Below are positions 1 to 64,000 of a stretch of DNA of 64,000 nt, one piece after another. The first letter of the stretch is position 1. The number at the start of each line of letters is the position of its first letter. The DNA comes from Anaerolineaceae bacterium (GTDB lineage Bacteria; Chloroflexota; Anaerolineae; Anaerolineales; Villigracilaceae). The position numbers and the translations under genes were made by a program. Below the pieces are notes generated by a model, which made no database searches, was not told where the DNA came from, and saw only the letters and a list, made by a program, of their open reading frames with translations. The DNA is taken from positions 1 through 64,000 of the forward strand of contig VFJR01000060.1 of assembly GCA_009885945.1 (NCBI GenBank), in the 5' to 3' direction.

Positions 1-131
1 CCTATCATTAGCAAGGCAAGAGGCACTGCCCCTTGCACCTGACGCCGCCGCCAGGCAATTAAAGCAGAAATCCCGCAAATACTCGCGGAAATGACTAGAT
101 GTAATATGTATGGATGTGCTTGAAGATTCAT
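1..131 (-). CDS. Sensor histidine kinase with N-terminal 7TM region (partial, N-terminus only)
   Basis: Translating the minus strand from the ATG at 131 gives 43 residues before the window edge. They start MNLQAHPYILHLVISAS and contain a hydrophobic helix followed by a WRRR basic turn and a second hydrophobic stretch. This pattern matches the start of the seven-helix N-terminal region found in many Chloroflexota histidine kinases (histidine kinase N-terminal 7TM family). The catalytic domains would lie outside the window, so the kinase assignment is an inference from the N-terminus. It lies downstream of two STAS genes on the same strand and may share their transcript. Confidence 0.5.
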   Translation of the reverse strand, partial: MNLQAHPYILHLVISASICGISALIAWRRRQVQGAVPLALLMI

Positions 132-225
132 TTTAATCCACTTAAAACCCAAGCCTATTGTATAGGAAAACCTTGTAAATTTATACTTACAGGTTGGTTA
201 CAAAGCCAAAACCTCTTAATCTCGG

Positions 226-603
226 TCATTCAAACGAATCAAGAGCTGCCTGCAGGCTTTCATACATGGGCGTATTATGCAAAAATCCTGTAATGCCCAA
301 GATATGATAGATCTGCGGCGGGGCATTGCACATCTTTAAAAACGCCACTTTAAACTGTTGGTCTGGCGGGGTGATCGTTTTATACACCTTTTGAATGGCG
401 CGCATCCCGGCGCTGGTTAAGGTATCAACTTCTGCCATATCCAAAATCAAATAACGCATTCCATTCGAGTGAGCATCCCGCGCCGCGCTTAATAGCTGTT
501 CTTCGCTTTGGGCATCCAGCCAGCCTTTTAGATGAAACACGGTTACTGCCTCTTTGCCCGCTCGTATAACTTGCTCGCTTGTGAGTGTAAAATCTACATT
601 CAT
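226..603 (-). CDS. STAS-domain protein (anti-sigma-factor-antagonist-like)
   Basis: This 125-aa protein is a single STAS domain, the fold of SpoIIAA-type anti-sigma-factor antagonists. Such proteins are switched by phosphorylation of a conserved Ser in a partner-switching circuit. Visible features are the N-terminal strand (VTVFHLKGWLDAQS), the central strand LILDMAEVDTLTSAG, which carries the Ser expected to be phosphorylated, and a C-terminal helix ending QAALDSF. It has a closely similar paralogue at 1330-1719, with which it shares TSAG and the GFLHN segment. An S51 peptidase lies between them. A purine-rich Shine-Dalgarno sequence precedes the ATG. The partner kinase and sigma factor are not visible, but a histidine kinase follows directly. 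Confidence 0.85.
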   Translation of the reverse strand: MNVDFTLTSEQVIRAGKEAVTVFHLKGWLDAQSEEQLLSAARDAHSNGMRYLILDMAEVDTLTSAGMRAIQKVYKTITPPDQQFKVAFLKMCNAPPQIYHILGITGFLHNTPMYESLQAALDSFE

Positions 604-630
604 ATTTGTGTTCTCCTATGCTTATAAAGA

Positions 631-1317
631 TTATAAAGCGAAAACCCCGCCTCGGGCATAGCCTTTGGTTTGGCCATTCTCCATTATTGTTACCTGCCCG
701 CCGCCGTATACAGACCAAGCCGCACCCAAACTGTCATTGATCATCCCAGTTTGCTCATCAATCCCAACCAGCCTACCATTCGGGATTCGTTGAGTCAGTT
801 GATTTGCCCAAGTTTTACCAAAGGTATTGTAATGAGGCAGCACACAAATATTGGTTAATAGATTTAGTCCGTTTAATATTTTTTTCTCATTTGGGTCATA
901 ATAATATTCACACATAACCATTGCCCCCGCGCTGGAACCTGCAATAACTGCGCCATTTCGATAAGCAATCAGCATGGCTTCAAAAGCTTTGCTATTAAGC
1001 AGGGTTTCACCTAGATGGCGAGGAAAACCCCCGAGTAAATAAATCAATTTTGAGCGTTGTAAAGAGGCGCAGATCGTTTCGTCGTTGGCGCTGTTGCGGT
1101 CAAGGATCATCGCAATGTTTACATTATTTGCGCCTAATCCTTCAAACCATCTTTTGCCATTGTTTCCTGCACGCAGGTGATTTTGATCTGGCGCGGCGGC
1201 GGTTGGCAAAATATGAATTGGCGCATCAAACCCGCCAGCCAATTCGATGGCGCGTAAATCTGGCTCAGACATCTTTCTGCCAAATTCTGCGCCGCCTGCT
1301 AATAAAAGATACCCCAT
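631..1317 (-). CDS. Peptidase S51 / cyanophycinase-like protein
   Basis: This 228-aa protein belongs to the S51 (dipeptidase E/cyanophycinase) family, serine peptidases with a class-I glutamine-amidotransferase-like fold that cleave Asp-containing dipeptides or cyanophycin. The nucleophile elbow AGSSAGAM is present near residue 130. A downstream HYNTF segment and the GIDEQTGMI strand match family positions. The N-terminal strand GYLLLAGGAEFG is typical. Its length fits a single-domain member. It sits between two STAS genes with gaps of 12-27 nt, so all three are probably co-transcribed. The substrate cannot be told from the sequence; no cyanophycin synthetase is visible in the window. Confidence 0.8.
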   Translation of the reverse strand: MGYLLLAGGAEFGRKMSEPDLRAIELAGGFDAPIHILPTAAAPDQNHLRAGNNGKRWFEGLGANNVNIAMILDRNSANDETICASLQRSKLIYLLGGFPRHLGETLLNSKAFEAMLIAYRNGAVIAGSSAGAMVMCEYYYDPNEKKILNGLNLLTNICVLPHYNTFGKTWANQLTQRIPNGRLVGIDEQTGMINDSLGAAWSVYGGGQVTIMENGQTKGYARGGVFAL

Positions 1318-1329
1318 GGTTTTATAAAA

Positions 1330-1719
1330 TTACTTTTTGAAGGACTGCAAGCCTTCATTTAAATCTGCAAACAATGGGATGTTATGTAAAAAACCCGCGA
1401 TGTTGAGAATGTAATAAATTTCGGGGGCTGCACCGGCGAGTTTGAAATACGCAGATTTGTACGGCTCATTTGGATTTTTATTTTCCCATTCTTCAATCTC
1501 GCGCTTGGGAGAATAAAGCTTATAAATGGTATGCAAAGAGCGCAAGCCGGCGCTGGTGAGCATGTCTACCTTGCTGATATCTAAGAGCAAAAAGCGTGTG
1601 CCAGCTTTATGCTCGCTTTGCGTAAAATCTGTTAATGTATTTTCGGTTTGCCCATCCAGCCTGCCTGCAAGATGCAAGACCACCACATCCCCGTCCATTG
1701 TTTTTGTAACAGTCAGCAT
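1330..1719 (-). CDS. STAS-domain protein, paralogue of the one at 226-603
   Basis: This is a STAS domain of about 129 aa. The longest ORF begins at 1770 inside comEC, but the ATG at 1719 has AAGGAGAC just upstream and starts directly with the first STAS strand (MLTVTKTMDGDVVVLHLAG), so 1719 is preferred. The phosphorylatable Ser region LLLDISKVDMLTSAG is intact. It shares with the 226-603 paralogue the TSAGLR helix, the PEIYYIL helix and the GFLHNIPLF loop. A short insertion around EIEEWENKNPNEPYK distinguishes it. It follows comEC by 13 nt. The role is probably in a partner-switching signalling circuit, with partners unknown. Confidence 0.85.
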   Translation of the reverse strand: MLTVTKTMDGDVVVLHLAGRLDGQTENTLTDFTQSEHKAGTRFLLLDISKVDMLTSAGLRSLHTIYKLYSPKREIEEWENKNPNEPYKSAYFKLAGAAPEIYYILNIAGFLHNIPLFADLNEGLQSFKK

Positions 1720-1732
1720 AATATTGTCTCCT

Positions 1733-4210
1733 TTATTTTCTTTCCACTTCAATTTGCATACTATCTCCATCTGTTGAGATAGAAATCCAACCGTTCATAT
1801 CTGTTCGCAATAAAGTATAACCCCCGACAGCATCTAAAGTCTCTTGAGAGGGCATTCCAAATTCATCACTTGCGGCTACATCTAGCACGATCAATTGCGG
1901 ATTCATTTGTTTGATCCATGCTTCAGGATTGGATGGGGCGTAACCTGCGTCTGCCAGCAATAACACGTCCAAAGTATCAGCATCCATATTTAAACTTTGA
2001 ATATCCACACCAATAGGCAGTAATGCGCGGAAGTTTTTCCACTCGATCAACAGCACGCTTCCACGCGCACCCTCAGCCAGCACCTCAATAAATGCGCCGT
2101 CTCCTAGCTCCAGCCTTTGACCAAGCTCTGCCTGCGCCACAGGGATTTGATTCTCGGTTAACCATTCATCTACCAAACGCGCGGAGAATGATGCGTGCGG
2201 GTTGCCGCTCCACAACACATTTGAAGGTGGATAGCGATCCAAAATGCGCGGCAAGGCTGTCATTTGGTCTTCATCTGTAGATGCAATAATCAGCCAATCC
2301 AATTGACGGGAGAATGGCGGCAGTGTGCGCCCGAGTGATTCGGACAATAAGGTTGCCTTAGGTCCGCCGTTGATTAACACTGAGCGTCCGCTTGGAGACT
2401 GTACTAGAATCGCATCAGCAGACCCAACGTCGAAAAATGAAACGTGCAATCTGCCGTCAGGTCCGGCAAAGGAATATTTCCAAGTGAATACAACGCAAGT
2501 AAATAAAATAAACAGTGCGGCAATCAGCGCAAATTCTCTAACGAGTTTTAAAAGTTTTTTTAGGGAATCAGTGAGGAAAGTCATAGAAAATAATATACCG
2601 TAAAACAAGATCGGCAGCCAAAGCGGGATGTTATTAAAATACAAGACCCAGCTCTTCCAGTTAAAGAATTCTACCGCGCGAATGGTATACAACGCAAAGG
2701 GCCAGGCAAAAAATGCCGCGAATTTGCCAAGCCAAATCCATACATGACTTAGCAATAGCGCCGCGCCGCTAATCAACATAACGGCAGGCTGAACAGGGAG
2801 AATGAATAGATTGGCAATAAAAGATACCAGCGATAGCTGTTTGAAATGATAGACCATAATAGGAATAGCAGTAAGCTGTGCGGCGAAGGTGAGAATTGCA
2901 CCGTCAGAAACTGTACGCATCATAATTCTTGCAGCTTTATATGTAAACATTCTTTTTAGGTATATAAAGATGTTTTTCGGAAATGGCTTGGTGAGTTTCT
3001 TTGCAATTTTTGGAGAAGTTACGCCAGCAATAAAATTAAAAAAATAATCGGTAATTGGCTGGGCGTATAAAATCAAGCCCAGCGTGGCAAAGAATGAAAG
3101 TTGAAAGCCTACATCCCATAGATAAAGCGGGCTAAAAACAAAACACATCAAAGCGGCAACAAATACAAGAGTGACGATCCCTGTTTGCCTGCGCCCTGCT
3201 TGCCGCGCAAAAAGACCAAGACTTCCCATAAATGCGGCGCGTAGAACAGCGGCATCTGCCCCTACTAGAATCGTATAAAAGAAAATTCCAAAGACTGCGA
3301 TAACAGAACCCCTGCGCTGCCCAAACCAACGGCTAAAGGTCGCCATAAAAAGCCCTGCGATGATCGCAATGTTAAAGCCAGAGATAGCAATAATATGAGA
3401 GGTACCTGTATTTTTGAATGCTTGTTGAATATCTTTGGAGAGCCCAGTATCTACGCCCAGCAAAATGCCTGCCAACAAAGATGCTTCTGGGTCGGGAAAG
3501 ATACGATATATATTTTCCAGCGAACGCGTTTTTATTTGATAGATTCTGCGAAAGAAAAAATTTCCCTCTGTTTCAGGGTAGATCGTTGCTTCGGCAATCG
3601 TCATATAAGCATAAATGGTATGGATAGATAAATAATCGCGGTACGAAAATTCGCCTTGTTCATCCGCGTCGGGCGGGGTTTTTAATTTGCCGCGCAAACG
3701 CAGAACCTGTCCATATTCATATTTTTGATTAGCGCCCACTTTTGCAAGAATTAACCCAGAAATCGGCAAGTCGCCGTCGCCCGTATCCACAAATTGAGTT
3801 TCTATTTTCAAGTTTGTAAAGCCATCACGCGCATCAGGCATTTCTTTTACCCAACCCGTTACCAACACTTCATAATCTCGGTCTGCATAAAAGACAATAT
3901 TTTTTGCATCCAGAATAGGTAATTGGAATACATAGCGCAGGATGCCTAAAAACAAAAAGCATATGCAAACCAGCACAAGAGCTGGGGCAGAAAGGTTTGA
4001 TCGTTGACGAAATTTAACCGAAATAAAATAAATACCTAAAATTAACAATAATGCGCCAAGCGCATAAAAAACATAAGCCCACTTAAACCATTGAATTTCA
4101 AAACTCCCTGCCAGGATGATCCCCGCGAGAAATGAAAGGGATATCCACAAAAGAGGCAGGCTTATTAATTCTAAGAGGCGGTTTTCGGCAGCGGGCGCAG
4201 ATGTTTCCAT
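1733..4210 (-). CDS. comEC: ComEC/Rec2-family DNA uptake channel, with a degenerate metallo-beta-lactamase domain
   Basis: This 825-aa membrane protein has the full ComEC layout. There are N-terminal membrane helices with an OB-like soluble region (residues ~1-230). The competence transmembrane domain opens with LLAGILLGVDTGLS and carries HIIAISGFNIAIIAG. The C-terminal metallo-beta-lactamase-like domain starts near residue 585. ComEC forms the inner-membrane channel for single-stranded DNA in natural transformation; its C-terminal domain is thought to degrade the non-transported strand. Here the usual DVGQGDA reads DVGSADA, LIDGG reads LINGG, and the zinc-binding HPDxDH reads STDEDQ near residue 643. 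The nuclease centre therefore looks lost while the channel looks complete. No other competence genes are nearby. Confidence 0.9.
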   Translation of the reverse strand: METSAPAAENRLLELISLPLLWISLSFLAGIILAGSFEIQWFKWAYVFYALGALLLILGIYFISVKFRQRSNLSAPALVLVCICFLFLGILRYVFQLPILDAKNIVFYADRDYEVLVTGWVKEMPDARDGFTNLKIETQFVDTGDGDLPISGLILAKVGANQKYEYGQVLRLRGKLKTPPDADEQGEFSYRDYLSIHTIYAYMTIAEATIYPETEGNFFFRRIYQIKTRSLENIYRIFPDPEASLLAGILLGVDTGLSKDIQQAFKNTGTSHIIAISGFNIAIIAGLFMATFSRWFGQRRGSVIAVFGIFFYTILVGADAAVLRAAFMGSLGLFARQAGRRQTGIVTLVFVAALMCFVFSPLYLWDVGFQLSFFATLGLILYAQPITDYFFNFIAGVTSPKIAKKLTKPFPKNIFIYLKRMFTYKAARIMMRTVSDGAILTFAAQLTAIPIMVYHFKQLSLVSFIANLFILPVQPAVMLISGAALLLSHVWIWLGKFAAFFAWPFALYTIRAVEFFNWKSWVLYFNNIPLWLPILFYGILFSMTFLTDSLKKLLKLVREFALIAALFILFTCVVFTWKYSFAGPDGRLHVSFFDVGSADAILVQSPSGRSVLINGGPKATLLSESLGRTLPPFSRQLDWLIIASTDEDQMTALPRILDRYPPSNVLWSGNPHASFSARLVDEWLTENQIPVAQAELGQRLELGDGAFIEVLAEGARGSVLLIEWKNFRALLPIGVDIQSLNMDADTLDVLLLADAGYAPSNPEAWIKQMNPQLIVLDVAASDEFGMPSQETLDAVGGYTLLRTDMNGWISISTDGDSMQIEVERK

Positions 4211-4392
4211 AGTCGCTGGGATGATAGCATATATTGAGACAACATCACATCATCAAGCAACCTGTTGACTCAAAATCTTAATATGAAAATCAGCATTAAA
4301 CTATGATATAAATTTACGGGATACCATCAACGAGCTTATATCCTGTACTATTCTTTGATTATTAAAAAGTTTTTATAGAAAAGGAGAATACT

Positions 4393-5427
4393 ATGATTTT
4401 AAATATCTTACTTCTCATCTTAATTCTAATGCGACTCGTGATCGGAACACGCCTATTCACTTTAGCGCGCCGAAATAACCTGCCCAATATGTATTGGCTG
4501 GCAGTGCATTTCTTCGCATTTATTTTCCTCTTATTCGCGCCTACAGTTGGAAACCCATTAGGCAATTTATCCTTTAGCTTGTTTCTTTTTACTGGCGTCA
4601 ACACCATCTTGACCCAGATCGCTCTCATCTATTTCAACCATACAACTTTTTATCAAAATAGAAAAAATCCTGTAAATTGGTTTATGTTCCTATTCGCCAT
4701 CACCAGCTTAATTATGCTATATGGTGTATTTACATCCAAATCAAACTACGATCAATCCCCCTGGGTAGCGGCTTATATCCCCACTCAAATCCTCCTTTGG
4801 GGCTGGCATGCCTGGATCGCATATCAAGCTTGGAACAAAACAAGAAACGACGAACATATTGAAGACTGGGTGAAATCACGCTATCAATTAATCATTGCCT
4901 ATTCAATAGCACTTTCAATTGGTGCCATAGCGTCCTTCATTCGAATTACATTTGCAGGCGGTTCAGCTTTGACAGCGCTGGGGACATTAATGGGATTTGT
5001 TACTTTGATCTTCCAAATTATCAGTGTCAGCCTGCAATTTTTGGTTTGGGTCATGCCGGAAGGTTTCCGTACGTGGCTTAATCGCAACCAAAAGGCTCAC
5101 AGCGAGGAACGGATTCACAAACAGGCTGCAAACATCCTCAATATTGTAGGAACCGCCATAACTCAAGAAAGCGGGTTGGATAGAATGATGTGCCTTTTTG
5201 CGATACGCAAATCGATCGGTAAATCGATCGGCGCTGATGATACAAACCACATAGAAGAACATGCAGTAAAAATGGGCTACCCTGAATGGATCAGCTTGGT
5301 CGAAAGCAAGGACTTTGGAGATGCTATTTCTCTGGCAGGCAATAATATAAACATGAAAGATATAGTCACTAAAGCAAAAAAAGTTCTCACCGAAAAACAA
5401 TCCCTATTTACAATGCAGGCAAGGTAA
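4393..5427 (+). CDS. Uncharacterised multi-spanning membrane protein
   Basis: This 344-aa protein is not recognised as a named family. About seven hydrophobic segments fill the first ~230 residues, beginning directly at the N-terminus (MILNILLLILILMRLVIG). A hydrophilic tail of ~110 residues follows, predicted to be cytoplasmic and starting near WLNRNQKAHSEERIHK. The seven-helix-plus-tail layout recalls 7TM sensory regions, but no kinase, GGDEF or other output domain is attached. The start is well supported: AAAGGAGAATACT precedes the ATG. It is a single gene, flanked by the divergent comEC and by two strong inverted repeats downstream. Confidence 0.75.
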   Translation: MILNILLLILILMRLVIGTRLFTLARRNNLPNMYWLAVHFFAFIFLLFAPTVGNPLGNLSFSLFLFTGVNTILTQIALIYFNHTTFYQNRKNPVNWFMFLFAITSLIMLYGVFTSKSNYDQSPWVAAYIPTQILLWGWHAWIAYQAWNKTRNDEHIEDWVKSRYQLIIAYSIALSIGAIASFIRITFAGGSALTALGTLMGFVTLIFQIISVSLQFLVWVMPEGFRTWLNRNQKAHSEERIHKQAANILNIVGTAITQESGLDRMMCLFAIRKSIGKSIGADDTNHIEEHAVKMGYPEWISLVESKDFGDAISLAGNNINMKDIVTKAKKVLTEKQSLFTMQAR

Positions 5428-5429
5428 TA

Positions 5430-5490
5430 GTAGGGGCGACCCGTCAGGATCGTCGAATAATTTTGCTCCCGCTGGTCGGGTCGCCCCTAC
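5430..5490. repeat. REP-like inverted repeat
   Basis: Perfect 14-bp arms GTAGGGGCGACCCG (5430-5443) and CGGGTCGCCCCTAC (5477-5490) enclose a 33-nt loop. It starts three bases after the stop codon of the membrane protein. It is GC-richer than its surroundings and has no T-tract, so a REP-like palindrome is more likely than a simple terminator. Confidence 0.75.
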
Positions 5491-5496
5491 GTTTAT

Positions 5497-5538
5497 CAAT
5501 CAATAAGCCGCGTCCTCAAGGGCGCGGCTTATTGATTG
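5497..5538. repeat. Second perfect inverted repeat, possible terminator
   Basis: Arms of 16 bp, CAATCAATAAGCCGCG (5497-5512) and its exact complement (5523-5538), enclose a 10-nt loop. It lies 6 bp after the preceding palindrome, between the membrane protein and the PfkB gene. It could fold as a stable hairpin and end transcription from upstream, although no U-run follows. Confidence 0.7.
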
Positions 5539-5565
5539 CCACCAGCTCTTCCATCTTCCCTCCGT

Positions 5566-5571
5566 TATAAT
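5566..5571 (+). promoter_or_regulatory. Probable -10 box of a leaderless transcript (PfkB gene)
   Basis: TATAAT lies 6 nt before the ATG at 5578 and no Shine-Dalgarno sequence is present. Transcription would be expected to start at or next to the start codon. Confidence 0.5.
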
Positions 5572-5577
5572 TCAAGC

Positions 5578-6426
5578 ATGTCCAGCATCATCCCGCTGCA
5601 ACCCATTGACTACCTGCTCATTGGTCATATAGCTGAAGATATCACCCCTACAAGCAAACAACTCGGCGGCACAGTTACCTTCTGCGCATTGATGGCGCGT
5701 GCCTTAGGCTTAAGAGTGGGTATCGTAACTGCATCTACAAAAGAATTACATCTTGAAGTATTAATAGACATTCAAGTGATTACACATGCATCTGAACACA
5801 CGACCACCTTTGAAAATATTTATACAAAAGAAGGACGCAAACAGATATTGCATCACCAAGCGGCACGAATCAATTATGCAGATATTCCCACTGCATGGCA
5901 AAACACAGCCATCATTCACGTAGCGCCCATTGCCCAAGAAGTAGAGGAAGAAATACCCGCTTCTTTTTCTACCTCGTTGCTGGGCATTACACCCCAAGGC
6001 TGGATGCGCACCTGGGACTCTGCCGGCAACATCCAAGCCTGCGCTTGGCGCTCAGCCGATACAATCCTGCCGCGCGCCGGCGCGGTCGTCGTCAGCCGTG
6101 AAGATGTCGGCGGCGATGATGAATTAATTGAGCACATGGCGCAGCATACAAAAATCCTAGCAGTAACAGAAGGTTCAGCAGGAATGGTCTTATACTGGAA
6201 TGGAGATCGTCGCCGCTTCAATGCCCCTCAAGTCGACGAAGTAGATGCCACAGGCGCCGGCGACATTTTTGCCGCTTCATTTTTTATCCGCTTAAACACA
6301 ACTCGCGACCCATGGGAAGCCGCGCGCTTTGCAACGCTACTCGCATCCCAATCTGTCACTCGTAAAGGGTTGGAGGGTATCCCCAACTCGCGCGAAATAG
6401 AAAACAGTCTTATGGAGGTACTTTAA
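5578..6426 (+). CDS. PfkB-family carbohydrate/nucleoside kinase
   Basis: This 282-aa PfkB (ribokinase) family sugar kinase transfers phosphate from ATP to a sugar-like hydroxyl. The N-terminal strand IDYLLIGHIAEDITP leads into a glycine-rich LGGTVTF segment. The C-terminal signature DATGAGDIFAASFF contains the anion-hole GAGD and the catalytic Asp. It is slightly shorter than typical members (~300 aa) and lacks an obvious full lid. An ATG at 5536 would add 14 residues, but it overlaps an inverted repeat and lies upstream of the TATAAT box, so 5578 is preferred. The stop codon directly abuts the parA start, so parA may be co-transcribed. Substrate unknown. Confidence 0.85.
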   Translation: MSSIIPLQPIDYLLIGHIAEDITPTSKQLGGTVTFCALMARALGLRVGIVTASTKELHLEVLIDIQVITHASEHTTTFENIYTKEGRKQILHHQAARINYADIPTAWQNTAIIHVAPIAQEVEEEIPASFSTSLLGITPQGWMRTWDSAGNIQACAWRSADTILPRAGAVVVSREDVGGDDELIEHMAQHTKILAVTEGSAGMVLYWNGDRRRFNAPQVDEVDATGAGDIFAASFFIRLNTTRDPWEAARFATLLASQSVTRKGLEGIPNSREIENSLMEVL

Positions 6427-7200
6427 ATGGCTTACACCTACACACTTGTCAACCAAAAAGGCGGAGTTGGCAAAACCACATCCACCATTAACCTTGCCGC
6501 ATATTTGGCGCTGTTAAATCAACGCGTACTGATCGTTGATCTTGACCCTCAAGCCAACGCCACCTCATGCCTCGGCGTGGATAAATCTACTGTGCCCGGT
6601 GGAACCTACGAAGCATTGCTCGGAGATACTGCCGCGCCTTTTATTCTGCTTAATGAAAAACTAAAGTTATCCATTTTGCCTTCCTCACCGTCACTAGCAG
6701 GCGCAGAAGTGGAACTTGTAGATGAACTAGCCCGAGAAACTCGCCTCAAAAAAGCCCTCGCGCCATTGCAAGATATTTATGATTACATCCTGATTGATTG
6801 TCCGCCCTCGCTCGGGCTACTGACAGTAAACGGACTGGTGGCTGGGCAGGATGGTGTGATCGTCCCTGTGCAATGTGAATATCTTGCATTGGAAGGGCTC
6901 GGACAGCTCACCCAAACTATTGAGCGTGTGCGTTCAGCGCTGCTGCCAGACTTAAGCGTACGTGGTGTAATATTAACCATGTTCGACGGGCGCACCAATC
7001 TCTCTACGGATGTAGTAGCAGAAGTTAATAAACACTTCCCAAATCAAGTATTCAAGTCTATTATTCCGCGTAACATCCGCCTCGCAGAAGCGCCATCCTA
7101 CGGATTACCAATCTCGGTCTATGCACCCGATTCACCCGGCGCGCTTGCCTATGAAAAACTTGCGCGTGAATTATTGAATGGCGATAAGGCAAAAAAATAA
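6427..7200 (+). CDS. parA: Chromosome-partitioning ATPase ParA (Soj)
   Basis: This 257-aa chromosomal ParA/Soj ATPase binds DNA non-specifically in its ATP form and moves ParB-parS complexes during segregation. The deviant Walker A KGGVGKTTSTINLAAYLA is at residues ~11-28, with the signature Lys before the P-loop. Walker A' is VLIVDLDPQANAT and Walker B is YDYILIDCPPSLGLL. The length is normal and there is no N-terminal HTH, as in chromosomal rather than plasmid ParA. GGAGGT precedes the ATG. parB follows after a 69-nt spacer containing an imperfect inverted repeat (CGTAAT...ATTACG). No convincing parS was found in the window. Confidence 0.95.
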   Translation: MAYTYTLVNQKGGVGKTTSTINLAAYLALLNQRVLIVDLDPQANATSCLGVDKSTVPGGTYEALLGDTAAPFILLNEKLKLSILPSSPSLAGAEVELVDELARETRLKKALAPLQDIYDYILIDCPPSLGLLTVNGLVAGQDGVIVPVQCEYLALEGLGQLTQTIERVRSALLPDLSVRGVILTMFDGRTNLSTDVVAEVNKHFPNQVFKSIIPRNIRLAEAPSYGLPISVYAPDSPGALAYEKLARELLNGDKAKK

Positions 7201-7269
7201 TGCGCAAAGCGTAATTCGTAAATTGCTTTTTACGCAGTTCGCATTACGTTTTACTTAAAAGGAGTACTT

Positions 7270-8151
7270 ATGACCAAACGATCTGGACTCGGCAAAGGCT
7301 TAGACGCACTCATTCCCGGAGGCAAACCTTCGGCGCCTTCCTCTTATACGCCAACTAATCAAACAACTCCAGCTGCTGGTGGTGTGCTTCAAGTTTCCAC
7401 AGATCTGATTCAGCGCAATCCGCGTCAGCCTCGTTTACATTTTAATGAAAGCGACTTGCAAGATCTTGCCGCTTCTATTCGCGAACATGGTGTCATTCAA
7501 CCACTGATCGTTTCGAAAGGAACAGGCAAAAGCTATATCTTGATCGCAGGCGAACGCCGCTTGCAAGCCTCGCGCAAAGCAGGTTTAGAAACTGTGCCTG
7601 TCGTTGTGCGCGACGCCACAGACCAGCAATTGCTTGAGCTTGCCTTAATTGAAAACGTTCAACGTGCGGATTTAAATCCAATTGAAGAAGCTGAGGCATA
7701 CCGTAACCTTGCCAAGGAATTTGGCATGTCGCACGAAGTGATCGCCACCAGAGTAGGAAAAAGCCGCGTAGCAGTAACCAACACGATGCGTCTGCTGGAT
7801 GCGTCTGTCGCAGTGAAGCAAGCGCTGGTAGATGGGAAAATTTCAGAGGGACATGCACGCGCATTATTGGCATTGTCCACCTCTAAAGCGCAAGAAGCTA
7901 CACTGAATACTGTCATCACCCTAGACCTAAGTGTGCGCCAAACCGAAGCCCTCACGCGTAAACTCGCGGGACAAAAACCCATCTCGAAGCAGAAGCCATC
8001 CGCGAGCGCGGATGTGAACGATTTGGAAAAACGTTTGCAATCCAGCCTCGAAACAAAAGTCGCTCTCAAACATGGAAAAAATGGCGGCACCATCACCATT
8101 TATTATTATTCAGACGAAGAGTTGGACGCGCTTTTGGAAAAGATGACTTAA
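7270..8151 (+). CDS. parB: Chromosome-partitioning protein ParB (Spo0J)
   Basis: This 293-aa ParB CTPase/clamp loads at parS and spreads as a sliding clamp for chromosome segregation. The N-terminal segment KRSGLGKGLDALIPGG is the usual ParA-contacting peptide. The ParB/Srx domain runs from ~45 to 135, with GERRLQASR and the ENVQRADLNPIEEAEAY motif that forms the CTP pocket and dimer clamp. A KorB-type HTH (GMSHEVIATRVGKSRVAVTN) follows. A C-terminal dimerisation region ends in LDALLEKMT. A strong AAGGAGTACTT ribosome-binding site fixes the start. It is paired with parA as in most bacterial chromosomes. Confidence 0.95.
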   Translation: MTKRSGLGKGLDALIPGGKPSAPSSYTPTNQTTPAAGGVLQVSTDLIQRNPRQPRLHFNESDLQDLAASIREHGVIQPLIVSKGTGKSYILIAGERRLQASRKAGLETVPVVVRDATDQQLLELALIENVQRADLNPIEEAEAYRNLAKEFGMSHEVIATRVGKSRVAVTNTMRLLDASVAVKQALVDGKISEGHARALLALSTSKAQEATLNTVITLDLSVRQTEALTRKLAGQKPISKQKPSASADVNDLEKRLQSSLETKVALKHGKNGGTITIYYYSDEELDALLEKMT

Positions 8152-8208
8152 GAAGTGCCTTACGCAGAATCAAAATATTTTTCATCGCCACCCTCTAAAG
8201 AGGGCATA

Positions 8209-8292
8209 GGCGCAAAGAACCGCCAAGTTTTTTATAAAACGCCAAGAACCCCTTGGCGACATTGATAAGCCTTGGCGTCCTGGCTACTTTGC
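8209..8292. repeat. Imperfect intergenic inverted repeat
   Basis: The segment GCGCAAAGAACCGCCAAG at the left is mirrored imperfectly by CTTGGCGTCCTGGCTACTTTGC at the right. An inner CGCCAAG/CTTGGCG pair adds further stem. It fills the gap between parB and the amidohydrolase. It resembles the CGCACAAAG inverted repeat at 24487-24555 in wording but is not an obvious copy. Confidence 0.5.
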
Positions 8293-8330
8293 AGTTAGTG
8301 CGTTAGATGTAAGAAGATAAGGATGTTTTG

Positions 8331-9911
8331 ATGAAAGTAATTTATAACGCCCGCATTTATACATTAGATAAAAACAAACCTAGTGCATCTTGCATTGTGA
8401 TAGATCACGGAAAAATAATCGCGATTGGAAATGAAGATATCCTGAGCGAATTTGAAGGACGCGCAAAAAAAGAAGATATGGGCGGCAAAATTATTTTGCC
8501 CGGACTTACTGATGCGCACGTGCATCTAAAATATTATTCACTGAGCTTGCAAAAAATTGACTGCGAAACACCCACAAAAGAAGAATGTTTACAGCGCGTA
8601 AAAGAACGCGCGCAAAAAACAAAACCCGGCGAATGGATTTTAGGTCACGGCTGGAATCAAAATGTTTGGAATGGATGGCCCAGCTCAGAAGAATTGAATG
8701 TAATTGCGCCCAACAACCCAGTTTATCTCACCGCAAAATCATTACACGCGGGCTGGGCAAACACATCCGCGTTAAAACTTGCAAACATCACAGACACTAC
8801 ACCTGATCCTAAAGATGGAAAAATCCAGCGCGATGCACACGGGCGTGCAACAGGCATATTGCTAGAAACCGCTATGCAATTGCTCAGCGACGCAGTGCCG
8901 AATATTTCCATTAACGAAACAGCAGATGCTATTGAAAAAGCACAGCCTATTTTATGGAAGATGGGCTTAACCGGCGTACATGATTTTGACCGCCGCGATT
9001 ATTTTATGGCTTTACAGTCCTTACATGCGCAAGGCAAATTGAAATTAAGAATCACAAAAAACATTCCAGTGGAATTGGTTAATCAAGCCAATGAACTCGG
9101 GTTACGCACAGGCTTTGGCGATGATTTTTTGCGCATTGGTTCTGTCAAAGCATTCATGGATGGCGCACTCGGTCCGCACACTGCCGCCATGTTCCAGTCT
9201 TATGAAGATGAAGCAGAAAACCGCGGCATTCTTAATATGGATGGCGAACAACTTTTTGAATATGCGCGCAAAGCCGCAGATGTGGGTCTTGGCATGACCG
9301 TTCACGCGATTGGCGATAAAGCCAATCATGAAGTACTCAATGCTTATGAACAATTGCGCACTTATGAAAAAGAAAATCATCTGCCGCATCTGCGCCATCG
9401 CATTGAACATGTGCAAGTAATTCACCCACAAGATGCGCCTCGTCTCGCACAATTGGATATCATTGCATCTATGCAGCCCATCCATGCTACCTCTGATATG
9501 CTGATGGCAGATCAATTTTGGGGAGAAGAACGCTCACGCCTCGCCTATGCCTGGCGCGCACAACTGAATCATGGTGCACGCCTTGCGCTTGGCTCCGATG
9601 CGCCCGTTGAGTCGCCGAATCCATTTTTGGGGATTCACGCCGCTGTTACCCGCCGTCGCGCAGACGGCACACCCGACACACAAGGCTGGCGTCCCGAACA
9701 AAAATTAACCATGCAAGAAGCCATTGAAGGGTTTACACTTGGTTCTGCCTACGCTGGCTACTCAGAAAATCGCATGGGACAATTAACCGAAAATTATCTA
9801 GCCGATTTAATTGTTCTGGAAAAAGACCCGTTCACTTGCGACCCAAACGAATTATTAAAAATGCAATCCTATGCAACCATGGTAAACGGAGAATGGGTTT
9901 GGCATGAATAA
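8331..9911 (+). CDS. Amidohydrolase-3 family metal-dependent hydrolase (YtcJ-like)
   Basis: This protein of about 526 aa belongs to the amidohydrolase superfamily, amidohydrolase-3/YtcJ group, whose members hydrolyse C-N bonds with one or two metal ions in a TIM barrel. An N-terminal beta-sandwich (MKVIYNARIYTLDKN) precedes the metal motif LPGLTDAHVHLKYYS. GHGWNQNVW, a later AIGDKANHEV and HRIEHVQ carry further metal-ligand histidines, and ALGSDAPVESPNP carries the catalytic Asp. An in-frame TTG three bases earlier is possible, but the ATG at 8331 is preferred. The last 8 nt overlap the downstream histidine kinase, which suggests co-transcription, although a functional link is not evident. 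Substrate not predictable. Confidence 0.85.
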   Translation: MKVIYNARIYTLDKNKPSASCIVIDHGKIIAIGNEDILSEFEGRAKKEDMGGKIILPGLTDAHVHLKYYSLSLQKIDCETPTKEECLQRVKERAQKTKPGEWILGHGWNQNVWNGWPSSEELNVIAPNNPVYLTAKSLHAGWANTSALKLANITDTTPDPKDGKIQRDAHGRATGILLETAMQLLSDAVPNISINETADAIEKAQPILWKMGLTGVHDFDRRDYFMALQSLHAQGKLKLRITKNIPVELVNQANELGLRTGFGDDFLRIGSVKAFMDGALGPHTAAMFQSYEDEAENRGILNMDGEQLFEYARKAADVGLGMTVHAIGDKANHEVLNAYEQLRTYEKENHLPHLRHRIEHVQVIHPQDAPRLAQLDIIASMQPIHATSDMLMADQFWGEERSRLAYAWRAQLNHGARLALGSDAPVESPNPFLGIHAAVTRRRADGTPDTQGWRPEQKLTMQEAIEGFTLGSAYAGYSENRMGQLTENYLADLIVLEKDPFTCDPNELLKMQSYATMVNGEWVWHE

Positions 9912-10932
9912 ACCGCCTCAACAACTTTCCCCCGAAATGCTCGTACCGCGCCTCGGCGATTACCTTGTTCAACGCGGCGATATCTCTGAAGATTCTCTGA
10001 TTCGTGCGCTTGCTTATCAGCAGAAACAAACAGCAACGGGAAAACAGTTTTTACTTGGGGATGCGCTGGTAGAACTGAAATTAATCAAACGCGAAAAATT
10101 AGATCAAGCCATCACTGAGCAAATCATTTTATTGAGAGGCGCATTACAGTCTGCCAATAAAGACCTGGAACGCCGCGTACAAGAACGAACATCTGAATTA
10201 CAGGAAGCCTTAAGAAGGCTTTCTGAACTCAGCCAAATGAAGGCAAATTTTGTTTCCAATATTTCTCATGAACTACGCACGCCTCTCACTCATGTAAAAG
10301 GTTACCTTGAGTTAATGGTAACCGAATCACTGGGCGCTATCTCTGAAGATCAGCGCCATGCTTTGCAAGTGAGCCAACGCTCCACTGCAAAGCTGGAAGA
10401 AATTATCGAAGACCTGATCATGTTCTCGCTTGCTTCGCGCGGTGAATTGAGCATGAAACTACAAAATATAGACATGCGCCGTTTGGTAAATACAGTGATC
10501 AATTCTGCCGCCAATAAAAGTATTACGCGCGGGGTTAAACTCAAGGCGCTATTGGCTGAAAACCTACCCATGGTGCAGGCGGACCCGCAGAAGATTGGCT
10601 GGGTGTTGAATCAACTGATCGATAACGGAATCAAATTCACGGCGCCGGGAGGCAGCGTTGAGGTCAAGATCAAAATAGAGGCAGAGAATCTGGTTATGAT
10701 CTCTGTAGCAGATACTGGCATTGGCATCGCTCCTGAGCGCTTACAAGAAATATTTGAGCCATTTCATCAGCTTAATGGATCTTCGACACGCAGCGCGGGC
10801 GGAACAGGGCTTGGGCTTTCATTGGTGCGCCAAATTATAGAGGCGCATGGTTCTATGTTGGAAGTTAGCTCGACACAAGAAAAAGGATCGATCTTTAAAT
10901 TCCCTTTGGTTACAGCATCCGAAAACAAGTAA
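9904..10932 (+). CDS. Soluble sensor histidine kinase with MshEN/GspE-N-like N-terminus
   Basis: This 342-aa histidine kinase has no membrane segment. Residues ~15-75 (RLGDYLVQRGDISEDSL...LGDALVELKLIKREKLD) show the paired LG-x-LV-x-x-G/K-x-I pattern of the MshEN/T2SSE-N domain, which in other proteins can bind cyclic di-GMP. A coiled coil (~85-110) leads into the HisKA box FVSNISHELRTPLTHVKG with the phospho-accepting His. The ATPase domain has an N-box LIDNGIKFTAPGG, a G1 box ADTGIGIAPERL and a G2 box GGTGLGLSLV. It overlaps the amidohydrolase by 8 nt. A second kinase and an OmpR regulator follow. The N-terminal domain call is by pattern only. Confidence 0.85.
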   Translation: MNKPPQQLSPEMLVPRLGDYLVQRGDISEDSLIRALAYQQKQTATGKQFLLGDALVELKLIKREKLDQAITEQIILLRGALQSANKDLERRVQERTSELQEALRRLSELSQMKANFVSNISHELRTPLTHVKGYLELMVTESLGAISEDQRHALQVSQRSTAKLEEIIEDLIMFSLASRGELSMKLQNIDMRRLVNTVINSAANKSITRGVKLKALLAENLPMVQADPQKIGWVLNQLIDNGIKFTAPGGSVEVKIKIEAENLVMISVADTGIGIAPERLQEIFEPFHQLNGSSTRSAGGTGLGLSLVRQIIEAHGSMLEVSSTQEKGSIFKFPLVTASENK

Positions 10933-10941
10933 AATTTAGAA

Positions 10942-12120
10942 ATGGATGCCAAACTGCTTTATAAAACGTTTGAATCAATTGCGCGCGAAGCAGATTGGAA
11001 AATAGCGCTGGATAAAATGATGGCGGCGTTACGCGGGGAATTTATATATGACAACGTAGCAGTTTACATTAAAGATAAAAAGGAAAAAGGGGTGGAGGTG
11101 CAATACGCACGAGCTGTAGGGCGCGGTAAAACAGCAGAAGCAGATGTGGCTTGGGGGGAGGCAATTGCCAGCGAAATATTTTCTAAAGGCGAAAAGATAT
11201 TAATCGAACCAAGCAAAATGCCATCTCGAGCCAACCGTCTTGTAGAACCTTATTTACTTGGCTTTCCCATGTATATCGGCAATCGTTTATTGGGCGCAAT
11301 GGTATTTATTCGTTTTGGCGGACCAAAATTTTCCAGCGAGCATGTAAAAACTGCATTTTTATTAAGCCATTGGGCTGCATCTATTTATGAAAGAAAAGTT
11401 CTGGAAGATGTACGCGGAGAAATGGAATCAGTGCAGAGACAAATGCGTTTGCAAGATGATTTTGTTTCCACTATTTCGCATGAATTGCGCACACCGTTAG
11501 GCTTTATTAAAGGATATAGCACCAGCCTACTGCGTGACGATACAACATGGGATGAAAGCACACAGCGTGAATTTCTGACCATTATTGATGAAGAAACAGA
11601 CCGCTTAAAAGATTTGATCGAAGACATGCTCGAATCGGCGCGCTTACAAAGCAAGACAACTGATTTTAATTTTTCTCCTATTCGCCTAGACGCCACCATA
11701 CGCGACATCACATCCCGAGTGCAAACGCACAAACCCGACCTGAAAGTTGCTCTTGATATTCTGGGGGCACCTCTAATCCTCGGCGATAGCGCGCATATTA
11801 CGCGTGTATTTGATAATCTGTTTAGCAATGCCATGAAATATGCACCTGAGTCACCACTTAATATATCCATCCGCGAAACTGCAGGAGTCATTACTATTAA
11901 ATTTGCAGATCAGGGAAAGGGAATACCAGAAGAATTTTTACCCTTCCTTTTTGAACGATTCTATCGTGTACCCGGAGAACGCACAGTTACAGGCACAGGC
12001 TTGGGGCTGTATATTTGCAAGCAGATTATTTTGTCTCATCATGGTAAGATTTGGGCAGAATCAAAGCCCAATAAAGGTACTACATTTTTTATTGAATTCC
12101 CAGCACAGCCTGTGGAATAA
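10942..12120 (+). CDS. GAF-domain sensor histidine kinase
   Basis: This 392-aa soluble histidine kinase has an N-terminal GAF-like sensor domain (~1-155) with FIYDNVAVYIKDKK and an internal FPMYIGNRLLGAMVFI strand pair. Next come a short coiled coil, the HisKA box FVSTISHELRTPLGFIKGYS, the N-box FDNLFSNAMKYAPESP, the G1 box FADQGKGIPEEFLPFLFERF and the G2 box GTGLGLYICKQI. It starts 9 nt after the previous kinase and ends 21 nt before the OmpR regulator, so the two kinases and the regulator probably form one operon. The regulator is the likely phospho-transfer partner. The signal sensed is unknown. Confidence 0.9.
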   Translation: MDAKLLYKTFESIAREADWKIALDKMMAALRGEFIYDNVAVYIKDKKEKGVEVQYARAVGRGKTAEADVAWGEAIASEIFSKGEKILIEPSKMPSRANRLVEPYLLGFPMYIGNRLLGAMVFIRFGGPKFSSEHVKTAFLLSHWAASIYERKVLEDVRGEMESVQRQMRLQDDFVSTISHELRTPLGFIKGYSTSLLRDDTTWDESTQREFLTIIDEETDRLKDLIEDMLESARLQSKTTDFNFSPIRLDATIRDITSRVQTHKPDLKVALDILGAPLILGDSAHITRVFDNLFSNAMKYAPESPLNISIRETAGVITIKFADQGKGIPEEFLPFLFERFYRVPGERTVTGTGLGLYICKQIILSHHGKIWAESKPNKGTTFFIEFPAQPVE

Positions 12121-12141
12121 CACTTTATGTTGGAGGTAGGG

Positions 12142-12840
12142 ATGCCGAAACGTGTATTAATTGTAGATGATGAACCCCGCTATCTGCGTTTATTGGAAGC
12201 CAATCTGCGCACCGAAGGTTATGAAATTGTGAGTGCGCAAGATGGGCTGCAAGCCCTTGAGGTATTTTCATCCCAGACCATAGACCTTGTTCTTCTAGAT
12301 GTGATGATGCCGCGCTTGGATGGTTTTGCCACTTGTCAGCGCATCCGTGAATTTTCCAATGTACCCATCGTCATCCTGACCGCCAAGGGAGAAGAACAAG
12401 ATCGGGTGCGCGGTTTGGATTTGGGTGCGGATGATTACCTCGTCAAACCATTTTCAGCAACTGAATTATTAGCGCGGGTGCGGGCTGTTTTGCGCCGCGT
12501 GCAAACTACAACAGAATCGGTACAGAACCGTTACTTTACACACGAAAATCTTAAGATCGATTTTGCACGCGCCGAAGTATGGCGGGGAGAAGAGCCTGTC
12601 TCCCTTTCGGCTACTGAATATCGTTTATTACTTCAATTCGCACACAACACAGGCAAGATCATGACGTCTGAAGAACTATTAACCAGCGTGTGGGGACCCG
12701 AATATAAAAGTGACAAAGAGATTCTATGGGTCAGCATTGCACGTTTACGCCAAAAACTTGAGCTAGACGCGCACACTCCTAAACATATTGTGACACGTTC
12801 CGGGCTGGGATACATCATGCCGCCATCAGGGTCAAGCTAA
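12142..12840 (+). CDS. OmpR-family DNA-binding response regulator
   Basis: This two-domain response regulator of about 232 aa has a receiver domain (RVLIVDDEPRYLRLL, acceptor Asp in LVLLDVMMPRLDGF, LTAKGEE, VKPFSATELL) and a C-terminal winged helix (Trans_reg_C) with LSATEYRLLLQF and SIARLRQKLE. An ATG at 12127 is in frame, but GGAGGTAGGG sits immediately before the ATG at 12142, which begins directly at the receiver fold, so 12142 is chosen. It follows two histidine kinases and precedes a CpaE-like protein. All residues needed for phosphorylation are present. Confidence 0.92.
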   Translation: MPKRVLIVDDEPRYLRLLEANLRTEGYEIVSAQDGLQALEVFSSQTIDLVLLDVMMPRLDGFATCQRIREFSNVPIVILTAKGEEQDRVRGLDLGADDYLVKPFSATELLARVRAVLRRVQTTTESVQNRYFTHENLKIDFARAEVWRGEEPVSLSATEYRLLLQFAHNTGKIMTSEELLTSVWGPEYKSDKEILWVSIARLRQKLELDAHTPKHIVTRSGLGYIMPPSGSS

Positions 12841-12845
12841 TCAGC

Positions 12846-14000
12846 ATGGCTGGAAAAAAGATTCTACTAATAGATTCAGATGTTGCCAGCCGTAATTTTG
12901 TTGCGCGCGCATTGCAACAGGCACAACATATCGTCTTACACGCCAGCTCTGGCAAAGAAGGACTGATCTTCGCCTGGCGCGATCGCCCTGACGCTATTAT
13001 TATTGAACCAGTTCTCGCTGATCTTAAAGGGGAAGAACTCGCTGTTAAATTTAGGCAGGATCCGCGCACAGCCAACATCCCACTGATTGCATTAAGCAAT
13101 GACACAACCATTTTGCGGCGCAAACAGTGTTTGGATGCCGGCTTCAGTGAGTATATTGTCAAATCAGGACAAGCAGTTGCTATATTAATTGGTTTGCTCA
13201 ACCGCTTGTTTGGCATGGGTCCCTCTATTACGGATAAACAAGGCGGGATCTTAATTGTGTTCTTAAGCTCAAAAGGCGGTGTTGGCACGTCTTCCTTGTG
13301 CGCTAACATTGCCATGAATATGCTGGTAAGTCAGCCAGAGGCAAAAGCTGTTGTAGTGGATATGGTTTTGCCAATTGGCTCCATAGCTTCCATTGTTGGC
13401 TATAGCGAGGAACAAAATCTTGTTACCATCTCCGATCTAGATCCACAGGAAACAAGCCCCGATTATTTTAAAGAAAATCTAGCAGTTCCAAAAGATTGGC
13501 GCTTTCACCTGCTGGCAGGTTCACCCGACCCAGAAACAGGAAACCACCTCAAGTCGGCAAATATAGGCGACATCATCAATAAGCTAAGAGCCTCTTTTGA
13601 CTATGTGATCATTGACTTGGGGCGCTCACTTTCGAAAATAAGCCTGCCTATTATCGAAAGCGCCGATTTAATAACCTTGGTCTTAAGTTCAGAGATAAGT
13701 ACCATCACATTAACCAAAACTACTCTGGCATATTTAATTCAAAAAGGCATCAAACAATCATCCATCTATAGCATCTTGAATCGGGCAGTTGGCTTGGAAG
13801 GTATGTCAAAACCAGAAGCAGAAAAAGAGTTGGGCTTGGAAATTAAAACAGCCCTGCCCTATATGGGCGGCAGTTTTTCCTTTGCAAACAATCAGCACGC
13901 CCCAGTTACATTAAAATTCCCAAACGATACAGCTTCGATGGTCTTGCGTGAGGCAGCAAAACAGATTATTGAACAGGCGCGCAAAACCCGCTCTTCATAA
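12846..14000 (+). CDS. CpaE/TadZ-like protein: pseudo-receiver fused to a MinD/ParA-type ATPase
   Basis: This 384-aa protein has a receiver-like domain (1-120) followed by a deviant Walker ATPase (~135-384), the layout of CpaE/TadZ. CpaE/TadZ proteins place Tad pilus machinery at the cell pole. The ATPase has VFLSSKGGVGTSSLCANIA as Walker A and DYVIIDLGRSLSK as Walker B. In the receiver the phosphorylatable Asp is replaced by Glu (E54, PDAIIIEPVL), the switch Thr is Ser and the Lys is kept, so it is probably not phosphorylated in the normal way. No Tad pilus genes are visible here. It lies 5 nt after the OmpR regulator, suggesting it serves that signalling operon or acts at a distance. Confidence 0.85.
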   Translation: MAGKKILLIDSDVASRNFVARALQQAQHIVLHASSGKEGLIFAWRDRPDAIIIEPVLADLKGEELAVKFRQDPRTANIPLIALSNDTTILRRKQCLDAGFSEYIVKSGQAVAILIGLLNRLFGMGPSITDKQGGILIVFLSSKGGVGTSSLCANIAMNMLVSQPEAKAVVVDMVLPIGSIASIVGYSEEQNLVTISDLDPQETSPDYFKENLAVPKDWRFHLLAGSPDPETGNHLKSANIGDIINKLRASFDYVIIDLGRSLSKISLPIIESADLITLVLSSEISTITLTKTTLAYLIQKGIKQSSIYSILNRAVGLEGMSKPEAEKELGLEIKTALPYMGGSFSFANNQHAPVTLKFPNDTASMVLREAAKQIIEQARKTRSS

Positions 14001-14026
14001 GCGTGCATTGCGCGTATCTTCTCAGC

Positions 14027-14032
14027 TATAAT
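14027..14032 (+). promoter_or_regulatory. Putative -10 box upstream of the double-HTH gene
   Basis: TATAAT lies 33 nt before the ATG at 14065. A second TATAAC is 9 nt further on, and AAGGA serves as ribosome-binding site. No good -35 match was seen at 17 nt spacing. Confidence 0.35.
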
Positions 14033-14064
14033 ATTGCTATAACTTTCCACTCAAGGACAGCCAC

Positions 14065-14742
14065 ATGGATATCCATTCACAGATCACCATCCGTACCAAA
14101 AAACTTGGCGTATTGATTCGCGATGCGCGCACCTCAGAACGCCGCAGCATTCAAGAATGTGCGCAGGCAATGGGCATTAAACCCGCACTATTACGCACCT
14201 ACGAAAAAGGACGCCGCGCACCCTCTCTGCCAGAACTAGAACTGCTGGTTCATTACCTAAAATTAAAGATAAATCACTTTTGGGGACAATCAGCGCTGAC
14301 TGACTCTGCCTCGCAGCCGGAGGCACTCAACGCCGAAATGCTCGTCTCCGTTCGCCAGCGTAAGATTGGCGCGTTATTGCGCCAAGAAAGAAATAAAATT
14401 AACATCTCGGTCAAAGCCCTCTCCGACCAAACCGGCATCCCCGGTACCCGCGTCAAAGCCTATGAGCTTGGAGAACGCTCGATCCCATTACCTGAATTAG
14501 AAGCTATTCTCACTGTGTTCGATGCCCGCATTGAAAACTTCTACGACCAAAGTGGACCTGTGGGTCAATGGATGACCGAACAAAAAGCCATGTTGAAATT
14601 CTTGGAACTTCCAGAAGATATTCAAAACTTTGCCTGTCGCCCGATCAACCGCCCCTACCTTGAACTTGCCATGAAACTAAGCGAAATGTCTAAGGACCGT
14701 CTGCGCTCTGTTGCAGAGGGCTTACTCGACATAACCTTGTAA
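14065..14742 (+). CDS. Regulator with two XRE-type helix-turn-helix domains
   Basis: This 225-aa cytoplasmic protein has two Cro/C1-type HTH domains in tandem. The first (~10-65) contains LIRDARTSERRSIQECAQAMG and LRTYEKGRRAPSLPELE. The second (~95-150) contains ALSDQTGIPGTRVKAYELGE and PLPELEAIL. Both repeat the Y-E-x-G-R/E-R-x-P pattern at the end of the HTH. The C-terminal ~70 residues have no recognised domain. It is likely a DNA-binding transcriptional regulator, possibly binding as a monomer through its two HTH units. The stop is followed by a strong inverted repeat at 14788-14832. Confidence 0.8.
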   Translation: MDIHSQITIRTKKLGVLIRDARTSERRSIQECAQAMGIKPALLRTYEKGRRAPSLPELELLVHYLKLKINHFWGQSALTDSASQPEALNAEMLVSVRQRKIGALLRQERNKINISVKALSDQTGIPGTRVKAYELGERSIPLPELEAILTVFDARIENFYDQSGPVGQWMTEQKAMLKFLELPEDIQNFACRPINRPYLELAMKLSEMSKDRLRSVAEGLLDITL

Positions 14743-14787
14743 AATAAAATATAAACGCATTTAATGCGTATTTTTTAAACTGCATCC

Positions 14788-14832
14788 ATTTGACCGCTGA
14801 CCGCAGCCAACCACTGCAGTCAGCGGTCAAAT
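14788..14832. repeat. Inverted repeat with 14-bp arms
   Basis: ATTTGACCGCTGAC (14788-14801) is exactly mirrored at 14819-14832 around a 17-nt loop. Wording like GACCGC...GACCGCAG recurs near 60940-60955 (the complement of CTGCGGTC), as a short degenerate motif rather than a copy. It lies between the HTH and TPR genes. Confidence 0.65.
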
Positions 14833-14863
14833 CACAATATCATACAAAGCAAGGAATTATTAA

Positions 14864-15409
14864 ATGACATCTTTAGACCCAGCCATCATTGCCGAAGAAG
14901 CCAAACGTTTATATGCACAAAAGCAATATCACGACGCCGCGCAGTCTTTTAGTCAAGCCGCCAAATTATTGACACAAAACCACGACAATCTACTATCTGC
15001 CGAAATGAGCAACAACGAAAGTGTTGCCTGGCTGCAAGGCGGTATGCCGCGCGAAGCATACAATGCCGCAAAAGGAACAGACAAGGTTTTCGAAGACGCA
15101 AAAGATATAAAACGCCAAGCCATTGCTATCTCTAATCAAGCGGCTGCCTTAACAGCTCTCAAACAAAAAGAAGAAGCGCTGGCGCTCTACAATACTGCTT
15201 ATCAATTATTTGATGAGATTGGGGAAAAAGACATGCGCTCTTATATCTCGCGCGCCATTGCAGAGATCAACTTTGGACAGGGCAACTTCTCCAACTCTGC
15301 GCTTAAAATGCTAGGGTCTTTAGAATCAAAAGAACAACCAAGCCTGCGTGAGCGTATATTACTTTCTTTGCTACGCTTTTTTTACCGCCGCATTTACCGC
15401 ACCAAATGA
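14864..15409 (+). CDS. TPR-repeat protein
   Basis: This 181-aa helical protein is built from tetratricopeptide-like repeats. Recognisable units are AKRLYAQKQYHDAAQSFSQA, AWLQGGMPREAYNAA and the AALTALKQKEEALALYNTAY helix pair, with the usual small residues (A, G, Y) at repeat positions. The C-terminus is strongly basic (RFFYRRIYRTK). It probably serves as a protein-interaction scaffold. AAGGAATTATTAA precedes the ATG. The stop overlaps the start of the next acetyltransferase gene (ATGA), so the two are translationally coupled. Confidence 0.75.
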   Translation: MTSLDPAIIAEEAKRLYAQKQYHDAAQSFSQAAKLLTQNHDNLLSAEMSNNESVAWLQGGMPREAYNAAKGTDKVFEDAKDIKRQAIAISNQAAALTALKQKEEALALYNTAYQLFDEIGEKDMRSYISRAIAEINFGQGNFSNSALKMLGSLESKEQPSLRERILLSLLRFFYRRIYRTK

Positions 15410-16269
15410 TCACACCAAAGAGTCAAGTGCGCCGCGCCGTCAGCACAGATCACAGCTCCATCAGCGACCTGATCTTTAGCGCACCGCAAACCCATCGGCA
15501 CATGGATTGGCGCGCCCCGCTGGAATGGCTTGGTGAGCCTCACTACTTCGTGCTGGAAGAAAACGAACGAATCGTTGCCGCGCTTGCCTGTCCGCAAGAC
15601 CCGCCTGATGCCGCATGGATTCGACTCTTCTCCTACACCGCGCCTCTGAGCGGCGCTCAAGCTTGGTCTGCCCTCTGGGAAGTTATCCACGCTGATATCG
15701 CAAACAGCGGCGGCGCAACCGTTGCTGTCATCTGTACGCACTCTTGGCTTGAGAGTCTCCTACACAATAGCAGGTTTACTCTTAAACAACATATTGTCAT
15801 GCTTTCATTACAAACACGATCACATAAACCTGCCGCAACGAATATACATATTCGCCCAATCACATATGATGACCTATCTGTTATTGTGCAAGTGGATTGG
15901 TCTGCATTTGAACCTTTATGGCGTAATTCAACAGAAGCCACTCAAAGCGCGTTGTCACAATCAAACTATGCCACCTTAGCAGAACTTGATGGGCAGGTGT
16001 TGGGGTATCAACTTTCAACCCAGAATCCGCGCGGGAGTCACCTCGCCCGCCTCTCGGTCAAAAAAGAAGCGCAAGGCAAGGGGATAGCATCCGCTTTACT
16101 CAGCGATATGATTCATCACTTTAATATATGCGGCGTGGATTATTTCAGCGTAAACACACAGGCAGATAACAGTGCATCTTTAAGCCTTTATAAAAAATTC
16201 GGCTATCTTGGCACAGGGGAACAATATCCTGTTTATATTTATGAGATAAAAGGCAGACAAAATGACTGA
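15406..16269 (+). CDS. GNAT-family acetyltransferase
   Basis: This 287-aa protein is long enough for two GNAT-like halves. The C-terminal half (~145-287) carries the acetyl-CoA motif A LARLSVKKEAQGKGIASALL and a following NTQADNSASLSLYKKFGY segment, typical of N-acetyltransferases. The N-terminal half has GNAT-like strands (YFVLEENERIVAAL) but a less clear CoA site. It overlaps the TPR gene by 4 nt and the V4R gene by 8 nt, forming a tight operon through to the lipase gene at 17703. The substrate is unknown. Confidence 0.85.
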   Translation: MITPKSQVRRAVSTDHSSISDLIFSAPQTHRHMDWRAPLEWLGEPHYFVLEENERIVAALACPQDPPDAAWIRLFSYTAPLSGAQAWSALWEVIHADIANSGGATVAVICTHSWLESLLHNSRFTLKQHIVMLSLQTRSHKPAATNIHIRPITYDDLSVIVQVDWSAFEPLWRNSTEATQSALSQSNYATLAELDGQVLGYQLSTQNPRGSHLARLSVKKEAQGKGIASALLSDMIHHFNICGVDYFSVNTQADNSASLSLYKKFGYLGTGEQYPVYIYEIKGRQND

Positions 16270-16873
16270 AACGAAATTCCCCATTCATATCTTGAAAATA
16301 TTTATTCGTACACTTGGCAGCGAATTAGGACGAGATACGCTAAGGGCTGTGTTTGAAAAAGCAGGCTTGCCGCCCGATTGGGTGGAGCCCGCTCAATTGG
16401 CAAACATGAACGATAGACAAGCAGGGCAGACTTACGCGCAACTGCAATCTGTAATGCGCACTTATTATGGACGCGGCGCACGCGGTATCCTAATGAGAAT
16501 TGGGGGAAAACTATGGGACTCTTTACTAGCAGAAGCCTCTTTTGGCGTTCGTGCTCAATCTAAATTGATACGCACATTGCCTGCCTCAATACGCATAAAA
16601 CCATCGTTGGAAATGCTGGCAAATATTTTAAAGACCGAATCTGGCGATGTAAGTTTGCATACTTTGGATTTGGATTTATTATTTGTAGACCGTATCAGCC
16701 CAACTACTTTCGAGCAAAAAGAATCTGCGCCTATTTGCTATGTCACTCAGGGATTAATTCGAGAGTGTTTATACTGGGCTACGGGCAAAGAATTTGACGT
16801 TGAAGAAACATCCTGCCGCAGTATGAATGAAAAAGAATGTGAATTTAAAATCATCACAGGAGCAAAAGCATGA
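16262..16873 (+). CDS. V4R-domain protein
   Basis: This 203-aa protein ends in a V4R (4-vinyl-reductase-type) domain, a small-molecule-binding module found in regulators and bacteriochlorophyll enzymes. The diagnostic C-terminal part is present: CYVTQGLIRECLYWATGKEF followed by the pattern E-x-x-C-x-x-x-x-x-x-x-C-x-F-x-I (ETSCRSMNEKECEFKI). No DNA-binding or catalytic domain is attached. It overlaps the genes on both sides (8 nt and 4 nt). It may sense a hydrophobic ligand and act on a partner, but the ligand is not deducible. Confidence 0.75.
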   Translation: MTETKFPIHILKIFIRTLGSELGRDTLRAVFEKAGLPPDWVEPAQLANMNDRQAGQTYAQLQSVMRTYYGRGARGILMRIGGKLWDSLLAEASFGVRAQSKLIRTLPASIRIKPSLEMLANILKTESGDVSLHTLDLDLLFVDRISPTTFEQKESAPICYVTQGLIRECLYWATGKEFDVEETSCRSMNEKECEFKIITGAKA

Positions 16874-17703
16874 AAACCTACGAAATGAAATGGAAGACTC
16901 AGGACGGGCTGGATATTTTTGGGCAACGCTGGGAATCCACCGAACGCAGCCCCAAGGCGGTGGTATGTCTCATACATGGTTTTGGCGAACATATTAAACG
17001 CTATCAGCATGTTGCTGAAGCATTTGGCAAAGATGGTTATGCATTAGTAGGCGCTGATTTGCGCGGCCACGGGCAATCTAGCGGCAAGCGCGGATTCACC
17101 CCGTCTATCGAAGCTTTTATGCAGGATATAGATTTGTTAGTTGAACAAGCCCGCAAGCAATACCCAAATCTGCCCCTATTTGTCTATGGACACAGTCTTG
17201 GCGGGGTGCTAGCTTTAAATTACGGATTGCGCCATAAAACAACAGCAAAAGGTTTTATCGTGACTGCGCCAAGTTTATACACATCGGTGGAAGAGCAACC
17301 CATCAAGGTTTTTATGGCAAAAACCCTTGGCGCGTTAATGCCTGCCATCACCATATCCACCGCACTCGATCCAGCCGATCTTTCCCGTGATGAAAAAGTA
17401 GTCAACAAGTATAAGAGCGACCCTCTTGTGCATGACAAAATTTCGCTTGGGATGGCGAAAGCTTTTATCGAAACCAACCGCTGGACTTTGGAAAACGCAT
17501 CGAAATTTAATACACCCTTATTGCTCATGCACGGCAAAGCAGATCATTTAGCGTATCCCAAAGGCAGTCAAGAATTTGCCTCAGCGCTTAAAGAAAAATG
17601 CACACTCATGCTCTGGGATAATCTCTATCATGAGATTCACAACGAGCCTGAACAGAACGAAGTACTAAAGACAATGACCATTTGGATGGACGCGCGGCTG
17701 TAA
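16870..17703 (+). CDS. Alpha/beta hydrolase, monoacylglycerol-lipase-like
   Basis: This 277-aa serine hydrolase of the monoacylglycerol lipase/lysophospholipase group (Hydrolase_4) has the oxyanion-hole motif CLIHGFGEHIKRY, the ADLRGHGQSSGKRG strand-loop, the nucleophile elbow VYGHSLGGVLALNYG, the acid in LLMHGKADHLAYP and the catalytic His in LYHEIHNE. It has no signal peptide, so it is probably cytoplasmic. It is the last gene of the TPR-GNAT-V4R operon, with an ATGA overlap. Confidence 0.9.
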   Translation: MKTYEMKWKTQDGLDIFGQRWESTERSPKAVVCLIHGFGEHIKRYQHVAEAFGKDGYALVGADLRGHGQSSGKRGFTPSIEAFMQDIDLLVEQARKQYPNLPLFVYGHSLGGVLALNYGLRHKTTAKGFIVTAPSLYTSVEEQPIKVFMAKTLGALMPAITISTALDPADLSRDEKVVNKYKSDPLVHDKISLGMAKAFIETNRWTLENASKFNTPLLLMHGKADHLAYPKGSQEFASALKEKCTLMLWDNLYHEIHNEPEQNEVLKTMTIWMDARL

Positions 17704-17707
17704 AATA

Positions 17708-18148
17708 CTATAGTGGTTTTACAAAATGTACCAAACGCTCGGCTTCTACATAGCCAAATTTTAAATGCGCGCCAATACTTAATTCATTATCCAGCCACGT
17801 ATCAGAGCCCATTTCGGTGCACCCTTTTTGGCGCGCCCACTCTTCAGCGGCTTCCATTAGTTTCCCGCTCACGCCGCTGCCGCGAAATGTTTCGTAAACA
17901 AACCATGCTTCAATATAACCAACGGGGCTGGTCTCACAGCCTTCGCCATACTCTCTAATGCGCGACTCGATCATGCCCGCGGGCACACCATCTGCTTCGG
18001 CAATAAAGACAGCATCGCGCTCACTTTGTAAAATATCATCCATATCAAAATCGAGATAATCCAGCGGCGCATCGGGCCAAATTCCATGCCGCATCTTGAA
18101 CCATTCTTTTTTATCTGCACTGGTCACACGTCGAATCAAAACTTGCAT
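17708..18148 (-). CDS. GNAT-family acetyltransferase (aminoglycoside 6'-type-like)
   Basis: This acetyltransferase of about 146 aa has the wording of the aminoglycoside 6'-N-acetyltransferase-like GNAT group: WFKMRHGIWPDAPLDY near the N-terminus, YIEAWFVYETFRGSGVSGKL as the acetyl-CoA motif and MGSDTWLDNELSIGAHLKFGY at the end. The ORF is open back to 18214, but the ATG at 18148 has GGAGATAT directly upstream and starts at the first GNAT strand (MQVLIRRVTSADK). The similarity is to the fold group, and resistance activity should not be assumed. It is convergent with the lipase gene, 4 nt apart. Confidence 0.85.
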   Translation of the reverse strand: MQVLIRRVTSADKKEWFKMRHGIWPDAPLDYLDFDMDDILQSERDAVFIAEADGVPAGMIESRIREYGEGCETSPVGYIEAWFVYETFRGSGVSGKLMEAAEEWARQKGCTEMGSDTWLDNELSIGAHLKFGYVEAERLVHFVKPL

Positions 18149-18219
18149 ATATCTCCAAGACATCATCTGAAAATTAACCCGCTTCAAAATTAGCCCAAGC
18201 CTGATTCTAACCAATCAGC

Positions 18220-18433
18220 TTTTATCTGTAACTACTCAGCCATGTCGTTGCGACGAGCCTCAAACGGCGAGGGCTTTTGCTCTTCCCACCGACATCGTAC
18301 TCGCAGAGTAAGCAATCTCATGTCATTAGGAGACTGCTTCGGCAAAACCAAGCGACGTACTGAGCCTGTCAAAGAGCGCCTCGCAGCGACATGATTATGT
18401 ATGTAGTCTATGGCTGAGCAGTTACTTTTATCT
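18220..18433. mobile_element. MITE with 16-bp terminal inverted repeats and 8-bp target duplication (IS66-like ends)
   Basis: The element proper is 18228-18425 (198 bp). The left end GTAACTACTCAGCCAT and the complement of the right end GTAACTGCTCAGCCAT differ at one of 16 positions. A perfect direct repeat TTTTATCT flanks it on both sides (18220-18227 and 18426-18433). Ends that start GTAA together with 8-bp duplications are known for the IS66 family, so it is probably a non-autonomous derivative. No ORF lies inside. Its centre consists of a copy of the interspersed repeat also seen at 31787 and 33293. Confidence 0.8.
18241..18393. repeat. Interspersed repeat family A, copy 1
   Basis: It begins CATGTCGTTGCGACGAG and ends CTCGCAGCGACATG, an imperfect long inverted repeat. 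The core CGACATCGTACTC...AGAGTAAGCAATCT is shared with copies at 31787-31941 and 33293-33433. This copy sits inside the MITE. Confidence 0.75.
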
Positions 18434-18436
18434 ACC

Positions 18437-19213
18437 CTATATCGAATTTTGAATCAACCACTCCAGCGAATAATCTGCCACTTCTTGCCAACCGCTGGAG
18501 CCGATCAAAAAATGATCGCGCCCGGCAAACAGCTTGAAGTCAGTTTTTGAAGCGGATGTTTTATAGCGCTTATAGTTTGTGCGGTTTAAAGAGGCAGGGA
18601 TAATATGATCTTTATCGCCCGCCGTGATCAACAAAGGCGGATGCGCTTTCTTGAAATCCACTCTGGCAACAGGCGTCAATGATTGCAAAGGCACGCGCCT
18701 TGATTCGGGAATCATATAACGGTCATAAGCGGAACGCTGTTCTGCCAAGGGCATGGCGTTGCCAAAGGCATACTGAAAATGCTCAAAACTCATTTGCACA
18801 GGCTCGTTGAGTTTAAAAGGATTAATCGCAGGCATATTCGCCTTATAAAACGAAAACGATGTAGAGAATACCCCCATCGGCGGGGCAGGGTTAATTGCCA
18901 CACCTGCATACGCCAAATTATGCTGCAACAACAATTGCACAACCAAGCCGCCCATCGAGTGACCGATCAAAACAGGTTTTTCATCTAGGCTTTTAAGCAC
19001 ACGCTGCATATGCTCCACCACATCGCTGAGGGTTAATTTTGCAAGCTGAGCATCTGGATGATTCTTACGCAGTGTCTCGATCGGCTGATTGCGCCCGAGC
19101 CAATCTGGCGTTACACAACGATAGCCTTTTGACTGGTAATAGGGAACCCACTTCTCCCAAGCCAGTGAGTTCATGAACATGCCGTGGATTAAGACGATTG
19201 TTTTTGTTTTCAT
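18437..19213 (-). CDS. Alpha/beta hydrolase
   Basis: This 258-aa serine hydrolase of the alpha/beta fold (Abhydrolase_6-like) starts with the oxyanion segment IVLIHGMFMNSLAWEKW. It has the nucleophile elbow LIGHSMGGLVVQLLL, an acid in ITAGDKDHIIPASLN and a catalytic His in FAGRDHFLIGSSGW. No signal peptide is present. The start ATG at 19213 is preceded on the minus strand by an AAAAAGGATAA ribosome-binding site. It is separated from the gene at 17708-18148 by the MITE. The substrate is unknown; a small ester or lipid is plausible. Confidence 0.88.
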   Translation of the reverse strand: MKTKTIVLIHGMFMNSLAWEKWVPYYQSKGYRCVTPDWLGRNQPIETLRKNHPDAQLAKLTLSDVVEHMQRVLKSLDEKPVLIGHSMGGLVVQLLLQHNLAYAGVAINPAPPMGVFSTSFSFYKANMPAINPFKLNEPVQMSFEHFQYAFGNAMPLAEQRSAYDRYMIPESRRVPLQSLTPVARVDFKKAHPPLLITAGDKDHIIPASLNRTNYKRYKTSASKTDFKLFAGRDHFLIGSSGWQEVADYSLEWLIQNSI

Positions 19214-19251
19214 AAAATTATCCTTTTTGTCTCAAATATCTCACAAGGCTT

Positions 19252-19274
19252 CCGAGATTTTAAAAATCTCGAGG
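19252..19274. repeat. Short palindrome family, copy 1
   Basis: CCGAGATTTTAAAAATCTCG forms a near-perfect palindrome. Its centre (GAGATTTTxAAAATCTC) recurs as a perfect longer palindrome at 20756-20786. It lies upstream of the alpha/beta hydrolase gene. Confidence 0.6.
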
Positions 19275-19387
19275 GTTTGTGAAAAATGAATTGACTCTGT
19301 CATTGGAAATTAATCCTTAAATGAATAGCGAGGTGCAAAGTTTATCATGATATTATTTGGCTATCTGTATCCTAAAAGGAGTTCCCC

Positions 19388-19882
19388 ATGCAAATCATCA
19401 TCTTCAACGGCAAGACATACAACAGCATTGACGAAATGCCCGCCAACGAAAGACAGGCATATGAAGGGCTTGCAAATATGTTTGAAGACAAGAACGGCAA
19501 TGGCATTCCAGATTTTTTGGAAGGGGATATGGCAAACAAAGTACTGAACGCGTACACCAGTTCAAGCTCTATTAATTTAAACGGCAAAATGTACAACAGC
19601 ATGGATGAACTGCCGCCTGAGATGCGTGACAAAATAAAAGGCGCTTTCAATATGTTAAAACAATATGGGATGACTTCGGTGATCTCGCCATTAATGGCAG
19701 GGAAACAAACTTCCAATTTTGCGCAAGCGCCCACGCCGTCTGTTACGCCGCGTATTTCTCAAACGCCATCTGCGATTCAGGATGATAAGAGTTCAAACTT
19801 AATGCTGGGAGTTGGAATTGGTATTGGGTTAATGGCTTGCTTGGCGGCGCTTGGAGCAGGGCTTTTGTTTTATCTGCGCTAG
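19388..19882 (+). CDS. Small tail-anchored protein with a duplicated NGK-YNS motif
   Basis: This 164-aa protein is of unrecognised family. Two copies of a short module can be seen: FNGKTYNSIDEMPANERQAY (~4-24) and LNGKMYNSMDELPPEMRDK (~63-82). The first is followed by DKNGNGIPDFLEGD, which fits an EF-hand-like or thrombospondin-type-3 calcium loop. A low-complexity Ser/Pro/Gln linker (~115-137) precedes one hydrophobic helix (LMLGVGIGIGLMACLAALGA) at the extreme C-terminus, consistent with a tail anchor. AAAAGGAGTTCCCC precedes the ATG. The function is not predictable. Confidence 0.7.
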   Translation: MQIIIFNGKTYNSIDEMPANERQAYEGLANMFEDKNGNGIPDFLEGDMANKVLNAYTSSSSINLNGKMYNSMDELPPEMRDKIKGAFNMLKQYGMTSVISPLMAGKQTSNFAQAPTPSVTPRISQTPSAIQDDKSSNLMLGVGIGIGLMACLAALGAGLLFYLR

Positions 19883-19967
19883 ATAAATTTGTAAAAAAGC
19901 AAACGATGGGCAATTAAGGAATTATTTGCTTTTTCTTTGGATGTATAATACATGTGTGAGGTAAGCT

Positions 19968-20219
19968 ATGACAATCCTGCTTGAAATACCAGATTCTGTT
20001 GCGCGAGCAATACGACTTCCGCGTAATGAACAATCGCATCAACTAAAAGTGGAGCTTTCCTTGAGCTTATATGCGCAAGGTTTACTTTCCTTTGGAAAAT
20101 CTTGTGAGTTGGCAGAGATCACACAGCTTGAATTTAGCATTCTACTCGGCAAACGCAATATCCCTCGTCACTATGACGAACAAAACCTAGATGACGATAT
20201 AGCCTATGCCAATCGTTAG
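19968..20219 (+). CDS. UPF0175-family antitoxin-like protein
   Basis: This 83-aa protein of the UPF0175 family is commonly found as the small upstream partner of a PIN-like toxin. The family pattern is visible: TILLEIPDSVARAIRLP, then LKVELSLSLYAQGLLSFGKSCELA, then a helix-turn-helix-like ITQLEFSILLGKRNIP and an acidic tail. It overlaps the downstream DUF3368 gene by 14 nt, so the pair is almost certainly co-translated. It probably binds the toxin and the operon promoter. Confidence 0.85.
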   Translation: MTILLEIPDSVARAIRLPRNEQSHQLKVELSLSLYAQGLLSFGKSCELAEITQLEFSILLGKRNIPRHYDEQNLDDDIAYANR

Positions 20220-20703
20220 CGACACATCCCCAATTCTGGGTCTTGCATCTATAGGGTATTTAGATCTGCTTCACGAACAATTTGGAAATGTTTTTATACC
20301 GCAAGCTGTTTTAGACGAACTTAAAGTAGAGCATGATTTCCGCGGCACAGAAGCTATACAAAAAGCATTGAATGCTGGGTGGCTTAATCTTCAAGCTATC
20401 AAAAATACACACCTTGCACAGTCACTTTCATTGGATTTGCACAAAGGCGAGTCAGAAGCAATTACACTGGCAATGGATTTGGGCATGGAAATGATCGTGG
20501 TGGATGAGCGTATTGGCCGCGAACGAGCCAAAGCGCTGGGGTTAAAAACAATTGGGATTCTTGGGGTTTTATTAAGCGCGAAAAAACAGGGGAAAATAAC
20601 TTCAATTGGCGCAGCAATGATATCGCTACGCCGAGAAATTGGCTTCTTTATTTCTGACAATCTGTATCAGAAAATTTTAAGGCAGGCGGGGGAGATAGAA
20701 TAA
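20206..20703 (+). CDS. DUF3368 PIN-like toxin (VapC-type)
   Basis: This 165-aa protein of the DUF3368 family has a PIN-like nuclease fold typical of type II toxins. The N-terminal acidic site is VSDTSPILGLASIGYLDLL, a second acidic residue lies in VLDELKVE, the central GESEAITLAMDLG holds the conserved Glu, and VVDERIGRERAKALGL holds the late Asp. All four acidic positions expected in the PIN active site can be seen. It overlaps the UPF0175 gene by 14 nt. It is probably an RNase inhibited by that partner; the target is not predictable. Confidence 0.85.
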   Translation: MPIVSDTSPILGLASIGYLDLLHEQFGNVFIPQAVLDELKVEHDFRGTEAIQKALNAGWLNLQAIKNTHLAQSLSLDLHKGESEAITLAMDLGMEMIVVDERIGRERAKALGLKTIGILGVLLSAKKQGKITSIGAAMISLRREIGFFISDNLYQKILRQAGEIE

Positions 20704-20755
20704 TTTTTTGAAAATTTTATTTTGCAACCGTGCTGATGCCCTCTCCCGCTTCCAA

Positions 20756-20786
20756 GACCTCCGAGATTTTTAAAATCTCGGAGGTC
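20756..20786. repeat. Short palindrome family, copy 2
   Basis: A perfect palindrome runs from GACCTCCGAGATTTT at 20756 to its complement ending at 20786, with a single-base centre. It shares the GAGATTTT/AAAATCTC core with 19252-19274. It could also act as a terminator for the toxin gene. Confidence 0.7.
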
Positions 20787-20967
20787 CATGAATGTCGCAA
20801 ATTTCACAAACATTGATTTTTTTAAGGAAGCGCCTATTGTATCCACTTGCCCAATATGCTACACTACCTTTCATAAGTGAAAGGAGCCGCACCGCTACTA
20901 TCTATCCCTGTTAATTGATCTGCACAGTAACGCAAAATAATTCCACCCATTTTATAGGAGAATACTC

Positions 20968-22137
20968 ATGCGTAAGTCAATACACTTGATCGTGATCGTT
21001 GCAACAGTGCTCGCCGTTCTATCCACCCTTACAGGCACAGTCCAAGCTGCGCCGCCTGCGGCTCAAGCAAAATGGACTGTGATGGTTTATATTTCGGGGG
21101 ATAACAATCTCGAAGATTATGTTGTCAAAGATATCGAATTAGAACTTGCCCCCACCGGCTCCAGCGCGAACGTTCAGGTGGTTGCGCTTGCAGATAGAGG
21201 TCCCGGCTACGATACCAGCTATGGCGACTGGCAAACTACAAAATTATTCCACGTTACACAAGGCATGACCGCCGATGGCGCAAATGCCGTTGCAGATTGG
21301 GGCGAACGCAACATGGGTGACAAACAAACCTTAATTGATTTTGTAACTTGGTCAAAAACAAATTATCCCGCTGATCATTATGCTTTGTATTTCTGGGGAC
21401 ACGGCTGGAATTGGCATCCCGGTTATGTAATGCAAGACGATACAAATGCAGACACTCTTGATCTCGATGAATTAAAAGCAGCGCAACCATCACTTGGCTT
21501 TATTGATGTTGTTGCTTATGACGGCTGTAACATGTCATCCATTGAAGTATTAAATGCCTGGCGTGGGTATGCAACGGTAATGTCCGGCTCTCAAGAATAT
21601 GTGGGCTGGGACGGCGTGGAATATGACCTTGTGCTTGCACAATTAGCCGCCAACCCCAACATGACTGCTGACCAAGTAGGCATCGCCACCAGCCAAAGCG
21701 CCAGCAATGATAAGACTTGGGCCGCAGTGGCAGTAGATAGCCGACTTACAACATTAATTACCGCAGTAGATCAATGGTCGGTTGCATTGAAGAACGGGCT
21801 AGCCGCAAATCGTAAAAAGTACGATCGTGCCTTTGGCGCCACCCAGGACTTCTGGCAGGCTCCTATGGATAGAGACCTTTATGATATGGCGTATGAGATC
21901 AATCGTAATGTGGCTGATACCAATATCAAAGCAAAGAGCCAGGCAGTGATGAATGCCGTTAACGGAGTTGTGCTGAACGAACATCATGTCAATGGATATC
22001 CAGATGCTCATGGTATTACTATTTATTATGTCTCTAGCGCGGCGGGCAAAGATGCAAATTACACCTACTACCGCACCAAAATTGATTTTGCCTTGAATAC
22101 TGGCTGGGATGAATTTTTGGACGCATACGCTAAGTAG
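20968..22137 (+). CDS. Secreted clostripain-family (C11) cysteine peptidase
   Basis: This 389-aa protein starts with a signal peptide (KSIHLIVIVATVLAVLSTL, cleavage probably near VQAAP). The mature domain opens KWTVMVYISGDNNLEDYV, characteristic of C11 peptidases. The catalytic dyad is visible as His in ALYFWGHGWNWHPG and Cys in VAYDGCNMSSIEVL. C11 enzymes cleave after basic residues and often self-activate. No sorting or anchoring motif is seen at the C-terminus (EFLDAYAK), so it is likely released. It is preceded by a TAGGAGAATACTC ribosome-binding site and followed by a bidirectional terminator. Confidence 0.9.
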   Translation: MRKSIHLIVIVATVLAVLSTLTGTVQAAPPAAQAKWTVMVYISGDNNLEDYVVKDIELELAPTGSSANVQVVALADRGPGYDTSYGDWQTTKLFHVTQGMTADGANAVADWGERNMGDKQTLIDFVTWSKTNYPADHYALYFWGHGWNWHPGYVMQDDTNADTLDLDELKAAQPSLGFIDVVAYDGCNMSSIEVLNAWRGYATVMSGSQEYVGWDGVEYDLVLAQLAANPNMTADQVGIATSQSASNDKTWAAVAVDSRLTTLITAVDQWSVALKNGLAANRKKYDRAFGATQDFWQAPMDRDLYDMAYEINRNVADTNIKAKSQAVMNAVNGVVLNEHHVNGYPDAHGITIYYVSSAAGKDANYTYYRTKIDFALNTGWDEFLDAYAK

Positions 22138-22164
22138 CGATTAGGTAATTAGGAAGTAATAAGT

Positions 22165-22210
22165 AAAAAGAGGATCATCAACGCCAATGGCTTAAGATGA
22201 TCCTCTTTTT
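22165..22210. terminator. Bidirectional terminator between the C11 peptidase and kbl
   Basis: Exact 15-bp arms, AAAAAGAGGATCATC and its complement, enclose a 16-nt loop. The A-run on one side and T-run on the other allow intrinsic termination of both convergent genes. Confidence 0.85.
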
Positions 22211-22226
22211 GTTCACTGATTACTGC

Positions 22227-23411
22227 TCACTTTATCACCCCCAACTTTTTCCCCACCTTCGCAAACGCTTCCAATCCCTGACCTAGGTCATCGCGGTCGT
22301 GAGAAGCAGAGATCATCACGCGAATCCTTGCCTTGCCTTTTGCTACAGTAGGGAAGCTGATTGCCATCCCAAAAACGCCCTCCTCAAATAATTCACGGCT
22401 AAATTGCTGTGCAAGCTGAGCCTCACCTAACATAATGGGCGTAATAGGCGTTTCACTCACACCCGTGTCAAAGCCGAGCTTTTTCATCTCGGCTTTAAAA
22501 TATTTTGCATTATCCCAAAGTTTATCCACAAGCTCTGTCGATTCTTCCAGCAAATCTACAGCCGCCAAACATGCCGCCGCATCTGGCGCAGTCACAGCAG
22601 ATGAAAACAGGAAAGGGCGTCCGCGCTGGCGCAACCATTCAATAATAACTTTATCTCCAGCTACGATTCCGCCGACCACACCAAATGCTTTAGACATCGT
22701 ACCCACTTCGATATCCACTTGACCGTGCATGTTGAAGTGATCGACAATGCCGCGCCCGCCTTTGCCTAAAACACCTTCGCCGTGTGCATCATCTACCATA
22801 AATAAAATATCATATTTTTTTGCCACTTCATACAGACCAGGCAACGGCGCAATATCCCCATCCATGCTAAAGACACCATCTGTGATGATCAATCCGCGCC
22901 GAAAATTTGACAGATTCGTTTTAATCGCCTCTTCCAACGACTTGGGATCGTTGTGCTCATAAGGAATGATTTTCGCACCTGAGAGTCTGCTCCCGTCAAT
23001 GATCGAAGCGTGATTCAACTTATCCGAGAAGATCACATCTTCTTTGCCCACCAAGGCAGAGATAGCGCCCAAGTTCGCAGTGAATCCCGATTGAAACGTG
23101 ATCACATCCTCAGCGCCCTTAAATTTTGCCAGCCGCTGTTCCAGTTGAACATGCAAATCGGTTGTGCCCGCAATCGAACGCACTGCCGCAGGACCGACGC
23201 CATATTTTTTGGTAGCTTCTTTTGCCGCTTCTATCAATTTGGGATGATTCGCCAGCCCCAAATAATTATTCGAGCAAAAGTTCAGCACATCCTTGCCATC
23301 CACTTTAATCCGCGCCCCCTGCGCCGAACCAATTGTGCGAATGCGATTATATAAACCTTGTTCTTTTAATCCATCAATTTCTTGTTTAAGCCAATCGAGT
23401 TTTGTGGTCAT
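22227..23411 (-). CDS. kbl: Glycine C-acetyltransferase (2-amino-3-ketobutyrate CoA ligase)
   Basis: This PLP enzyme of about 394 aa belongs to the alpha-oxoamine synthase family. Length and wording fit Kbl, which splits 2-amino-3-oxobutyrate with CoA into glycine and acetyl-CoA in threonine breakdown. Seen are [14 protein letters not shown], the [17 protein letters not shown] loop, the [17 protein letters not shown] Asp-His pair and the PLP-Lys in [13 protein letters not shown]. The ORF is open to 23516, but the ATG at 23411 follows GGAGATACC and matches family N-termini ([15 protein letters not shown]). Threonine dehydrogenase is not adjacent. BioF (8-amino-7-oxononanoate synthase) is the main alternative. 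Confidence 0.88.
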
Positions 23412-23575
23412 GGTATCTCCGTGATTGTATGAATACCGGTGGTTGAGTAAGCGGCGGGCATAAATAAATACATGCAAAATCACCTGTCTCCGACACTGTA
23501 TCGAAACCACCTGCATTCATTATAAACAACTTAACCCCCAACGCCACAAAATCTTTTCTGTGGTTAAATAACCGC

Positions 23576-24424
23576 ATGTCCATCAAAACATTTTTGCGCC
23601 GAGCTATCTATCAAACTGAAAAAACGATTCAACGCGCGCGCTTCCCCTCCATTCAAAACGATCTACCCGCACTGCTTGGCATTTCATTCCCAAAAAGCGG
23701 CACACATTTACTCGACCAAATCCTGCTAGGCTTTTCACAAATTGCGCCTTACTCAAAACGCCTGCATTCTTTTTACGCCGAGTATGACGGCGAAAGCGGA
23801 ATAAAAAAATCTACACAGCAAGCCATTCACTGGCTCGATTCTTTGTCTGCGCACGATGTAGCATCTGCTCATCTTTTTGCACGCCCCGAGGCAATCGCCC
23901 GCGTCACATCCGAAAATTTTATTCCCTATTTTATTTTCCGCGACCCGCGCGATGTGGTCGTCTCGCACGTTTTTTACGTCACCGAGATGGAAACTCGCCA
24001 CGTTCATCACCAGTATTACGCATCCCTGCCAGATTTCAATGCGCGCCTCAACGTCAGTATTTTGGGCAAAGAAAATTCTGCTGTTGAATTTCCAAATATC
24101 GCGGCACGCTTCGCACCTTATCTCGAATGGCTCAACCAGCCGCAAGTGCTTTCGATTCATTTTGAAGATTTGATAGAAGACCGCGCCTCAACTTTGAGGC
24201 GCATCATCGAACATTTCCTCACCCGCAGCGCGCTTCAAACGCCCCCCAACCTGATTCTACAAACCCTAGAATCATCTATCAACCCCAAAAAATCCCCGAC
24301 CTTCCGCAGCGGGAAAACAGGCGAGTGGAAAAAATATTTTACCGATGAACACAAGAAAATCTTCAAGAATAGCGCAGGTGATTTATTGATCAAACTAGGA
24401 TATGAGAAAGATAAAAATTGGTGA
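23576..24424 (+). CDS. Sulfotransferase-domain protein
   Basis: This 282-aa protein of the P-loop sulfotransferase family moves sulfate from PAPS to a hydroxyl or amine acceptor. The 5'-phosphosulfate loop is LGISFPKSGTHLLDQILLG (~40) and the 3'-phosphate site is FRDPRDVVVSHVFYV (~122), both intact. The C-terminal part carries the FRSGKTGEWKKYF segment, which matches the usual R-K-G-x-x-G-x-W-K end of the family. The acceptor is unknown; nearby glycosyltransferases suggest a surface glycan or glycolipid. A decayed partial copy of its 3' end lies at 26834-27095. Confidence 0.9.
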   Translation: MSIKTFLRRAIYQTEKTIQRARFPSIQNDLPALLGISFPKSGTHLLDQILLGFSQIAPYSKRLHSFYAEYDGESGIKKSTQQAIHWLDSLSAHDVASAHLFARPEAIARVTSENFIPYFIFRDPRDVVVSHVFYVTEMETRHVHHQYYASLPDFNARLNVSILGKENSAVEFPNIAARFAPYLEWLNQPQVLSIHFEDLIEDRASTLRRIIEHFLTRSALQTPPNLILQTLESSINPKKSPTFRSGKTGEWKKYFTDEHKKIFKNSAGDLLIKLGYEKDKNW

Positions 24425-24486
24425 TCCCAATTCACCAGCATCTAGTTTCGGGAGTGTCTAAAATGATGGGCTACATAAAGCGCTTC

Positions 24487-24555
24487 ACCACTGAGCGCAC
24501 AAAGGTCACAGAGATTTTAAGAGGTTTTCTCCGTGTTCTTTGTGCGCTTTGTGGT
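24487..24555. repeat. Long imperfect inverted repeat
   Basis: The left part ACCACTGAGCGCACAAAG and right part CTTTGTGCGCTTTGTGGT are complementary except for three central bases. Matching continues inward as CACAGAGA/TCTCCGTG, giving a stem of about 27 bp. The related CACAAAGGACACA wording occurs at 30941-31001. It separates the sulfotransferase and membrane-protein genes. Confidence 0.65.
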
Positions 24556-24659
24556 TAAATCTTTTAGAAAGCCCACGAGATTAGACCTCCCCTAGTTTCA
24601 AATCTTTAGTCTGTATGGCGGTCATCTGATATACTCGCACTTAAGCTGAAAACATTCCT

Positions 24660-25238
24660 ATGATTCAACAATCCAAAACAATTAAGTATTTTTATACAAA
24701 AGAAAGTCTCATTCAAATATTTTTGGTGTGCGCTTTTCCTCTGCATCTTTGGTCGCTCTTAATGGCATTTAGGGATTTTAGCTGGGTTGCCGCACGCACC
24801 TATGTTTGGGATGCAATAGGCTTAGTTTCTTACGCGCTTGCATTTGCGTTAGTAGAAAGCTTGGGAATATTCTTAATTGTTTTATGTCTTGGGTTGCTCG
24901 TGCCAACATTTTGGGGAACGAAAAAAAGAACGGCTCTCATCTCAACTTTTTATTTGATTGTTTCATTTTGGGCAATTCTCGCTCAACTATATTCCGCCAA
25001 TGGGTATGCCCTGCCAGAATGGTTCACAGCTTGGATGTGGACATCAGGACACCCTGCGCGAATCTATTGGGGGATGCTTATTTTTCTAGTAAGTTTAAGC
25101 GCAGCATTGCCAATTTGGCTGGTTATTAAAAAAGACACACAGACTATATTTGAAAACATTATATTATTATCCGCCTTGTATATCATATTAGACTTGGCGG
25201 CAATTATCATTATCGTGATTAGAAATTTTCATTATTAA
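24660..25238 (+). CDS. Uncharacterised membrane protein
   Basis: This 192-aa protein has about five hydrophobic segments (near residues 15-35, 50-85, 95-120, 135-160 and 165-190), e.g. GIFLIVLCLGLLVPTF and YIILDLAAIIIIVI. It matches no family recognised here. It starts 9 nt upstream of the alkaline-phosphatase-superfamily gene, so the two are likely co-transcribed and it may be its membrane partner. A TATACT box lies 25 nt before the ATG. No Shine-Dalgarno sequence is obvious. Confidence 0.65.
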   Translation: MIQQSKTIKYFYTKESLIQIFLVCAFPLHLWSLLMAFRDFSWVAARTYVWDAIGLVSYALAFALVESLGIFLIVLCLGLLVPTFWGTKKRTALISTFYLIVSFWAILAQLYSANGYALPEWFTAWMWTSGHPARIYWGMLIFLVSLSAALPIWLVIKKDTQTIFENIILLSALYIILDLAAIIIIVIRNFHY

Positions 25239-25247
25239 AAGGAATTT

Positions 25248-26798
25248 ATGCACGAACCATTAAATCGGCGAGACTTTTTGAAGTTAATGTCATCTATGCC
25301 TGCGGGCACTTTTTTGTCGCGCTTTGTGGATATTCCAAAAAATCCGCTTCAAGACCCTGCTGCAAAGAATGTGCTATTGGTAGTATTTGATACGTTTTCA
25401 GCACAGCATATTTCTATGTATGGCTATCGCCGCGAAACAATGCCGAATTTGGCGCGGATTGCCAACAAAGCTACTGTATATCATAATCATTATGCGGGCG
25501 GCAATTGGACAACCCCCGGAACAGCAACACTGCTCACAGGCACTTACCCATGGACACACCGCGCTTTTAGTGAACGTGATAGCGTAGTTAAAGAAAAGGA
25601 ACACCGCAACATTTTCAATGTGTTTAAAGATTATTACCGGGTGGGGTATTCACACAATTCGATCGTGGATCGATTTTTACATCAATTCAATGATGACCTT
25701 GATCTCTTAAAGCCGCAAAAAGAATTATTCACCTCCAATCCTTTATCTTTTGACAGATTATTCCCCTGGGACGGTGATACAGCCCCCATCAGCTGGGATC
25801 GAATCGCCACCAAGGGCGAAAAAGGCTATACCTATTCGTTATTCTTTGCTGAGTTATATGAGAAATATCGCCAGAATTTAATAAAGGGTTTGTTAAATGA
25901 TTTTCCACGCGGGATTCCGCACACAGGCGAAGACAGCTACTTTCTCTTGGAAGATGCCATTAATTGGCTTGAAGAACAACTGCGCAAAATCTCAAAACCG
26001 TTTTTTGGTTATTTCCATTATCTGCCGCCTCATCGTCCTTATAATACACGGCGTGAATATGTTGACGTATTCAAAAATGACGATATGGGGCATTACATGG
26101 AAAAGCCACGCCACCGCTTTTTTAGTCCGCGCACTGATAAACCGCAAAATATCGAATATCAAAAACGGCAAAGACAAATGTATGATGAATTTATCTTGTA
26201 TGTAGACGCTGAATTTGGGCGGCTATACAAATTCCTTGAGCAAAGCGGGCTGGCAGATAATACTTGGGTAGTCTTTACTTCGGATCATGGTGAGATGTTT
26301 GAGAGAGACATATTTGGTCATAAGACGCCATTGTTGTATCAGCCAGTCATTCAAATCCCATTGATGATCCTTGAGCCAGGACAGCAAAAGCGCGTGGACA
26401 TATTCTCCGCAACCAGTGCAGTGGATATTTTGCCCACCCTTGCAAAAGTTTCCAATTTGACAATCCCCGAATGGACAGAAGGACGTGTATTGCCTCCCTA
26501 CTCTGATAACAACAACGAAACCGAGAAAGGCGTATTTGCGCTAGAGGCTTCTGACAGCATAGATACACAGCCGCTTAACCCCGCATCTGTGATGATGGTA
26601 AAAGGAAAATACAAGATAACATATTACTTTGGCTATCAAGAACTTGGTGACCATGGACCATTATTCGAGGTCTTTGATCTGCAAAATGATCCTGAAGAAT
26701 TAAATAATATATTTACTGAAAACTCGAAAATTTGTAAAGATTTAAAAGATGAACTTTTAGAAAAAATAAAGGAAGTGGATGCGCCCTACCAAAAGTAA
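25248..26798 (+). CDS. Sulfatase-fold (alkaline phosphatase superfamily) enzyme with Thr in the active-site position
   Basis: This 516-aa sulfatase-like protein has metal-site motifs that are recognisable: NVLLVVFDTFSAQH near residue 41 and FTSDHGEMFERDIFGHKTPL with the late Asp/His pair. The nucleophile motif C/S-x-P-S-R-x4-T-G reads T88-T-P-G-T92-A-T-L-L-T-G, so the formylglycine Cys and the Arg are both replaced by Thr. Thr is the nucleophile in related phosphotransferases (LtaS, EptA), so phosphate-type rather than sulfate-ester chemistry is possible. The N-terminus LNRRDFLKLMSS resembles a twin-arginine motif, but its hydrophobic core is short. It sits among surface-glycan genes, after a membrane protein. 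Confidence 0.8.
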   Translation: MHEPLNRRDFLKLMSSMPAGTFLSRFVDIPKNPLQDPAAKNVLLVVFDTFSAQHISMYGYRRETMPNLARIANKATVYHNHYAGGNWTTPGTATLLTGTYPWTHRAFSERDSVVKEKEHRNIFNVFKDYYRVGYSHNSIVDRFLHQFNDDLDLLKPQKELFTSNPLSFDRLFPWDGDTAPISWDRIATKGEKGYTYSLFFAELYEKYRQNLIKGLLNDFPRGIPHTGEDSYFLLEDAINWLEEQLRKISKPFFGYFHYLPPHRPYNTRREYVDVFKNDDMGHYMEKPRHRFFSPRTDKPQNIEYQKRQRQMYDEFILYVDAEFGRLYKFLEQSGLADNTWVVFTSDHGEMFERDIFGHKTPLLYQPVIQIPLMILEPGQQKRVDIFSATSAVDILPTLAKVSNLTIPEWTEGRVLPPYSDNNNETEKGVFALEASDSIDTQPLNPASVMMVKGKYKITYYFGYQELGDHGPLFEVFDLQNDPEELNNIFTENSKICKDLKDELLEKIKEVDAPYQK

Positions 26799-26833
26799 AT
26801 GAAAACAAAACCATTGCCTTGATTCATAGTATA

Positions 26834-27095
26834 TTCATCACCGTATTATGCATCCCTGCCAATTTCAATGTGCGCATCAGCGAACATTTCCTCACCTGTA
26901 GCACGCTTCGCACTCCCCCCAACCTGATTCTACAAACCCTCGAATCATCCATCAACCCCAAAAAATCCCCGACCTTCCGCAGTGGGAAAACAGGCGAGTG
27001 AAAAAAATACTTTACCGATGAACACAAGAAAATCTTCAAGAATAGCGCAGGTGATTTATTGATCAAACTAGGATATGAAAAAAAATGACTGGTGA
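26834..27095 (+). pseudogene. Decayed partial duplicate of the sulfotransferase gene
   Basis: This stretch repeats two parts of the gene at 23576-24424 with about 90% identity by eye: the segment near 24003-24046 and the segment from ~24199 to the stop. The intervening ~150 bp are missing. The junction falls in a GCGC microhomology. The codon for Trp in GEWKK has become TGA, so it cannot be translated. The P-loop region is absent. Its tail runs into the start codon of the GT87 gene. It is a non-functional remnant of a duplication that now brackets 24.4-26.8 kb. Confidence 0.88.
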
Positions 27096-28296
27096 TACTT
27101 TTTTTGCCCGCATGAAAAAACTCAAAGACGATCCTTTCTTTGAAAAAATTATGCTGCTGGCATTCATCATGATGCTGACTACTCTCGCCATCAATGCCTA
27201 CAGCCTGCATCTTCATAACACAGAAGGGGATGATTTTCGCGGTTATTATGCAGCGGCGCTTCTTATTGTGCGCGGCGGAAACCCATACGACTTCCATCAA
27301 CTAGCGCCCATTTTACAGGAAGTCACCGGCACTATAGGCAATAACCCCTATTTTTACCCTCCTTGGTTTTGTCTGCTTTTTATTCCATTTACATTGATTC
27401 CATACCAAATTGCACGCACCCTTTGGATCGCGGTCAATATCATCCTGCTATACATCAGCATGGAAAACATACGTAAATTCATGTGCTGGCAAATGGGCTG
27501 GGAACGTTGGGCAATTTACACGCTCGCATCCTTTCTACTTGCTATTTTCTGTTTAAGAAGCGGACAGGCTGGAATATTAATGTTTTGGGGATTATCTTTG
27601 GTCTTTCTTGGCATCAAAAAAGAAAAGCCTTCATTAACTGCCCTAGGATTGATACTTCTTCTCACTAAGCCAAACGTAACGGGAGTATTGTTTTTGTTTT
27701 TGATCGCTCATCTTTTATTCCGCCAGCGCCAAAGCATCTACTGGACTATTTTTTACACCAGCGCTTTGCTTGGAGTCTTTACGCTGATTCTGCCGCAATG
27801 GTGGAACTTTAACCGTAACGGTTTTGGCAGTGGATTAATCAATGGCATGGATGGACCCGACCAACAAACAGGCATTAGAACCCCAGCTACTTTATATTCT
27901 TTTCTTGAGCATCAACTTGGTATATCGCCAAATATATGGCTACTATTCATTCTTATTACTATTTTTGGAATCGCCCTACTCTGGCTTTGGAATCGTGCAC
28001 AAAACGATGATCTATTATATAAAAGCGGACTATGCTTACTTTTCACTTTGCTGGTAACACCCTACGCTGTTACTTACGATTATGTGCCGCTCATACCCTT
28101 ATTCTTTTGGATCATTAAGCATGTGACACTCGAAGCATTATGGAAAAAATGGGCTGTGGCTGCGGGAGTTACACTGATCATCTTTATTTTCCCCAAATTG
28201 GAATATGCTTATACGAGTTACATCATGCTGCCTATTTTCTTAGCCATGCTGATCGCTGTCAATTACAAGCGCCCTCAATTTACAAAGCAGATCTAA
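27085..28296 (+). CDS. GT87-family membrane glycosyltransferase (DUF2029)
   Basis: This 403-aa polytopic protein has about ten hydrophobic segments and fits glycosyltransferase family 87 (DUF2029), polyprenol-sugar-dependent GT-C enzymes. The typical first extracellular loop is present after helix 1: DFRGYYAAALLIVRGGNPYD followed by NPYFYPPWFCLLFIPF, with acidic residues near the catalytic position. Many basic/aromatic loops follow. The ATG at 27085 lies in the tail of the sulfotransferase remnant, and an ATG at 27112 is an alternative start. The GT2 gene follows after 4 nt. It is likely involved in surface glycolipid or cell-wall glycan assembly. Confidence 0.8.
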   Translation: MTGDTFFARMKKLKDDPFFEKIMLLAFIMMLTTLAINAYSLHLHNTEGDDFRGYYAAALLIVRGGNPYDFHQLAPILQEVTGTIGNNPYFYPPWFCLLFIPFTLIPYQIARTLWIAVNIILLYISMENIRKFMCWQMGWERWAIYTLASFLLAIFCLRSGQAGILMFWGLSLVFLGIKKEKPSLTALGLILLLTKPNVTGVLFLFLIAHLLFRQRQSIYWTIFYTSALLGVFTLILPQWWNFNRNGFGSGLINGMDGPDQQTGIRTPATLYSFLEHQLGISPNIWLLFILITIFGIALLWLWNRAQNDDLLYKSGLCLLFTLLVTPYAVTYDYVPLIPLFFWIIKHVTLEALWKKWAVAAGVTLIIFIFPKLEYAYTSYIMLPIFLAMLIAVNYKRPQFTKQI

Positions 28297-28300
28297 CTTT

Positions 28301-29236
28301 ATGCAATGCTCCATCGTAATTCGCGCCTATAACGAAGAAAAGCACATTAAACGTTTGTTAGATGGGATTCGTCAACAGACCGTCAAAGATGTTGAGATCA
28401 TTCTCGTTGATTCGGGGTCGACAGACTCTACTGTAGCGATTGCAGAATCATACGGAGCGCGGATCGAAAGAATCGCATCAGCGGAGTTTACGTTTGGGCG
28501 TTCGCTCAACATAGGGGTCAAAGAAGCGACGCGTGAATTGATCGTTATCGCCAGCGCACATGTCTATCCTGTCTATCCTGATTGGCTGGAAACTTTGCTA
28601 CATCCTTTTCAAGATAATAACGTAGCGCTCAGCTACGGCAAACAGCGTGGACCAGCGTTTGCGAAATATTCGGAACAGCAAATTTTTCATCAATGGTATC
28701 CAAATGTCAGCAAACCCAATCAAGAGACCGCCTTTTGCAACAATGCCAACGCCGCCATTCGAAAAAGTCTTTGGCAAAAAAATATTTACGATGAAACTGT
28801 AACGGGCTTGGAAGATCTGGCTTGGGCAAAATGGGCGAAGGAACAAAACTATACGATTGCATATGTTGCAGAAGCAGAGATCATTCATATTCACAACGAA
28901 ACACCGCAAGGTGTATTCAACCGTTATCGACGGGAAGCGATGGCTTTTAAGAAGATATACCCAGAAACACACTTCAACATTTATGATTTTCTGCGTTTAA
29001 CAGCAACGAATACAATCAGCGATATGCGACATGCTGTTCATGAGCATGTGTTGTGGAAAAATACTATTTCTATCTTTTGGTTTCGTTTTATGCAGTTTTA
29101 CGGTACATTGGCTGGGCATCGTCAAACCAGCATTATTACTCCTCAATTGCGTGAGACCTTTTATTACGCTCTTAAGCAGAAGAATTCTAATAACTCAAAC
29201 CGCGAGATAGAACCAATTAAATATAACGAGAAATAA
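28301..29236 (+). CDS. Family 2 glycosyltransferase
   Basis: This 311-aa GT-A fold glycosyltransferase (GT2) opens CSIVIRAYNEEKHIKRLL and continues with the nucleotide-sugar segment IILVDSGSTDSTVAIAESYG. A DxD-like acidic site and the acceptor-side GLEDLAWAKWAKEQ motif follow. The C-terminal region (~215-290) carries a rhamnosyltransferase-like arrangement without clear membrane helices. It is 4 nt after the GT87 gene and so co-transcribed. It transfers a sugar from an NDP donor to a lipid- or glycan-linked acceptor; neither is identifiable from sequence. Confidence 0.88.
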   Translation: MQCSIVIRAYNEEKHIKRLLDGIRQQTVKDVEIILVDSGSTDSTVAIAESYGARIERIASAEFTFGRSLNIGVKEATRELIVIASAHVYPVYPDWLETLLHPFQDNNVALSYGKQRGPAFAKYSEQQIFHQWYPNVSKPNQETAFCNNANAAIRKSLWQKNIYDETVTGLEDLAWAKWAKEQNYTIAYVAEAEIIHIHNETPQGVFNRYRREAMAFKKIYPETHFNIYDFLRLTATNTISDMRHAVHEHVLWKNTISIFWFRFMQFYGTLAGHRQTSIITPQLRETFYYALKQKNSNNSNREIEPIKYNEK

Positions 29237-29316
29237 CTAATGCCCTAGGCGCGTCTATGCAATCGTAAGAAGAGTATGTGTAGTGTAGAACTTGATATTA
29301 GAAAAGGAGCTAGAAA

Positions 29317-29865
29317 ATGAAAACAGAAATTGCAACCCTGGCAGGCGGATGTTTTTGGTGCATCGAAGTTGTCTTTGATGAATTGAACGGCGTGCAATCC
29401 GTAGAATCCGGTTATACGGGCGGGCGCATTCCAAACCCAAGTTATCAAATAATCGGCACCGGGTTAACGGGTCATGCTGAAGCACTTCAAGTCACCTTTG
29501 ATGCAGATGTGATTTCATACGCAGATCTATTAAGAGTATTTTTTGCAGTACATGACCCAACAACCCTCAATCGTCAGGGCAATGATGTTGGTACACAATA
29601 TCGTTCTGCTGTTTTTTATCATGACAATGCACAAAAAGAAACAGCGGAACAAGTCATCCGCGAAGTGAACGATGCCAAGGTTTGGAAAAACCCAATCGTG
29701 ACCGAGTTAGCCGCTTATGATGTGTTTTATATTGCCGAAAGTTATCATCAGGAATATTATGTCAACAATCCAAATCAGGGCTATTGCAAGGTAGTGATCG
29801 AGCCCAAGGTGGCAAAATTCCGCAAACAATTTGTGGATAAGTTAAAGAAGAAACAAACTGCGTAA
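29317..29865 (+). CDS. msrA: Peptide-methionine (S)-S-oxide reductase
   Basis: This 182-aa MsrA reduces methionine-S-sulfoxide in proteins and so repairs oxidative damage. The catalytic site LAGGCFWCIEVVFDELNGV is intact, with the reactive Cys in GCFW. The conserved VESGYTGG, HDPTTLNRQGNDVGTQYRSA and AESYHQEYYVNNPNQGYC segments follow, the last with the resolving Cys region. Length and order are standard. There is no MsrB fusion and no msrB nearby. AAAAGGAGCTAGAAA precedes the ATG. A terminator hairpin follows 10 nt after the stop. Confidence 0.96.
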   Translation: MKTEIATLAGGCFWCIEVVFDELNGVQSVESGYTGGRIPNPSYQIIGTGLTGHAEALQVTFDADVISYADLLRVFFAVHDPTTLNRQGNDVGTQYRSAVFYHDNAQKETAEQVIREVNDAKVWKNPIVTELAAYDVFYIAESYHQEYYVNNPNQGYCKVVIEPKVAKFRKQFVDKLKKKQTA

Positions 29866-29874
29866 TTATAAAAG

Positions 29875-29900
29875 CAATCCCCATAAAGGGGATTGTTTTT
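29875..29900 (+). terminator. msrA terminator
   Basis: CAATCCCC and its complement GGGGATTG enclose a 5-nt loop (ATAAA), followed by a run of six T. Confidence 0.8.
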
Positions 29901-29930
29901 ATGGTGTGTGTTAAGAGACTCGCATTGTCC
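29896..29930 (-). other. Degenerate copy of the 3' end of tRNA-Val plus flank
   Basis: GTGTGTGTTAAGAGACTCG here parallels GTGTGGGTGCTAAGGGACTCG at the intact tRNA 3' end (29991 onwards), preceded in both by a T-run and TATxG. Only the T-arm and acceptor region is recognisable and it is too decayed to fold. It lies between the msrA terminator and the tRNA palindrome. Confidence 0.5.
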
Positions 29931-29944
29931 CCTTTTGGGGAAAC

Positions 29945-29997
29945 CCCACACTATAAAAAAAGATTCTCATCAAGAGAATCTTTTTTTATAGTGTGGG
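29945..29997. terminator. 53-bp perfect palindrome overlapping the tRNA-Val 3' end
   Basis: Arms of 24 bp (29945-29968 and 29974-29997) match exactly around the 5-nt loop ATCAA. The inner part, GATTCTC/GAGAATC flanked by seven A and seven T, is a classic bidirectional terminator for the minus-strand tRNA. The outer CCCACACTATA arm extends the pairing into the last four bases of the tRNA gene. Confidence 0.85.
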
Positions 29998-30067
29998 TGC
30001 TAAGGGACTCGAACCCCTGACCCCTTCCGTGTAAAGGAAGTGCTCTAACCAACTGAGCTAAGCACCC
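29994..30067 (-). tRNA. tRNA-Val (anticodon UAC)
   Basis: A complete cloverleaf reads on the minus strand: acceptor GGGTGCT/AGCACCC, D-arm beginning GCTCAGTTGG, anticodon stem CTTCC/GGAAG with loop TTTACAC (anticodon TAC), T-arm with GTTCGAGTC, and discriminator A. CCA is not encoded. The length is 74 nt. A consensus-like promoter lies upstream and a strong hairpin terminator downstream. Confidence 0.97.
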
Positions 30068-30077
30068 AACGGGCAAC

Positions 30078-30106
30078 ATTATACACCAATGTGCTTTTTA
30101 TGCTAA
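30078..30106 (-). promoter_or_regulatory. tRNA-Val promoter
   Basis: On the minus strand a perfect TATAAT (30083-30078) lies 17 bp after TTAGCA (30106-30101). The tRNA begins 10 bp downstream of the -10 box. Confidence 0.75.
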
Positions 30107-30136
30107 ACTTTTGCGCAGTTTACAAACGGAGGCATT

Positions 30137-30901
30137 ATGCGAATTGTTCGATATCAAACTGAAGCAGGCACACAGTATGGCTGGGTCAACAACGACAAAG
30201 TCGGCGAGGTGCAAGGCGATCTATTTTCTGGATTCAAACGCAAAGAAGCGAAAACGCCTCTTTCCACGCTCAAGCTGGTTCCACCCTGTGTGCCGAGCAA
30301 GATCGTATGCGTGGGACGCAATTATGTAGAACACGCCAAAGAGTTAGGCAATGAAGTTCCAAAAGTTCCGTTGATCTTTATGAAGCCGCCCTCTTCTATT
30401 ATTGCCAACGGCGAGGCGATTCTCCTGCCGCCGCAATCCTCTCAGGTGGAGCACGAAGCCGAGCTTGTGGCTGTGATCGGCAAGCGCGGACGGCATATCT
30501 TGGCGGAGGATGTGAAAAATTATATTTTAGGTTACACCATCGGCAACGATATTACTGCGCGCGATCTGCAAAATATTGACGGGCAATGGACACGCGCCAA
30601 AGGCTTTGATACTTTCTGTTCATTCGGTCCGTGGATCGACACTGAATTTGATCCCGCGGATGCTGTAGTAACCTGCCGCGTGAACGGGCAAATGCGGCAG
30701 ATGGCATCTACACGCGATATGGTTTTTAATGTAAACACATTGGTGGTTTATATTTCATCCATTATGACGCTGGAGCCTGGGGACCTTATCTTTACAGGTA
30801 CACCTGCAGGCGTGAGCATGTTAAAAAATGGCGATGAAGTTGTGGTAGAGATCGAGGGGCTGGGCGCTTTGAAGAACCCGGTCAAGGCAGAGGGGAAATA
30901 A
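30137..30901 (+). CDS. Fumarylacetoacetate hydrolase family protein
   Basis: This 254-aa FAH-superfamily enzyme cleaves or isomerises carbon-carbon bonds of 2-oxo acids in aromatic or sugar-acid breakdown. The core motif VCVGRNYVEHAKELG is followed by PLIFMKPPSSIIANGEAI and the metal-binding VEHEAELVAVIGKRG. GNDITARDLQ supplies the third acidic ligand, and FTGTPAGVSMLKNGDEV closes the fold. A short N-terminal extension (~1-50) is typical of the bacterial two-domain type. GGAGGCATT precedes the ATG. It is a single gene, so the pathway cannot be assigned. Phenylalanine hydroxylase is present in the window at 57.5 kb but is distant. Confidence 0.9.
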   Translation: MRIVRYQTEAGTQYGWVNNDKVGEVQGDLFSGFKRKEAKTPLSTLKLVPPCVPSKIVCVGRNYVEHAKELGNEVPKVPLIFMKPPSSIIANGEAILLPPQSSQVEHEAELVAVIGKRGRHILAEDVKNYILGYTIGNDITARDLQNIDGQWTRAKGFDTFCSFGPWIDTEFDPADAVVTCRVNGQMRQMASTRDMVFNVNTLVVYISSIMTLEPGDLIFTGTPAGVSMLKNGDEVVVEIEGLGALKNPVKAEGK

Positions 30902-30940
30902 TTTTTTTCAGCGCGCAGTAATTTCTTAAAGACTTTTTAA

Positions 30941-31001
30941 CACAAAGGACACAAAGGAAAACCTTAAAGGTTTAAGGGTCTTCGTTCTCTGTGTCCTTGT
31001 G
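30941..31001. repeat. Imperfect inverted repeat extending into the tlyA 3' end
   Basis: CACAAAGGACACAAAG (30941-30956) pairs with CTCTGTGTCCTTGTG (30987-31001), with one indel and one mismatch. The right arm is inside tlyA and encodes its last residues. Confidence 0.65.
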
Positions 31002-31775
31002 CTTTTGATGCATTACGCTTTCGATCAATTCAGGTATATCTTTGCCAGTGTTGCCTGTTTCCAGCAAGACTAAAAATTCGGCGTTGCCTTTGGGTCCTAG
31101 CAAAGGGGATTTGATCAAGCCAAGGATAGAGAAACCTTCCTGTTGAACAAAAGATAATACATCTAACAAAACTTGTTTGTGAATTTCAGGGTCCCGGATC
31201 ACGCCGTCGCCGCGGGAAACGTCTTTTTTGCCGGCTTCAAATTGAGGTTTGATGAGGGCTAAGATTTTTCTTTCCCCTGCCCATTTTTTGATGACGGGCA
31301 GTAATGTTTTTAATGAAATAAACGATGCATCTATAGTAATGAAGGAGACAGGCTCGGGCAGTGATTCTACATAGCGGGCGTTGGTTTCTTCCATGACAAC
31401 TACGCGTTTGTCGGTGCGTAACTTCCAATGCAAAATGCCTTTGCCCACATCAATGGCATATATTTTTTTTGCGCCGCGCTGTAGCATGCAATCGGTGAAG
31501 CCACCGGTGGAGGAGCCCACGTCGGCGCAGGTGGCATCTTTGACATCTATGGCGAAGGCTTCCAGGGCGGCATCTAATTTTTCTCCGCCGCGTGAGACGA
31601 AGCGCGGACCGTGGTCCACCGTCAGCTTGGATGCGGTTGTGACAGCGGTGGCAGGCTTGAGCGCGACTTGACCGTCCACTCGCACCTGCCCAGCCATGAT
31701 CAGGGCTTGTGCTTTGGCGCGTGATTCGGCGAGTCCGCGTTCGGTTAATAAAAGATCGAGTCTGGTTTTGGGCAT
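30972..31775 (-). CDS. tlyA: TlyA-family rRNA 2'-O-methyltransferase
   Basis: This 267-aa TlyA/RrmJ-type protein has an S4 RNA-binding domain (1-60, TRLDLLLTERGLAESRAKAQ) followed by an FtsJ-like SAM methyltransferase domain. Motif I is ATCADVGSSTGGFTDCMLQRG. The K-D-K-E tetrad is suggested by the conserved Lys, Asp (ITIDASFISL), Lys (LIKPQFEAGKKDV) and Glu. TlyA methylates ribose of 16S/23S rRNA cytidines; its loss changes capreomycin sensitivity in other bacteria. Hemolysin annotations of this family are historical. The last ~12 residues (HKDTENEDP) are encoded by an intergenic repeat arm and go beyond the usual fold. Confidence 0.92.
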   Translation of the reverse strand: MPKTRLDLLLTERGLAESRAKAQALIMAGQVRVDGQVALKPATAVTTASKLTVDHGPRFVSRGGEKLDAALEAFAIDVKDATCADVGSSTGGFTDCMLQRGAKKIYAIDVGKGILHWKLRTDKRVVVMEETNARYVESLPEPVSFITIDASFISLKTLLPVIKKWAGERKILALIKPQFEAGKKDVSRGDGVIRDPEIHKQVLLDVLSFVQQEGFSILGLIKSPLLGPKGNAEFLVLLETGNTGKDIPELIESVMHQKHKDTENEDP

Positions 31776-31786
31776 ATTATTTATGG

Positions 31787-31941
31787 TATGTCATTGCCCC
31801 TTAAGGGGGGTTGCGAGGGCGCTCTTGATCTTGCCCGACATCGTACTCTTTAGAGTAAGTAATCTCCAACAATGAAGGGATTGCTTCATCACGAAGAGCA
31901 AGGACGTTCCTCGCAACCCTCTAAAGGGGGCAGGTGACATA
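31787..31941. repeat. Interspersed repeat family A, copy 2
   Basis: This 155-bp element runs from TATGTCA to TGACATA with long imperfect complementary arms containing GGGTTGCGAGG/CCTCGCAACCC. The shared core CGACATCGTACTCTTTAGAG is in the middle. It fills the gap between the GH1 and tlyA genes. It has no ORF. Confidence 0.8.
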
Positions 31942-31947
31942 ATATCT

Positions 31948-33273
31948 TTAGGAGGGAAACAACTTGTCAAAAACTTCGGGGCAATATTTTTGAATCATTT
32001 CACTGGAGATGCCGTTCTCTTTGCAGATGGCGGCGTAAAAATCTACTGAGGGGCGTTTGATTCTTTTTTGGGTTTCGATATCCAGACCCCACAAGCCAAA
32101 GCGTTGAGTCCAGCCGCGTTCCCATTCAAAGTTATCTACGAGTGACCAATGGAAGTAGCCGCGCACGGGCCAGTTGAAGTTTACGGCGCGCCATACTTGA
32201 TGAAGATGCTGGGCGATGTAACGCGGACGCAGGTGGTCGTCGGCATCTTCGACGCCATTTTCTGAAACGATCAGCGGCAAATCTGGGTATTTATAGACTG
32301 CCCATTTGATGGTGTTATATAAGCCTTCGGGAATGTTGGCGATGAACTTTGTATCGCTCATGTCGGCATCTTTGGGAAAGCCGCTGTTGCTAAAAAGCTC
32401 TCTGGATTTTTTTATGTCAAACCAAACTGTATCTGCTGAATAATAATTTAATCCGAGATAATCCTGCGTGCCTTTGGCTTCGGGGATGTTGACATTGCCA
32501 ATGGGAGAACGCATTACGCCTGTTGAAAGCGCGGAAGGAAAGCCCATGTTGAATCCGTTATAACGAATGTTGCGCATAAGGCGATCCAACGGCGACCAAG
32601 GATTGCGCGCCACCATCGGGCGAAAGTGTAAGGCGTAGCCAACGCGCGCTTCGGGTTGAATTTGATGAATGGCATGATAGGCGGCGGCGTGCGCGCGAAT
32701 CATATTTGCCATCACTTTCATGGTGGGCTTTAAGCCTTTACTGCAAGCAGGGAAATCTCCCAAGAGGTAACCGCCAAAGGCGTATACGTTTGGCTCGTTG
32801 ATAGTGCACCATAAATTTACATATTCTTTTAATGCACCCACAATTTTGCGCACAAATTTCTCGAACAAGGCAACGATGTCTTCTCTTTCCCAGCCACAAG
32901 AATCATATAACCATAATGGGTCGGTGAAATGATGAAGCGTAACCATAGGCGTGATGCCGCGTTCGTGCAAGCCGCGTAACATGGCGCGGTATTTTTCAAT
33001 TGCCTCTTCATCCCAAGTATCGGGCGTGGGCTGAATGCGGCTCCACTCTACCGAAAAACGATGCGCGTTTTGCCCGCCTTCTGCGGCGCGGTCAAAGTCT
33101 TCGCGCCAGCGCCCGCCCCACCAATCGCAAGCCAAGCCTGCTTTGTGTTTGGTATGCCCCTCTTGTTCCCAGCGATACCAATTGTTATTTGTATTGTTGC
33201 CTTCCACTTGATGAGAGGCAGTAGCGGTTCCCCATAAAAAGCCTTTTGGGAAATGATATGTTCCAGAGGGCAT
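31948..33273 (-). CDS. Glycoside hydrolase family 1 (beta-glucosidase/beta-galactosidase type)
   Basis: This GH1 enzyme of about 441 aa is a retaining beta-glycosidase in a TIM barrel. The N-terminal signature FPKGFLWGTATASHQVEGNN is clear. The acid/base Glu is in LWCTINEPNVYAFGGYL and the nucleophile Glu in LPLIVSENGVED. The end region RGYFHWSLVDNFEWERGW supplies the sugar-binding loop. The ATG at 33285 is in frame, but the ATG at 33273 has GGAG six bases upstream and is preferred. No signal peptide, so cytoplasmic. Specificity (glucose, galactose or 6-phospho sugars) cannot be read from the sequence. It is flanked on both sides by family A repeats. Confidence 0.93.
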   Translation of the reverse strand: MPSGTYHFPKGFLWGTATASHQVEGNNTNNNWYRWEQEGHTKHKAGLACDWWGGRWREDFDRAAEGGQNAHRFSVEWSRIQPTPDTWDEEAIEKYRAMLRGLHERGITPMVTLHHFTDPLWLYDSCGWEREDIVALFEKFVRKIVGALKEYVNLWCTINEPNVYAFGGYLLGDFPACSKGLKPTMKVMANMIRAHAAAYHAIHQIQPEARVGYALHFRPMVARNPWSPLDRLMRNIRYNGFNMGFPSALSTGVMRSPIGNVNIPEAKGTQDYLGLNYYSADTVWFDIKKSRELFSNSGFPKDADMSDTKFIANIPEGLYNTIKWAVYKYPDLPLIVSENGVEDADDHLRPRYIAQHLHQVWRAVNFNWPVRGYFHWSLVDNFEWERGWTQRFGLWGLDIETQKRIKRPSVDFYAAICKENGISSEMIQKYCPEVFDKLFPS

Positions 33274-33292
33274 GTGTTTCTCCATGAGTATT

Positions 33293-33433
33293 TATGTCGC
33301 TGCAAGGCGTTTACTTCGACAGGCTCAGTACAACGCTTGTTATTAGCCGACATCGTACTCTTTAGAGTAAGCAGTCTGCTAATAACAGGGGGTTGCTTCG
33401 GGCAAAAACCAAAAACGCCCTCGCAACGACATA
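33293..33433. repeat. Interspersed repeat family A, copy 3
   Basis: This 141-bp element runs from TATGTCGCTGC to CGCAACGACATA, with the shared core CGACATCGTACTCTTTAGAG and a central inverted pair TTATTAGC/GCTAATAA. It lies between rlmB and the GH1 gene. Confidence 0.8.
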
Positions 33434-33439
33434 TTATTT

Positions 33440-34174
33440 TTATTTTTTTCTTGCCAGCGAGGCTAGGTATAGGGCTACTGAACCAGCTACCGCCGCATTC
33501 AATGATTCGATTTTGCCCTTCATCGGCAGTTTTAGCAATAGATCGCATTTCTTACGAGTGAGATCATGCAAGCCTTCGCCTTCACTGCCAATCACCAAGC
33601 CGATCGCGCCGTCTAAACGCGTCTTTTCTAAAGCCTGAGCCTGATCACTGCCTTCGAGTCCAATGATCCACGCCTCAGCTTCTTTTAAGACATCAATGGC
33701 TTGCGAAAGATTCCATTGCGCAATTAATAAATGTTCGCTGGCGCCAGAAGAGGCATTGACCACGGCGGGAGTGACTTCTACAGTTCTGGCTAAGGGCATG
33801 ATCACACCATGCACGCCGACCACTTCGGCGGTGCGTAATAGCGTGCCAAAATTTTGCGGATCGTTTAACGAATCCAGCAGTAAGACAAAGAGGGGTTCGT
33901 TTTGATGATGGGCGAGGTTAATGATCTCGGTGAGATCGGTGTAAGGATAACTGCTGACCTCTGCCGCCACGCCCTGATGGTTGGCATGCAATTTTTCCAG
34001 CTTGGCACGCGGCACACGCAGAAGTTTTATCTTTTGTTCTTTTGCCATTTCCATAATTTCTTGAACACGCCCTTTTTCCTGCACGCCTTCGGCAACTTCA
34101 ATAGAAAAGACCTGCCTGCGCCCAGCGCGCAAGGTTTCATAAACAGCATTTCGTGAGTAGATGATTTCTTTCAT
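33440..34174 (-). CDS. rlmB: TrmH-family 23S rRNA 2'-O-methyltransferase (RlmB-like)
   Basis: This 244-aa SPOUT methyltransferase has an N-terminal substrate-binding domain (1-80, EIIYSRNAVYETLRAGRRQV) and a trefoil-knot catalytic domain. Motif 1 is LLDSLNDPQNFGTLLRTAEV, motif 2 is LVIGSEGEGLHDLTR and motif 3 is LPMKGKIESLNAAVAGSVAL. Length and N-domain fit RlmB, which methylates Gm2251 in the 23S rRNA P-loop; a tRNA-modifying TrmH is less likely because of the extra N-domain. A TATAAT box 7 nt upstream of the ATG and no Shine-Dalgarno sequence suggest a leaderless mRNA. Confidence 0.9.
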   Translation of the reverse strand: MKEIIYSRNAVYETLRAGRRQVFSIEVAEGVQEKGRVQEIMEMAKEQKIKLLRVPRAKLEKLHANHQGVAAEVSSYPYTDLTEIINLAHHQNEPLFVLLLDSLNDPQNFGTLLRTAEVVGVHGVIMPLARTVEVTPAVVNASSGASEHLLIAQWNLSQAIDVLKEAEAWIIGLEGSDQAQALEKTRLDGAIGLVIGSEGEGLHDLTRKKCDLLLKLPMKGKIESLNAAVAGSVALYLASLARKK

Positions 34175-34181
34175 ATTCTTG

Positions 34182-34187
34182 ATTATA
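34182..34187 (-). promoter_or_regulatory. Probable -10 box of a leaderless rlmB transcript
   Basis: TATAAT on the minus strand ends 7 nt before the ATG at 34174. No ribosome-binding site is visible. Confidence 0.5.
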
Positions 34188-34199
34188 AAGGCTGTTATT

Positions 34200-34275
34200 G
34201 GTGGATGGGGGAATAGGGCGTGGAAAGTAGAAAGTGGTGGGGAGCGGAAAATAGAAAGTGGAAAGTGGAGGGAAG
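34200..34275. repeat. Purine-rich degenerate tandem words
   Basis: GTAGAAAGTGG, ATAGAAAGTGG and GAAAGTGGAGG follow one another in a G/A-rich stretch. Similar wording (complement of CTACTTTCTACTTTCTATTC) occurs at 57471-57486. There is no coding potential. The remaining part of the 34175-34530 gap contains the hairpin at 34397-34459. Confidence 0.5.
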
Positions 34276-34396
34276 TATTTGGCAGTGAGGTTAGGGCGGG
34301 CTTTATGAGGCAATGGCGAGGCAGGGCGTTTTCTGATTGGAAAATTGTGGTTTTGGGCGGCTAGGCGTATAATGCTGTTTTGCAGGATATAAGGAG

Positions 34397-34459
34397 TTAT
34401 ACGGCGCACCGCTGTATAATCCCCCAAAATGGGGTGTATAACCGCCATCCGCCGTATAA
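34397..34459. repeat. Structured hairpin upstream of the GNAT gene, possible attC-like site
   Basis: The ends TTATACGGCG (34397-34406) and CGCCGTATAA (34450-34459) are exact complements. Inside are CCCCC/GGGG and three TATA-containing direct words. GTTAGTC, a match to the attC R' form GTTRRRY, follows at 34466. It marks the left end of a run of small unrelated genes. Confidence 0.4.
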
Positions 34460-34530
34460 AACATAGTTAGTCTGCTAAAAACTTCAAATTAGGCACGAGA
34501 AATTAGATATATAGAAAGGCGACTGAATAA

Positions 34531-35361
34531 ATGGAAGAACTCAAAGAGTATCAAAGCCATAAGCTGCGAATGTTATTCCCGGAGTACAAATGGGACTATA
34601 TCGCAGATGCAATTCTGGAAGGCTCAATGGGGAAAGTGCTGGTTAATAATGCGGAAAACCCTCAGGTTGTAGCTTTAAGTATATATGAAAACAAGATTCA
34701 AATACTTGGTGGTGATGCTAAACATCCAGCCGCCCGCGAATACTTGTCCGCGTTACCTCGGTTCACAATGCTGTGGGTAGGCGCGCAAGAGTGGAAGACT
34801 TTGCTAGATGAAGTTCACCAAGGAAAAGTGATTACCCTAAAACGATATGCTTTTAGCAGTGAAAGTTTAGATTTAAGCCGATTGAATGGGTTGAAATTAC
34901 AACTTTCTGATCGCTTCAAAATTGAACGGATTGATTTGCATCGCGCCCAGCAGATCGCGCTTAAAAAGAGTGAATTGACTGAAAATCACCTGACCTGCTT
35001 TACTTCGCCCGAAGATTTTATCAAGCGTGGCTTTGGGTATTGCGCATTGGAAAATGAGAAAATAGTGTGCCTTGCTTCTACATGGGCAGTTTGCTCTAAT
35101 GGGATTGAAGTACAAGTCAACACACATAAGAAATATCGTGGGCAAAGTCTAGCGTCAGCTACTAGTGCCGCTTTGATTGTTGAATGCCTTGAAAATAACA
35201 TTGACCCTAATTGGGATGCTGCAACTGAAATGTCAGCCGGTTTAGCAAAAAAGTTAGGTTATGTACCAAAAGGTGAATACGATACGTATTTCTATACTGG
35301 TTCACGTTTCTTGGTAAATCTTCGAAATTTTTTGCGTAGAATTCGGGGCAAAGAAGTTTGA
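34531..35361 (+). CDS. GNAT-type acetyltransferase (GNAT_acetyltran group)
   Basis: This 276-aa protein fits the GNAT acetyltransferase-like group of mainly Gram-positive and environmental bacteria (PF12746 type). The N-terminal half (1-120) is a structural domain. The C-terminal half carries GFGYCALENEKIVCLASTW and the CoA-site segment VQVNTHKKYRGQSLASATSA, followed by NIDPNWDAATEMSAGLAKKL, the usual 'position-loss' signature of this group. The CoA motif is R-G-Q-S-L-A, slightly different from the standard R-x-x-G-x-G/A. It is a single gene, flanked by hairpin-type spacers and unrelated to its neighbours. Substrate unknown. Confidence 0.75.
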   Translation: MEELKEYQSHKLRMLFPEYKWDYIADAILEGSMGKVLVNNAENPQVVALSIYENKIQILGGDAKHPAAREYLSALPRFTMLWVGAQEWKTLLDEVHQGKVITLKRYAFSSESLDLSRLNGLKLQLSDRFKIERIDLHRAQQIALKKSELTENHLTCFTSPEDFIKRGFGYCALENEKIVCLASTWAVCSNGIEVQVNTHKKYRGQSLASATSAALIVECLENNIDPNWDAATEMSAGLAKKLGYVPKGEYDTYFYTGSRFLVNLRNFLRRIRGKEV

Positions 35362-35437
35362 AAATACAATTAGAATTGTTTATTCCGGTGCATTTTGAGG
35401 TATATCGAGTTTCGAGAAATCGGGCAGATAGCCAGTA

Positions 35438-35625
35438 ACCGCAGGCTAACAAAGCGTGCAGCAACTGTCTTGAAAGTCAAGAGCAAAAGCACCATTAAAG
35501 GGAAAAGCATTTCGCGCAGCGTGGCTTCGAGTTTTTTTCTACTCCCAAGCAGAGTCCACGTCCGCCCCAGCGCCAAAGTCCCCTTTAAGGGATGCTCCGC
35601 GAACGCAAACCGTTGAACTAAGCGC
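35438..35625. other. Long structured spacer resembling an integron attC site
   Basis: The spacer between the GNAT and TMEM175-like genes starts with GCAGGCTAACAAAGCGTGCA and ends AACGCAAACCGTTGAACTAA. The GGCTAAC and GTTGAAC 7-mers lie in the positions of attC R'' and R' boxes, and GTTGAAC fits GTTRRRY. Internal complementary blocks include TTAAAGGG/CCCTTTAA and CGTGG/CCACG. It is long (~180 bp) for an attC, and the two boxes are not fully complementary. No ORF is supported in this 312-nt gap. Confidence 0.4.
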
Positions 35626-35673
35626 TGGAACAAAGCTCCTGCATAATCTTGCAATTCAAACAATGAGACAATT

Positions 35674-36291
35674 ATGGCAGCATCAAACACTAACTCACGA
35701 TTAGAAGCCTTTTGCGATGGGGTATTCGCAATCGCATTAACACTATTGATTATTGATATTAAAATTCCTTCAAGCGAAACGATCAATACAACAAATGAAT
35801 TTTGGCTTGCACTTCAACATCTTCTCCCATCTGTTTTTGCTTTTCTTTTAAGTTTTATGATTATCTTAATTAGCTGGGTCAATCATCATGCTGCGTTAAC
35901 CTTAATCCATAAATCATCTCACAGCTTTATCTATGCAAATGGGTTTATGTTACTAACGATCGTTATTCTTCCTTTTCCAACGGCTTTGTTAAGTAAATAT
36001 CTTTTTACAAATCATGCCGCACCCGCTGTTGTTCTTTATGCTGTGATCAATGTTTTGAATGCGATCTCTTGGATACTTTTATCTAAAACAGCGCTTAAGC
36101 CTAACCCATTAACGAAAAACGAGAAATCAACTCATGCCATGCGCATCATTCTGAGAAATGGTTATTTTGCGTTAGTTATTTATACGCTTTGTGTAATTAT
36201 GGCTTTTTGGTTTCCGCTAGTTGTTGCGCTTCTGCTCACAGCAATTTGGATTGGTTGGTTGTTTTTTGGCATAAATATTAAAGACGAATAA
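35674..36291 (+). CDS. TMEM175/DUF1211-family membrane protein
   Basis: This 205-aa six-helix protein of the DUF1211/TMEM175 family includes bacterial potassium-leak channels. The signature R-x-x-x-F-S-D-G-V-F-A-I-A is present in helix 1 as SRLEAFCDGVFAIALTLLII, with Cys in place of the usual Ser. FMIILISWVNHHAALTLIH marks helix 3 and the following loop. Six hydrophobic stretches alternate with short loops, as expected for one six-helix unit, which would assemble as a tetramer in bacteria. No convincing ribosome-binding site is seen. Flanking spacers are attC-like, suggesting acquisition as a cassette. Confidence 0.82.
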   Translation: MAASNTNSRLEAFCDGVFAIALTLLIIDIKIPSSETINTTNEFWLALQHLLPSVFAFLLSFMIILISWVNHHAALTLIHKSSHSFIYANGFMLLTIVILPFPTALLSKYLFTNHAAPAVVLYAVINVLNAISWILLSKTALKPNPLTKNEKSTHAMRIILRNGYFALVIYTLCVIMAFWFPLVVALLLTAIWIGWLFFGINIKDE

Positions 36292-36295
36292 AAAT

Positions 36296-36353
36296 ATCTG
36301 CCGCCTAACAAACGCGCGCTGGGGATTCCGTAAGAGCATTGAGGTAGGCAGAT
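36296..36353. other. Short inverted repeat with an attC-like 7-mer
   Basis: ATCTGCCGCCTA at 36296 pairs with TAGGCAGAT at 36345-36353. GCCTAAC (36303-36309) followed by AAACGCGCGCTGG matches the attC R'' form RYYYAAC. No matching GTTRRRY box was found before the next ATG, so the site may be truncated. Confidence 0.35.
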
Positions 36354-36433
36354 GGGTTCGTCGTCATTTTGGGCAGTTCCTTGCAAAGTCTACAGTAATG
36401 TCAAACCATTCTTTCAAAATGTAGAGGCAAAAA

Positions 36434-36850
36434 ATGTCTGAGCTAAAAACAAAAGTTAATACTGCCAGCGTCGAAAAATTCCTCAACTCTGTTGCAGCTG
36501 AGCAAGCCCGCAAAGATTGTTATGAAATCCTCAAGATCATGAAACAAGTAACAAAAGAAGAACCGAAAATGTGGGGAGCGAGCATTGTTGGGTTTGGCAG
36601 TTATCACTACAAAGGCGCCAGTGGACGTGAAGGTGATTGGATGTTGACGGGCTTCTCGCCTCGTAAACAAAACCTAACCTTGTATTTAATGGGCGGCTTT
36701 GAAGCACATAAAGATTTACTTAAAAAGCTTGGAAAATATAAAACCAGCGTAGGCTGTTTATATATCAAAAAGTTAGAGGATGTGGATAAGAAAGTTTTGA
36801 AAGAACTGGTGACTGAGTCTGTGAAAAGGATGAAGAAGGCTGCAAAGTAA
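36434..36850 (+). CDS. DUF1801 protein
   Basis: This 138-aa cytosolic protein belongs to the DUF1801 (YdhG-like) family. The typical central motif is present: KMWGASIVGFGSYHYKGASG, then GDWMLTGFSPRKQNLTLYLM. A Lys-rich C-terminus (KSLKRMKKAAK-like) ends the chain. The biochemical role of the family is unresolved. It is preceded by a GAGG ribosome-binding site, stands alone, and is bounded by attC-like 7-mers (GCCTAAC at 36303 and GTTAGGC at 36887). Confidence 0.85.
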   Translation: MSELKTKVNTASVEKFLNSVAAEQARKDCYEILKIMKQVTKEEPKMWGASIVGFGSYHYKGASGREGDWMLTGFSPRKQNLTLYLMGGFEAHKDLLKKLGKYKTSVGCLYIKKLEDVDKKVLKELVTESVKRMKKAAK

Positions 36851-36940
36851 AGAATCTGCCATACTCACCGAATCGCTGCTTAAAATGTTAGGCGCTTCTC
36901 TTGTAAATTGGGAATAAAGTAAACAAACCATCTAAGAGGG

Positions 36941-37021
36941 TTTGTTCAAAAACAACTTGAACTCTTTTGTTCACTTTCAAGGGCGTTTTACCCTAAATTG
37001 AGCAACTTGTTTTTGGACAAA
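36941..37021. repeat. Small MITE-like inverted repeat
   Basis: The left end TTTGTTCAAAAACAACTTG and the complement of the right end TTTGTCCAAAAACAAGTTG match at 17 of 19 positions and are spaced to give an 81-bp element. An inner TAAGAGGG/CCCT-type stem is weak. It lies upstream of the lipoprotein-like gene. No ORF and no obvious target duplication. Confidence 0.55.
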
Positions 37022-37076
37022 GACTTAGTGGAACTTTATAGACCCGCCATTCGTCATTTCCTGCAAGGAGATGACA

Positions 37077-37760
37077 ATGAATAAAACATTAACCATATTG
37101 ATAATTGCTTTAATAATTAATGCTTGTGCTCCACTCGTGACTGCTGTTCCTGTGCCTGCCGCCGCCCCAATTGAAATTGCGTTCCCAACTTCTGCATCAC
37201 CATCAAACACTATAGTTAAAAAAGTGTTGATTGCCGATAAATATTTAATTGAAATTCCCGAAGATTTCACTGTCCATGAAAATATTTCAAGTTCTACTAC
37301 AACAGTTCCAATATATCGGATTGAAGAATCAAATGGTGCGAGTTTTGATATTATAGTGCACCCATATCTTGTTTCTTCATCGCTTATACCGGGCAAATGT
37401 GTTGTCTCAACAGATTTTGATGCAGGGGCAACACCTGCTCCGATCTTTTGCGAAGGACTAGAGCTAATCAATTTATTCACAATTTCCGAAGATTGGACTG
37501 TAAAATATAGAGGAGTAATTAGCGATTTATCACTACTGCTTTGCACGGCGAATTCACCTTGTCCAGTTGAAGTACCATCTGAAACAAGGTATTCAACAAC
37601 TTATGTATTCGTTGTCGCCGATAAATCTCTTAGCACTATACTTGAGTTTTACGTTGGCGATGCTTTTCGCAGCCCATCCAATGAAATAGACGGCTTTGAA
37701 GGATTAGGATCTGTTTTACATGATTCGATCATTCCTTCACTCTCAATAAGAAATCCATAA
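37077..37760 (+). CDS. Probable secreted lipoprotein of unknown function
   Basis: This protein of about 227 aa is of unrecognised family. The N-terminus NKTLTILIIALIINACAPLV is a short signal sequence ending in a Cys with an I-N-A-C context, a plausible but non-ideal lipobox. The mature part has two Cys (GKCVV and FCEGL) that might form a disulfide and a later LLCTANSPCPVE pair. Otherwise it is beta-rich with many Ser/Thr. The start at 37077 is preferred over 37071 because GGAG abuts the first ATG. It is probably surface exposed. Confidence 0.65.
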   Translation: MNKTLTILIIALIINACAPLVTAVPVPAAAPIEIAFPTSASPSNTIVKKVLIADKYLIEIPEDFTVHENISSSTTTVPIYRIEESNGASFDIIVHPYLVSSSLIPGKCVVSTDFDAGATPAPIFCEGLELINLFTISEDWTVKYRGVISDLSLLLCTANSPCPVEVPSETRYSTTYVFVVADKSLSTILEFYVGDAFRSPSNEIDGFEGLGSVLHDSIIPSLSIRNP

Positions 37761-37826
37761 CATTCAAAATCTAAATTTCTGCTTTATGGTAAGTTATCAA
37801 AAAAGCTTAAGGTTATAATTCAATAA

Positions 37827-37857
37827 AACATGCCCTCAATAAAATTGAGGGCATGTT
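37827..37857. terminator. Hairpin between the lipoprotein-like and DinB genes
   Basis: Fourteen-bp perfect arms (AACATGCCCTCAAT and complement) enclose a 3-nt loop. The T-run after it is short, so termination is likely but not certain. Confidence 0.6.
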
Positions 37858-37935
37858 GAAATACACACCTGTTAGTATTCACTCAAGAGACGATGTCGCA
37901 AACTGCTGAACGCATACAAAGGAATAATTTAAAAC

Positions 37936-38427
37936 ATGAATGCAAATGCCTTTCGCCATTTTTATAATTATCACTTTTCTGAAAATCGCAAAATATGGGA
38001 GGGTTATGTTGTTTCGCTATCTTATGAACAATTTACTCAAGATGCAAAATACTCGCATGGATCTGTTAGAGACCAGATCATTCACCTGATGAATGTGGAT
38101 GATGCTTGGTTTGGCGGTCTGCGTGGCGTTGAAGTTGCGGAATCATATGAGCCTGCCTCCTCTGATGATCGGGAAATCATCCGCGCACGCTGGGATAGTG
38201 TTGAGCAAACCATACGTGATTATCTTGCGAAATTACAGGATGAAATGTTGTTTGATAAGCCGATTAAAGAACCAGAAGAAGATAAAGACCTTGTTCTATG
38301 GCAAGTGCTTCTGCATGTAGCGAATCATGGCACAGATCACCGTGCTCAGCTTCTTAGACTGCTAAATGATATGGGAGTCAAGACAACCTCTCAAGATTAC
38401 ATTTTTTACGTCTACGAAAACTTATAA
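37936..38427 (+). CDS. DinB-family protein (first of two)
   Basis: This 163-aa four-helix bundle is of the DinB/YfiT type. Members carry a metal bound by three His and include thiol transferases. Here the candidates are His in HGSVRDQIIHLMNVDDAWFG, and HVANHGTDHRAQLLRLL supplies the H-x3-H pair near the C-terminus. YNYHFSENRKIWEGY is the first helix. The length is typical. Another DinB protein lies at 39068-39577 but is clearly diverged, so they are not recent duplicates. The substrate thiol or role is unknown. Confidence 0.88.
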   Translation: MNANAFRHFYNYHFSENRKIWEGYVVSLSYEQFTQDAKYSHGSVRDQIIHLMNVDDAWFGGLRGVEVAESYEPASSDDREIIRARWDSVEQTIRDYLAKLQDEMLFDKPIKEPEEDKDLVLWQVLLHVANHGTDHRAQLLRLLNDMGVKTTSQDYIFYVYENL

Positions 38428-38506
38428 TTTCTTTTGATATACGCATCCCTTTAGCTGGTGTAAGATAAAAACATAAGCACTAATACGAATCAGATTGGAA
38501 TAAGAC

Positions 38507-38896
38507 ATGCCTGTTATCGGTTTCAACCATTACAACCTTTGCGCAGACCGCGCCCTGCTTGATAAACTGCGAGACTTTTATGTTAACGTGATCGGATTAC
38601 AGCCAGGCTATCGTCCGCCGTTTCAAGGCTTCGGATATTGGTTATATCTTGGGGATCAAGCTGTTTTGCATCTCTCAGAATCAGAGCCGCAAGATGTTCG
38701 ACCAGTGCATGTGATTAGCACATTTGATCATTTGGCATTCACGTGCGTCAGCCGTGTTGAGATGGAAGCGCATCTTCAAAAGCATCAGGTGCAATTCATA
38801 CATGCGCAAATCCCAGATGCGGGCAATCGTCAATTGTTTTTCAACGATCCTGCTGGCAATAAAATTGAATTGAACTTTGCGCCAAGTGATGACTAA
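38507..38896 (+). CDS. VOC-superfamily (glyoxalase-like) protein
   Basis: This 129-aa single-chain vicinal-oxygen-chelate protein has two beta-alpha-beta-beta-beta modules: GFNHYNLCADRALLDKLRDF...VIGLQPGYRPPF and FDHLAFTCVSRVEMEAHL...NRQLFFNDPAGNKIELNF. The metal ligands expected for the family are His in FNHYNL, His in TFDHLAF and Glu in KIELNF. The closest known groups are glyoxalase/dioxygenase-like proteins and fosfomycin-resistance-type enzymes, but specificity cannot be deduced. It is a single gene within the run of small unrelated genes. Confidence 0.88.
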   Translation: MPVIGFNHYNLCADRALLDKLRDFYVNVIGLQPGYRPPFQGFGYWLYLGDQAVLHLSESEPQDVRPVHVISTFDHLAFTCVSRVEMEAHLQKHQVQFIHAQIPDAGNRQLFFNDPAGNKIELNFAPSDD

Positions 38897-38902
38897 ATAA
38901 TA

Positions 38903-39026
38903 GGTATTATCAGGAATAATCCACAGACACTGTAATCGCAGAGTATTTCTCAGATTGCACAGAGTTGAAATTTACAAGAGAAAGGTCTGCGAAGATCTGT
39001 GTAGTCTGTGGATAAAGTCTAATACC
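38903..39026. repeat. Interspersed repeat family B, copy 1
   Basis: The 124-bp spacer is bounded by GGTATTA and TAATACC, with TAATCCACAGACAC and GTCTGTGGATAAAG as inner complementary arms. On the minus strand it reads TAGACTTTATCCACAGACTA, close to TAGACTTTATCCGCAGATTA at 57312. Confidence 0.6.
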
Positions 39027-39067
39027 ATAAACATGGAAGAATATTCCAAAGAAAGGCAATAAGAGTT

Positions 39068-39577
39068 ATGGAAATCAAACCCTATATTACTGAGATCTAT
39101 CAATATAATTATTGGGCAAATAAGCGTTATCTTGCCGTAGCAGAAACACTGACCCAAGAACAGCTCTTTCATAAACATGGACATTCTTGGGAGAGTGTTC
39201 ACGCGATTCTCGTGCACATGATGAGCTCGGAACAAATGTGGCCCCAACGTTGGCGCGGTGAGCAGATTATTTTGCTGGATGCAAAAGATTTTCCTACAGC
39301 TGAATCTATTCTCAATACTTGGCTAAAAGTGGAAGAAAACATCCTGGCATTTCTTGCGAATCAAAGTGATGAAAGTTTGCAGAAGCCCACTTCGTATACC
39401 AATCCTAAAGGCGAGACCTTTACTTTGCCGCTCTGGCAGATGATGGCGCATGTGCCCAACCATAATACCCATCATCGCGGTGAACTGGCGGCAATGTTCG
39501 CGTTAATGAACATTGCTCATCCTGAAGAAGAAGTAGTGCAATATTTTTTGAATGCCAGTGGTCAAAAAAAGTTTTAA
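39068..39577 (+). CDS. DinB-family protein (second)
   Basis: This 169-aa DinB/YfiT-type four-helix protein starts IYQYNYWANKRYLAVAETL, typical of the family. It has a His in WESVHAILVHMMSSEQMW and the C-terminal H-x3-H metal pair in HVPNHNTHHRGELAAM. These three sites fit the metal-binding triad. It lies 28 nt upstream of pyrD and may be read together with it, although no functional tie is evident. Thiol-dependent transferase activity is known for some relatives, but the reaction here is unknown. Confidence 0.88.
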   Translation: MEIKPYITEIYQYNYWANKRYLAVAETLTQEQLFHKHGHSWESVHAILVHMMSSEQMWPQRWRGEQIILLDAKDFPTAESILNTWLKVEENILAFLANQSDESLQKPTSYTNPKGETFTLPLWQMMAHVPNHNTHHRGELAAMFALMNIAHPEEEVVQYFLNASGQKKF

Positions 39578-39605
39578 TAGCGTACCCTTACAAATAGAAA
39601 AATAA

Positions 39606-40631
39606 ATGTATTTCCTTATTCGCCCTTTTCTTTTCAAGCTGGATCCTGAACGTTCACACGCGCTTTCTTTGCAGGCATTAAGGCTGGCAGGGAAAATTCC
39701 TGAAGTGCGCTGGATATTGCAGAAGATATATTCAGCTCCGCAAAAACTAGTGGAAGCCTTTGGATTAAAATTTAAGAATCCAATTGGGCTTGCCGCTGGA
39801 TATGATAAGGATGGCTTAGCCATGCGCGGACTCACTGCGCTGGGGTTTGGTCACGTGGAAATTGGCACGGTCACGCCTCAGCCTCAGCTTGGCAATCCAT
39901 CTCCGCGCGTTTTTCGGCTTGTCGAGGATGAAGCTGTGGTCAATCGCATGGGCTTCCCATCAAGAGGCGCTGAATTTTTGCAAAGACGATTGGATATTGT
40001 CTTGCAGAAAAATATGGCAGGTTGTATGCTGGGTATTAATCTCGGCAAAAATAAAGATACACCCAACGAAGAAGCAGTTTTAGATTATCTCTCATTGCTG
40101 CAAAGTTTTGCTAAATATGCAAACTATTTGACCATAAATGTCAGTTCGCCAAATACAGTCGGCTTGCGTCAATTACAGGGACGAGCCGCGTTGGAAAGTT
40201 TACTTACTCAATTGCATCATCAACGTGTGATTGAAGAAAAAGCATTGCAAAAGAAATTGCCTATCTTGGTAAAACTTGCGCCAGATTTAACAGATGCCGA
40301 GTTGAATGATGCTCTTGAAGCCATTCTAAATGCTAACATGGATGGCGTAATTGTTACCAACACAACGCTTGCGCGCGAGGGGCTCGTATCAAAGCATCAG
40401 CTTGAAGCAGGCGGCTTAAGTGGCAGCCCGCTTAGGCTTAAGAGCGAAGCGGTTCTTCATCAAACGATTAAGCTTTTAAATGGAAAAATTCCAGTGGTTA
40501 GCGCGGGTGGAATTATGAACCCTGAAGATGCGCATAAGCGCTTGGAGATGGGCGCGGTGTTGGTACAAATTTATAGCGGCATGATCTATTATGGTCCTGG
40601 GCTTGCAAAAGCAATCGCAAGGTTTATCTAG
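39606..40631 (+). CDS. pyrD: Dihydroorotate dehydrogenase (quinone), class 2
   Basis: This 341-aa class-2 DHODH is a membrane-associated flavoenzyme that oxidises dihydroorotate to orotate with quinone, the fourth step of pyrimidine synthesis. The N-terminal helix FLIRPFLFKLDPERSHALSL is the membrane/quinone-binding extension that separates class 2 from class 1. FMN-site motifs are IGLAAGYDKDGLAMRGL, VSSPNTVGLRQLQG (catalytic Ser region), VKLAPDLTDAEL, TNTTLAREGL, LSGSPL and VVSAGGIMNPEDA. It is a single gene, not clustered with other pyr genes. A downstream gene overlaps none of its length when that gene's preferred start is used. Confidence 0.95.
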   Translation: MYFLIRPFLFKLDPERSHALSLQALRLAGKIPEVRWILQKIYSAPQKLVEAFGLKFKNPIGLAAGYDKDGLAMRGLTALGFGHVEIGTVTPQPQLGNPSPRVFRLVEDEAVVNRMGFPSRGAEFLQRRLDIVLQKNMAGCMLGINLGKNKDTPNEEAVLDYLSLLQSFAKYANYLTINVSSPNTVGLRQLQGRAALESLLTQLHHQRVIEEKALQKKLPILVKLAPDLTDAELNDALEAILNANMDGVIVTNTTLAREGLVSKHQLEAGGLSGSPLRLKSEAVLHQTIKLLNGKIPVVSAGGIMNPEDAHKRLEMGAVLVQIYSGMIYYGPGLAKAIARFI

Positions 40632-40642
40632 TTTTTTTGTGG

Positions 40643-40648
40643 TATATT
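40643..40648 (+). promoter_or_regulatory. Possible -10 box 8 nt before the next gene
   Basis: TATATT lies 8 nt upstream of the ATG at 40657 and no ribosome-binding site is present. Confidence 0.35.
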
Positions 40649-40656
40649 CCCCGTCT

Positions 40657-41013
40657 ATGGAAAAAATAACCATAATCGAAGGTCCGCCGCCCGTGTTCGA
40701 ACACGCTAACGATGGCTGGGCAATGAGCTTAAATGAAGGTCCTGCTTTGTCTGTGCCTGCGCTGACTCGTTTGCGCACTTTCAATGGGCGTGCGCTAATA
40801 GAGCGCTGTTATCGCGCGTGGAGCACGAAATCGCAGATTCATTTACATTATCGTGATGATATGGGTCTTGAGCAAACCGCGCCGATCCTTGCGGCACGAA
40901 ATGTAAAAACCGAAGAAGGCGATGTGCTTTTGTTGTGGGTCTACATGCAGCGTGACAGTGTTGAATATGAACTTGACGCTGACGACGATGACAACATGGA
41001 TGACCTGATTTGA
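40657..41013 (+). CDS. Uncharacterised small acidic protein
   Basis: This 118-aa protein is of unknown family. The ORF is open upstream into pyrD (40591), but the ATG at 40657 avoids the overlap and has a -10-like box in front of it. The sequence is a mix of short strands (EKITIIEGPPPVFEHA, IHLHYRDDMGLEQTAPILAA) with a strongly acidic tail (LDADDDDNMDDLI). It has no signal peptide or membrane segment. A clear terminator follows. A regulatory or adaptor role is possible, but nothing in the sequence proves it. Confidence 0.65.
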   Translation: MEKITIIEGPPPVFEHANDGWAMSLNEGPALSVPALTRLRTFNGRALIERCYRAWSTKSQIHLHYRDDMGLEQTAPILAARNVKTEEGDVLLLWVYMQRDSVEYELDADDDDNMDDLI

Positions 41014-41032
41014 GCCACTTGTGATAAGGATG

Positions 41033-41058
41033 ACCGAGCTGAAAGGCTCGGTTTTTTT
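41033..41058 (+). terminator. Intrinsic terminator
   Basis: ACCGAGC and its complement GCTCGGT enclose a 6-nt loop and are followed by a T-run, directly after the small acidic protein gene. Confidence 0.85.
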
Positions 41059-41144
41059 ATACCTGCGCTTCTTCCCGCCTAAGCCCGATTCTTTACAATG
41101 GGCGTTTCCTTATTTGATGCTGGTGACTTAAGCTAGCTATTACG

Positions 41145-41173
41145 TTGACGATGACATGTTCACGTGATAAAAT
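41145..41173 (+). promoter_or_regulatory. tRNA-Lys promoter
   Basis: TTGACG and TAAAAT are separated by 17 bp. The tRNA begins 19 bp after the -10 box. The spacer includes a CACGTG palindrome. Confidence 0.8.
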
Positions 41174-41192
41174 GCACACCGCTCAAGAAGAT

Positions 41193-41264
41193 GGGCGCGT
41201 AGCTCAATGGCAGAGCAGTAGCCTTTTAAGCTATTTGTTGAGAGTTCGACCCTCTCCGCGCTCA
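41193..41264 (+). tRNA. tRNA-Lys (anticodon UUU)
   Basis: A complete cloverleaf of 72 nt: acceptor GGGCGCG/CGCGCTC (one G-U pair), D-arm GCTC/GAGC, anticodon stem GTAGC/GCTAT with loop CTTTTAA (anticodon TTT), T-arm GAGAG/CTCTC with TTCGACC, and discriminator A. CCA is not encoded. Confidence 0.96.
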
Positions 41265-41265
41265 C

Positions 41266-41295
41266 AAAAAAATCCTCCCAACGGAGGATTTTTTT
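41266..41295. terminator. Bidirectional terminator after tRNA-Lys
   Basis: AAAAAAATCCTCC and its exact complement enclose a 4-nt loop. It also serves the minus-strand gene ending at 41321. Confidence 0.85.
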
Positions 41296-41320
41296 GTTAT
41301 ATAAACTCGTCTTAAAAGAT

Positions 41321-42097
41321 TTACGCTAATTCCTTTAATAGCATATCGTAAATTCCTGGGGCCGCGGCGATCACAGATTGTGGTGCAGAAATGTAATCGG
41401 CGTTCCCTTGTACATTGGTGACGCGTGCGCCGCCCTCTTCGGCGATCAATCCGCCCGCGGCTACATCCCATGGTTTGAGCGATAATTCCCAGAAGGCGTC
41501 AAAACGACCTGCACCTACATAGGCAGCGTCCAGTGCGGCAGAGCCAAGCCTGCGTACGCCTTGAGTCATTTTTGCGAGTCGTTCAAAATTCTTAAAGTTA
41601 TCCAGTTTGGTGTTCCATGTATCGTAGGGGAAGCCAGTTACTAGTAAACTCTTTTGCAGTTCAGTGACAGTAGATGCGCGAATCGTTTTTCCATTAAGCC
41701 ATGCGCCTTTGCCGCGTTCGGCGCTGAACATTTCATCACGCAGCGGGTCATACACCGCTCCAAGCTGAACCTGCCCATTGAGCGCATACCCAATTGATAC
41801 ACAAAACATAGGGATATGATGTGCGTAATTTACTGTCCCATCCAGCGGATCAACATACCAAACATGATTTTTATTTCCCTGTGTTTCCCCGCTTTCTTCT
41901 GCAAGGATGTAATGGTCAGGGAATTTCTTTTGGATTTCACCGAGCAAGTAGGCTTCAGATTCATGATCCACTTCGGTCACAAGGTCAATTACGCCTTTGA
42001 ACTTCACTGTATGCTCACGTTGATAGCCTGCTCGTAAAATTTCTCCTGCAGCACGTGCCAATAGTTCAAGGTCGTTAAGGGTTGGGGAATTGCTCAT
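41321..42097 (-). CDS. Inositol-1-monophosphatase family protein
   Basis: This Mg-dependent phosphatase of about 258 aa is of the inositol monophosphatase (SuhB) family. The metal sites are complete: ILAEESGETQG (Glu), WYVDPLDGTVNYAHHIP (DPxDGT) and LKPWDVAAGGLIAEEGG (WD). GSAALDAAYVGAGRFDAFWE is the substrate-side helix. The ORF reaches 42112, but starting at 42097 nearly clears the upstream arginase gene and has AGGATAACC before it. It probably hydrolyses inositol phosphate; fructose-1,6-bisphosphatase or histidinol phosphatase activity occurs in relatives. Confidence 0.9.
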   Translation of the reverse strand: MSNSPTLNDLELLARAAGEILRAGYQREHTVKFKGVIDLVTEVDHESEAYLLGEIQKKFPDHYILAEESGETQGNKNHVWYVDPLDGTVNYAHHIPMFCVSIGYALNGQVQLGAVYDPLRDEMFSAERGKGAWLNGKTIRASTVTELQKSLLVTGFPYDTWNTKLDNFKNFERLAKMTQGVRRLGSAALDAAYVGAGRFDAFWELSLKPWDVAAGGLIAEEGGARVTNVQGNADYISAPQSVIAAAPGIYDMLLKELA

Positions 42098-42104
42098 GGT
42101 TATC

Positions 42105-43004
42105 CTATTCACTCCAGATGCGTTTGCCTAGCGCAGAGAGGATGTATTCCACTGCCAGCGCGGCGGTTTGATTTTGAATATCGAGGATGGCGTTCACTTC
42201 TACCATATCCATGCCAATTAGTTTGCCTGTTTCAGCGACCATCTCGCAAATGAGATGCCCCTCGCGCTGGGTCAAGCCTGCAGGAACAGGAGTGCCCACC
42301 CCCGGCGCGTGCTGTGGATCCATTGAGTCCATGTCAAATGAAAGATAGATTCCATCTACATCGCGGCTGATGCGTTCAATGGCTTTCTCTACCACAGTAA
42401 CGAGGCTCATACGGTCAATCTGTTCCATGCCCATCACCATCACGCCTGCTTTACGTAGGTTTTCTTTTTCGCCGCTGTCAAGATCGCGCGCGCCAATGAC
42501 CGCGATTTTTTTTGGATCAATAACAGGAATAATCTCGTCCCATAATTGCACCAAGCTTTTCTCGCCCATGCCAGAAAGGGCGGCAAGGGGCATGCCATGT
42601 ATATTGCCAGATGGTGTAGTTTTGTCTGTGTTAAAGTCTGCGTGAGCGTCTACCCAAATAACGCCAATTTTTTTATGCTTTGCCGCGCCGCGCACAGACC
42701 CAAGTGAGATACTGTGATCTCCGCCCAATACCAGCGGAAAATTACCCGCTTGTATTGAAGTTGCTACTGAGCCAGCCAACCGCCGCGCCATAGGGACGAT
42801 GCAGTCAATATATTTTAGTTTTGGGTTTGTAACCTTACACATTTCTGCAATGGCAACTTCAATATTGCCTTCATCTTCTACTTCATAACCGAGCTCTTCT
42901 AGTTTAGGTTGCAGCTGTGCGTAACGAATTGCGCTGGGTCCCATGTCTACACCGCGGCGGTCTGCGCCAAGGTCTATCGGTACGCCAATGATATTTATTT
43001 TCAT
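42105..43004 (-). CDS. rocF: Arginase
   Basis: This 299-aa ureohydrolase hydrolyses arginine to ornithine and urea at a di-manganese centre. Metal motifs are [37 protein letters not shown] and [20 protein letters not shown], all with the expected Asp/His ligands. The N-terminus [20 protein letters not shown] and the loop [10 protein letters not shown], which positions arginine, favour arginase over agmatinase. The end [20 protein letters not shown] is standard. AGGAGAAAAAA precedes the ATG. It forms a minus-strand run with hutI and the inositol phosphatase. Confidence 0.93.
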
Positions 43005-43039
43005 TTTTATTTTTTTCTCCTAAACAATTTCCATTGTTA

Positions 43040-44314
43040 TTATAAGGTTTGTGAGTATCCAACATTCACTGAATATACTTTTCCGCGTTTAATTACTTGT
43101 TTTACTAAATTGGTGCCAAAGCGATACCCAAGGTGACGATAATTTGGGATGGAGAGAATTAACATATCAGCTTGTTTTCCAACTTCGATGGAGCCGACCG
43201 AATCTGCCCTGCGGATGGCGTGGGCTGAATTAATCGTTGCGGCGGCGATGGCTTGTGCAGGGGTGATCTTCATATAACGACATGCCAATGAAATTGAGAA
43301 CTGCATCGATTCGTTCCAGGCGGTGCCGGGGTTGCAGTCTGTAGCGAGGGCGAGCATTGCGTTGGCTTCAATGAGCTTCTTGGCGGGGGTGTACTCTTTT
43401 TCTGCGAGCCCGAATGGGGTGCATGGTAATGCTACTGCAACCGTATCGGATTTTCCTAAGGCTTGAATATCTGTTTCAGATGCGCGCACTAAATGATCTG
43501 CGGATGCCGCACCTAATTCAACCGCGAGAGATGTGCCGCCGAGGTTGTCAAACTCGTCAGCGTGGATCTTGAGCGGGAATCCCAGCGACCCAGCGCGGGT
43601 TAAGATCTGACGCGACTGTTCAAGGTCAAATGCTTTTGTTTCGCAGAAGACATCCACAAAAGGCAGAGGCAGTTCGGGTGCGTGAGTTGCCCACCAATTT
43701 TTTAACATTGGCAGTGTACTGTTGGCAATTTCATCTGTATAGCCTTGCGGATTATTTTTATACTCGGGTGCGATAGCGTGTGCGCCGAGGAAGGTAATTG
43801 CAAGATCAATGGGACCTTCATTGCTAAGAGCGATCAGCGTTTCTAGCAAACGTAATTCTGTTTCTGTTTGCAGACCGTAGCCTGTTTTTGCTTCGGCGGT
43901 GGTGGTGCCATGTGTAAACATCCTTAAGAGACGCGCGCGACTCTCTGTGAGCAGAGTCTCTGTGCTGGCGCTGCGCGTTTTTTTGACCGTGGAGAGGATG
44001 CCGCCGCCCGATGCGAGGATGTCGAGATATGCCATGCCGCCCATTTTCATTTCGAATTCATCGGCGCGGTCGCCTGCCCAAACTAAATGTGTGTGCGGGT
44101 CAACAAAGCCTGGCATGATGACACAATTGCTGGCATCTAATGTACGTTCATTGGGATATGCATTTTTGAGTTCATCTGTTTTGCCAACGGCGATAATTTT
44201 TTCATTTTGAATAACGACTGCGCCATTTTCAATAATGCCGAGTGTGCCGAGGGTTTGTCCGCGCTGGGGTCCGCCGGCGAGGGTGAGTAATTGGGGAGAG
44301 GAATGGATGAGCAT
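43040..44314 (-). CDS. hutI: Imidazolonepropionase
   Basis: This 424-aa HutI of the amidohydrolase superfamily opens the imidazolone ring in step three of histidine breakdown. Metal-binding and substrate motifs are MPGFVDPHTHLVWAGDRADE, TAEAKTGYGLQTETELRLLE, FLGAHAIAPEYK, LKIHADEFDNLGG and LATDCNPGTAWNE. Length and order match true HutI, not generic amidohydrolases. No hutH, hutU or hutG is visible here, although arginase (a ureohydrolase like HutG) is next to it. A GGAAC-type ribosome-binding site precedes the ATG. Confidence 0.94.
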   Translation of the reverse strand: MLIHSSPQLLTLAGGPQRGQTLGTLGIIENGAVVIQNEKIIAVGKTDELKNAYPNERTLDASNCVIMPGFVDPHTHLVWAGDRADEFEMKMGGMAYLDILASGGGILSTVKKTRSASTETLLTESRARLLRMFTHGTTTAEAKTGYGLQTETELRLLETLIALSNEGPIDLAITFLGAHAIAPEYKNNPQGYTDEIANSTLPMLKNWWATHAPELPLPFVDVFCETKAFDLEQSRQILTRAGSLGFPLKIHADEFDNLGGTSLAVELGAASADHLVRASETDIQALGKSDTVAVALPCTPFGLAEKEYTPAKKLIEANAMLALATDCNPGTAWNESMQFSISLACRYMKITPAQAIAAATINSAHAIRRADSVGSIEVGKQADMLILSIPNYRHLGYRFGTNLVKQVIKRGKVYSVNVGYSQTL

Positions 44315-44353
44315 GAAGGTTCCTGAGGGTGGTGATTAGTTATTAGTTATCAG

Positions 44354-45175
44354 TTAGGCGCGTTGGGTCCAAGTGGAGTGGTTGTATTTTTCTTGTACTA
44401 ATTCATTGGCACGAGAGGCTTCAGATGGCGATAGCTCTTCGGCTGTCAGTTTAATTCCAAGTTGAAGTTCAAAAGCAGAGATGAAGGCTTGAGCGGCTGT
44501 TTGCCAATCTATTTTTTTTCCTAATTCTATTTCAACATTTGTTGCGCGCTTTAATAATCTTTCTTTTGCCTTTTCGCGAGTAGCTTCATCTGAAAAGATA
44601 ATTGCATCACAGATGCGGGTTAAGTCTCCGTAAAGAGGTAGAGATCCATGTTGGAGCACGCCTTCTTTTTTGCGGGCTTGTGCAGAGCCGATCAGTTTTT
44701 TGTCGTGGACGGTAATTTCATAAGAAGACGGAACTTCAAAGCAAACGGGGTTTGAGTTGCTCGCGCCTGAAACATGCTCCGCTTTTTTCATTTCAACAGG
44801 CAAGCCTAGATCATATACAGCCTTGAGCAATGCTTGTGCAATGCGGTTATAGGATTCTAAGATAGTGCCAGCGAGCGCGGGTTCGGTCTCACTGCCGATG
44901 ATGGAATAGGTTAATTCGTCAGTGTGTAGAATGGCGCGGCCGCCTGTGAGACGACGGACGACTTCCCAGCCGCGTTCTTGCAGCCGTTCAATATCTACAT
45001 CTTTAAACGGCTGTGCATGACCCAATGATAAGCAAGGCGGATCCCAAGCGTATAAACGCAAGGTAGGCTTTGCTTCGCCGCGATAAATGTGCTCAAGGAT
45101 GGATTCATCCACAGCCATGTTCCATGCCCCGCGGGTGGGAGGAGTGATGAGGAGACGGTAGGTCATTGAATTCAT
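44354..45175 (-). CDS. lplA: Lipoate-protein ligase A family protein
   Basis: This 273-aa biotin/lipoate protein ligase-fold enzyme attaches lipoate or octanoate to E2 and GcvH domains. MTYRLLITPPTRGAWNMAVD is the N-terminus and LYAWDPPCLSLGHAQ the substrate loop. VVRRLTGGRAILHTDELTYS is the R-R-x-x-G-G-x-A-x-x-H signature. The Lys of IGSAQARKKEGVLQHGSLPL is the adenylate-site lysine. The length fits an LplA or an octanoyltransferase (LipM type); it lacks a separate large C-terminal domain, so LipM/LipL remain possible. No clear Shine-Dalgarno sequence, and an alternative ATG lies at 45166. Confidence 0.85.
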   Translation of the reverse strand: MNSMTYRLLITPPTRGAWNMAVDESILEHIYRGEAKPTLRLYAWDPPCLSLGHAQPFKDVDIERLQERGWEVVRRLTGGRAILHTDELTYSIIGSETEPALAGTILESYNRIAQALLKAVYDLGLPVEMKKAEHVSGASNSNPVCFEVPSSYEITVHDKKLIGSAQARKKEGVLQHGSLPLYGDLTRICDAIIFSDEATREKAKERLLKRATNVEIELGKKIDWQTAAQAFISAFELQLGIKLTAEELSPSEASRANELVQEKYNHSTWTQRA

Positions 45176-45207
45176 TAACGTTTAAACGTTTAAACGTTCT
45201 AACGTTT
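45176..45207. repeat. Tandem AACGTTTA words at a gene junction
   Basis: Four AACGTT units occur in 32 bp (TAACGTTTAAACGTTTAAACG and onward). They cover the stop codon of the DapA-family gene and the bases just before the lplA ATG. Confidence 0.6.
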
Positions 45208-46090
45208 CGACTGCTTGTGCTATGCTGTTCTCGTCTAGTTCTTCCAGCGGCGGTTTGACTGTCCAGCGTGGGAGTTTATATAAGTGATGAAGTAAGGCTT
45301 TGATGGTGGGAGGAAAGGGCGGATATTTTTCAATGGCATGGCGCAGTTCGGTGACGCGGGCTTGGGCTTGGGTGGTATCTTTGCTGGCTTTCATCAAATC
45401 CCATACTTCGCGCAATTCTGGAGAGATGAGGTTGGCGGGCGCGGTAATGCATCCGCCGGCTTTATTTTCCATGGCTAGTTGAAGATACGAGTCGGTGCCG
45501 TTGAGTACGAGTAAATCTTCGCCAAAGGCGTTGCCAATGGTGCGTGTTAGGTCTGCATCATGCGATGAATCTTTTATGCCGGCAAATTGAACAGGGAAGG
45601 CGTCTTTTAGTCTCTTTAATAGGTCAATAGAAAAACCAATGCCTGCGACGTTTGGAAAATGATAGCCAAGCACATATTTATCTTTTGGGACTGCTTTATT
45701 GATCAATTCGCTGAACCATTTGAATAAGCCTTCGTCGGTTGCTTTGCGGAAATAATAGGGGGGCAGAACCACAACGCCGTCGTAGCCAAGTTCAAAGGAA
45801 AGCTTGGTTAATTGAATCGATTCGTCTAGGCTGGGCGTGCCTGTTCCTGCCAATAATTTAAAACCCGGTACTTGATGGCGAAACGCGCGCGCTGAACGCA
45901 TTAATGTTTCGCGTTCTTTGAGCGAGAAGGAAGGTCCTTCGCCGGTGGTGCCAAAGAACAGTGCGCCGTGACAGCCTCGAGATGCGAGAAACTTCAAGAA
46001 AACGGGAACAGATTCAAGGTCGAGGGAAGAGTCGAGTTTCAAAGGAGTCACAGCCGCGGCGTAGACTCCTGCTAATGGATGTTGGGTCAT
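45182..46090 (-). CDS. DapA/NanA-family aldolase
   Basis: This class-I aldolase of about 302 aa is of the dihydrodipicolinate synthase/N-acetylneuraminate lyase family and uses pyruvate-like donors through a Lys Schiff base. GALFFGTTGEGPSFSLKERE is the carboxylate-binding signature and QFAGIKDSSHDADLTRTI holds the Schiff-base Lys. The catalytic Tyr is likely in LGYHFPNVAGIG (YHFP), and GCITAPANLISPELREVW follows. It differs from true DapA in the TTGE loop neighbourhood, so a sugar-acid aldolase is at least as likely. The TTG-initiated longer ORF to 46099 is less likely than the ATG at 46090. Confidence 0.85.
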   Translation of the reverse strand: MTQHPLAGVYAAAVTPLKLDSSLDLESVPVFLKFLASRGCHGALFFGTTGEGPSFSLKERETLMRSARAFRHQVPGFKLLAGTGTPSLDESIQLTKLSFELGYDGVVVLPPYYFRKATDEGLFKWFSELINKAVPKDKYVLGYHFPNVAGIGFSIDLLKRLKDAFPVQFAGIKDSSHDADLTRTIGNAFGEDLLVLNGTDSYLQLAMENKAGGCITAPANLISPELREVWDLMKASKDTTQAQARVTELRHAIEKYPPFPPTIKALLHHLYKLPRWTVKPPLEELDENSIAQAVETLERLNV

Positions 46091-46209
46091 TTTTATCAAT
46101 GGCTCCTGTAATTTGGGTGTTTTGCTAATATCGTTTTGTGCAAGGTGATTTTGCCTTAGTTTGAGCCTAGTGGCAAGAGAAGTTCAATAGAATTGTAAGA
46201 AATAGGGCT

Positions 46210-46238
46210 TTGCAAAACATGAGAGTGGGCACTATAAT
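46210..46238 (+). promoter_or_regulatory. Promoter of the kinase/phosphatase locus
   Basis: TTGCAA (46210-46215) and a perfect TATAAT (46233-46238) are separated by 17 bp. Transcription should start near 46245, just downstream of the TTG at 46239 that opens the longest kinase ORF. Confidence 0.7.
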
Positions 46239-46271
46239 TTGATTTGCCGTGTTGAATGGCAGGAGACGACA

Positions 46272-48146
46272 CTGGAAAACAACTCGACTCAGATATTAAG
46301 CAACAATGATAATAAGCCACGACAACAATTAGCGCCTAATACAACATTGGTTGACCGATATAATATTCAAGAAGTCATCGGTGTTGGGGGAATGGGCTCT
46401 GTTTATCGTGCGCGCGATTTGCATTTTCCCAGTGTAGTGAAGTTAGTGGCGGTGAAGGAGATGATTAATATGGCTCCTGATCCTTTGGTTCGTCAGGCGA
46501 TTTTGCAAAACTTTGAGCGTGAAGCAAATTTACTCGCAACTTTAAATCATTTTGCCATCCCGCGCATTTACGATTATTTCTCTTTAGATGACCGCGCCTA
46601 TCTTGTCTTGGAATTTGTAATGGGCAAAGATTTGGAAGCGGTGATTTCTGATACTCAGGGTTTTCTTTCTGAAGATCAAGTGATTAGCTGGGCGGTGCAG
46701 TTATGTGATGTGCTTGCGTATCTGCATGCGCATAAGCCAGACCCAATTATTTTCCGTGATATGAAGCCGTCCAATATTATGATTAATCATAATGGAGATG
46801 TTGTCTTGGTAGATTTTGGGATTGCCAAGGCCTTTCAGTCTGGGCAAAAGGGCACGATGATTGGAACGGAAGGATACTCTCCGCCGGAGCAATATCGTGG
46901 TGAAGCATCTCATGTTGCAGATATATATTCTTTGGGTGCTACTTTGCATCATGCACTTACGCGCCGCGACCCGCGTGTTGAGCCTCCCTTTTCATTTGCA
47001 GAACGTCCAGTAAAACGAATTAACCCGAATGTTTCTGTCGAGTTAGAAGCTATTATTAACACTGCTTTACAATATAATATCGCGGATCGTTTTCAAAGTG
47101 CAAACGATATGAAAGATGCGATCATCAATGTAGCAAAGAAGACCGGTATTTTGACACGTATTTCTACTGCTTTGCCGGCTCAATCCAATACAATTAAACC
47201 TTTGTGGACATTTAAATGTGAAGATGAAGTGCGCGGCACGCCCACCTTATTTCAAGGGAATCTTTATTTAGGATGTTACGATAATAATCTTTATTCACTA
47301 AGCGCTGCGGATGGGAAGTTCCAATGGAAGTATGCTTCTGATGCTGGGATTGTGACTCGGCCTACTATTTATGAGGGAAATGTGCTTTTCGGTTCAGAGG
47401 ATAAAAAGTTACATGCTATTGCTAGCCGTACTGGCAAAGTTGTATGGACTTACCAAACCGAGGGGAAAATCCGTTCATCGCCCAGAATTGCCGAAGGACA
47501 TGTTTTCTTTGGTTCTGATGATGACGCGGTACATGCTGTTAATTTAAATACAGGGCGTGGTGTTTGGAAATTTCAGACAGGTGATTATGTCCACTCTACG
47601 CCGTTTGTTGCTAATGAGTTGGTTTATGTGGGTTCAGAAAACGGCGATTTCTTTGCGCTTGATTTTCGTGGCTCGGCAAAGTGGCGTTTTCAGGCAAAGC
47701 GTTCGATCACGTCATCTCCGGTGGCAACTGCACAAGCTGTTTATTTTACATCTTTAGACAGCACGCTGTATGCGCTGGATGCAAAAAATGGATTTGTACT
47801 GTGGCGTTTTCGGCTTGGCAAGGGCTCTGTCTCATCCCCTGCCTTGGCTGATGATTATGTGTTTGTTGGCGCTTCAGATGGGTATATTTATTGTGTGGAT
47901 GCGCGTAATGCAAAAGAAGTGTGGCGCTTCCATACGGACAATCAAGTAAGCAGTTCACCTATTATTTATAAAGATTCACTTTATTGTGGGTCTATAGACG
48001 GTGCGTTATATTGTCTTGAGTATCGCACGGGGCGCTTGCGCTGGAAGTTTCAAACGACCGGGCAAATTACCGGTTCCCCGTGTATATTTGATGATGTGGT
48101 TTATGTTGGTTCTACCGATCATCAAGTTTATGCATTTCTTGCATAA
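46272..48146 (+). CDS. Soluble Ser/Thr protein kinase with an eight-repeat PQQ-like beta-propeller
   Basis: This Hanks-type kinase has its catalytic domain in roughly the first 290 residues: glycine loop GVGGMGSVYRA, ATP Lys in VAVKEM, catalytic loop IIFRDMKPSNIM (Phe replaces the usual His, Asp kept), DFGIAKAF and GTEGYSPPEQYRGEAS. The rest is eight PQQ/WD-like repeats of ~40 residues, each with a W-x-F/Y strand and a Y/F-V/C-G-S turn (e.g. VWKFQTGDYVHSTPF, VYVGSTDHQVYAF). No membrane helix separates the halves, unlike most bacterial kinases of this type. The start is unsettled: no in-frame ATG or GTG precedes the domain. CTG at 46272 follows AGGAGACGACA; TTG at 46239 overlaps the promoter. 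The kinase starts a run with PP2C, J-VWA and FHA genes. Confidence 0.88.
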   Translation: MENNSTQILSNNDNKPRQQLAPNTTLVDRYNIQEVIGVGGMGSVYRARDLHFPSVVKLVAVKEMINMAPDPLVRQAILQNFEREANLLATLNHFAIPRIYDYFSLDDRAYLVLEFVMGKDLEAVISDTQGFLSEDQVISWAVQLCDVLAYLHAHKPDPIIFRDMKPSNIMINHNGDVVLVDFGIAKAFQSGQKGTMIGTEGYSPPEQYRGEASHVADIYSLGATLHHALTRRDPRVEPPFSFAERPVKRINPNVSVELEAIINTALQYNIADRFQSANDMKDAIINVAKKTGILTRISTALPAQSNTIKPLWTFKCEDEVRGTPTLFQGNLYLGCYDNNLYSLSAADGKFQWKYASDAGIVTRPTIYEGNVLFGSEDKKLHAIASRTGKVVWTYQTEGKIRSSPRIAEGHVFFGSDDDAVHAVNLNTGRGVWKFQTGDYVHSTPFVANELVYVGSENGDFFALDFRGSAKWRFQAKRSITSSPVATAQAVYFTSLDSTLYALDAKNGFVLWRFRLGKGSVSSPALADDYVFVGASDGYIYCVDARNAKEVWRFHTDNQVSSSPIIYKDSLYCGSIDGALYCLEYRTGRLRWKFQTTGQITGSPCIFDDVVYVGSTDHQVYAFLA

Positions 48147-48161
48147 GGTAGAGGAGATTCT

Positions 48162-49082
48162 GTGGCTGATTTCTTTAGAAAATTGTTCGGCAAAGGCGAA
48201 GATGCGACCCCGGCTCCAAAGCCTCAGCCTGTTGATTTTGCAACGACTGCGCCCTTATCAGATTTACAGCTTCAGTCTATTTTGCAGAACCAAACTGTTA
48301 AATATGAGACTCAACAATTAATTGTGGGCAGTGGGCAGTCTGTTGGCAAGCAGCGTGAGCATAATGAAGATAGTTTGCTTGCCATTACATCCACGATCGC
48401 TGGGCATTCTGGCAATATTCCATTTGGATTGTATATTGTGGCAGACGGAATGGGTGGACATCAATATGGCGAAGTAGCAAGTAACACGGCGATTCGTATT
48501 ATTGCAGGGTATGTTTTAAAAGCCTTTCATTCCTATCTCTTCAATTTGCCGTCCCAGCCCATGCAGGAATCTTTGCAAGAGATGATGGAAGCCAGCATTC
48601 GAGATGCTCATCGTGCTATTCAACGTGAAGCGCCCGGCAGCGGCACAACAGTAACAGCGGCGCTGGTGCTGGGTCAACAGGTAACTATGGCGCATATTGG
48701 AGATAGCCGCGCATATTCTATTTTCCCCGACGGTAGAATTTCACCCGTTACTCGTGATCATTCATTAGTGAAACGTCTCGAGGAGCTTGGACATCTTAGC
48801 CCCGAAGAAGCCGTAAACTTTCCTCATCGAAATGTACTAATCCGTGCTCTTGGGCAGGGAGAAGTTTTGGAAGCAGATATTTTCACGATCCCATTCCCGC
48901 AACCAGGGTACTTAATGTTATGCAGTGACGGCTTATGGGGAGTGATTTCAGAAAATGATATTTCGCGCGCAATAATGGAAGCCCCTACTCTTCATCGCGC
49001 CTGTCAGATTATGGTCGAAGCTGCGAATAGCGCAGGCGGACCAGATAACATCAGTGTAGTTCTTGTGCAAATGATTGGTTAA
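48162..49082 (+). CDS. PP2C-family protein phosphatase
   Basis: This 306-aa Mn/Mg-dependent Ser/Thr phosphatase presumably reverses the upstream kinase. After a ~60-residue Pro/Ala-rich linker the PP2C core has all metal motifs: GKQREHNEDSLLAI, LYIVADGMGGHQYGEVAS, GTTVTAALV, AHIGDSRAYSI, DHSLVKRLEELGHL, LMLCSDGLWGVI and GGPDNISVVLVQ. The start is GTG at 48162 with GAGGAG upstream. It begins 15 nt after the kinase, so the pair is co-transcribed. A 10-bp inverted repeat follows in the gap before the J-VWA gene. Confidence 0.93.
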   Translation: MADFFRKLFGKGEDATPAPKPQPVDFATTAPLSDLQLQSILQNQTVKYETQQLIVGSGQSVGKQREHNEDSLLAITSTIAGHSGNIPFGLYIVADGMGGHQYGEVASNTAIRIIAGYVLKAFHSYLFNLPSQPMQESLQEMMEASIRDAHRAIQREAPGSGTTVTAALVLGQQVTMAHIGDSRAYSIFPDGRISPVTRDHSLVKRLEELGHLSPEEAVNFPHRNVLIRALGQGEVLEADIFTIPFPQPGYLMLCSDGLWGVISENDISRAIMEAPTLHRACQIMVEAANSAGGPDNISVVLVQMIG

Positions 49083-49095
49083 ATAAAAACTAATA

Positions 49096-49132
49096 TAGTA
49101 CAGCAGGTCTATAAAAATCACTTGCTGTACTA
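49096..49132. repeat. Inverted repeat in the PP2C/J-VWA gap
   Basis: TAGTACAGCA (49096-49105) and TGCTGTACTA (49123-49132) are exact complements around a 17-nt loop. No T-run follows, so it may be an attenuator, operator or RNA-processing site rather than a full terminator. Confidence 0.5.
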
Positions 49133-49149
49133 CATTTATTTAGCTCCTT

Positions 49150-50634
49150 ATGACTCAAGCAAAGAAACTAACATACTATGAAATTCTTGGCGTGCAAAGA
49201 GATGTCGCTCAGGAAGAGATAAAAAGCGCTTATTTACAAGCTGCGCAGCGTCTTCATCCGGATAAAAATACAGCGGAGGGCGAGACCGAGCTTTTTCTGG
49301 ATGCGCAGCTGGCTTTTGAGACTTTATTTAATCCCGTGCGCCGCGCGCAATACGATGCTACCCTGCCGCCCGAGGAAAAACATTCGGATATAGTTTCTCA
49401 TAAAATTCACTTCAGTCGTCCTAATCTTGTACGCATTGATGAACCGCAAATTATGTATGTATTGCTTGAGCTTGAGGCAATTAAAGGCAAAGATGCATTT
49501 GTAGCGCCGCCCATGAATCTCTGTCTTGTCATTGATCGTTCCACATCGATGCAAGGTCCCAAGATGGACCTGGTCAAATCATCTATTTCGCAAATCCTTC
49601 GCCTCTTACGTCCACAGGATGTTTTTAGCGTGGTATCTTTTAGCGACAAAGCCGATGTCGTGATTCCAGCCTCGCGCGTCACAGAGCCTGGAAGAATGGA
49701 GGCGCGTCTTCGTTTGATTCAGCCCTCAGGCGGCACCGAAATTTTTCAGGGCTTGAACATGGGCTATACAGAAATACAGCATAATTACTCATCTGCCTAC
49801 GTTAATCATATTGTCGTACTGACCGATGGGAATACCTATGGAGATGAGCAAAATTGTCTGCAATTGGCAAAAAAAGCTGGGGAGCAAAATATAGGCATTA
49901 CCTGCATGGGATTAGGCAGTGATTGGAACGACATTTTGTTGGATGAAATAGCATGCGCTACTGGCAGCAGTAGTGTCCATATAGCGCAGCCTGATGATAT
50001 TCAAAAAATACTAATTAGAAAATTTGAATCTCTGTCAAATGTCTTTGCCGATGACATCATGCTTGAATATAAACCTACTGACCAGTCAAAAATCACATAC
50101 GCCTTTCGATTGCAGCCCAATTCGGGACCGCTCATCATTAATACACCAATGCATTTTGGCTCCATCACGCAAGACGAAACTCTTAATGTTTTATTTGAAA
50201 TTGAAGTGCAACCATCAAAAGACAACTCTGATTCTGCTATACTGCTGGATGGAAATTTGAAAGTGACAATTGCTGCGCGCCCTACGCCTGTTCCGCCTAT
50301 TCGTTTGCGCATCACATCCAAATTTGAAATTGATTCTGCTCCCGAGCCGCCTCCAGACCTAATCCTAAATGCGCTCTCGAGGCTTAGGCTATATCGTATG
50401 CAAGAACGTACCCGTGTTGATATTAATGACGGCCGTTACGAAGCTGCTACTGCACGTTTGCAAACATTGGCTACTCATCTCTTTTCTCAAGGCGAGAGTT
50501 CTTTAGCAAGCACTGTGCTTATGGAAGTGCAAAACATCTTGAAATCTCAAAACATCAGCGATGAGGGCAGTAAGGACTTAAAATACAAAACACGGTCTTT
50601 GCTTCTCTCTGCTCCACAGGAGAAGCGAAAATGA
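49150..50634 (+). CDS. J-domain/VWA fusion protein
   Basis: This 494-aa protein joins an N-terminal DnaJ J-domain (~7-70; LTYYEILGVQRDVAQEEIK and the Hsp70-activating HPD at 36-38) to a von Willebrand A domain (~118-300) and a beta-rich C-terminal region. The MIDAS metal site is complete: D129-R-S-T-S133 in VIDRSTSM, Thr in SGGTEIFQGL and Asp in VVLTDGNTYGDEQ. The C-terminal region (~310-490) resembles the beta/helical tail of bacterial VWA proteins (MQERTRVDINDGRYEAATA). It can plausibly present a VWA-bound client to DnaK. It overlaps the FHA gene by 4 nt (ATGA). Confidence 0.9.
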   Translation: MTQAKKLTYYEILGVQRDVAQEEIKSAYLQAAQRLHPDKNTAEGETELFLDAQLAFETLFNPVRRAQYDATLPPEEKHSDIVSHKIHFSRPNLVRIDEPQIMYVLLELEAIKGKDAFVAPPMNLCLVIDRSTSMQGPKMDLVKSSISQILRLLRPQDVFSVVSFSDKADVVIPASRVTEPGRMEARLRLIQPSGGTEIFQGLNMGYTEIQHNYSSAYVNHIVVLTDGNTYGDEQNCLQLAKKAGEQNIGITCMGLGSDWNDILLDEIACATGSSSVHIAQPDDIQKILIRKFESLSNVFADDIMLEYKPTDQSKITYAFRLQPNSGPLIINTPMHFGSITQDETLNVLFEIEVQPSKDNSDSAILLDGNLKVTIAARPTPVPPIRLRITSKFEIDSAPEPPPDLILNALSRLRLYRMQERTRVDINDGRYEAATARLQTLATHLFSQGESSLASTVLMEVQNILKSQNISDEGSKDLKYKTRSLLLSAPQEKRK

Positions 50635-51134
50635 TTAGCTGCCCCAGTTGTCGGTTGGCAAATGCAGAAGGTTCGATTTTTTGTCTTGACTGCGGAACCA
50701 AATTAATTGATTTCGACGGACAAGTTACCCAGAGCATTAAATTTTCAACCAAAGAAATGCAGTTCTCAACTCCTGCTACCAAGCATATACCAACCACAAA
50801 TCCAAACGCCTGGGGATCTTTACATGTGATGGATACTGGTCAGGTTCTGCCTCTGCAAGAACGCTCTGAATTTACAATGGGGCGTGTTAGCGAAGACCAG
50901 CCGATTATGCCCGATATTGACCTATCAGTATATAAAGCATATGCTGGTGGTGTTTCTCGTTTACACGCTGTTATTAAACGAGAGGGGCAGCAGGTTATTG
51001 TGATGGACTTAGGTTCGTCCAACGGAACCTATGTAAACGGCAAGCGATTAAATCCAAACATTGAACATGCTATTAAGCATGGCGATGTGATTACTTTGGG
51101 TAAATTAAAGATGCAAGTTCTGCTTAGAAGTTAA
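50631..51134 (+). CDS. Zinc-ribbon/FHA-domain protein
   Basis: This 167-aa protein has an N-terminal zinc ribbon (CPSC...FCLDCGTKL) linked by ~50 residues to an FHA domain (~70-165), a reader of phosphothreonine peptides. FHA motifs are TMGRVSEDQPI, SRLHAVIKREG and DLGSSNGTYVNGKRL, including the Arg, Ser and Asn that contact phosphothreonine. It is translationally coupled to the J-VWA gene through ATGA. It probably docks on the phosphorylated kinase or on the J-VWA protein and thereby recruits partners. Confidence 0.93.
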   Translation: MISCPSCRLANAEGSIFCLDCGTKLIDFDGQVTQSIKFSTKEMQFSTPATKHIPTTNPNAWGSLHVMDTGQVLPLQERSEFTMGRVSEDQPIMPDIDLSVYKAYAGGVSRLHAVIKREGQQVIVMDLGSSNGTYVNGKRLNPNIEHAIKHGDVITLGKLKMQVLLRS

Positions 51135-51151
51135 ATTGAGAGGTTATAAAA

Positions 51152-51394
51152 ATGGCTATTACAATCATATTACACGTTGCCGGTGAGCCCGCGATTGCCG
51201 GTGAAATTGAAGAACTTCCCAAACCTACTGATACTATTATTGTAGTTACCAACCCGCGATTGCGCGATGGTAAAGAACTCCATTATCTTGAGCATAATGT
51301 GGTCAAAGTGATTTGGCCCATGTCTAAGATCGCTTTGATCGAAGTACTAGAAAATTCTGAAGAAGAGAAGATTATTGGTTTCGTGAGGGAGTAA
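51152..51394 (+). CDS. Small conserved-looking protein of unknown function
   Basis: This 80-aa cytosolic protein has no recognised domain. It alternates hydrophobic strands ([45 protein letters not shown]) and ends in a charged segment, consistent with a small beta-barrel. It starts 17 nt after the FHA gene, and its stop touches the next ATG by a single base, so it belongs to this operon. The position between phosphothreonine reader and response regulator suggests an adaptor role, but that is a guess. Confidence 0.7.
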
Positions 51395-51395
51395 T

Positions 51396-52112
51396 ATGCC
51401 TGAGACTTTTGAGCGCCGCCGTGTGCTTGTGGTAGATGATGAAGAGCGGATGATTCGTTTCATTCGTATGAATTTGGAACATGATGGCTTTCAGGTAAGC
51501 GAAGCCTTAAATGGCAAACAAGCTATTCAAAAATTACGGGATGTGAATCCAGACATTATTTTATTGGACGTGATGATGCCTGAATTAAATGGTTTTGAAA
51601 CTCTTGAGACCATTCGCGAGATTAGCAATGTGCCGGTAATTATGCTCACTGCAAAAGGGGAAGAAGATGACCGTGTGCGCGGATTAGAATTGGGCGCAGA
51701 CGATTATGTGACCAAGCCGTTTAGTCCGCGTGAATTGGTCAGCCGCGCAAAAGCTGTGCTGAGACGCACAGAAGGCATGAGCGGTTCGATGCATGGTTTG
51801 CTTGAAATTGATGCGCGCTTGAAGATCGATTTTGACCGCCGCGAAATTTGGCTGGAGGGTAAGCTGGTGAAGCTGCGTCCCACGGAATATCGCCTGCTAT
51901 TTCACCTTGTTCAAAATGCAGGCTGGGTGGTTTCGCATGATCAGTTATTGCAAAAAGTATGGGGCTACGAATATCGTGATGAGCCGCATTATGTGCGTTT
52001 GTATATTAATTACCTTCGCCAAAAATTAGAGAAGGATCCTGCGGACCCAAAATATATTTTGACCGAACGGGGGGTAGGCTACCGATTTGTGGATTACAAA
52101 CGGTCGAAGTGA
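51396..52112 (+). CDS. OmpR-family response regulator
   Basis: This 238-aa response regulator has a receiver ([18 protein letters not shown], acceptor Asp in [33 protein letters not shown]) and a winged-helix DNA-binding domain ([34 protein letters not shown]). GAGGGAGTAAT precedes the ATG. It shares the layout of the regulator at 12142-12840 but is a separate gene. No histidine kinase is adjacent, so it is an orphan in this window. Its place in the kinase/phosphatase operon suggests it is controlled by Ser/Thr phosphorylation or shares a stimulus. Confidence 0.92.
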
Positions 52113-52161
52113 GATAAAGCTTGCTGTCTTTGGATCAAGCGCGAGTTAAATAAAGAAGCGA

Positions 52162-52194
52162 ACATTCGAACATTTTTTTGTTCGAATGTTTTTA
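52162..52194 (+). terminator. Terminator after the kinase/phosphatase operon
   Basis: ACATTCGAACA and its exact complement enclose a 6-nt T loop and are followed by TTTTTAT. It closes the run that begins at 46.2 kb and separates the NarL-type gene. Confidence 0.8.
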
Positions 52195-52221
52195 TATCTG
52201 TATTGGAGGTAAAATCACAGC

Positions 52222-52881
52222 ATGGCAAAACAAAGAATTATTTTAGTGGATGATCATGAAGTAGTGCGCCTTGGGTTGAAATCGCTCTTGGAGAGGAATT
52301 CGCAATTTTCTGTAGTGGGGGAAGCGGGCTCGGCGCGTGAGGCTGTTGAGAAAGTGGCAAGGCTTCAGCCTGATGTGGTGGTGATGGATATTCGCTTGCC
52401 GGGCACGTCTGGCATTGAAGCCTGTGAAGAGATTGTGGATAAATTTCCGAAGACGAAAGTGATAATGTTGACATCTTATGCGGAAGATGAAATGTTGTTT
52501 TCTGCGATTCGCGCGGGCGCATCTGGATATATTCTTAAGCAAATCGGAAGTGAAGATCTAATTAAGGCTCTGGAAGCTGTAAGCCGCGGCGAAGCTTTGC
52601 TGGACCCTGCGGTAACGCAGCGCATTTTTCAAGAAGTGCGCCGTGCAGGGAAAGAAGGCGAGGCTTCTGCGTTTGCACATTTGAGCGAGCAGGAAAAACA
52701 TGTTCTGCTATTGGTGGCAGAGGGTAAGACCAACCGCGAGATCGCGAAACAATTATTTTTGGGAGAGGGCACGGTACGGAATTATGTATCTAGCATTCTT
52801 TCCAAGTTAAATGTGAGTAACCGTGCCGAAGCGGCTGCCTATGCGGTCACGCATAAATTAAAAGAACAGATAACCGTATAG
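52222..52881 (+). CDS. NarL/LuxR-family response regulator
   Basis: This 219-aa response regulator has a receiver ([18 protein letters not shown], acceptor Asp in [35 protein letters not shown]) and a C-terminal LuxR-type HTH ([39 protein letters not shown]). GGAGGTAAAATCACAGC precedes the ATG. It follows the terminator of the kinase locus, so it probably has its own promoter. No cognate sensor is adjacent. It is likely a transcription factor of the DegU/NarL type. Confidence 0.93.
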
Positions 52882-52897
52882 ATGATTTTGGCAAGAA

Positions 52898-53509
52898 ATG
52901 TTCCCATTTTTTCATTTGACGGATGATGTAATTTCTTTGCGTGCCTTTCAGTTTGGTGAAGAACATGTACTGCACCGCGCAGTGCAGGAATCATTGCCAG
53001 AACTTGAGCCGTGGATGTCTTGGGCAAATGCTGCATATACCCTCGAGACAGCGCAAAGTTTTATTGCACTAACTCGTGCCAGTTGGGCAAATAGTTCTAT
53101 GTTTGCTTTTGCGATCATAGAAGAAAAAACAGGCGAGTTTTTGGGCGGCTGTAGTTTAAGTTATATACATCCTGTATATCATTTTTGCAATTTGGGATAT
53201 TGGGTGCGTACCCCAAAGCGCGGTCAGGGCATTGCGGGGCGCGCCGCAAATTTAATTGCGCGTTTTGCCTTTGACAAAGTGAAGTTAATTCGCGCAGAAA
53301 TTGTGATCGCAGTGGGGAATGTTGCCAGCGTTAAAGTTGCCCAAAAGCTTGGCGCACACGACGAAGGAATTTCATTGAATCGTATGACGATTAATGAAAA
53401 AGTATGCGACGCGCACATGTTTTCACTGCTTCCATCTGATTTTAATATACCCATGCCAAAAATATTTCAGTTGGTTAGAAACGAAAAAAATGACCCGCTA
53501 CAGCTATAA
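52898..53509 (+). CDS. RimJ/RimL-type GNAT acetyltransferase
   Basis: This 203-aa N-acetyltransferase of the ribosomal-protein Ser/Ala acetyltransferase group (GNAT type 3) has VISLRAFQFGEEHVLHRAVQ at the N-terminus, LGYWVRTPKRGQGIAGRAAN as the CoA motif (R-G-Q-G-I-A) and AVGNVASVKVAQKLGAHDEG as the C-terminal signature. It starts 16 nt after the NarL-type regulator and may be read with it. The acceptor could be a protein N-terminus, an amino acid or an antibiotic and cannot be specified. Confidence 0.88.
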   Translation: MFPFFHLTDDVISLRAFQFGEEHVLHRAVQESLPELEPWMSWANAAYTLETAQSFIALTRASWANSSMFAFAIIEEKTGEFLGGCSLSYIHPVYHFCNLGYWVRTPKRGQGIAGRAANLIARFAFDKVKLIRAEIVIAVGNVASVKVAQKLGAHDEGISLNRMTINEKVCDAHMFSLLPSDFNIPMPKIFQLVRNEKNDPLQL

Positions 53510-53510
53510 T
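53505..53510 (+). promoter_or_regulatory. Probable -10 box of a leaderless transcript (formyltransferase gene)
   Basis: TATAAT ends 7 nt before the ATG at 53518 and overlaps the stop of the upstream gene. No Shine-Dalgarno sequence is present. Confidence 0.5.
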
Positions 53511-53517
53511 CAAACAC

Positions 53518-54186
53518 ATGGTTGATCTTTCTCTTCTTTTTCTTGGCAAAGCAGATGATGCAGATTGCATGCGCGCATTGGAGTTTTGCCAGAAAAATTT
53601 TACATCCGTAACGTATTGTTTGGGCAAGTGGGGAGACCCTTTGCCGGAGTATGTGAAGAATTGGCAGGGCGATTATGTTATTTCTTATCTTTCACGCTGG
53701 GTTGTACCAGAATACTTATTAGAACGCGCTCAAAAAGCATCCATTAATTTTCACCCTGCCTCGCCTGAATACCCCGGTATTGGCTGTAATAATTTTGCAT
53801 TGTACGAAGGTGCAAAAGAATATGGCGTCACTTGTCATCACATGGCATCCAAAGTGGATACTGGAAAGATCATTGCAGTAAAACGCTTTCCTATTTTTGC
53901 AGAGGATAATGTTGAAACAATTCTCAAACGTACTTACGAACATCAAATTTCTCTGTTTTTTGAGATCGTTACCATTATGGCGCAAGGGCTGGCTTTACCG
54001 GTATCACCAGAAACATGGACTCGCCCGCCTTTTACACGCAAACAATTTGATGATTTGTTTCGCATTACAATAGAGATGGACGAAGCAGAAGTTGCACGGC
54101 GCATTCGCGCTGTTAGCTATAAACACTTTCAGCCATTTATAGAAATTCATGGCAAGCGCTTTGAATATAAATCTGTAGATCAATAA
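53518..54186 (+). CDS. Formyltransferase-fold protein
   Basis: This 222-aa protein has the formyltransferase fold of methionyl-tRNA formyltransferase and GART. The N-H-D catalytic set can be traced: INFHPASPEYPGIGCNNFAL carries the Asn and His, and VTCHHMASKVDTGKIIAVKR carries the second His and the Asp. VISYLSRWVVPEYLLERA is the preceding strand-helix. It has no C-terminal tRNA-binding domain and is shorter than Fmt, so it probably formylates a small amine, such as a sugar-nucleotide amine, from 10-formyl-THF. Substrate unknown. Probably leaderless. Confidence 0.85.
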   Translation: MVDLSLLFLGKADDADCMRALEFCQKNFTSVTYCLGKWGDPLPEYVKNWQGDYVISYLSRWVVPEYLLERAQKASINFHPASPEYPGIGCNNFALYEGAKEYGVTCHHMASKVDTGKIIAVKRFPIFAEDNVETILKRTYEHQISLFFEIVTIMAQGLALPVSPETWTRPPFTRKQFDDLFRITIEMDEAEVARRIRAVSYKHFQPFIEIHGKRFEYKSVDQ

Positions 54187-54200
54187 AGAAGGAGAATCGT

Positions 54201-55070
54201 ATGCCCAAAAGTTCAAAAAAGAGTACTGCACCGCAAGGACGCGCTCACGTTTGGCGTGATGAATTTATCTTAATTCTTAGTTTGATCGTGTTTACGGGCG
54301 TTATCTACGCCCTCAGTGATACGCTATCGCCTATGCTTCAAGGTCCCGTCTTGGTGTGGGCGGGTGTTTTGCTTGCATTGGTGCCAGCCTTTATTTGGCT
54401 GGCATTTTTTTATATGCAAGACAGAGCCGAACCAGAACCTAAATCGTATGTGTTTGGGATTTTCATCTTGGGATGTTTACTCGCAGCCGCGGTTGGCACT
54501 CCTCTTATAGATAGCATCTTCCGCGTCTCAAAGTGGATGTACGCTGACAGCATCACTACTTTGCTGGCTGGTATTCTCGTGATAGGTTTTACGCAAGAAT
54601 ATTTAAAATATGCCGCAGTGCGTTTTAGTGTATACCACTCTGATGAATTTAATGAAGCCACAGATGGCATTGTATATGCCACAGCCGCCGGGCTTGGATA
54701 CGCCACGGTCTTAAATATGCAATTTGTCATTTCAAATGGCGGCGTAGATCTAGGTGCAGGTGTAATTCGCATGGCAGTGGTTGCTCTTGCACATGCAAGT
54801 TTTGCTGGCATCGTCGGTTACTTCCTTGGACGCGCAAAGTTTGAATCAGAACCAATTTGGTGGATGCCTCTCGGCGTGACCATCGCCGCTGTAATGAACG
54901 GAACATTCAACTGGTTACGTGGACAAGTGGTGCAAACTGGTGTGAATCTGACAGGCGCTTCCACCAACCCCTGGCTTGGTCTTGTGCTAGCGGCATTCGT
55001 TGCGCTGATAACGATGGGCGTGCTGGTCTGGCTTATGCGCCGCGATGCAGGAGTAAAACATGAAAAATAA
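54201..55070 (+). CDS. PrsW-family intramembrane metalloprotease-like protein
   Basis: This 289-aa polytopic protein with about eight membrane helices fits PrsW, an intramembrane protease that cleaves anti-sigma factors in Bacillus. Motifs are FFYMQDRAEPEPKSYVFGIF (early acidic loop), VIGFTQEYLKYAAVRFSVY, TDGIVYATAAGLGYATV and ALAHASFAGIVGYFLG. In the usual E-E-x-x-K motif the first Glu is Gln (Q-E-Y-L-K), which may affect catalysis. It begins an operon: AAGGAGAATCGT precedes the ATG and its last 11 nt overlap the next gene. Target proteins are not evident. Confidence 0.85.
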   Translation: MPKSSKKSTAPQGRAHVWRDEFILILSLIVFTGVIYALSDTLSPMLQGPVLVWAGVLLALVPAFIWLAFFYMQDRAEPEPKSYVFGIFILGCLLAAAVGTPLIDSIFRVSKWMYADSITTLLAGILVIGFTQEYLKYAAVRFSVYHSDEFNEATDGIVYATAAGLGYATVLNMQFVISNGGVDLGAGVIRMAVVALAHASFAGIVGYFLGRAKFESEPIWWMPLGVTIAAVMNGTFNWLRGQVVQTGVNLTGASTNPWLGLVLAAFVALITMGVLVWLMRRDAGVKHEK

Positions 55071-55632
55071 TAATCTATCCCTTGGCGATCGTTTTGCCGA
55101 AATTTCTGTCTTTATAATCACTGCCATTGCCTTGCTGATCGGCTGGAACTTAAAATCCAACGTTGAGAATCGCGCTTATTTATTTGAAGCAAATGGTATT
55201 AGCGTTCAAGCTCCTGATGGCTGGCGGCAGATACAAACTTCAGGCGACGAAGCATTTCACTCAGCTGAACTTTCCAGTGATGGTTTTGGTACAACCTACA
55301 TTGTACGGAATATACCCATTCCTGCAGACGCCAGCGCAGGTGGAATTGCCAGCTTGTTGACCCTCGAACGCGGGCAAAAGATGACAGCTTTTCGGGTATT
55401 GGATCAACGTGAAGTAAATGTGAATGACAAAATTGCTTATGAGTTAAGCTACGTATTTGTTGAATCAAACCCCGACCTGACACATGCTTCTGCGCCCAAA
55501 GTGGTCTACGGTGTGGATTATATTTACATCAATGGTAATCAAGCTGTTGTGGTTACGTATTGGGCAGAAGAAGGAAAATATGAAATCGATCTTGATCGTT
55601 TTCATCGCTTCCTTCAATCGGTTAAGTTTTAG
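55060..55632 (+). CDS. Uncharacterised membrane-anchored protein in the PrsW operon
   Basis: This 190-aa protein has one N-terminal membrane helix (ISVFIITAIALLIGWNL). An extracytoplasmic domain follows and contains FEANGISVQAPDGWRQIQTS and VVYGVDYIYINGNQAVVVTY. The domain resembles PsbP/Mog1-like or 'surface-exposed alpha-beta' folds, but this is a shape impression only. It overlaps PrsW by 11 nt and is followed immediately by the protease gene, so the three products probably act together in the envelope. It could be a substrate or partner of either protease. Confidence 0.7.
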   Translation: MKNNNLSLGDRFAEISVFIITAIALLIGWNLKSNVENRAYLFEANGISVQAPDGWRQIQTSGDEAFHSAELSSDGFGTTYIVRNIPIPADASAGGIASLLTLERGQKMTAFRVLDQREVNVNDKIAYELSYVFVESNPDLTHASAPKVVYGVDYIYINGNQAVVVTYWAEEGKYEIDLDRFHRFLQSVKF

Positions 55633-55643
55633 TGGAGGCAAGT

Positions 55644-57296
55644 ATGAAACCTCATAAGTTAAATCGTTTTGTTTATATGTTGATCGTCCTCGCGCTGGCA
55701 ACATTGGCTTGCAGCGGCGGTGCGGCGCCGGTCGCGCCGGTTTCGACCGAGCCGCTTGAGGCGCCGTCTGATGCGGGTAATTCCTCTGATACCAACAATG
55801 GCTTATCTCAATCAGAACGTACCAACTTGATTTCGGCAACTGTTCAGATCTATGGTTTGTTTGAGCAAAATGGGGATTTGGTACCGGGCTATGTAGGCTC
55901 AGGAACGATCATCAGCCCAACGGGCTTGATTCTTACCAATGCGCATGTGGCAAGCCCTGCCTCGCAAGGGGATGCGCAGAATGAACCAGATGCGCTGGCA
56001 ATTGGCATTGTAGAGTCTGAAGACCGCCCGGCAGTATTTTCCTATCTTGCCGAAGTGAAAGCAGTGGATGGATTTTTGGATATGGCGGTCATTCAAATTG
56101 TTTCAACGATTGATGGCGATTCACTTAACTCTAATGACCTCAATTTGTCTTATGTAAAAATTGGCGATTCGAATCAAGTTCATGTGGGTGACCATGTTAG
56201 CATCTTTGGTTTCCCTGCCATTGGTGGTGAGACGATTACCTATACAGATGGCAATGTTTCGGGCTTCACTGCTGAAGACCCTATCGGTGATCGCGCCTGG
56301 ATCAAAACAGACGCGACTATTTCGGGCGGTAACTCTGGCGGTCTTGCTTCGAACGATGCGGCAGAAATCATTGGTATTCCTACGATTGCATCTTCCGGCG
56401 CAAATACAGATATTACCGATTGCCGTGTAGTGCAAGATACCAATGGGGACGGACAGCTCACCGAGAAAGATACTTGTATTCCAATTGGTGGATTTATTAA
56501 TGGCATTCGCCCGGTTAATTTGGCTTTGCCGTTGATCAAATCTGCGCAAGGTGGGCAGGCTTATGTCAGCCCGTATAACAGCGGTGTTGCAACAGCAGAT
56601 TCTGGTGGGAATGAATCGATACGGAATTTTCAATGGTACTTAACAGATAGCGATGGTAATTTTACCGACCCTGTAGATTCTTACGAGAATGGTGTTAACA
56701 TCATTGTTGCTTCATTTGATTTTAGCGGTTTTACCAAAGGGCAGGGCTGGAGTGATATCTGGTACCTTAATGGTGAAAATCTTTACGAAGGTTCATACAC
56801 TTGGGAGGGCGAAAGCAGTGGTAGTTCCTATGACTATCTTAATACCACTGATGGCAGTAATTTGCCTGAGGGCACATACACAGTTGAGATTTATGTAGAC
56901 AATGGCCGCGGCGCGCTTGGCTCAGCCAGTGTTGATGTGGGGAGTGGCGGTAGCGGCGGCGTTCCATCCAAGCCTAAGGGTAGCGGCGTCACATTATTTG
57001 GAAACATTTATGATGCCGACACAAACAAGCCGCTTGCAGATGTCTATGTGTTTGTGCTAGTGCCCGGCGTTACGTACGAAGAATGGTCAGATAATAATTT
57101 CCCGGATGCTGATGTTTATTCATACACGTTTACCGACGCGAACGGCAATTACCAAATTTCAGATGAACTTGAACGCGGTAAAACGTATACAGTTGGCTCT
57201 TCTATCAGTGAATATTATGACCAAGCTGGCAATGACCTTGTGTGGACAGATGCTGACCCAGATAACTATGAGCTGAATATTGGGATGAGCAAGTAA
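55644..57296 (+). CDS. Trypsin-like (S1C) protease lipoprotein with a carboxypeptidase-regulatory-like domain
   Basis: This protein of about 550 aa has an N-terminal lipoprotein-type signal (LIVLALATLACSGGAAP). A HtrA/Deg-type serine protease domain follows: His in LILTNAHVASPAS, Asp in DGFLDMAVIQIV and Ser in TISGGNSGGLASN. A beta-sandwich (~330-430) comes next, then a CarboxypepD-regulatory-like domain at the C-terminus (VTLFGNIYDADTNKPLADVY...ANGNYQIS). There is no PDZ domain, unlike HtrA. The start ATG (55644) follows GTGGAGGC; the GTG at 55632 is an alternative. It is the third gene of the PrsW operon and probably an extracellular envelope protease. Confidence 0.88.
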   Translation: MKPHKLNRFVYMLIVLALATLACSGGAAPVAPVSTEPLEAPSDAGNSSDTNNGLSQSERTNLISATVQIYGLFEQNGDLVPGYVGSGTIISPTGLILTNAHVASPASQGDAQNEPDALAIGIVESEDRPAVFSYLAEVKAVDGFLDMAVIQIVSTIDGDSLNSNDLNLSYVKIGDSNQVHVGDHVSIFGFPAIGGETITYTDGNVSGFTAEDPIGDRAWIKTDATISGGNSGGLASNDAAEIIGIPTIASSGANTDITDCRVVQDTNGDGQLTEKDTCIPIGGFINGIRPVNLALPLIKSAQGGQAYVSPYNSGVATADSGGNESIRNFQWYLTDSDGNFTDPVDSYENGVNIIVASFDFSGFTKGQGWSDIWYLNGENLYEGSYTWEGESSGSSYDYLNTTDGSNLPEGTYTVEIYVDNGRGALGSASVDVGSGGSGGVPSKPKGSGVTLFGNIYDADTNKPLADVYVFVLVPGVTYEEWSDNNFPDADVYSYTFTDANGNYQISDELERGKTYTVGSSISEYYDQAGNDLVWTDADPDNYELNIGMSK

Positions 57297-57311
57297 GCAA
57301 AATATAAGCAG

Positions 57312-57423
57312 TAGACTTTATCCGCAGATTATGCAGAATAACGCAGATTTTTTTCTAAAATATTTATAATCGGCGAAACACTTTGGGAATATGGTGTCTG
57401 TAGATTATTTCGGATAATATCTA
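57312..57423. repeat. Interspersed repeat family B, copy 2
   Basis: TAGACTTTATCCGCAGATTA begins the element, and its right end GTCTGTAGATTATTTCGGATA is partly complementary. The first 20 bases closely match the complement of 39004-39023 (family B copy 1). It is non-coding. Confidence 0.55.
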
Positions 57424-57427
57424 GTGA

Positions 57428-57470
57428 TAGCAAAAAAGGAACGAGCAAAAGCCTCGTTCCTTTTTTGCTA
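57428..57470. terminator. Bidirectional terminator between the protease operon and phhA
   Basis: TAGCAAAAAAGGAACGAG and its perfect 18-bp complement enclose a 7-nt loop. A- and T-runs on opposite sides allow termination from both directions. Confidence 0.88.
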
Positions 57471-57488
57471 CTTTCTACTTTCTATTCT

Positions 57489-58502
57489 TTAGCTTCTCTC
57501 TGCGATCGGTTTCAAATACGAATCTAGCAGTTCGTCCATCTTCTCTAAAGACTCACATACAAAGAACATCGGATTAAACGCATAAACCGTTTTTGGAATT
57601 TTTGCAATGGTTTCCACATCAAATGGAACCAGAATCACTTCACCGCCAAAGCAACCTTGACGAGGAATACCCAGCTTATCGTACAGCCCCAGCACAACAT
57701 TCCAGCCGTCTTCTCCAGAAGACATTTGCCCTTTTTGGTGCAATTCGTTTACGCCGTCAATGATGCGGTGCAGGTTATTTTTATTTATTTTAAATTGATC
57801 TAAAAGCTGTTCGTAAACATTCTTACTGTAATCAATCACGTTATCCCGCCCCAAACGGTAAAACTCCATAATGGTGTGAGTCAATTCTCTGCGTCCTGAA
57901 ATAATGCCTGCCCCAAAAATCTTAAAGCGATTATCTTGGATGATCACGCCAAATTCGGTGCTATACCACGCCAAGCGCTTGATCACTTCTCTTTCGGCGG
58001 TTGTAGCTTTGTAATAAGCGGGTGCAAATTTATCTTCAATGCGCGCGTAAAACTCTTGTGTTAAAAAAGGCAAATGCCCAAAAATATCATGGAACATATC
58101 AGGCTCTGGCGTAAATTCCATTTGGTCACGTGTACGTAAATAATCTGTGATCAGAAAGATGCGTTTTGTAAATTTTGCATACCAATCATCTGCAACTGTG
58201 TAGCGCACAGCGGTGCGCTCAATGTGCCAGCCTGTGCGTGGAGTGATGCGTTCATTCAAATGAGCTACTGTTGGGATGTGATGCGCGTCAAGTTCCAGCA
58301 ATGAAAGTCCCATCTTGTATTCCTGGCAAACATGTTCCAACAAGTAAGGTTGATGTACCCCGGCAAACAAATCTGCCCAAATGGCATGTTGATCTTGCGA
58401 GAACGTGATCTCTTGGTTTTCAGCAGTGTATTCACGTGCTGGATCAAGTTGTTGATGTGTGATGTCGCCAGTGTAAGCAGGTGCGTTTTGAATTTTTGCC
58501 AT
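57489..58502 (-). CDS. phhA: Phenylalanine 4-monooxygenase
   Basis: This 337-aa phenylalanine hydroxylase converts Phe to Tyr using non-heme iron, O2 and a tetrahydropterin. FTPEPDMFHDIFGHLPFL contains the two iron-ligand His, and LAWYSTEFGVIIQD contains the third ligand Glu. LEHVCQEYKMGLSLLELDAH and HLNERITPRTGWHIERTAV are standard. It lacks the ACT regulatory domain of animals, as in other bacterial PhhA. It diverges from a pterin-reductase-type gene and lies near folB, folK and folE, which could provide its cofactor. AAAGG precedes the ATG. Confidence 0.95.
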   Translation of the reverse strand: MAKIQNAPAYTGDITHQQLDPAREYTAENQEITFSQDQHAIWADLFAGVHQPYLLEHVCQEYKMGLSLLELDAHHIPTVAHLNERITPRTGWHIERTAVRYTVADDWYAKFTKRIFLITDYLRTRDQMEFTPEPDMFHDIFGHLPFLTQEFYARIEDKFAPAYYKATTAEREVIKRLAWYSTEFGVIIQDNRFKIFGAGIISGRRELTHTIMEFYRLGRDNVIDYSKNVYEQLLDQFKINKNNLHRIIDGVNELHQKGQMSSGEDGWNVVLGLYDKLGIPRQGCFGGEVILVPFDVETIAKIPKTVYAFNPMFFVCESLEKMDELLDSYLKPIAERS

Positions 58503-58565
58503 ACGTTAAACCTTTCTGCAGAATGGATTATGAAACTGTTGCGATTATACTCCCGTTAGCAATGA

Positions 58566-58571
58566 TAAAAT
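58566..58571 (+). promoter_or_regulatory. Possible -10 box of a leaderless pteridine-reductase transcript
   Basis: TAAAAT ends 7 nt before the ATG at 58579 in the divergent region with phhA. No ribosome-binding site is visible. Confidence 0.4.
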
Positions 58572-58578
58572 CTCTATT

Positions 58579-59307
58579 ATGAGTGAAATGCTCTTGTTTG
58601 GAAAAATAATTTTAATCACGGGCGCGGCACGGCGCCTTGGCAGAATTTTTGCGTTGGCTTGCGCGAAGGCTGGTGCAGATGTGATTCTTCATCACGGGCA
58701 TTCTGCTGAGCAGGCATTGGATGTCCAAAAAGAAATCGCATCATTCGGCCGCCGAAGCTGGATTCTCGCCTCAGACCTTTCCAACGCTGATGAAGCCTCG
58801 CGCTTAATTTCCCGTGCCAATGAATTTGGTGTTATTGATGGATTGGTCAATAGCGCCTCTGTGTTTGAATCTTTATCGATGCAAGAAACCACTTTGCAAG
58901 ATTGGGAAAAACATATGGCAATCAACCTGACTGCGCCATTCTTATTAAGCCAGGCTTTTGCAAAACAAACTAGCACAGGGCGCATCGTCAATATTTTAGA
59001 TTGGCGTGCACTGCGTCCTGGCGCAGATCACTTCCCTTACACAATTAGTAAAGCCGCCCTCGTCGCAATGACAAAGTCTTTGGCGATAGCCCTTGCGCCG
59101 AATATCACCGTAAACGGCTTGGCGTTGGGCGCAATCCTCCCGCCAGCGGATAACCCGTCAGTGAGTGAAAAAATTATCGAAGCTGTACCAGCTCTCCGTT
59201 GGAGTGAAGCGGGCGAGGTCGAAGATGCGCTGCTGTTTCTGTTATCGGGTCCTGCGTATATTACAGGTGAGATCATTCATTTGGATGGCGGCAGGCATTT
59301 GGTTTAA
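58579..59307 (+). CDS. folM: Short-chain dehydrogenase of the pteridine-reductase (FolM/PTR1) type
   Basis: This 242-aa SDR carries LITGAARRLGRIFALACA, the TGx3RxG cofactor motif that marks PTR1/FolM pteridine reductases rather than the general TGxxxGxG. NSASVF, NILDWRALRPG (catalytic Asp) and YTISKAALVAMTK (Tyr-x-x-x-Lys) complete the catalytic set. GEIIHLDGGRH closes the fold. In other bacteria FolM reduces dihydromonapterin to the tetrahydro form used by phenylalanine hydroxylase. Here it starts 76 nt from the divergent phhA and is followed by folB and folK, so a pterin role is likely. General SDR activity is the alternative. Confidence 0.82.
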   Translation: MSEMLLFGKIILITGAARRLGRIFALACAKAGADVILHHGHSAEQALDVQKEIASFGRRSWILASDLSNADEASRLISRANEFGVIDGLVNSASVFESLSMQETTLQDWEKHMAINLTAPFLLSQAFAKQTSTGRIVNILDWRALRPGADHFPYTISKAALVAMTKSLAIALAPNITVNGLALGAILPPADNPSVSEKIIEAVPALRWSEAGEVEDALLFLLSGPAYITGEIIHLDGGRHLV

Positions 59308-59361
59308 TTCACTAAAACCGAACAGCAAGCTGTTCGACTGCAAAATAAAAGAGGAGCACTC

Positions 59362-59718
59362 ATGGACAAGGTTTTTATCAAAGATTTACTAGTGCGTGGG
59401 ATTATTGGCATTCGTGAATGGGAGCGCGAAAAACCTCAGGATATTTTGATCAATGTCACGGTCTTTACTGATACAGCACGCGCAGGAGAAAGCGATGACA
59501 TTAATGATTGTGTAGATTACAGCGCCTTATCTAAAAAAATAAGCGCTCATGCTGAAACCGCTGGGCGTTTAACGGTGGAAGCGCTGGCAAATGACCTGGC
59601 AAAAATTTGTTTGCAGGAAAAAGGCGTGCAGAAAACGATTGTATGCGTTGAAAAGCCCGGCGCTGTGCGCTTTACAAAATCAGTAGGAGTTGAGCTGGAA
59701 CGCAGCCGCAATGAGTGA
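59362..59718 (+). CDS. folB: Dihydroneopterin aldolase
   Basis: This 118-aa FolB/FolX-type tunnel-fold protein converts dihydroneopterin to 6-hydroxymethyldihydropterin, or epimerises related pterins. Family positions: VFIKDLLVRGIIGIREWERE at the start, ILINVTVFTDTARAGESDDI and the catalytic Tyr in VDYSALSKKI, then TVEALANDLAKICLQ. The C-terminus carries VEKPGAVRFTKSVGVEL. GAGGAGCACTC precedes the ATG. The stop overlaps the folK start (ATGAGTGA). Aldolase and epimerase cannot be separated by sequence alone. Confidence 0.9.
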   Translation: MDKVFIKDLLVRGIIGIREWEREKPQDILINVTVFTDTARAGESDDINDCVDYSALSKKISAHAETAGRLTVEALANDLAKICLQEKGVQKTIVCVEKPGAVRFTKSVGVELERSRNE

Positions 59719-60190
59719 ATTGCATAAAGCCTATTTGAATCTTGGTTCTAATGTTGAGCCGCAAAAGAATCTTGCAAAAGCAGTTGAGTTATTAAAAAAA
59801 TATGGGCAAATTGCTGAGGTCTCTACTGTCTGGGAATCGCAGTCGGTGGGCTCAGATGGACCTAACTTTTTAAACGCCTGCATTTTATTTTTAACAGAAT
59901 TCCAACCTGAGTATTTGAAAGAAAAAATATTAAAACCTATTGAGCTTGAAATAGGGCGTATGCGGGTGGAAGATAAAAACGCACCGCGCTGTATTGATAT
60001 TGACTTGATCATGTTTTATGATATCCCCGTGAATTTAAGGCAGTGGGAATATGCGTTTGTGGTCATCCCGCTTGCAGAATTAATCCCGAATTTTATTCAC
60101 CCTGTTGGTTTGCAAAAGCTTTCATTGATATCTAAAAAAATGCAAAAAGAAATATGGATCGAGCCGCGTGAGGACGTATCTATATTTTAA
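59711..60190 (+). CDS. folK: 6-hydroxymethyl-7,8-dihydropterin pyrophosphokinase
   Basis: This 159-aa HPPK transfers pyrophosphate from ATP to hydroxymethyldihydropterin, the step before [24 protein letters not shown] is the start. [20 protein letters not shown] holds the pterin and ATP contacts, and the signature RxDxxDIDL reads [28 protein letters not shown] closes the site. The ORF opens at 59690 inside folB, but the ATG at 59711 starts at the fold and overlaps the folB stop by 8 nt, so translation is coupled. It converges with folE by 11 nt. Confidence 0.94.
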
Positions 60191-60803
60191 GCGGTCCTGC
60201 TCCGCGCGAGATGTTGTCTAAAAATTCTTCGCGGGTTGCTATTTTGGTGCGGAAAGTTCCCAGCATGGTGGATGTGGTCATGCGCGCATCATGTTTGCGC
60301 ACACCGCGCATCATAGAACATAAATGCAAGCCTTCCACAACAACAGCAACTCCTTGAGGTTTGAGTAAATCATCAATAAAATCTGCGATTTGGCGGGTCA
60401 TGCGCTCCTGTATTTGTAAACGCCGAGAGAACATATCTACAATGCGCGGGATTTTAGACAAGCCAATCACTTTACCTTTGGGAATATAGGCAACGTGTGC
60501 GCGTCCAATGAAGGGCAGCATGTGATGTTCGCATAAACTATAGAATTCAATATCACGTACTATTACCATGTCATCGTAGTCCACACTGAAGAGCGCATCA
60601 TTGACTAGCTTTATTGGGTCAGCACGATAGCCTGCCAGCAGTTCCGGGTACATGCGGGCTACGCGGTTAGGGGTGTTCTTTAATCCTTCGCGTTCTGGGT
60701 CTTCACCAAATGCGCGCAGCATGATTTGGATTGCGGATTCGATTGCTTGGGTATCAATTTCGTGATGAACAGGCAGGTTCTCTTCAAGCTGGTTTTTTTT
60801 CAT
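60180..60803 (-). CDS. folE: GTP cyclohydrolase I
   Basis: This 207-aa type-I GTP cyclohydrolase turns GTP into dihydroneopterin triphosphate, the first pterin step. Zinc ligands are in [20 protein letters not shown] and [36 protein letters not shown] is the substrate-pocket segment. [20 protein letters not shown] is the N-terminal helix signature. GGAGAGTGA precedes the ATG. It converges with folK, overlapping by 11 nt, so a folE-folB-folK set lies within 1.5 kb, next to the pteridine reductase. Confidence 0.96.
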
Positions 60804-60875
60804 TCACTCTCCACGTGTTTTACGAAGTTCTGGAATTATAACTGGCAAGTTTGTATTTAAAAGTACCGTTGACTT

Positions 60876-60915
60876 AACAAAAAACAGCCAACCTAGAGGT
60901 TGGCTGTTTTTTGTT
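60876..60915. terminator. Terminator of the membrane-protein operon
   Basis: Arms of 19 bp (AACAAAAAACAGCCAACCT and its exact complement) are separated by 2 nt. The element lies downstream of the minus-strand gene at 60999 and has runs of A and T at the outer ends. Confidence 0.85.
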
Positions 60916-60998
60916 GTTAGATGTGCGCAAAACGCCGTCTGCCGTCTGCGGTCAAAAGCAGGAAAATCCCCGTCTTGCGCACATCTTAATTGTTTATT

Positions 60999-61898
60999 TT
61001 AACCCTTCGTATCATCTCCAGATTTGGACGATGAACCTTGCCCGGTCAATTTCTTGAGCAAGTCATACCAGAAGGAAGAGCCTTGTGCAACCGCGAACAC
61101 AGTAATGCCAAGCCCTGCTCCCTTTAAGAAGATGAAATATATCCAGTCAATGGGGTTGGTGCTGTCCGGCAGTTGTTGGGTGCGCCACCAGCCAATCCGA
61201 ATGCTGAGTGCGCTAAGATCGTCAATTAAATTACTTAGCTCGGCATCAGCGCCTTCTTGTTGCACAATCACAGTTGCTTGTGCCTGTGCAATTGCGCGCA
61301 ATTCCGCGTTTGTCCAAAGGTCTTTTGCAAGTTGAATAGTATCTGTGCCAAAAAGTAAGGTTGTCAAAAGCGAGAACATTACTACAAATGTGCGCGCCCG
61401 TGCTTTAAATGTAGATGCGGCTTGATCCATAATGCCGCCAAAATAAGCATTTGCACGTTTTTGTAGATCATCTATATTTGTTACGCCTTGCAGCACCCAG
61501 GTAGAAAGGGCGTGCTTGCCGTCTGATTCGGGCAGTTGATTCACCAGATTCATTAATTGTTCTTGGGGAATATCTTTGCTGACAATCCCTGCCATATCGA
61601 AGAAGGCATCCACAAGCGTAGACGCAGGGATCTTCTCAACACGTTTTGGTTCGGTGTTACCGCTAAATACACTTAGGAAATTTGTGTAGCGAATGGGTTG
61701 CAGGGCTTTAATTTGCGGCATGTTTGTTAGGTCAACAAATTTATCTCCTGATACCATCTTTAAATATTTTTCTAGCGATTTGCCGCGGGTTTCTACCGAT
61801 TCCATAATAGACTTGGTAATAAAGGAAACGACAGAGCCCATCAGGTAATAAACGAGTACAAGACTGATAGCAACTTCAAGAATTTGTGGAAATGACAT
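60999..61898 (-). CDS. Uncharacterised membrane protein
   Basis: This 299-aa protein has an N-terminal helix (ILEVAISLVLVYYLMGSVVSF), a middle helix (TFVVMFSLLTTLLFG) and a C-terminal helix (FLKGAGLGITVFAVAQG), ending in a Gly/Ser-rich hydrophilic tail. A ~130-residue soluble region follows helix 1, and a helix rich in Ala/Gln (AELRAIAQAQATVIVQQEGA) follows helix 2. No known family is recognised. AAGGAGAATCGCC precedes the ATG. It is 55 nt downstream of the Vps62-like gene on the same strand, so the two may be co-transcribed. Confidence 0.7.
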   Translation of the reverse strand: MSFPQILEVAISLVLVYYLMGSVVSFITKSIMESVETRGKSLEKYLKMVSGDKFVDLTNMPQIKALQPIRYTNFLSVFSGNTEPKRVEKIPASTLVDAFFDMAGIVSKDIPQEQLMNLVNQLPESDGKHALSTWVLQGVTNIDDLQKRANAYFGGIMDQAASTFKARARTFVVMFSLLTTLLFGTDTIQLAKDLWTNAELRAIAQAQATVIVQQEGADAELSNLIDDLSALSIRIGWWRTQQLPDSTNPIDWIYFIFLKGAGLGITVFAVAQGSSFWYDLLKKLTGQGSSSKSGDDTKG

Positions 61899-61953
61899 GG
61901 CGATTCTCCTTTGTTTGATTTAAGTCATATGCAAAGTAGCGCATATTGATACT

Positions 61954-63513
61954 TTATTTTTGTTTCAAATCTTCCAACTCCGCAAGCCATTTAAGCGGCT
62001 TGCCCCAGCGTGTTCTTTGATTGATAATTCCTTCTTTATTAACTCTATCCCATTTTGGTCCAGGTGGACCAGATTCGTCCTTTAGCGAACTTTTAACACC
62101 CCACAAACCCTGATACTGCACCCAATCGGGTTCTGGCGATAAAAGCACGCGTCGCCACTCCTTTATTTTTGGTCGCACCGTCTTACGATTTGACATGACC
62201 CGTTTTAGGTAACTGCTTGATTTTACAACGCTCTCGGCTAAATTGTCACCCTGATATCCTACGCGGAATCCATCCCCAGAGGCGATCTCCATGGGCAGGC
62301 TAACGATGTAATGATCTCTTTCATCTCGCATAAAAATAAACGAATCTTCAGCAAGGATACTGGTAGAACGTGTAGAAAGTTCTTTCAATGCAATTTGGCG
62401 CGCCTTTTGATTTGGGTTGATCAATAGGAATAAATAATGAAGCAAACCATCTACCCAATACAAAAAGCGTTGAACTTTGCCCGCTGAATATAAGCCCGGC
62501 GAACGAATGATCTCTGCTTTGCTGTAGTTGGCGTGAGAGCCTAGCGCAACATATACAACGGGATGTGTTGTTGAGTGCCCCGTTTTATCTTTTGCTTTTA
62601 TAACCGTTTCCCATTTTTCAATATTGCCCGCGCCATGTTGTGAAAATAACACTGCATAAGGTTTTTCGTTTTTAAGGTAGACCGCGCTCATCTCCCAGTC
62701 GCCCTCATGATGATTCATGCCGTTTGCGGCCAATCGCCAGTCATTGAATGCGTAAAAGAAATGATATTGCAGGATCGTCCATTTATTTCCATAGTTATCA
62801 TCTTCACGCACAATGCGCCCGTAATAAACGGGTTGGTTGTCTTTTTCTACTATTTTGGCATATTGTTTAAAAGAATCTTGGGCGATGCGCTCGGTTGCTT
62901 GTGAGATCATATCCATCAAGATACCTGGCGCTTCAGGGATGATACGTTCAAAGATGAATTTTAAAGTGCGGATGAACAAATAAAATAAAATAACCAGATA
63001 AACAGGAAGCAGGATGTAATACTCTATTTCAATACTAATGTAATCTTCATGGGAATTGCGAAAAAACCAAATCGGCAGAATTTCAAGAACAATAAACAAA
63101 ATAGAAACAAAAACAGCGGGGATGATCCTCAAGCGAATGGGAGATGTGATCATAAAGATGATGAAAGCAGAGACCAGCGTAATTGACGCCGCCACCTCAA
63201 ATGAGAATAACCCGGCTATTGTCCATGAGAGTGCAAGCGCGCTGCCACAAATAATTGCCCACCATTTCCATATATCCGAGTCGTGCCAGGCGTTATTGAC
63301 GAAGCGTAAAAAATATTGTCCGCCTTCCAACTTGCCGATGCGGGCATGCAAAGATTCATTTAATTGCCATAATAAATTAACGGTGCCTTGCGGACCGCTA
63401 GGCTTTAGGTGGCAATATTCAAGATAGTGTTCCACGTCCATTGGAAAGAAGCGCTCGCTTTTTGCAAAGCGCAGGACGGGTTCATATTTTTCAAGTAGTT
63501 CTAGGTCTTTCAA
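61954..63513 (-). CDS. Membrane protein with a C-terminal Vps62-like domain
   Basis: This 519-aa protein has an N-terminal soluble stretch, about four membrane helices (~90-190) and a large C-terminal domain. The latter contains YHFFYAFNDWR, NHHEGDWEMSAVYLKNEKP, LFSQHGAG and HPVVYVALGSHANYSKAE. These match the pattern of Vps62-related proteins (H-x-G-D-W-E ... G-S-H-A-N/S-Y), a fold of unknown activity. The start codon is TTG at 63513, supported by GGAGAATA upstream. It runs divergently from galK, whose ATG is 30 nt away. The function is unknown; the conserved His/Asp/Glu hint at a metal-dependent hydrolase. Confidence 0.78.
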   Translation of the reverse strand: MKDLELLEKYEPVLRFAKSERFFPMDVEHYLEYCHLKPSGPQGTVNLLWQLNESLHARIGKLEGGQYFLRFVNNAWHDSDIWKWWAIICGSALALSWTIAGLFSFEVAASITLVSAFIIFMITSPIRLRIIPAVFVSILFIVLEILPIWFFRNSHEDYISIEIEYYILLPVYLVILFYLFIRTLKFIFERIIPEAPGILMDMISQATERIAQDSFKQYAKIVEKDNQPVYYGRIVREDDNYGNKWTILQYHFFYAFNDWRLAANGMNHHEGDWEMSAVYLKNEKPYAVLFSQHGAGNIEKWETVIKAKDKTGHSTTHPVVYVALGSHANYSKAEIIRSPGLYSAGKVQRFLYWVDGLLHYLFLLINPNQKARQIALKELSTRSTSILAEDSFIFMRDERDHYIVSLPMEIASGDGFRVGYQGDNLAESVVKSSSYLKRVMSNRKTVRPKIKEWRRVLLSPEPDWVQYQGLWGVKSSLKDESGPPGPKWDRVNKEGIINQRTRWGKPLKWLAELEDLKQK

Positions 63514-63531
63514 ATATTCTCCAAGGAAAGT

Positions 63532-63537
63532 TACAAT
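63532..63537 (+). promoter_or_regulatory. Possible -10 box of a leaderless galK transcript
   Basis: TACAAT ends 6 nt before the ATG at 63544. No ribosome-binding site lies between. Confidence 0.4.
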
Positions 63538-63543
63538 ATAGAT

Positions 63544-64000
63544 ATGACGAACTTAATTGAATCTTATACAGCTTATTTTAATGCCAAACCGCAATTTATA
63601 GCGCGTGCGCCCGGCCGAGTTAACTTGATCGGTGAACATACCGACTACAACGGCGGATTTGTGCTGCCGATGGCGATCGAGCAGGAAGTGAGCATTGCGC
63701 TTGTTCCCCGCCTTGATTCAACAGTGCGCCTCTTTTCTCTCGACCTAGATCTGATTGCCCAATTTGAACTTGGTGCACTCTTGCATGGCGATGGCTGGGA
63801 CGAATATCCCAAAGGCGTGGCGGATGAACTGCTTAAAGCAGGTTTTAGACTTAATGGGTTTGACGGAGTGATAACAGGCAATGTGCCGCGCGGCGCTGGT
63901 TTATCATCGTCTGCGGCTGTAGAGTTGGCAGTTGCGCGCGCGTTTTGCGCTTCGTCCAATTTTGAATGGGATGCTGTGCAAATGGCAACTATTTGCCAAA
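63544..64000 (+). CDS. galK: Galactokinase (partial, N-terminal part)
   Basis: The first ~152 residues of a GHMP-family galactokinase are present; the gene runs off the window. Galactokinase phosphorylates galactose at C1 in the Leloir pathway. ARAPGRVNLIGEHTDYNGGF is the galactokinase signature, with the catalytic Arg and the Glu/Asp sugar contacts. NVPRGAGLSSSAAVELAVAR is the phosphate-binding GHMP loop. The frame is open from the ATG at 63544 to the edge. It is divergent from the Vps62-like gene. Confidence 0.95.
   Translation, partial: MTNLIESYTAYFNAKPQFIARAPGRVNLIGEHTDYNGGFVLPMAIEQEVSIALVPRLDSTVRLFSLDLDLIAQFELGALLHGDGWDEYPKGVADELLKAGFRLNGFDGVITGNVPRGAGLSSSAAVELAVARAFCASSNFEWDAVQMATICQ

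What the first reader, a model, noticed from the sequence alone, without database searches (positions are those of the whole stretch)
18220..18433. 198-bp MITE with IS66-like ends and a perfect 8-bp target duplication
The terminal repeats GTAACTACTCAGCCAT/GTAACTGCTCAGCCAT differ at one position and are flanked on both sides by TTTTATCT. GTAA ends and 8-bp duplications fit IS66. The perfect duplication suggests a fairly recent insertion. Its internal part is another repeat family (A), so it may be a mobile carrier of that repeat or a nested insertion.
Basis: partly seen in the sequence, partly recalled or inferred. Interest (0 to 1): 0.55.

Follow-up and report, generated by a model that had tools for sequence, protein, structure and literature searches.

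The report
IS66-type miniature transposon carrying palindromic repeat
A 198-base stretch of a Chloroflexota-type genome looks like a transposase-less mini-transposon whose ends match a known insertion-sequence family and whose middle is another repeated palindrome: a fairly ordinary kind of element, but one of a widespread set in which the ends stay and the middle changes.

Summary
In detail: 18228-18425 is bounded by 16-bp inverted repeats with one mismatch and flanked by TTTTATCT on both sides. Of 13 paired elements examined in this genome, 6 have an exact 8-bp duplication, against 0 of 156 mis-paired flanks. The ends are those of single-ORF IS66 elements (ISBst12 type): 19 of 55 distinct IS66 loci from relatives have both such ends, a few with 8-bp duplications, and the published ISDge4 has nearly the same ends, an 8-bp repeat and observed transposition. 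No IS66 transposase was found in this draft genome, so the element is an orphan or its partner is unassembled. The interior is repeat A, which occurs here mostly without IS66 ends, so 'mobile carrier of A' is favoured over nested insertion. In relatives the same ends enclose A again (G020, G030) or unrelated interiors, down to 39 bp in total. 'Fairly recent' is not supported: three other copies with perfect duplications are only 69-84% identical to it where they align. New member of a known kind; the wider interest is that A also sits in a second, unrelated end-frame.

The parts
18220..18227 (.). target-site duplication, left copy TTTTATCT
   Evidence: sequence; 6 of 13 own-genome elements have an exact 8-bp duplication, null 0 of 156
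18228..18243 (+). left terminal inverted repeat GTAACTACTCAGCCAT, IS66/ISBst12-type end
   Evidence: same or near-same ends on IS66 elements of relatives; ISDge4 ends in PMC12898284 (passages)
18242..18392 (+). repeat A: dispersed palindrome, outer arms ATGTCGTTGCGA...TCGCAGCGACAT; its first two bases are shared with the left terminal repeat
   Evidence: second inverted repeat; 134 arms in the genome against 1 control; also found without IS66 ends
18292..18310 (+). optional short module inside A (contains the mini-palindrome TACTCGCAGAGTA), present in some copies and absent at the same place in others
   Evidence: alignment
18357..18374 (+). optional module GTACTGAGCCTGTCAAAG inside A, absent from most of the 13 own elements
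   Evidence: alignment; a close form also in L002 and L005
18393..18409 (+). spacer between A and the right end; 6 of 13 own elements share this type
   Evidence: alignment
18410..18425 (-). right terminal inverted repeat, reads GTAACTGCTCAGCCAT on the minus strand
18426..18433 (.). target-site duplication, right copy TTTTATCT; three bases separate it from the end of the hydrolase ORF at 18437
   Evidence: ORF table
17708..18214 (-). neighbouring GNAT-type acetyltransferase ORF (true start probably inside); not part of the element
   Evidence: Pfam PF00583
18437..19213 (-). neighbouring alpha/beta hydrolase ORF; not part of the element
   Evidence: Pfam PF12697

Best explanation
The feature is a non-autonomous miniature transposon (MITE). 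Its two 16-bp ends are recognised by a transposase of the IS66 family, ISBst12 type (one transposase gene, GTAACTRCTCAG-like ends), encoded elsewhere; the transposase inserts the element at a staggered cut and repair leaves the 8-bp duplication TTTTATCT. Shown here: ends, duplication, copy family, the same ends on IS66 elements of relatives, and interiors that differ while the ends stay. Inferred: that an IS66 transposase acted in trans in this cell line. The interior is the separately dispersed palindrome A, taken up as cargo by an IS66 end pair rather than being the source of mobility. No partner transposase was found in the assembly, so the element is now probably immobile unless a partner is missing from the draft or re-enters.
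For: End pattern 27 times in own genome against 1 control; 13 paired elements, 6 with exact 8-bp duplication, null 0 of 156. Pattern with at most 1 mismatch in 25 of 61 genomes including the own one, 358 places in G056 alone, control at most 1 per strand per genome. Of 40 stretches fetched from G056, G041, G058 and G020, 28 show a pair of ends, 17 of these with an exact 8-bp duplication. IS66 loci: 20 of 60 fetched, or 19 of 55 distinct places, have both ends within 2 mismatches 1.1-2.2 kb apart, null 17 of 1200 shuffled loci; seven distinct places have GTAACTRYTCAG exactly at both ends; exact 8-bp duplications in L120, L241, L248, L260, 7 of 8 in L142 and L244. Five transposases from such loci hit Pfam DDE_Tnp_IS66 and the four also scanned with NCBIfam hit IS66 family transposase above cut-off. 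ISDge4: ends GTGACTACTCAGCA / GTAACTGCTCAGCA, single 449-aa ORF, 8-bp repeat, transposition observed (PMC12898284, passages). Same ends around unrelated interiors; elements of 39-47 bp in total. In 40 loci picked as likely A-only, 0 of 65 A arms have an IS66 end within 3 mismatches. L210 in G020 sits with an 8-bp duplication inside what looks like an A repeat; its joined flanks align with uninterrupted A copies of that genome, though only 5 bp past the junction.
Against: No IS66 transposase in the own genome; of the end-rich genomes G058 and G020 had none, G056 one partial match whose locus L125 shows no matching end, G041 two, although G056, G058 and G020 together hold 426 end sites. Seven of 13 own elements have no exact duplication. 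Among the 28 paired stretches of relatives 11 have no exact 8-bp duplication: one has 9 bp (L176), two have 7 bp (L179, L200), two 7 of 8 (L186, L201), six none. 36 of 55 distinct IS66 loci did not show both ends, and of the seven with exact ends only L248 (8 of 8) and L244 (7 of 8) have a duplication; one (L235) starts at a contig end. The MITE core shares nothing with 12 of these IS66 elements at E 0.01, so descent from a particular IS by internal deletion is not shown. No orthologous empty site.
Confidence: 0.91

Rival explanations
1. Nested insertion: A is itself a mobile palindrome that jumped into an older IS66-end MITE without A.
For: A occurs apart from IS66 ends in many places and sits directly against the left end, sharing the AT of CCAT/ATGTC; CCAT also ends the terminal repeats of elements without A. 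The right spacers of the own copies are of several types (6 of 13 share one, L026 and L047 share another), so a single composite ancestor is not certain.
Against: 12 of 13 own elements have A directly at the left end (L047 lacks that half), and the exact composite junction occurs in 25 stretches of 8 other named assemblies, which fits a composite that moved as a unit. I recognised no target duplication of A itself.
Confidence: 0.25
2. The ends belong to another DDE family with 8-bp duplications, not IS66.
For: The genomes with most ends mostly lack IS66 transposases.
Against: IS66 elements in the same order and the published ISDge4 carry these ends; I saw no transposase by eye beside the unpaired ends that I inspected.
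Confidence: 0.06
3. The inverted repeat is not a transposon but a host structural or regulatory palindrome, for example a hairpin upstream of the acetyltransferase gene.
For: The strand folds better than 199 of 200 shuffles, z -3.2; 4 of 13 sites lie inside an ORF of 150 aa or more against 527 of 650 random positions.
Against: Exact 8-bp duplications and unrelated interiors between constant ends are not expected of a fixed regulatory element. A secondary role is not excluded.
Confidence: 0.03

Closest known systems
ISDge4 (IS66 family, ISBst12 group) of Deinococcus geothermalis, PMC12898284 (passages seen)
   Same: ends GTGACTACTCAGCA / GTAACTGCTCAGCA, 8-bp direct repeat
   Different: autonomous, with a 449-aa transposase; the window element has no ORF of 80 aa or more and carries repeat A
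Single-ORF IS66 elements of the same order, e.g. L118 (G059), L248 (G348), L241 (G268)
   Same: GTAACTRCTCAG or near-identical ends; exact 8-bp duplications in L241 and L248, none recognisable in L118
   Different: 1.5-1.6 kb with a transposase ORF; no match to the MITE core in 12 such elements at E 0.01
MITECca01 of Cardinium, IS982-derived (PMC9769881, passages), and MITEPsy1 of Pseudomonas syringae (PMC3189936, passages)
   Same: short, non-coding, ends resembling those of a parental IS, several copies
   Different: other IS families; their presumed parent IS is present in the same genome, here none was found
GTAG/CGTC-tagged REPs (PMC3733652, passages)
   Same: repeat A is likewise a short dispersed palindrome
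   Different: paired A copies in the sample are 87-181 bp, REPs 20-40 bp; membership in those families was not tested

Membership tests
MITE (non-autonomous miniature transposon) | short element with terminal inverted repeats and no transposase gene | tested here: met
   198 bp, 15 of 16 bp inverted repeats, no ORF of 80 aa or more listed inside
MITE (non-autonomous miniature transposon) | target-site duplication of fixed length | tested here: met
   8 bp exact in 6 of 13 own elements, no other exact length from 6 to 10, null 0 of 156
MITE (non-autonomous miniature transposon) | multiple dispersed copies | tested here: met
   27 end places; 13 paired elements
MITE (non-autonomous miniature transposon) | transposition in trans by a transposase of a full-length element | not testable with these tools
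   needs a transposition assay
IS66 / ISBst12-type end specificity | ends starting GTAA, shared with an IS66-family element | tested here: met
IS66 / ISBst12-type end specificity | 8-bp target duplication | tested here: met
   own elements; IS66 loci L120, L241, L248, L260 exact
IS66 / ISBst12-type end specificity | partner transposase in the same genome | tested here: not met
   no PF03050 match and no L118-like match in the 95.7% complete draft; hence called an IS66-type MITE by its ends only

The most novel reading that the evidence does not exclude
In this lineage transposon ends and palindromic cores are separate, exchangeable parts. The same core (A) stands alone, inside the IS66 end pair, inside a second unrelated end pair (CTSACCTTACGCA, 7-8 bp duplication), and in one hybrid with one end of each kind (L013), while the IS66 ends hold unrelated cores in other genomes. 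Cores would pass between frames by recombination or conversion within the shared palindrome, so that dispersed palindromes spread as hitchhikers on several transposase systems at once.
Probability: 0.35. Interest if true: 0.5.

Novelty: new member of a known kind. Interest (0 to 1): 0.35.

Why it matters
It gives an IS66-type assignment to a MITE family whose ends reach hundreds of sites in at least one genome of this order (358 in G056), and suggests that the ends alone may be enough (elements of 39-47 bp with 8-bp duplications). The alternative frames around one palindrome make it testable how dispersed palindromic repeats without a transposase of their own get around.

Tried and rejected
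Rejected: a transposase beside unpaired ends in the own genome (ORFs read by eye: no transposase recognised) and in G058 (none seen). Rejected: L099 as an autonomous copy; its ORF does not look like a transposase by eye.

Empty site in relatives: the hydrolase has matches in 22 of 120 genomes including the own one; 20 loci with about 1.5 kb flanks were tested for the neighbours, and the acetyltransferase was found beside it only in the own locus, apart from one weak 27% hit in L268. Literature: the strings TCATTGCGAG and GTAACTACTCA gave 33 (25 listed) and 3 papers, unrelated by title; MITE with IS66 (10 papers), miniature inverted with Chloroflexi (6), IS66 family/TnpC/inverted repeats/target site duplication (6) and MITE/modular/palindromic/chimeric (51, 15 listed) showed no paper on IS66-derived MITEs in Chloroflexota, judged by title and start of abstract only; the library lacks most subscription journals. 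I saw passages of PMC9769881, PMC3189936, PMC8024623, PMC12898284 and PMC3733652 and read none in full.

Selection to keep in mind: the 40 A loci were chosen as likely A-only, so their lack of IS66 ends is not an unbiased fraction; L317 among them has a decayed end by eye, and L308 and L310 look like chance matches to the arm rather than A. The 40 elements were selected for a duplication of at least 7 of 8 and identical elements were counted once; of its 11 interior groups two are mostly N and should not count. One search scored 40 of 82 candidates, so its 45 matches are a lower bound. The shuffles keep base composition only.

Full report
What is there. The window is G000:C81:1-64000 of a 3.43-Mb draft in 209 contigs, 95.7% complete. 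At 18228-18425 lies a 198-bp element with 16-bp inverted repeats differing at one position, flanked on both sides by TTTTATCT. It sits between an alpha/beta hydrolase ORF (ending at 18437) and a GNAT acetyltransferase ORF, both on the minus strand.

It is a family. The end pattern with at most 2 mismatches occurs 27 times in the genome, the reversed control once. Pairing ends gave 15 pairs, of which I kept 13: six have an exact 8-bp duplication, none an exact one of 6, 7, 9 or 10, and 0 of 156 mis-paired flanks match at 8. The other seven match at 3, 5, 5, 6, 6, 7 and 7 of 8. The left 8-mers are 18% G+C against 45% for the window, and 4 of 13 sites lie inside an ORF of at least 150 aa against 527 of 650 random positions: AT-rich, mostly intergenic targets in this genome.

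Which transposase. Ends of this kind are widespread in the order: 25 of 61 genomes including the own one have the pattern with at most 1 mismatch; 358 places in G056, 43 in G058, 25 in G020, 22 in G041, with at most 1 control place per strand per genome. Of 40 short stretches fetched from these four genomes, 28 show a pair of ends; 17 of the 28 have an exact 8-bp duplication, L176 has 9 bp, L179 and L200 have 7 bp, L186 and L201 match 7 of 8, and six have none. Further G058 elements of 209-357 bp, most with 8-bp duplications, contain no transposase.

IS66 transposases (PF03050) were found in 15 of 61 genomes, not in the own one, and an L118-like transposase in 41 of 400 genomes of the order, not in the own one. 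The 60 loci fetched by these two searches are 55 distinct places. Both ends within 2 mismatches, 1.1-2.2 kb apart, occur in 20 of 60 loci (19 of 55 distinct), against 17 of 1200 shuffled loci. Seven distinct places (L118, L233, L235, L244, L246, L248, L251) have GTAACTRYTCAG exactly at both ends; of these L248 has 8 of 8 and L244 7 of 8 duplicated, the others none recognisable, and L235 starts at a contig end. L120, L241 and L260, with slightly different ends, have exact 8-bp duplications, L142 7 of 8. Five transposases (L118, L120, L132, L138, L142) hit Pfam IS66 domains; the four of them scanned with NCBIfam hit 'IS66 family transposase' above cut-off. Outside this order, ISDge4 of Deinococcus geothermalis, an ISBst12-group element, is reported with ends GTGACTACTCAGCA and GTAACTGCTCAGCA, one ORF, the 8-bp repeat CCTCGATG and observed transposition (PMC12898284, passages). 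So the IS66 assignment of the ends is firm; the action of such a transposase in this cell line is inferred. Against it: G058 and G020 have no IS66 match, G056 one partial match whose locus shows no matching end, G041 two; loss of the partner after amplification, incomplete drafts, or another source are all possible. The MITE core matches none of 12 IS66 elements at E 0.01, so it is not shown to be a deletion derivative.

The interior. Repeat A (outer arms ATGTCNTTGCGA) has 134 arms in the genome against 1 control. In 40 loci that I picked as likely A-only, 0 of 65 arms have an IS66 end within 3 mismatches; L317 has a decayed one by eye, and L308 and L310 look like chance arms. In 12 of 13 own elements A adjoins the left end directly (CTCAGCC-ATGTC in the window copy); right spacers are of several types, one shared by 6 of 13, another by L026 and L047. 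An exact composite-junction pattern occurs in 25 stretches of eight named assemblies, labelled Anaerolineaceae, Anaerolineales, Anaerolineae, Chloroflexi (two), Brevefilum, Anaerolinea and Herpetosiphon (records of the window's own genome may be left out there). This fits a composite that moved as a unit; a nested insertion of A into a MITE is not excluded.

Ends stay, interiors change. Among 40 elements with a duplication of at least 7 of 8 in 11 genomes, 37 interiors of 30 bp or more fall into 11 groups without similarity at E 1e-3; two of these groups are mostly N and should not be counted. The A-bearing elements of G000, G020 and G030 fall together in the largest group (12). Three further elements are 39, 41 and 47 bp in total; L093 is 41 bp too, with 6 of 8 matching. 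In G020 one element (L210) sits with duplication GAGATTGC inside what looks like an A repeat; with the flanks joined the A sequence continues, but only 5 bp past the junction are comparable.

Age. L005, L019 and L021, with perfect duplications too, are 84, 69 and 81% identical to the window copy where they align, so a perfect duplication is poor evidence of youth. No close relative with an empty site was found: the relatives searched held no genome listed as of the same genus, and the two flanking genes are not neighbours in the loci tested.

A second frame. A is also found between CTSACCTTACGCA ends: the pattern CTGACCTTACGCA with at most 2 mismatches occurs 151 times against 52 control places. 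In the 30 loci fetched there are 17 pairs, six with an exact 7-bp and two with an exact 8-bp duplication; mis-paired flanks match in 4 and 2 of 272, so targets resemble each other. Three of the 17 hold the exact A arm and two more look like A by eye. In the A sample 11 of 65 arms have such an end outside, against 10 of 1300 shuffled flanks; L013 is a hybrid with this end on one side and the IS66 end on the other. An assembly error cannot be excluded for L013. This is the basis of the novel case.

Verdict. The finding is real and correctly read in its main point. It is a MITE of IS66/ISBst12 type, new as a family as far as the listed searches go, but of a known kind.

Noticed in passing
L323, L325, L326, L328, L332, L336, L337, L341 (own genome): Second MITE-like family with ends CTSACCTTACGCA and exact 7-8 bp AT-rich duplications, different interiors; no transposase seen by eye in the ten loci inspected.
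   Followed up: partly
L013 (G000:C13, about 22956-23116): Hybrid: repeat A with the second-frame end on one side and the IS66-type end on the other, no duplication.
   Followed up: partly
own-genome copies of A, e.g. window 18292-18310 and 18357-18374, L008, L026, L047, L301: Short modules (TACTCGCAGAGTA, TACTGAGCCTGTCGAAGTA, ACATTTGCCCTGTGGGAAACC and close forms) are present or absent inside A at recurring places; L206 of G020 has TACCCGAAGGGTA at the place of the first one, with both stem sides changed.
   Followed up: no
L175, L184, L186, L093: Elements of 39-47 bp that consist of little more than the two ends; L175 and L184 have an exact 8-bp duplication, L186 7 of 8, L093 6 of 8.
   Followed up: partly
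G058, e.g. L215, L216, L217, L221: Several contigs end within about 20-80 bp of the start of such an end, so these repeats seem to break the assembly.
   Followed up: no
window 33294-33432 (L320): Another copy of repeat A in the window, without IS66 ends, with inserted modules.
   Followed up: partly
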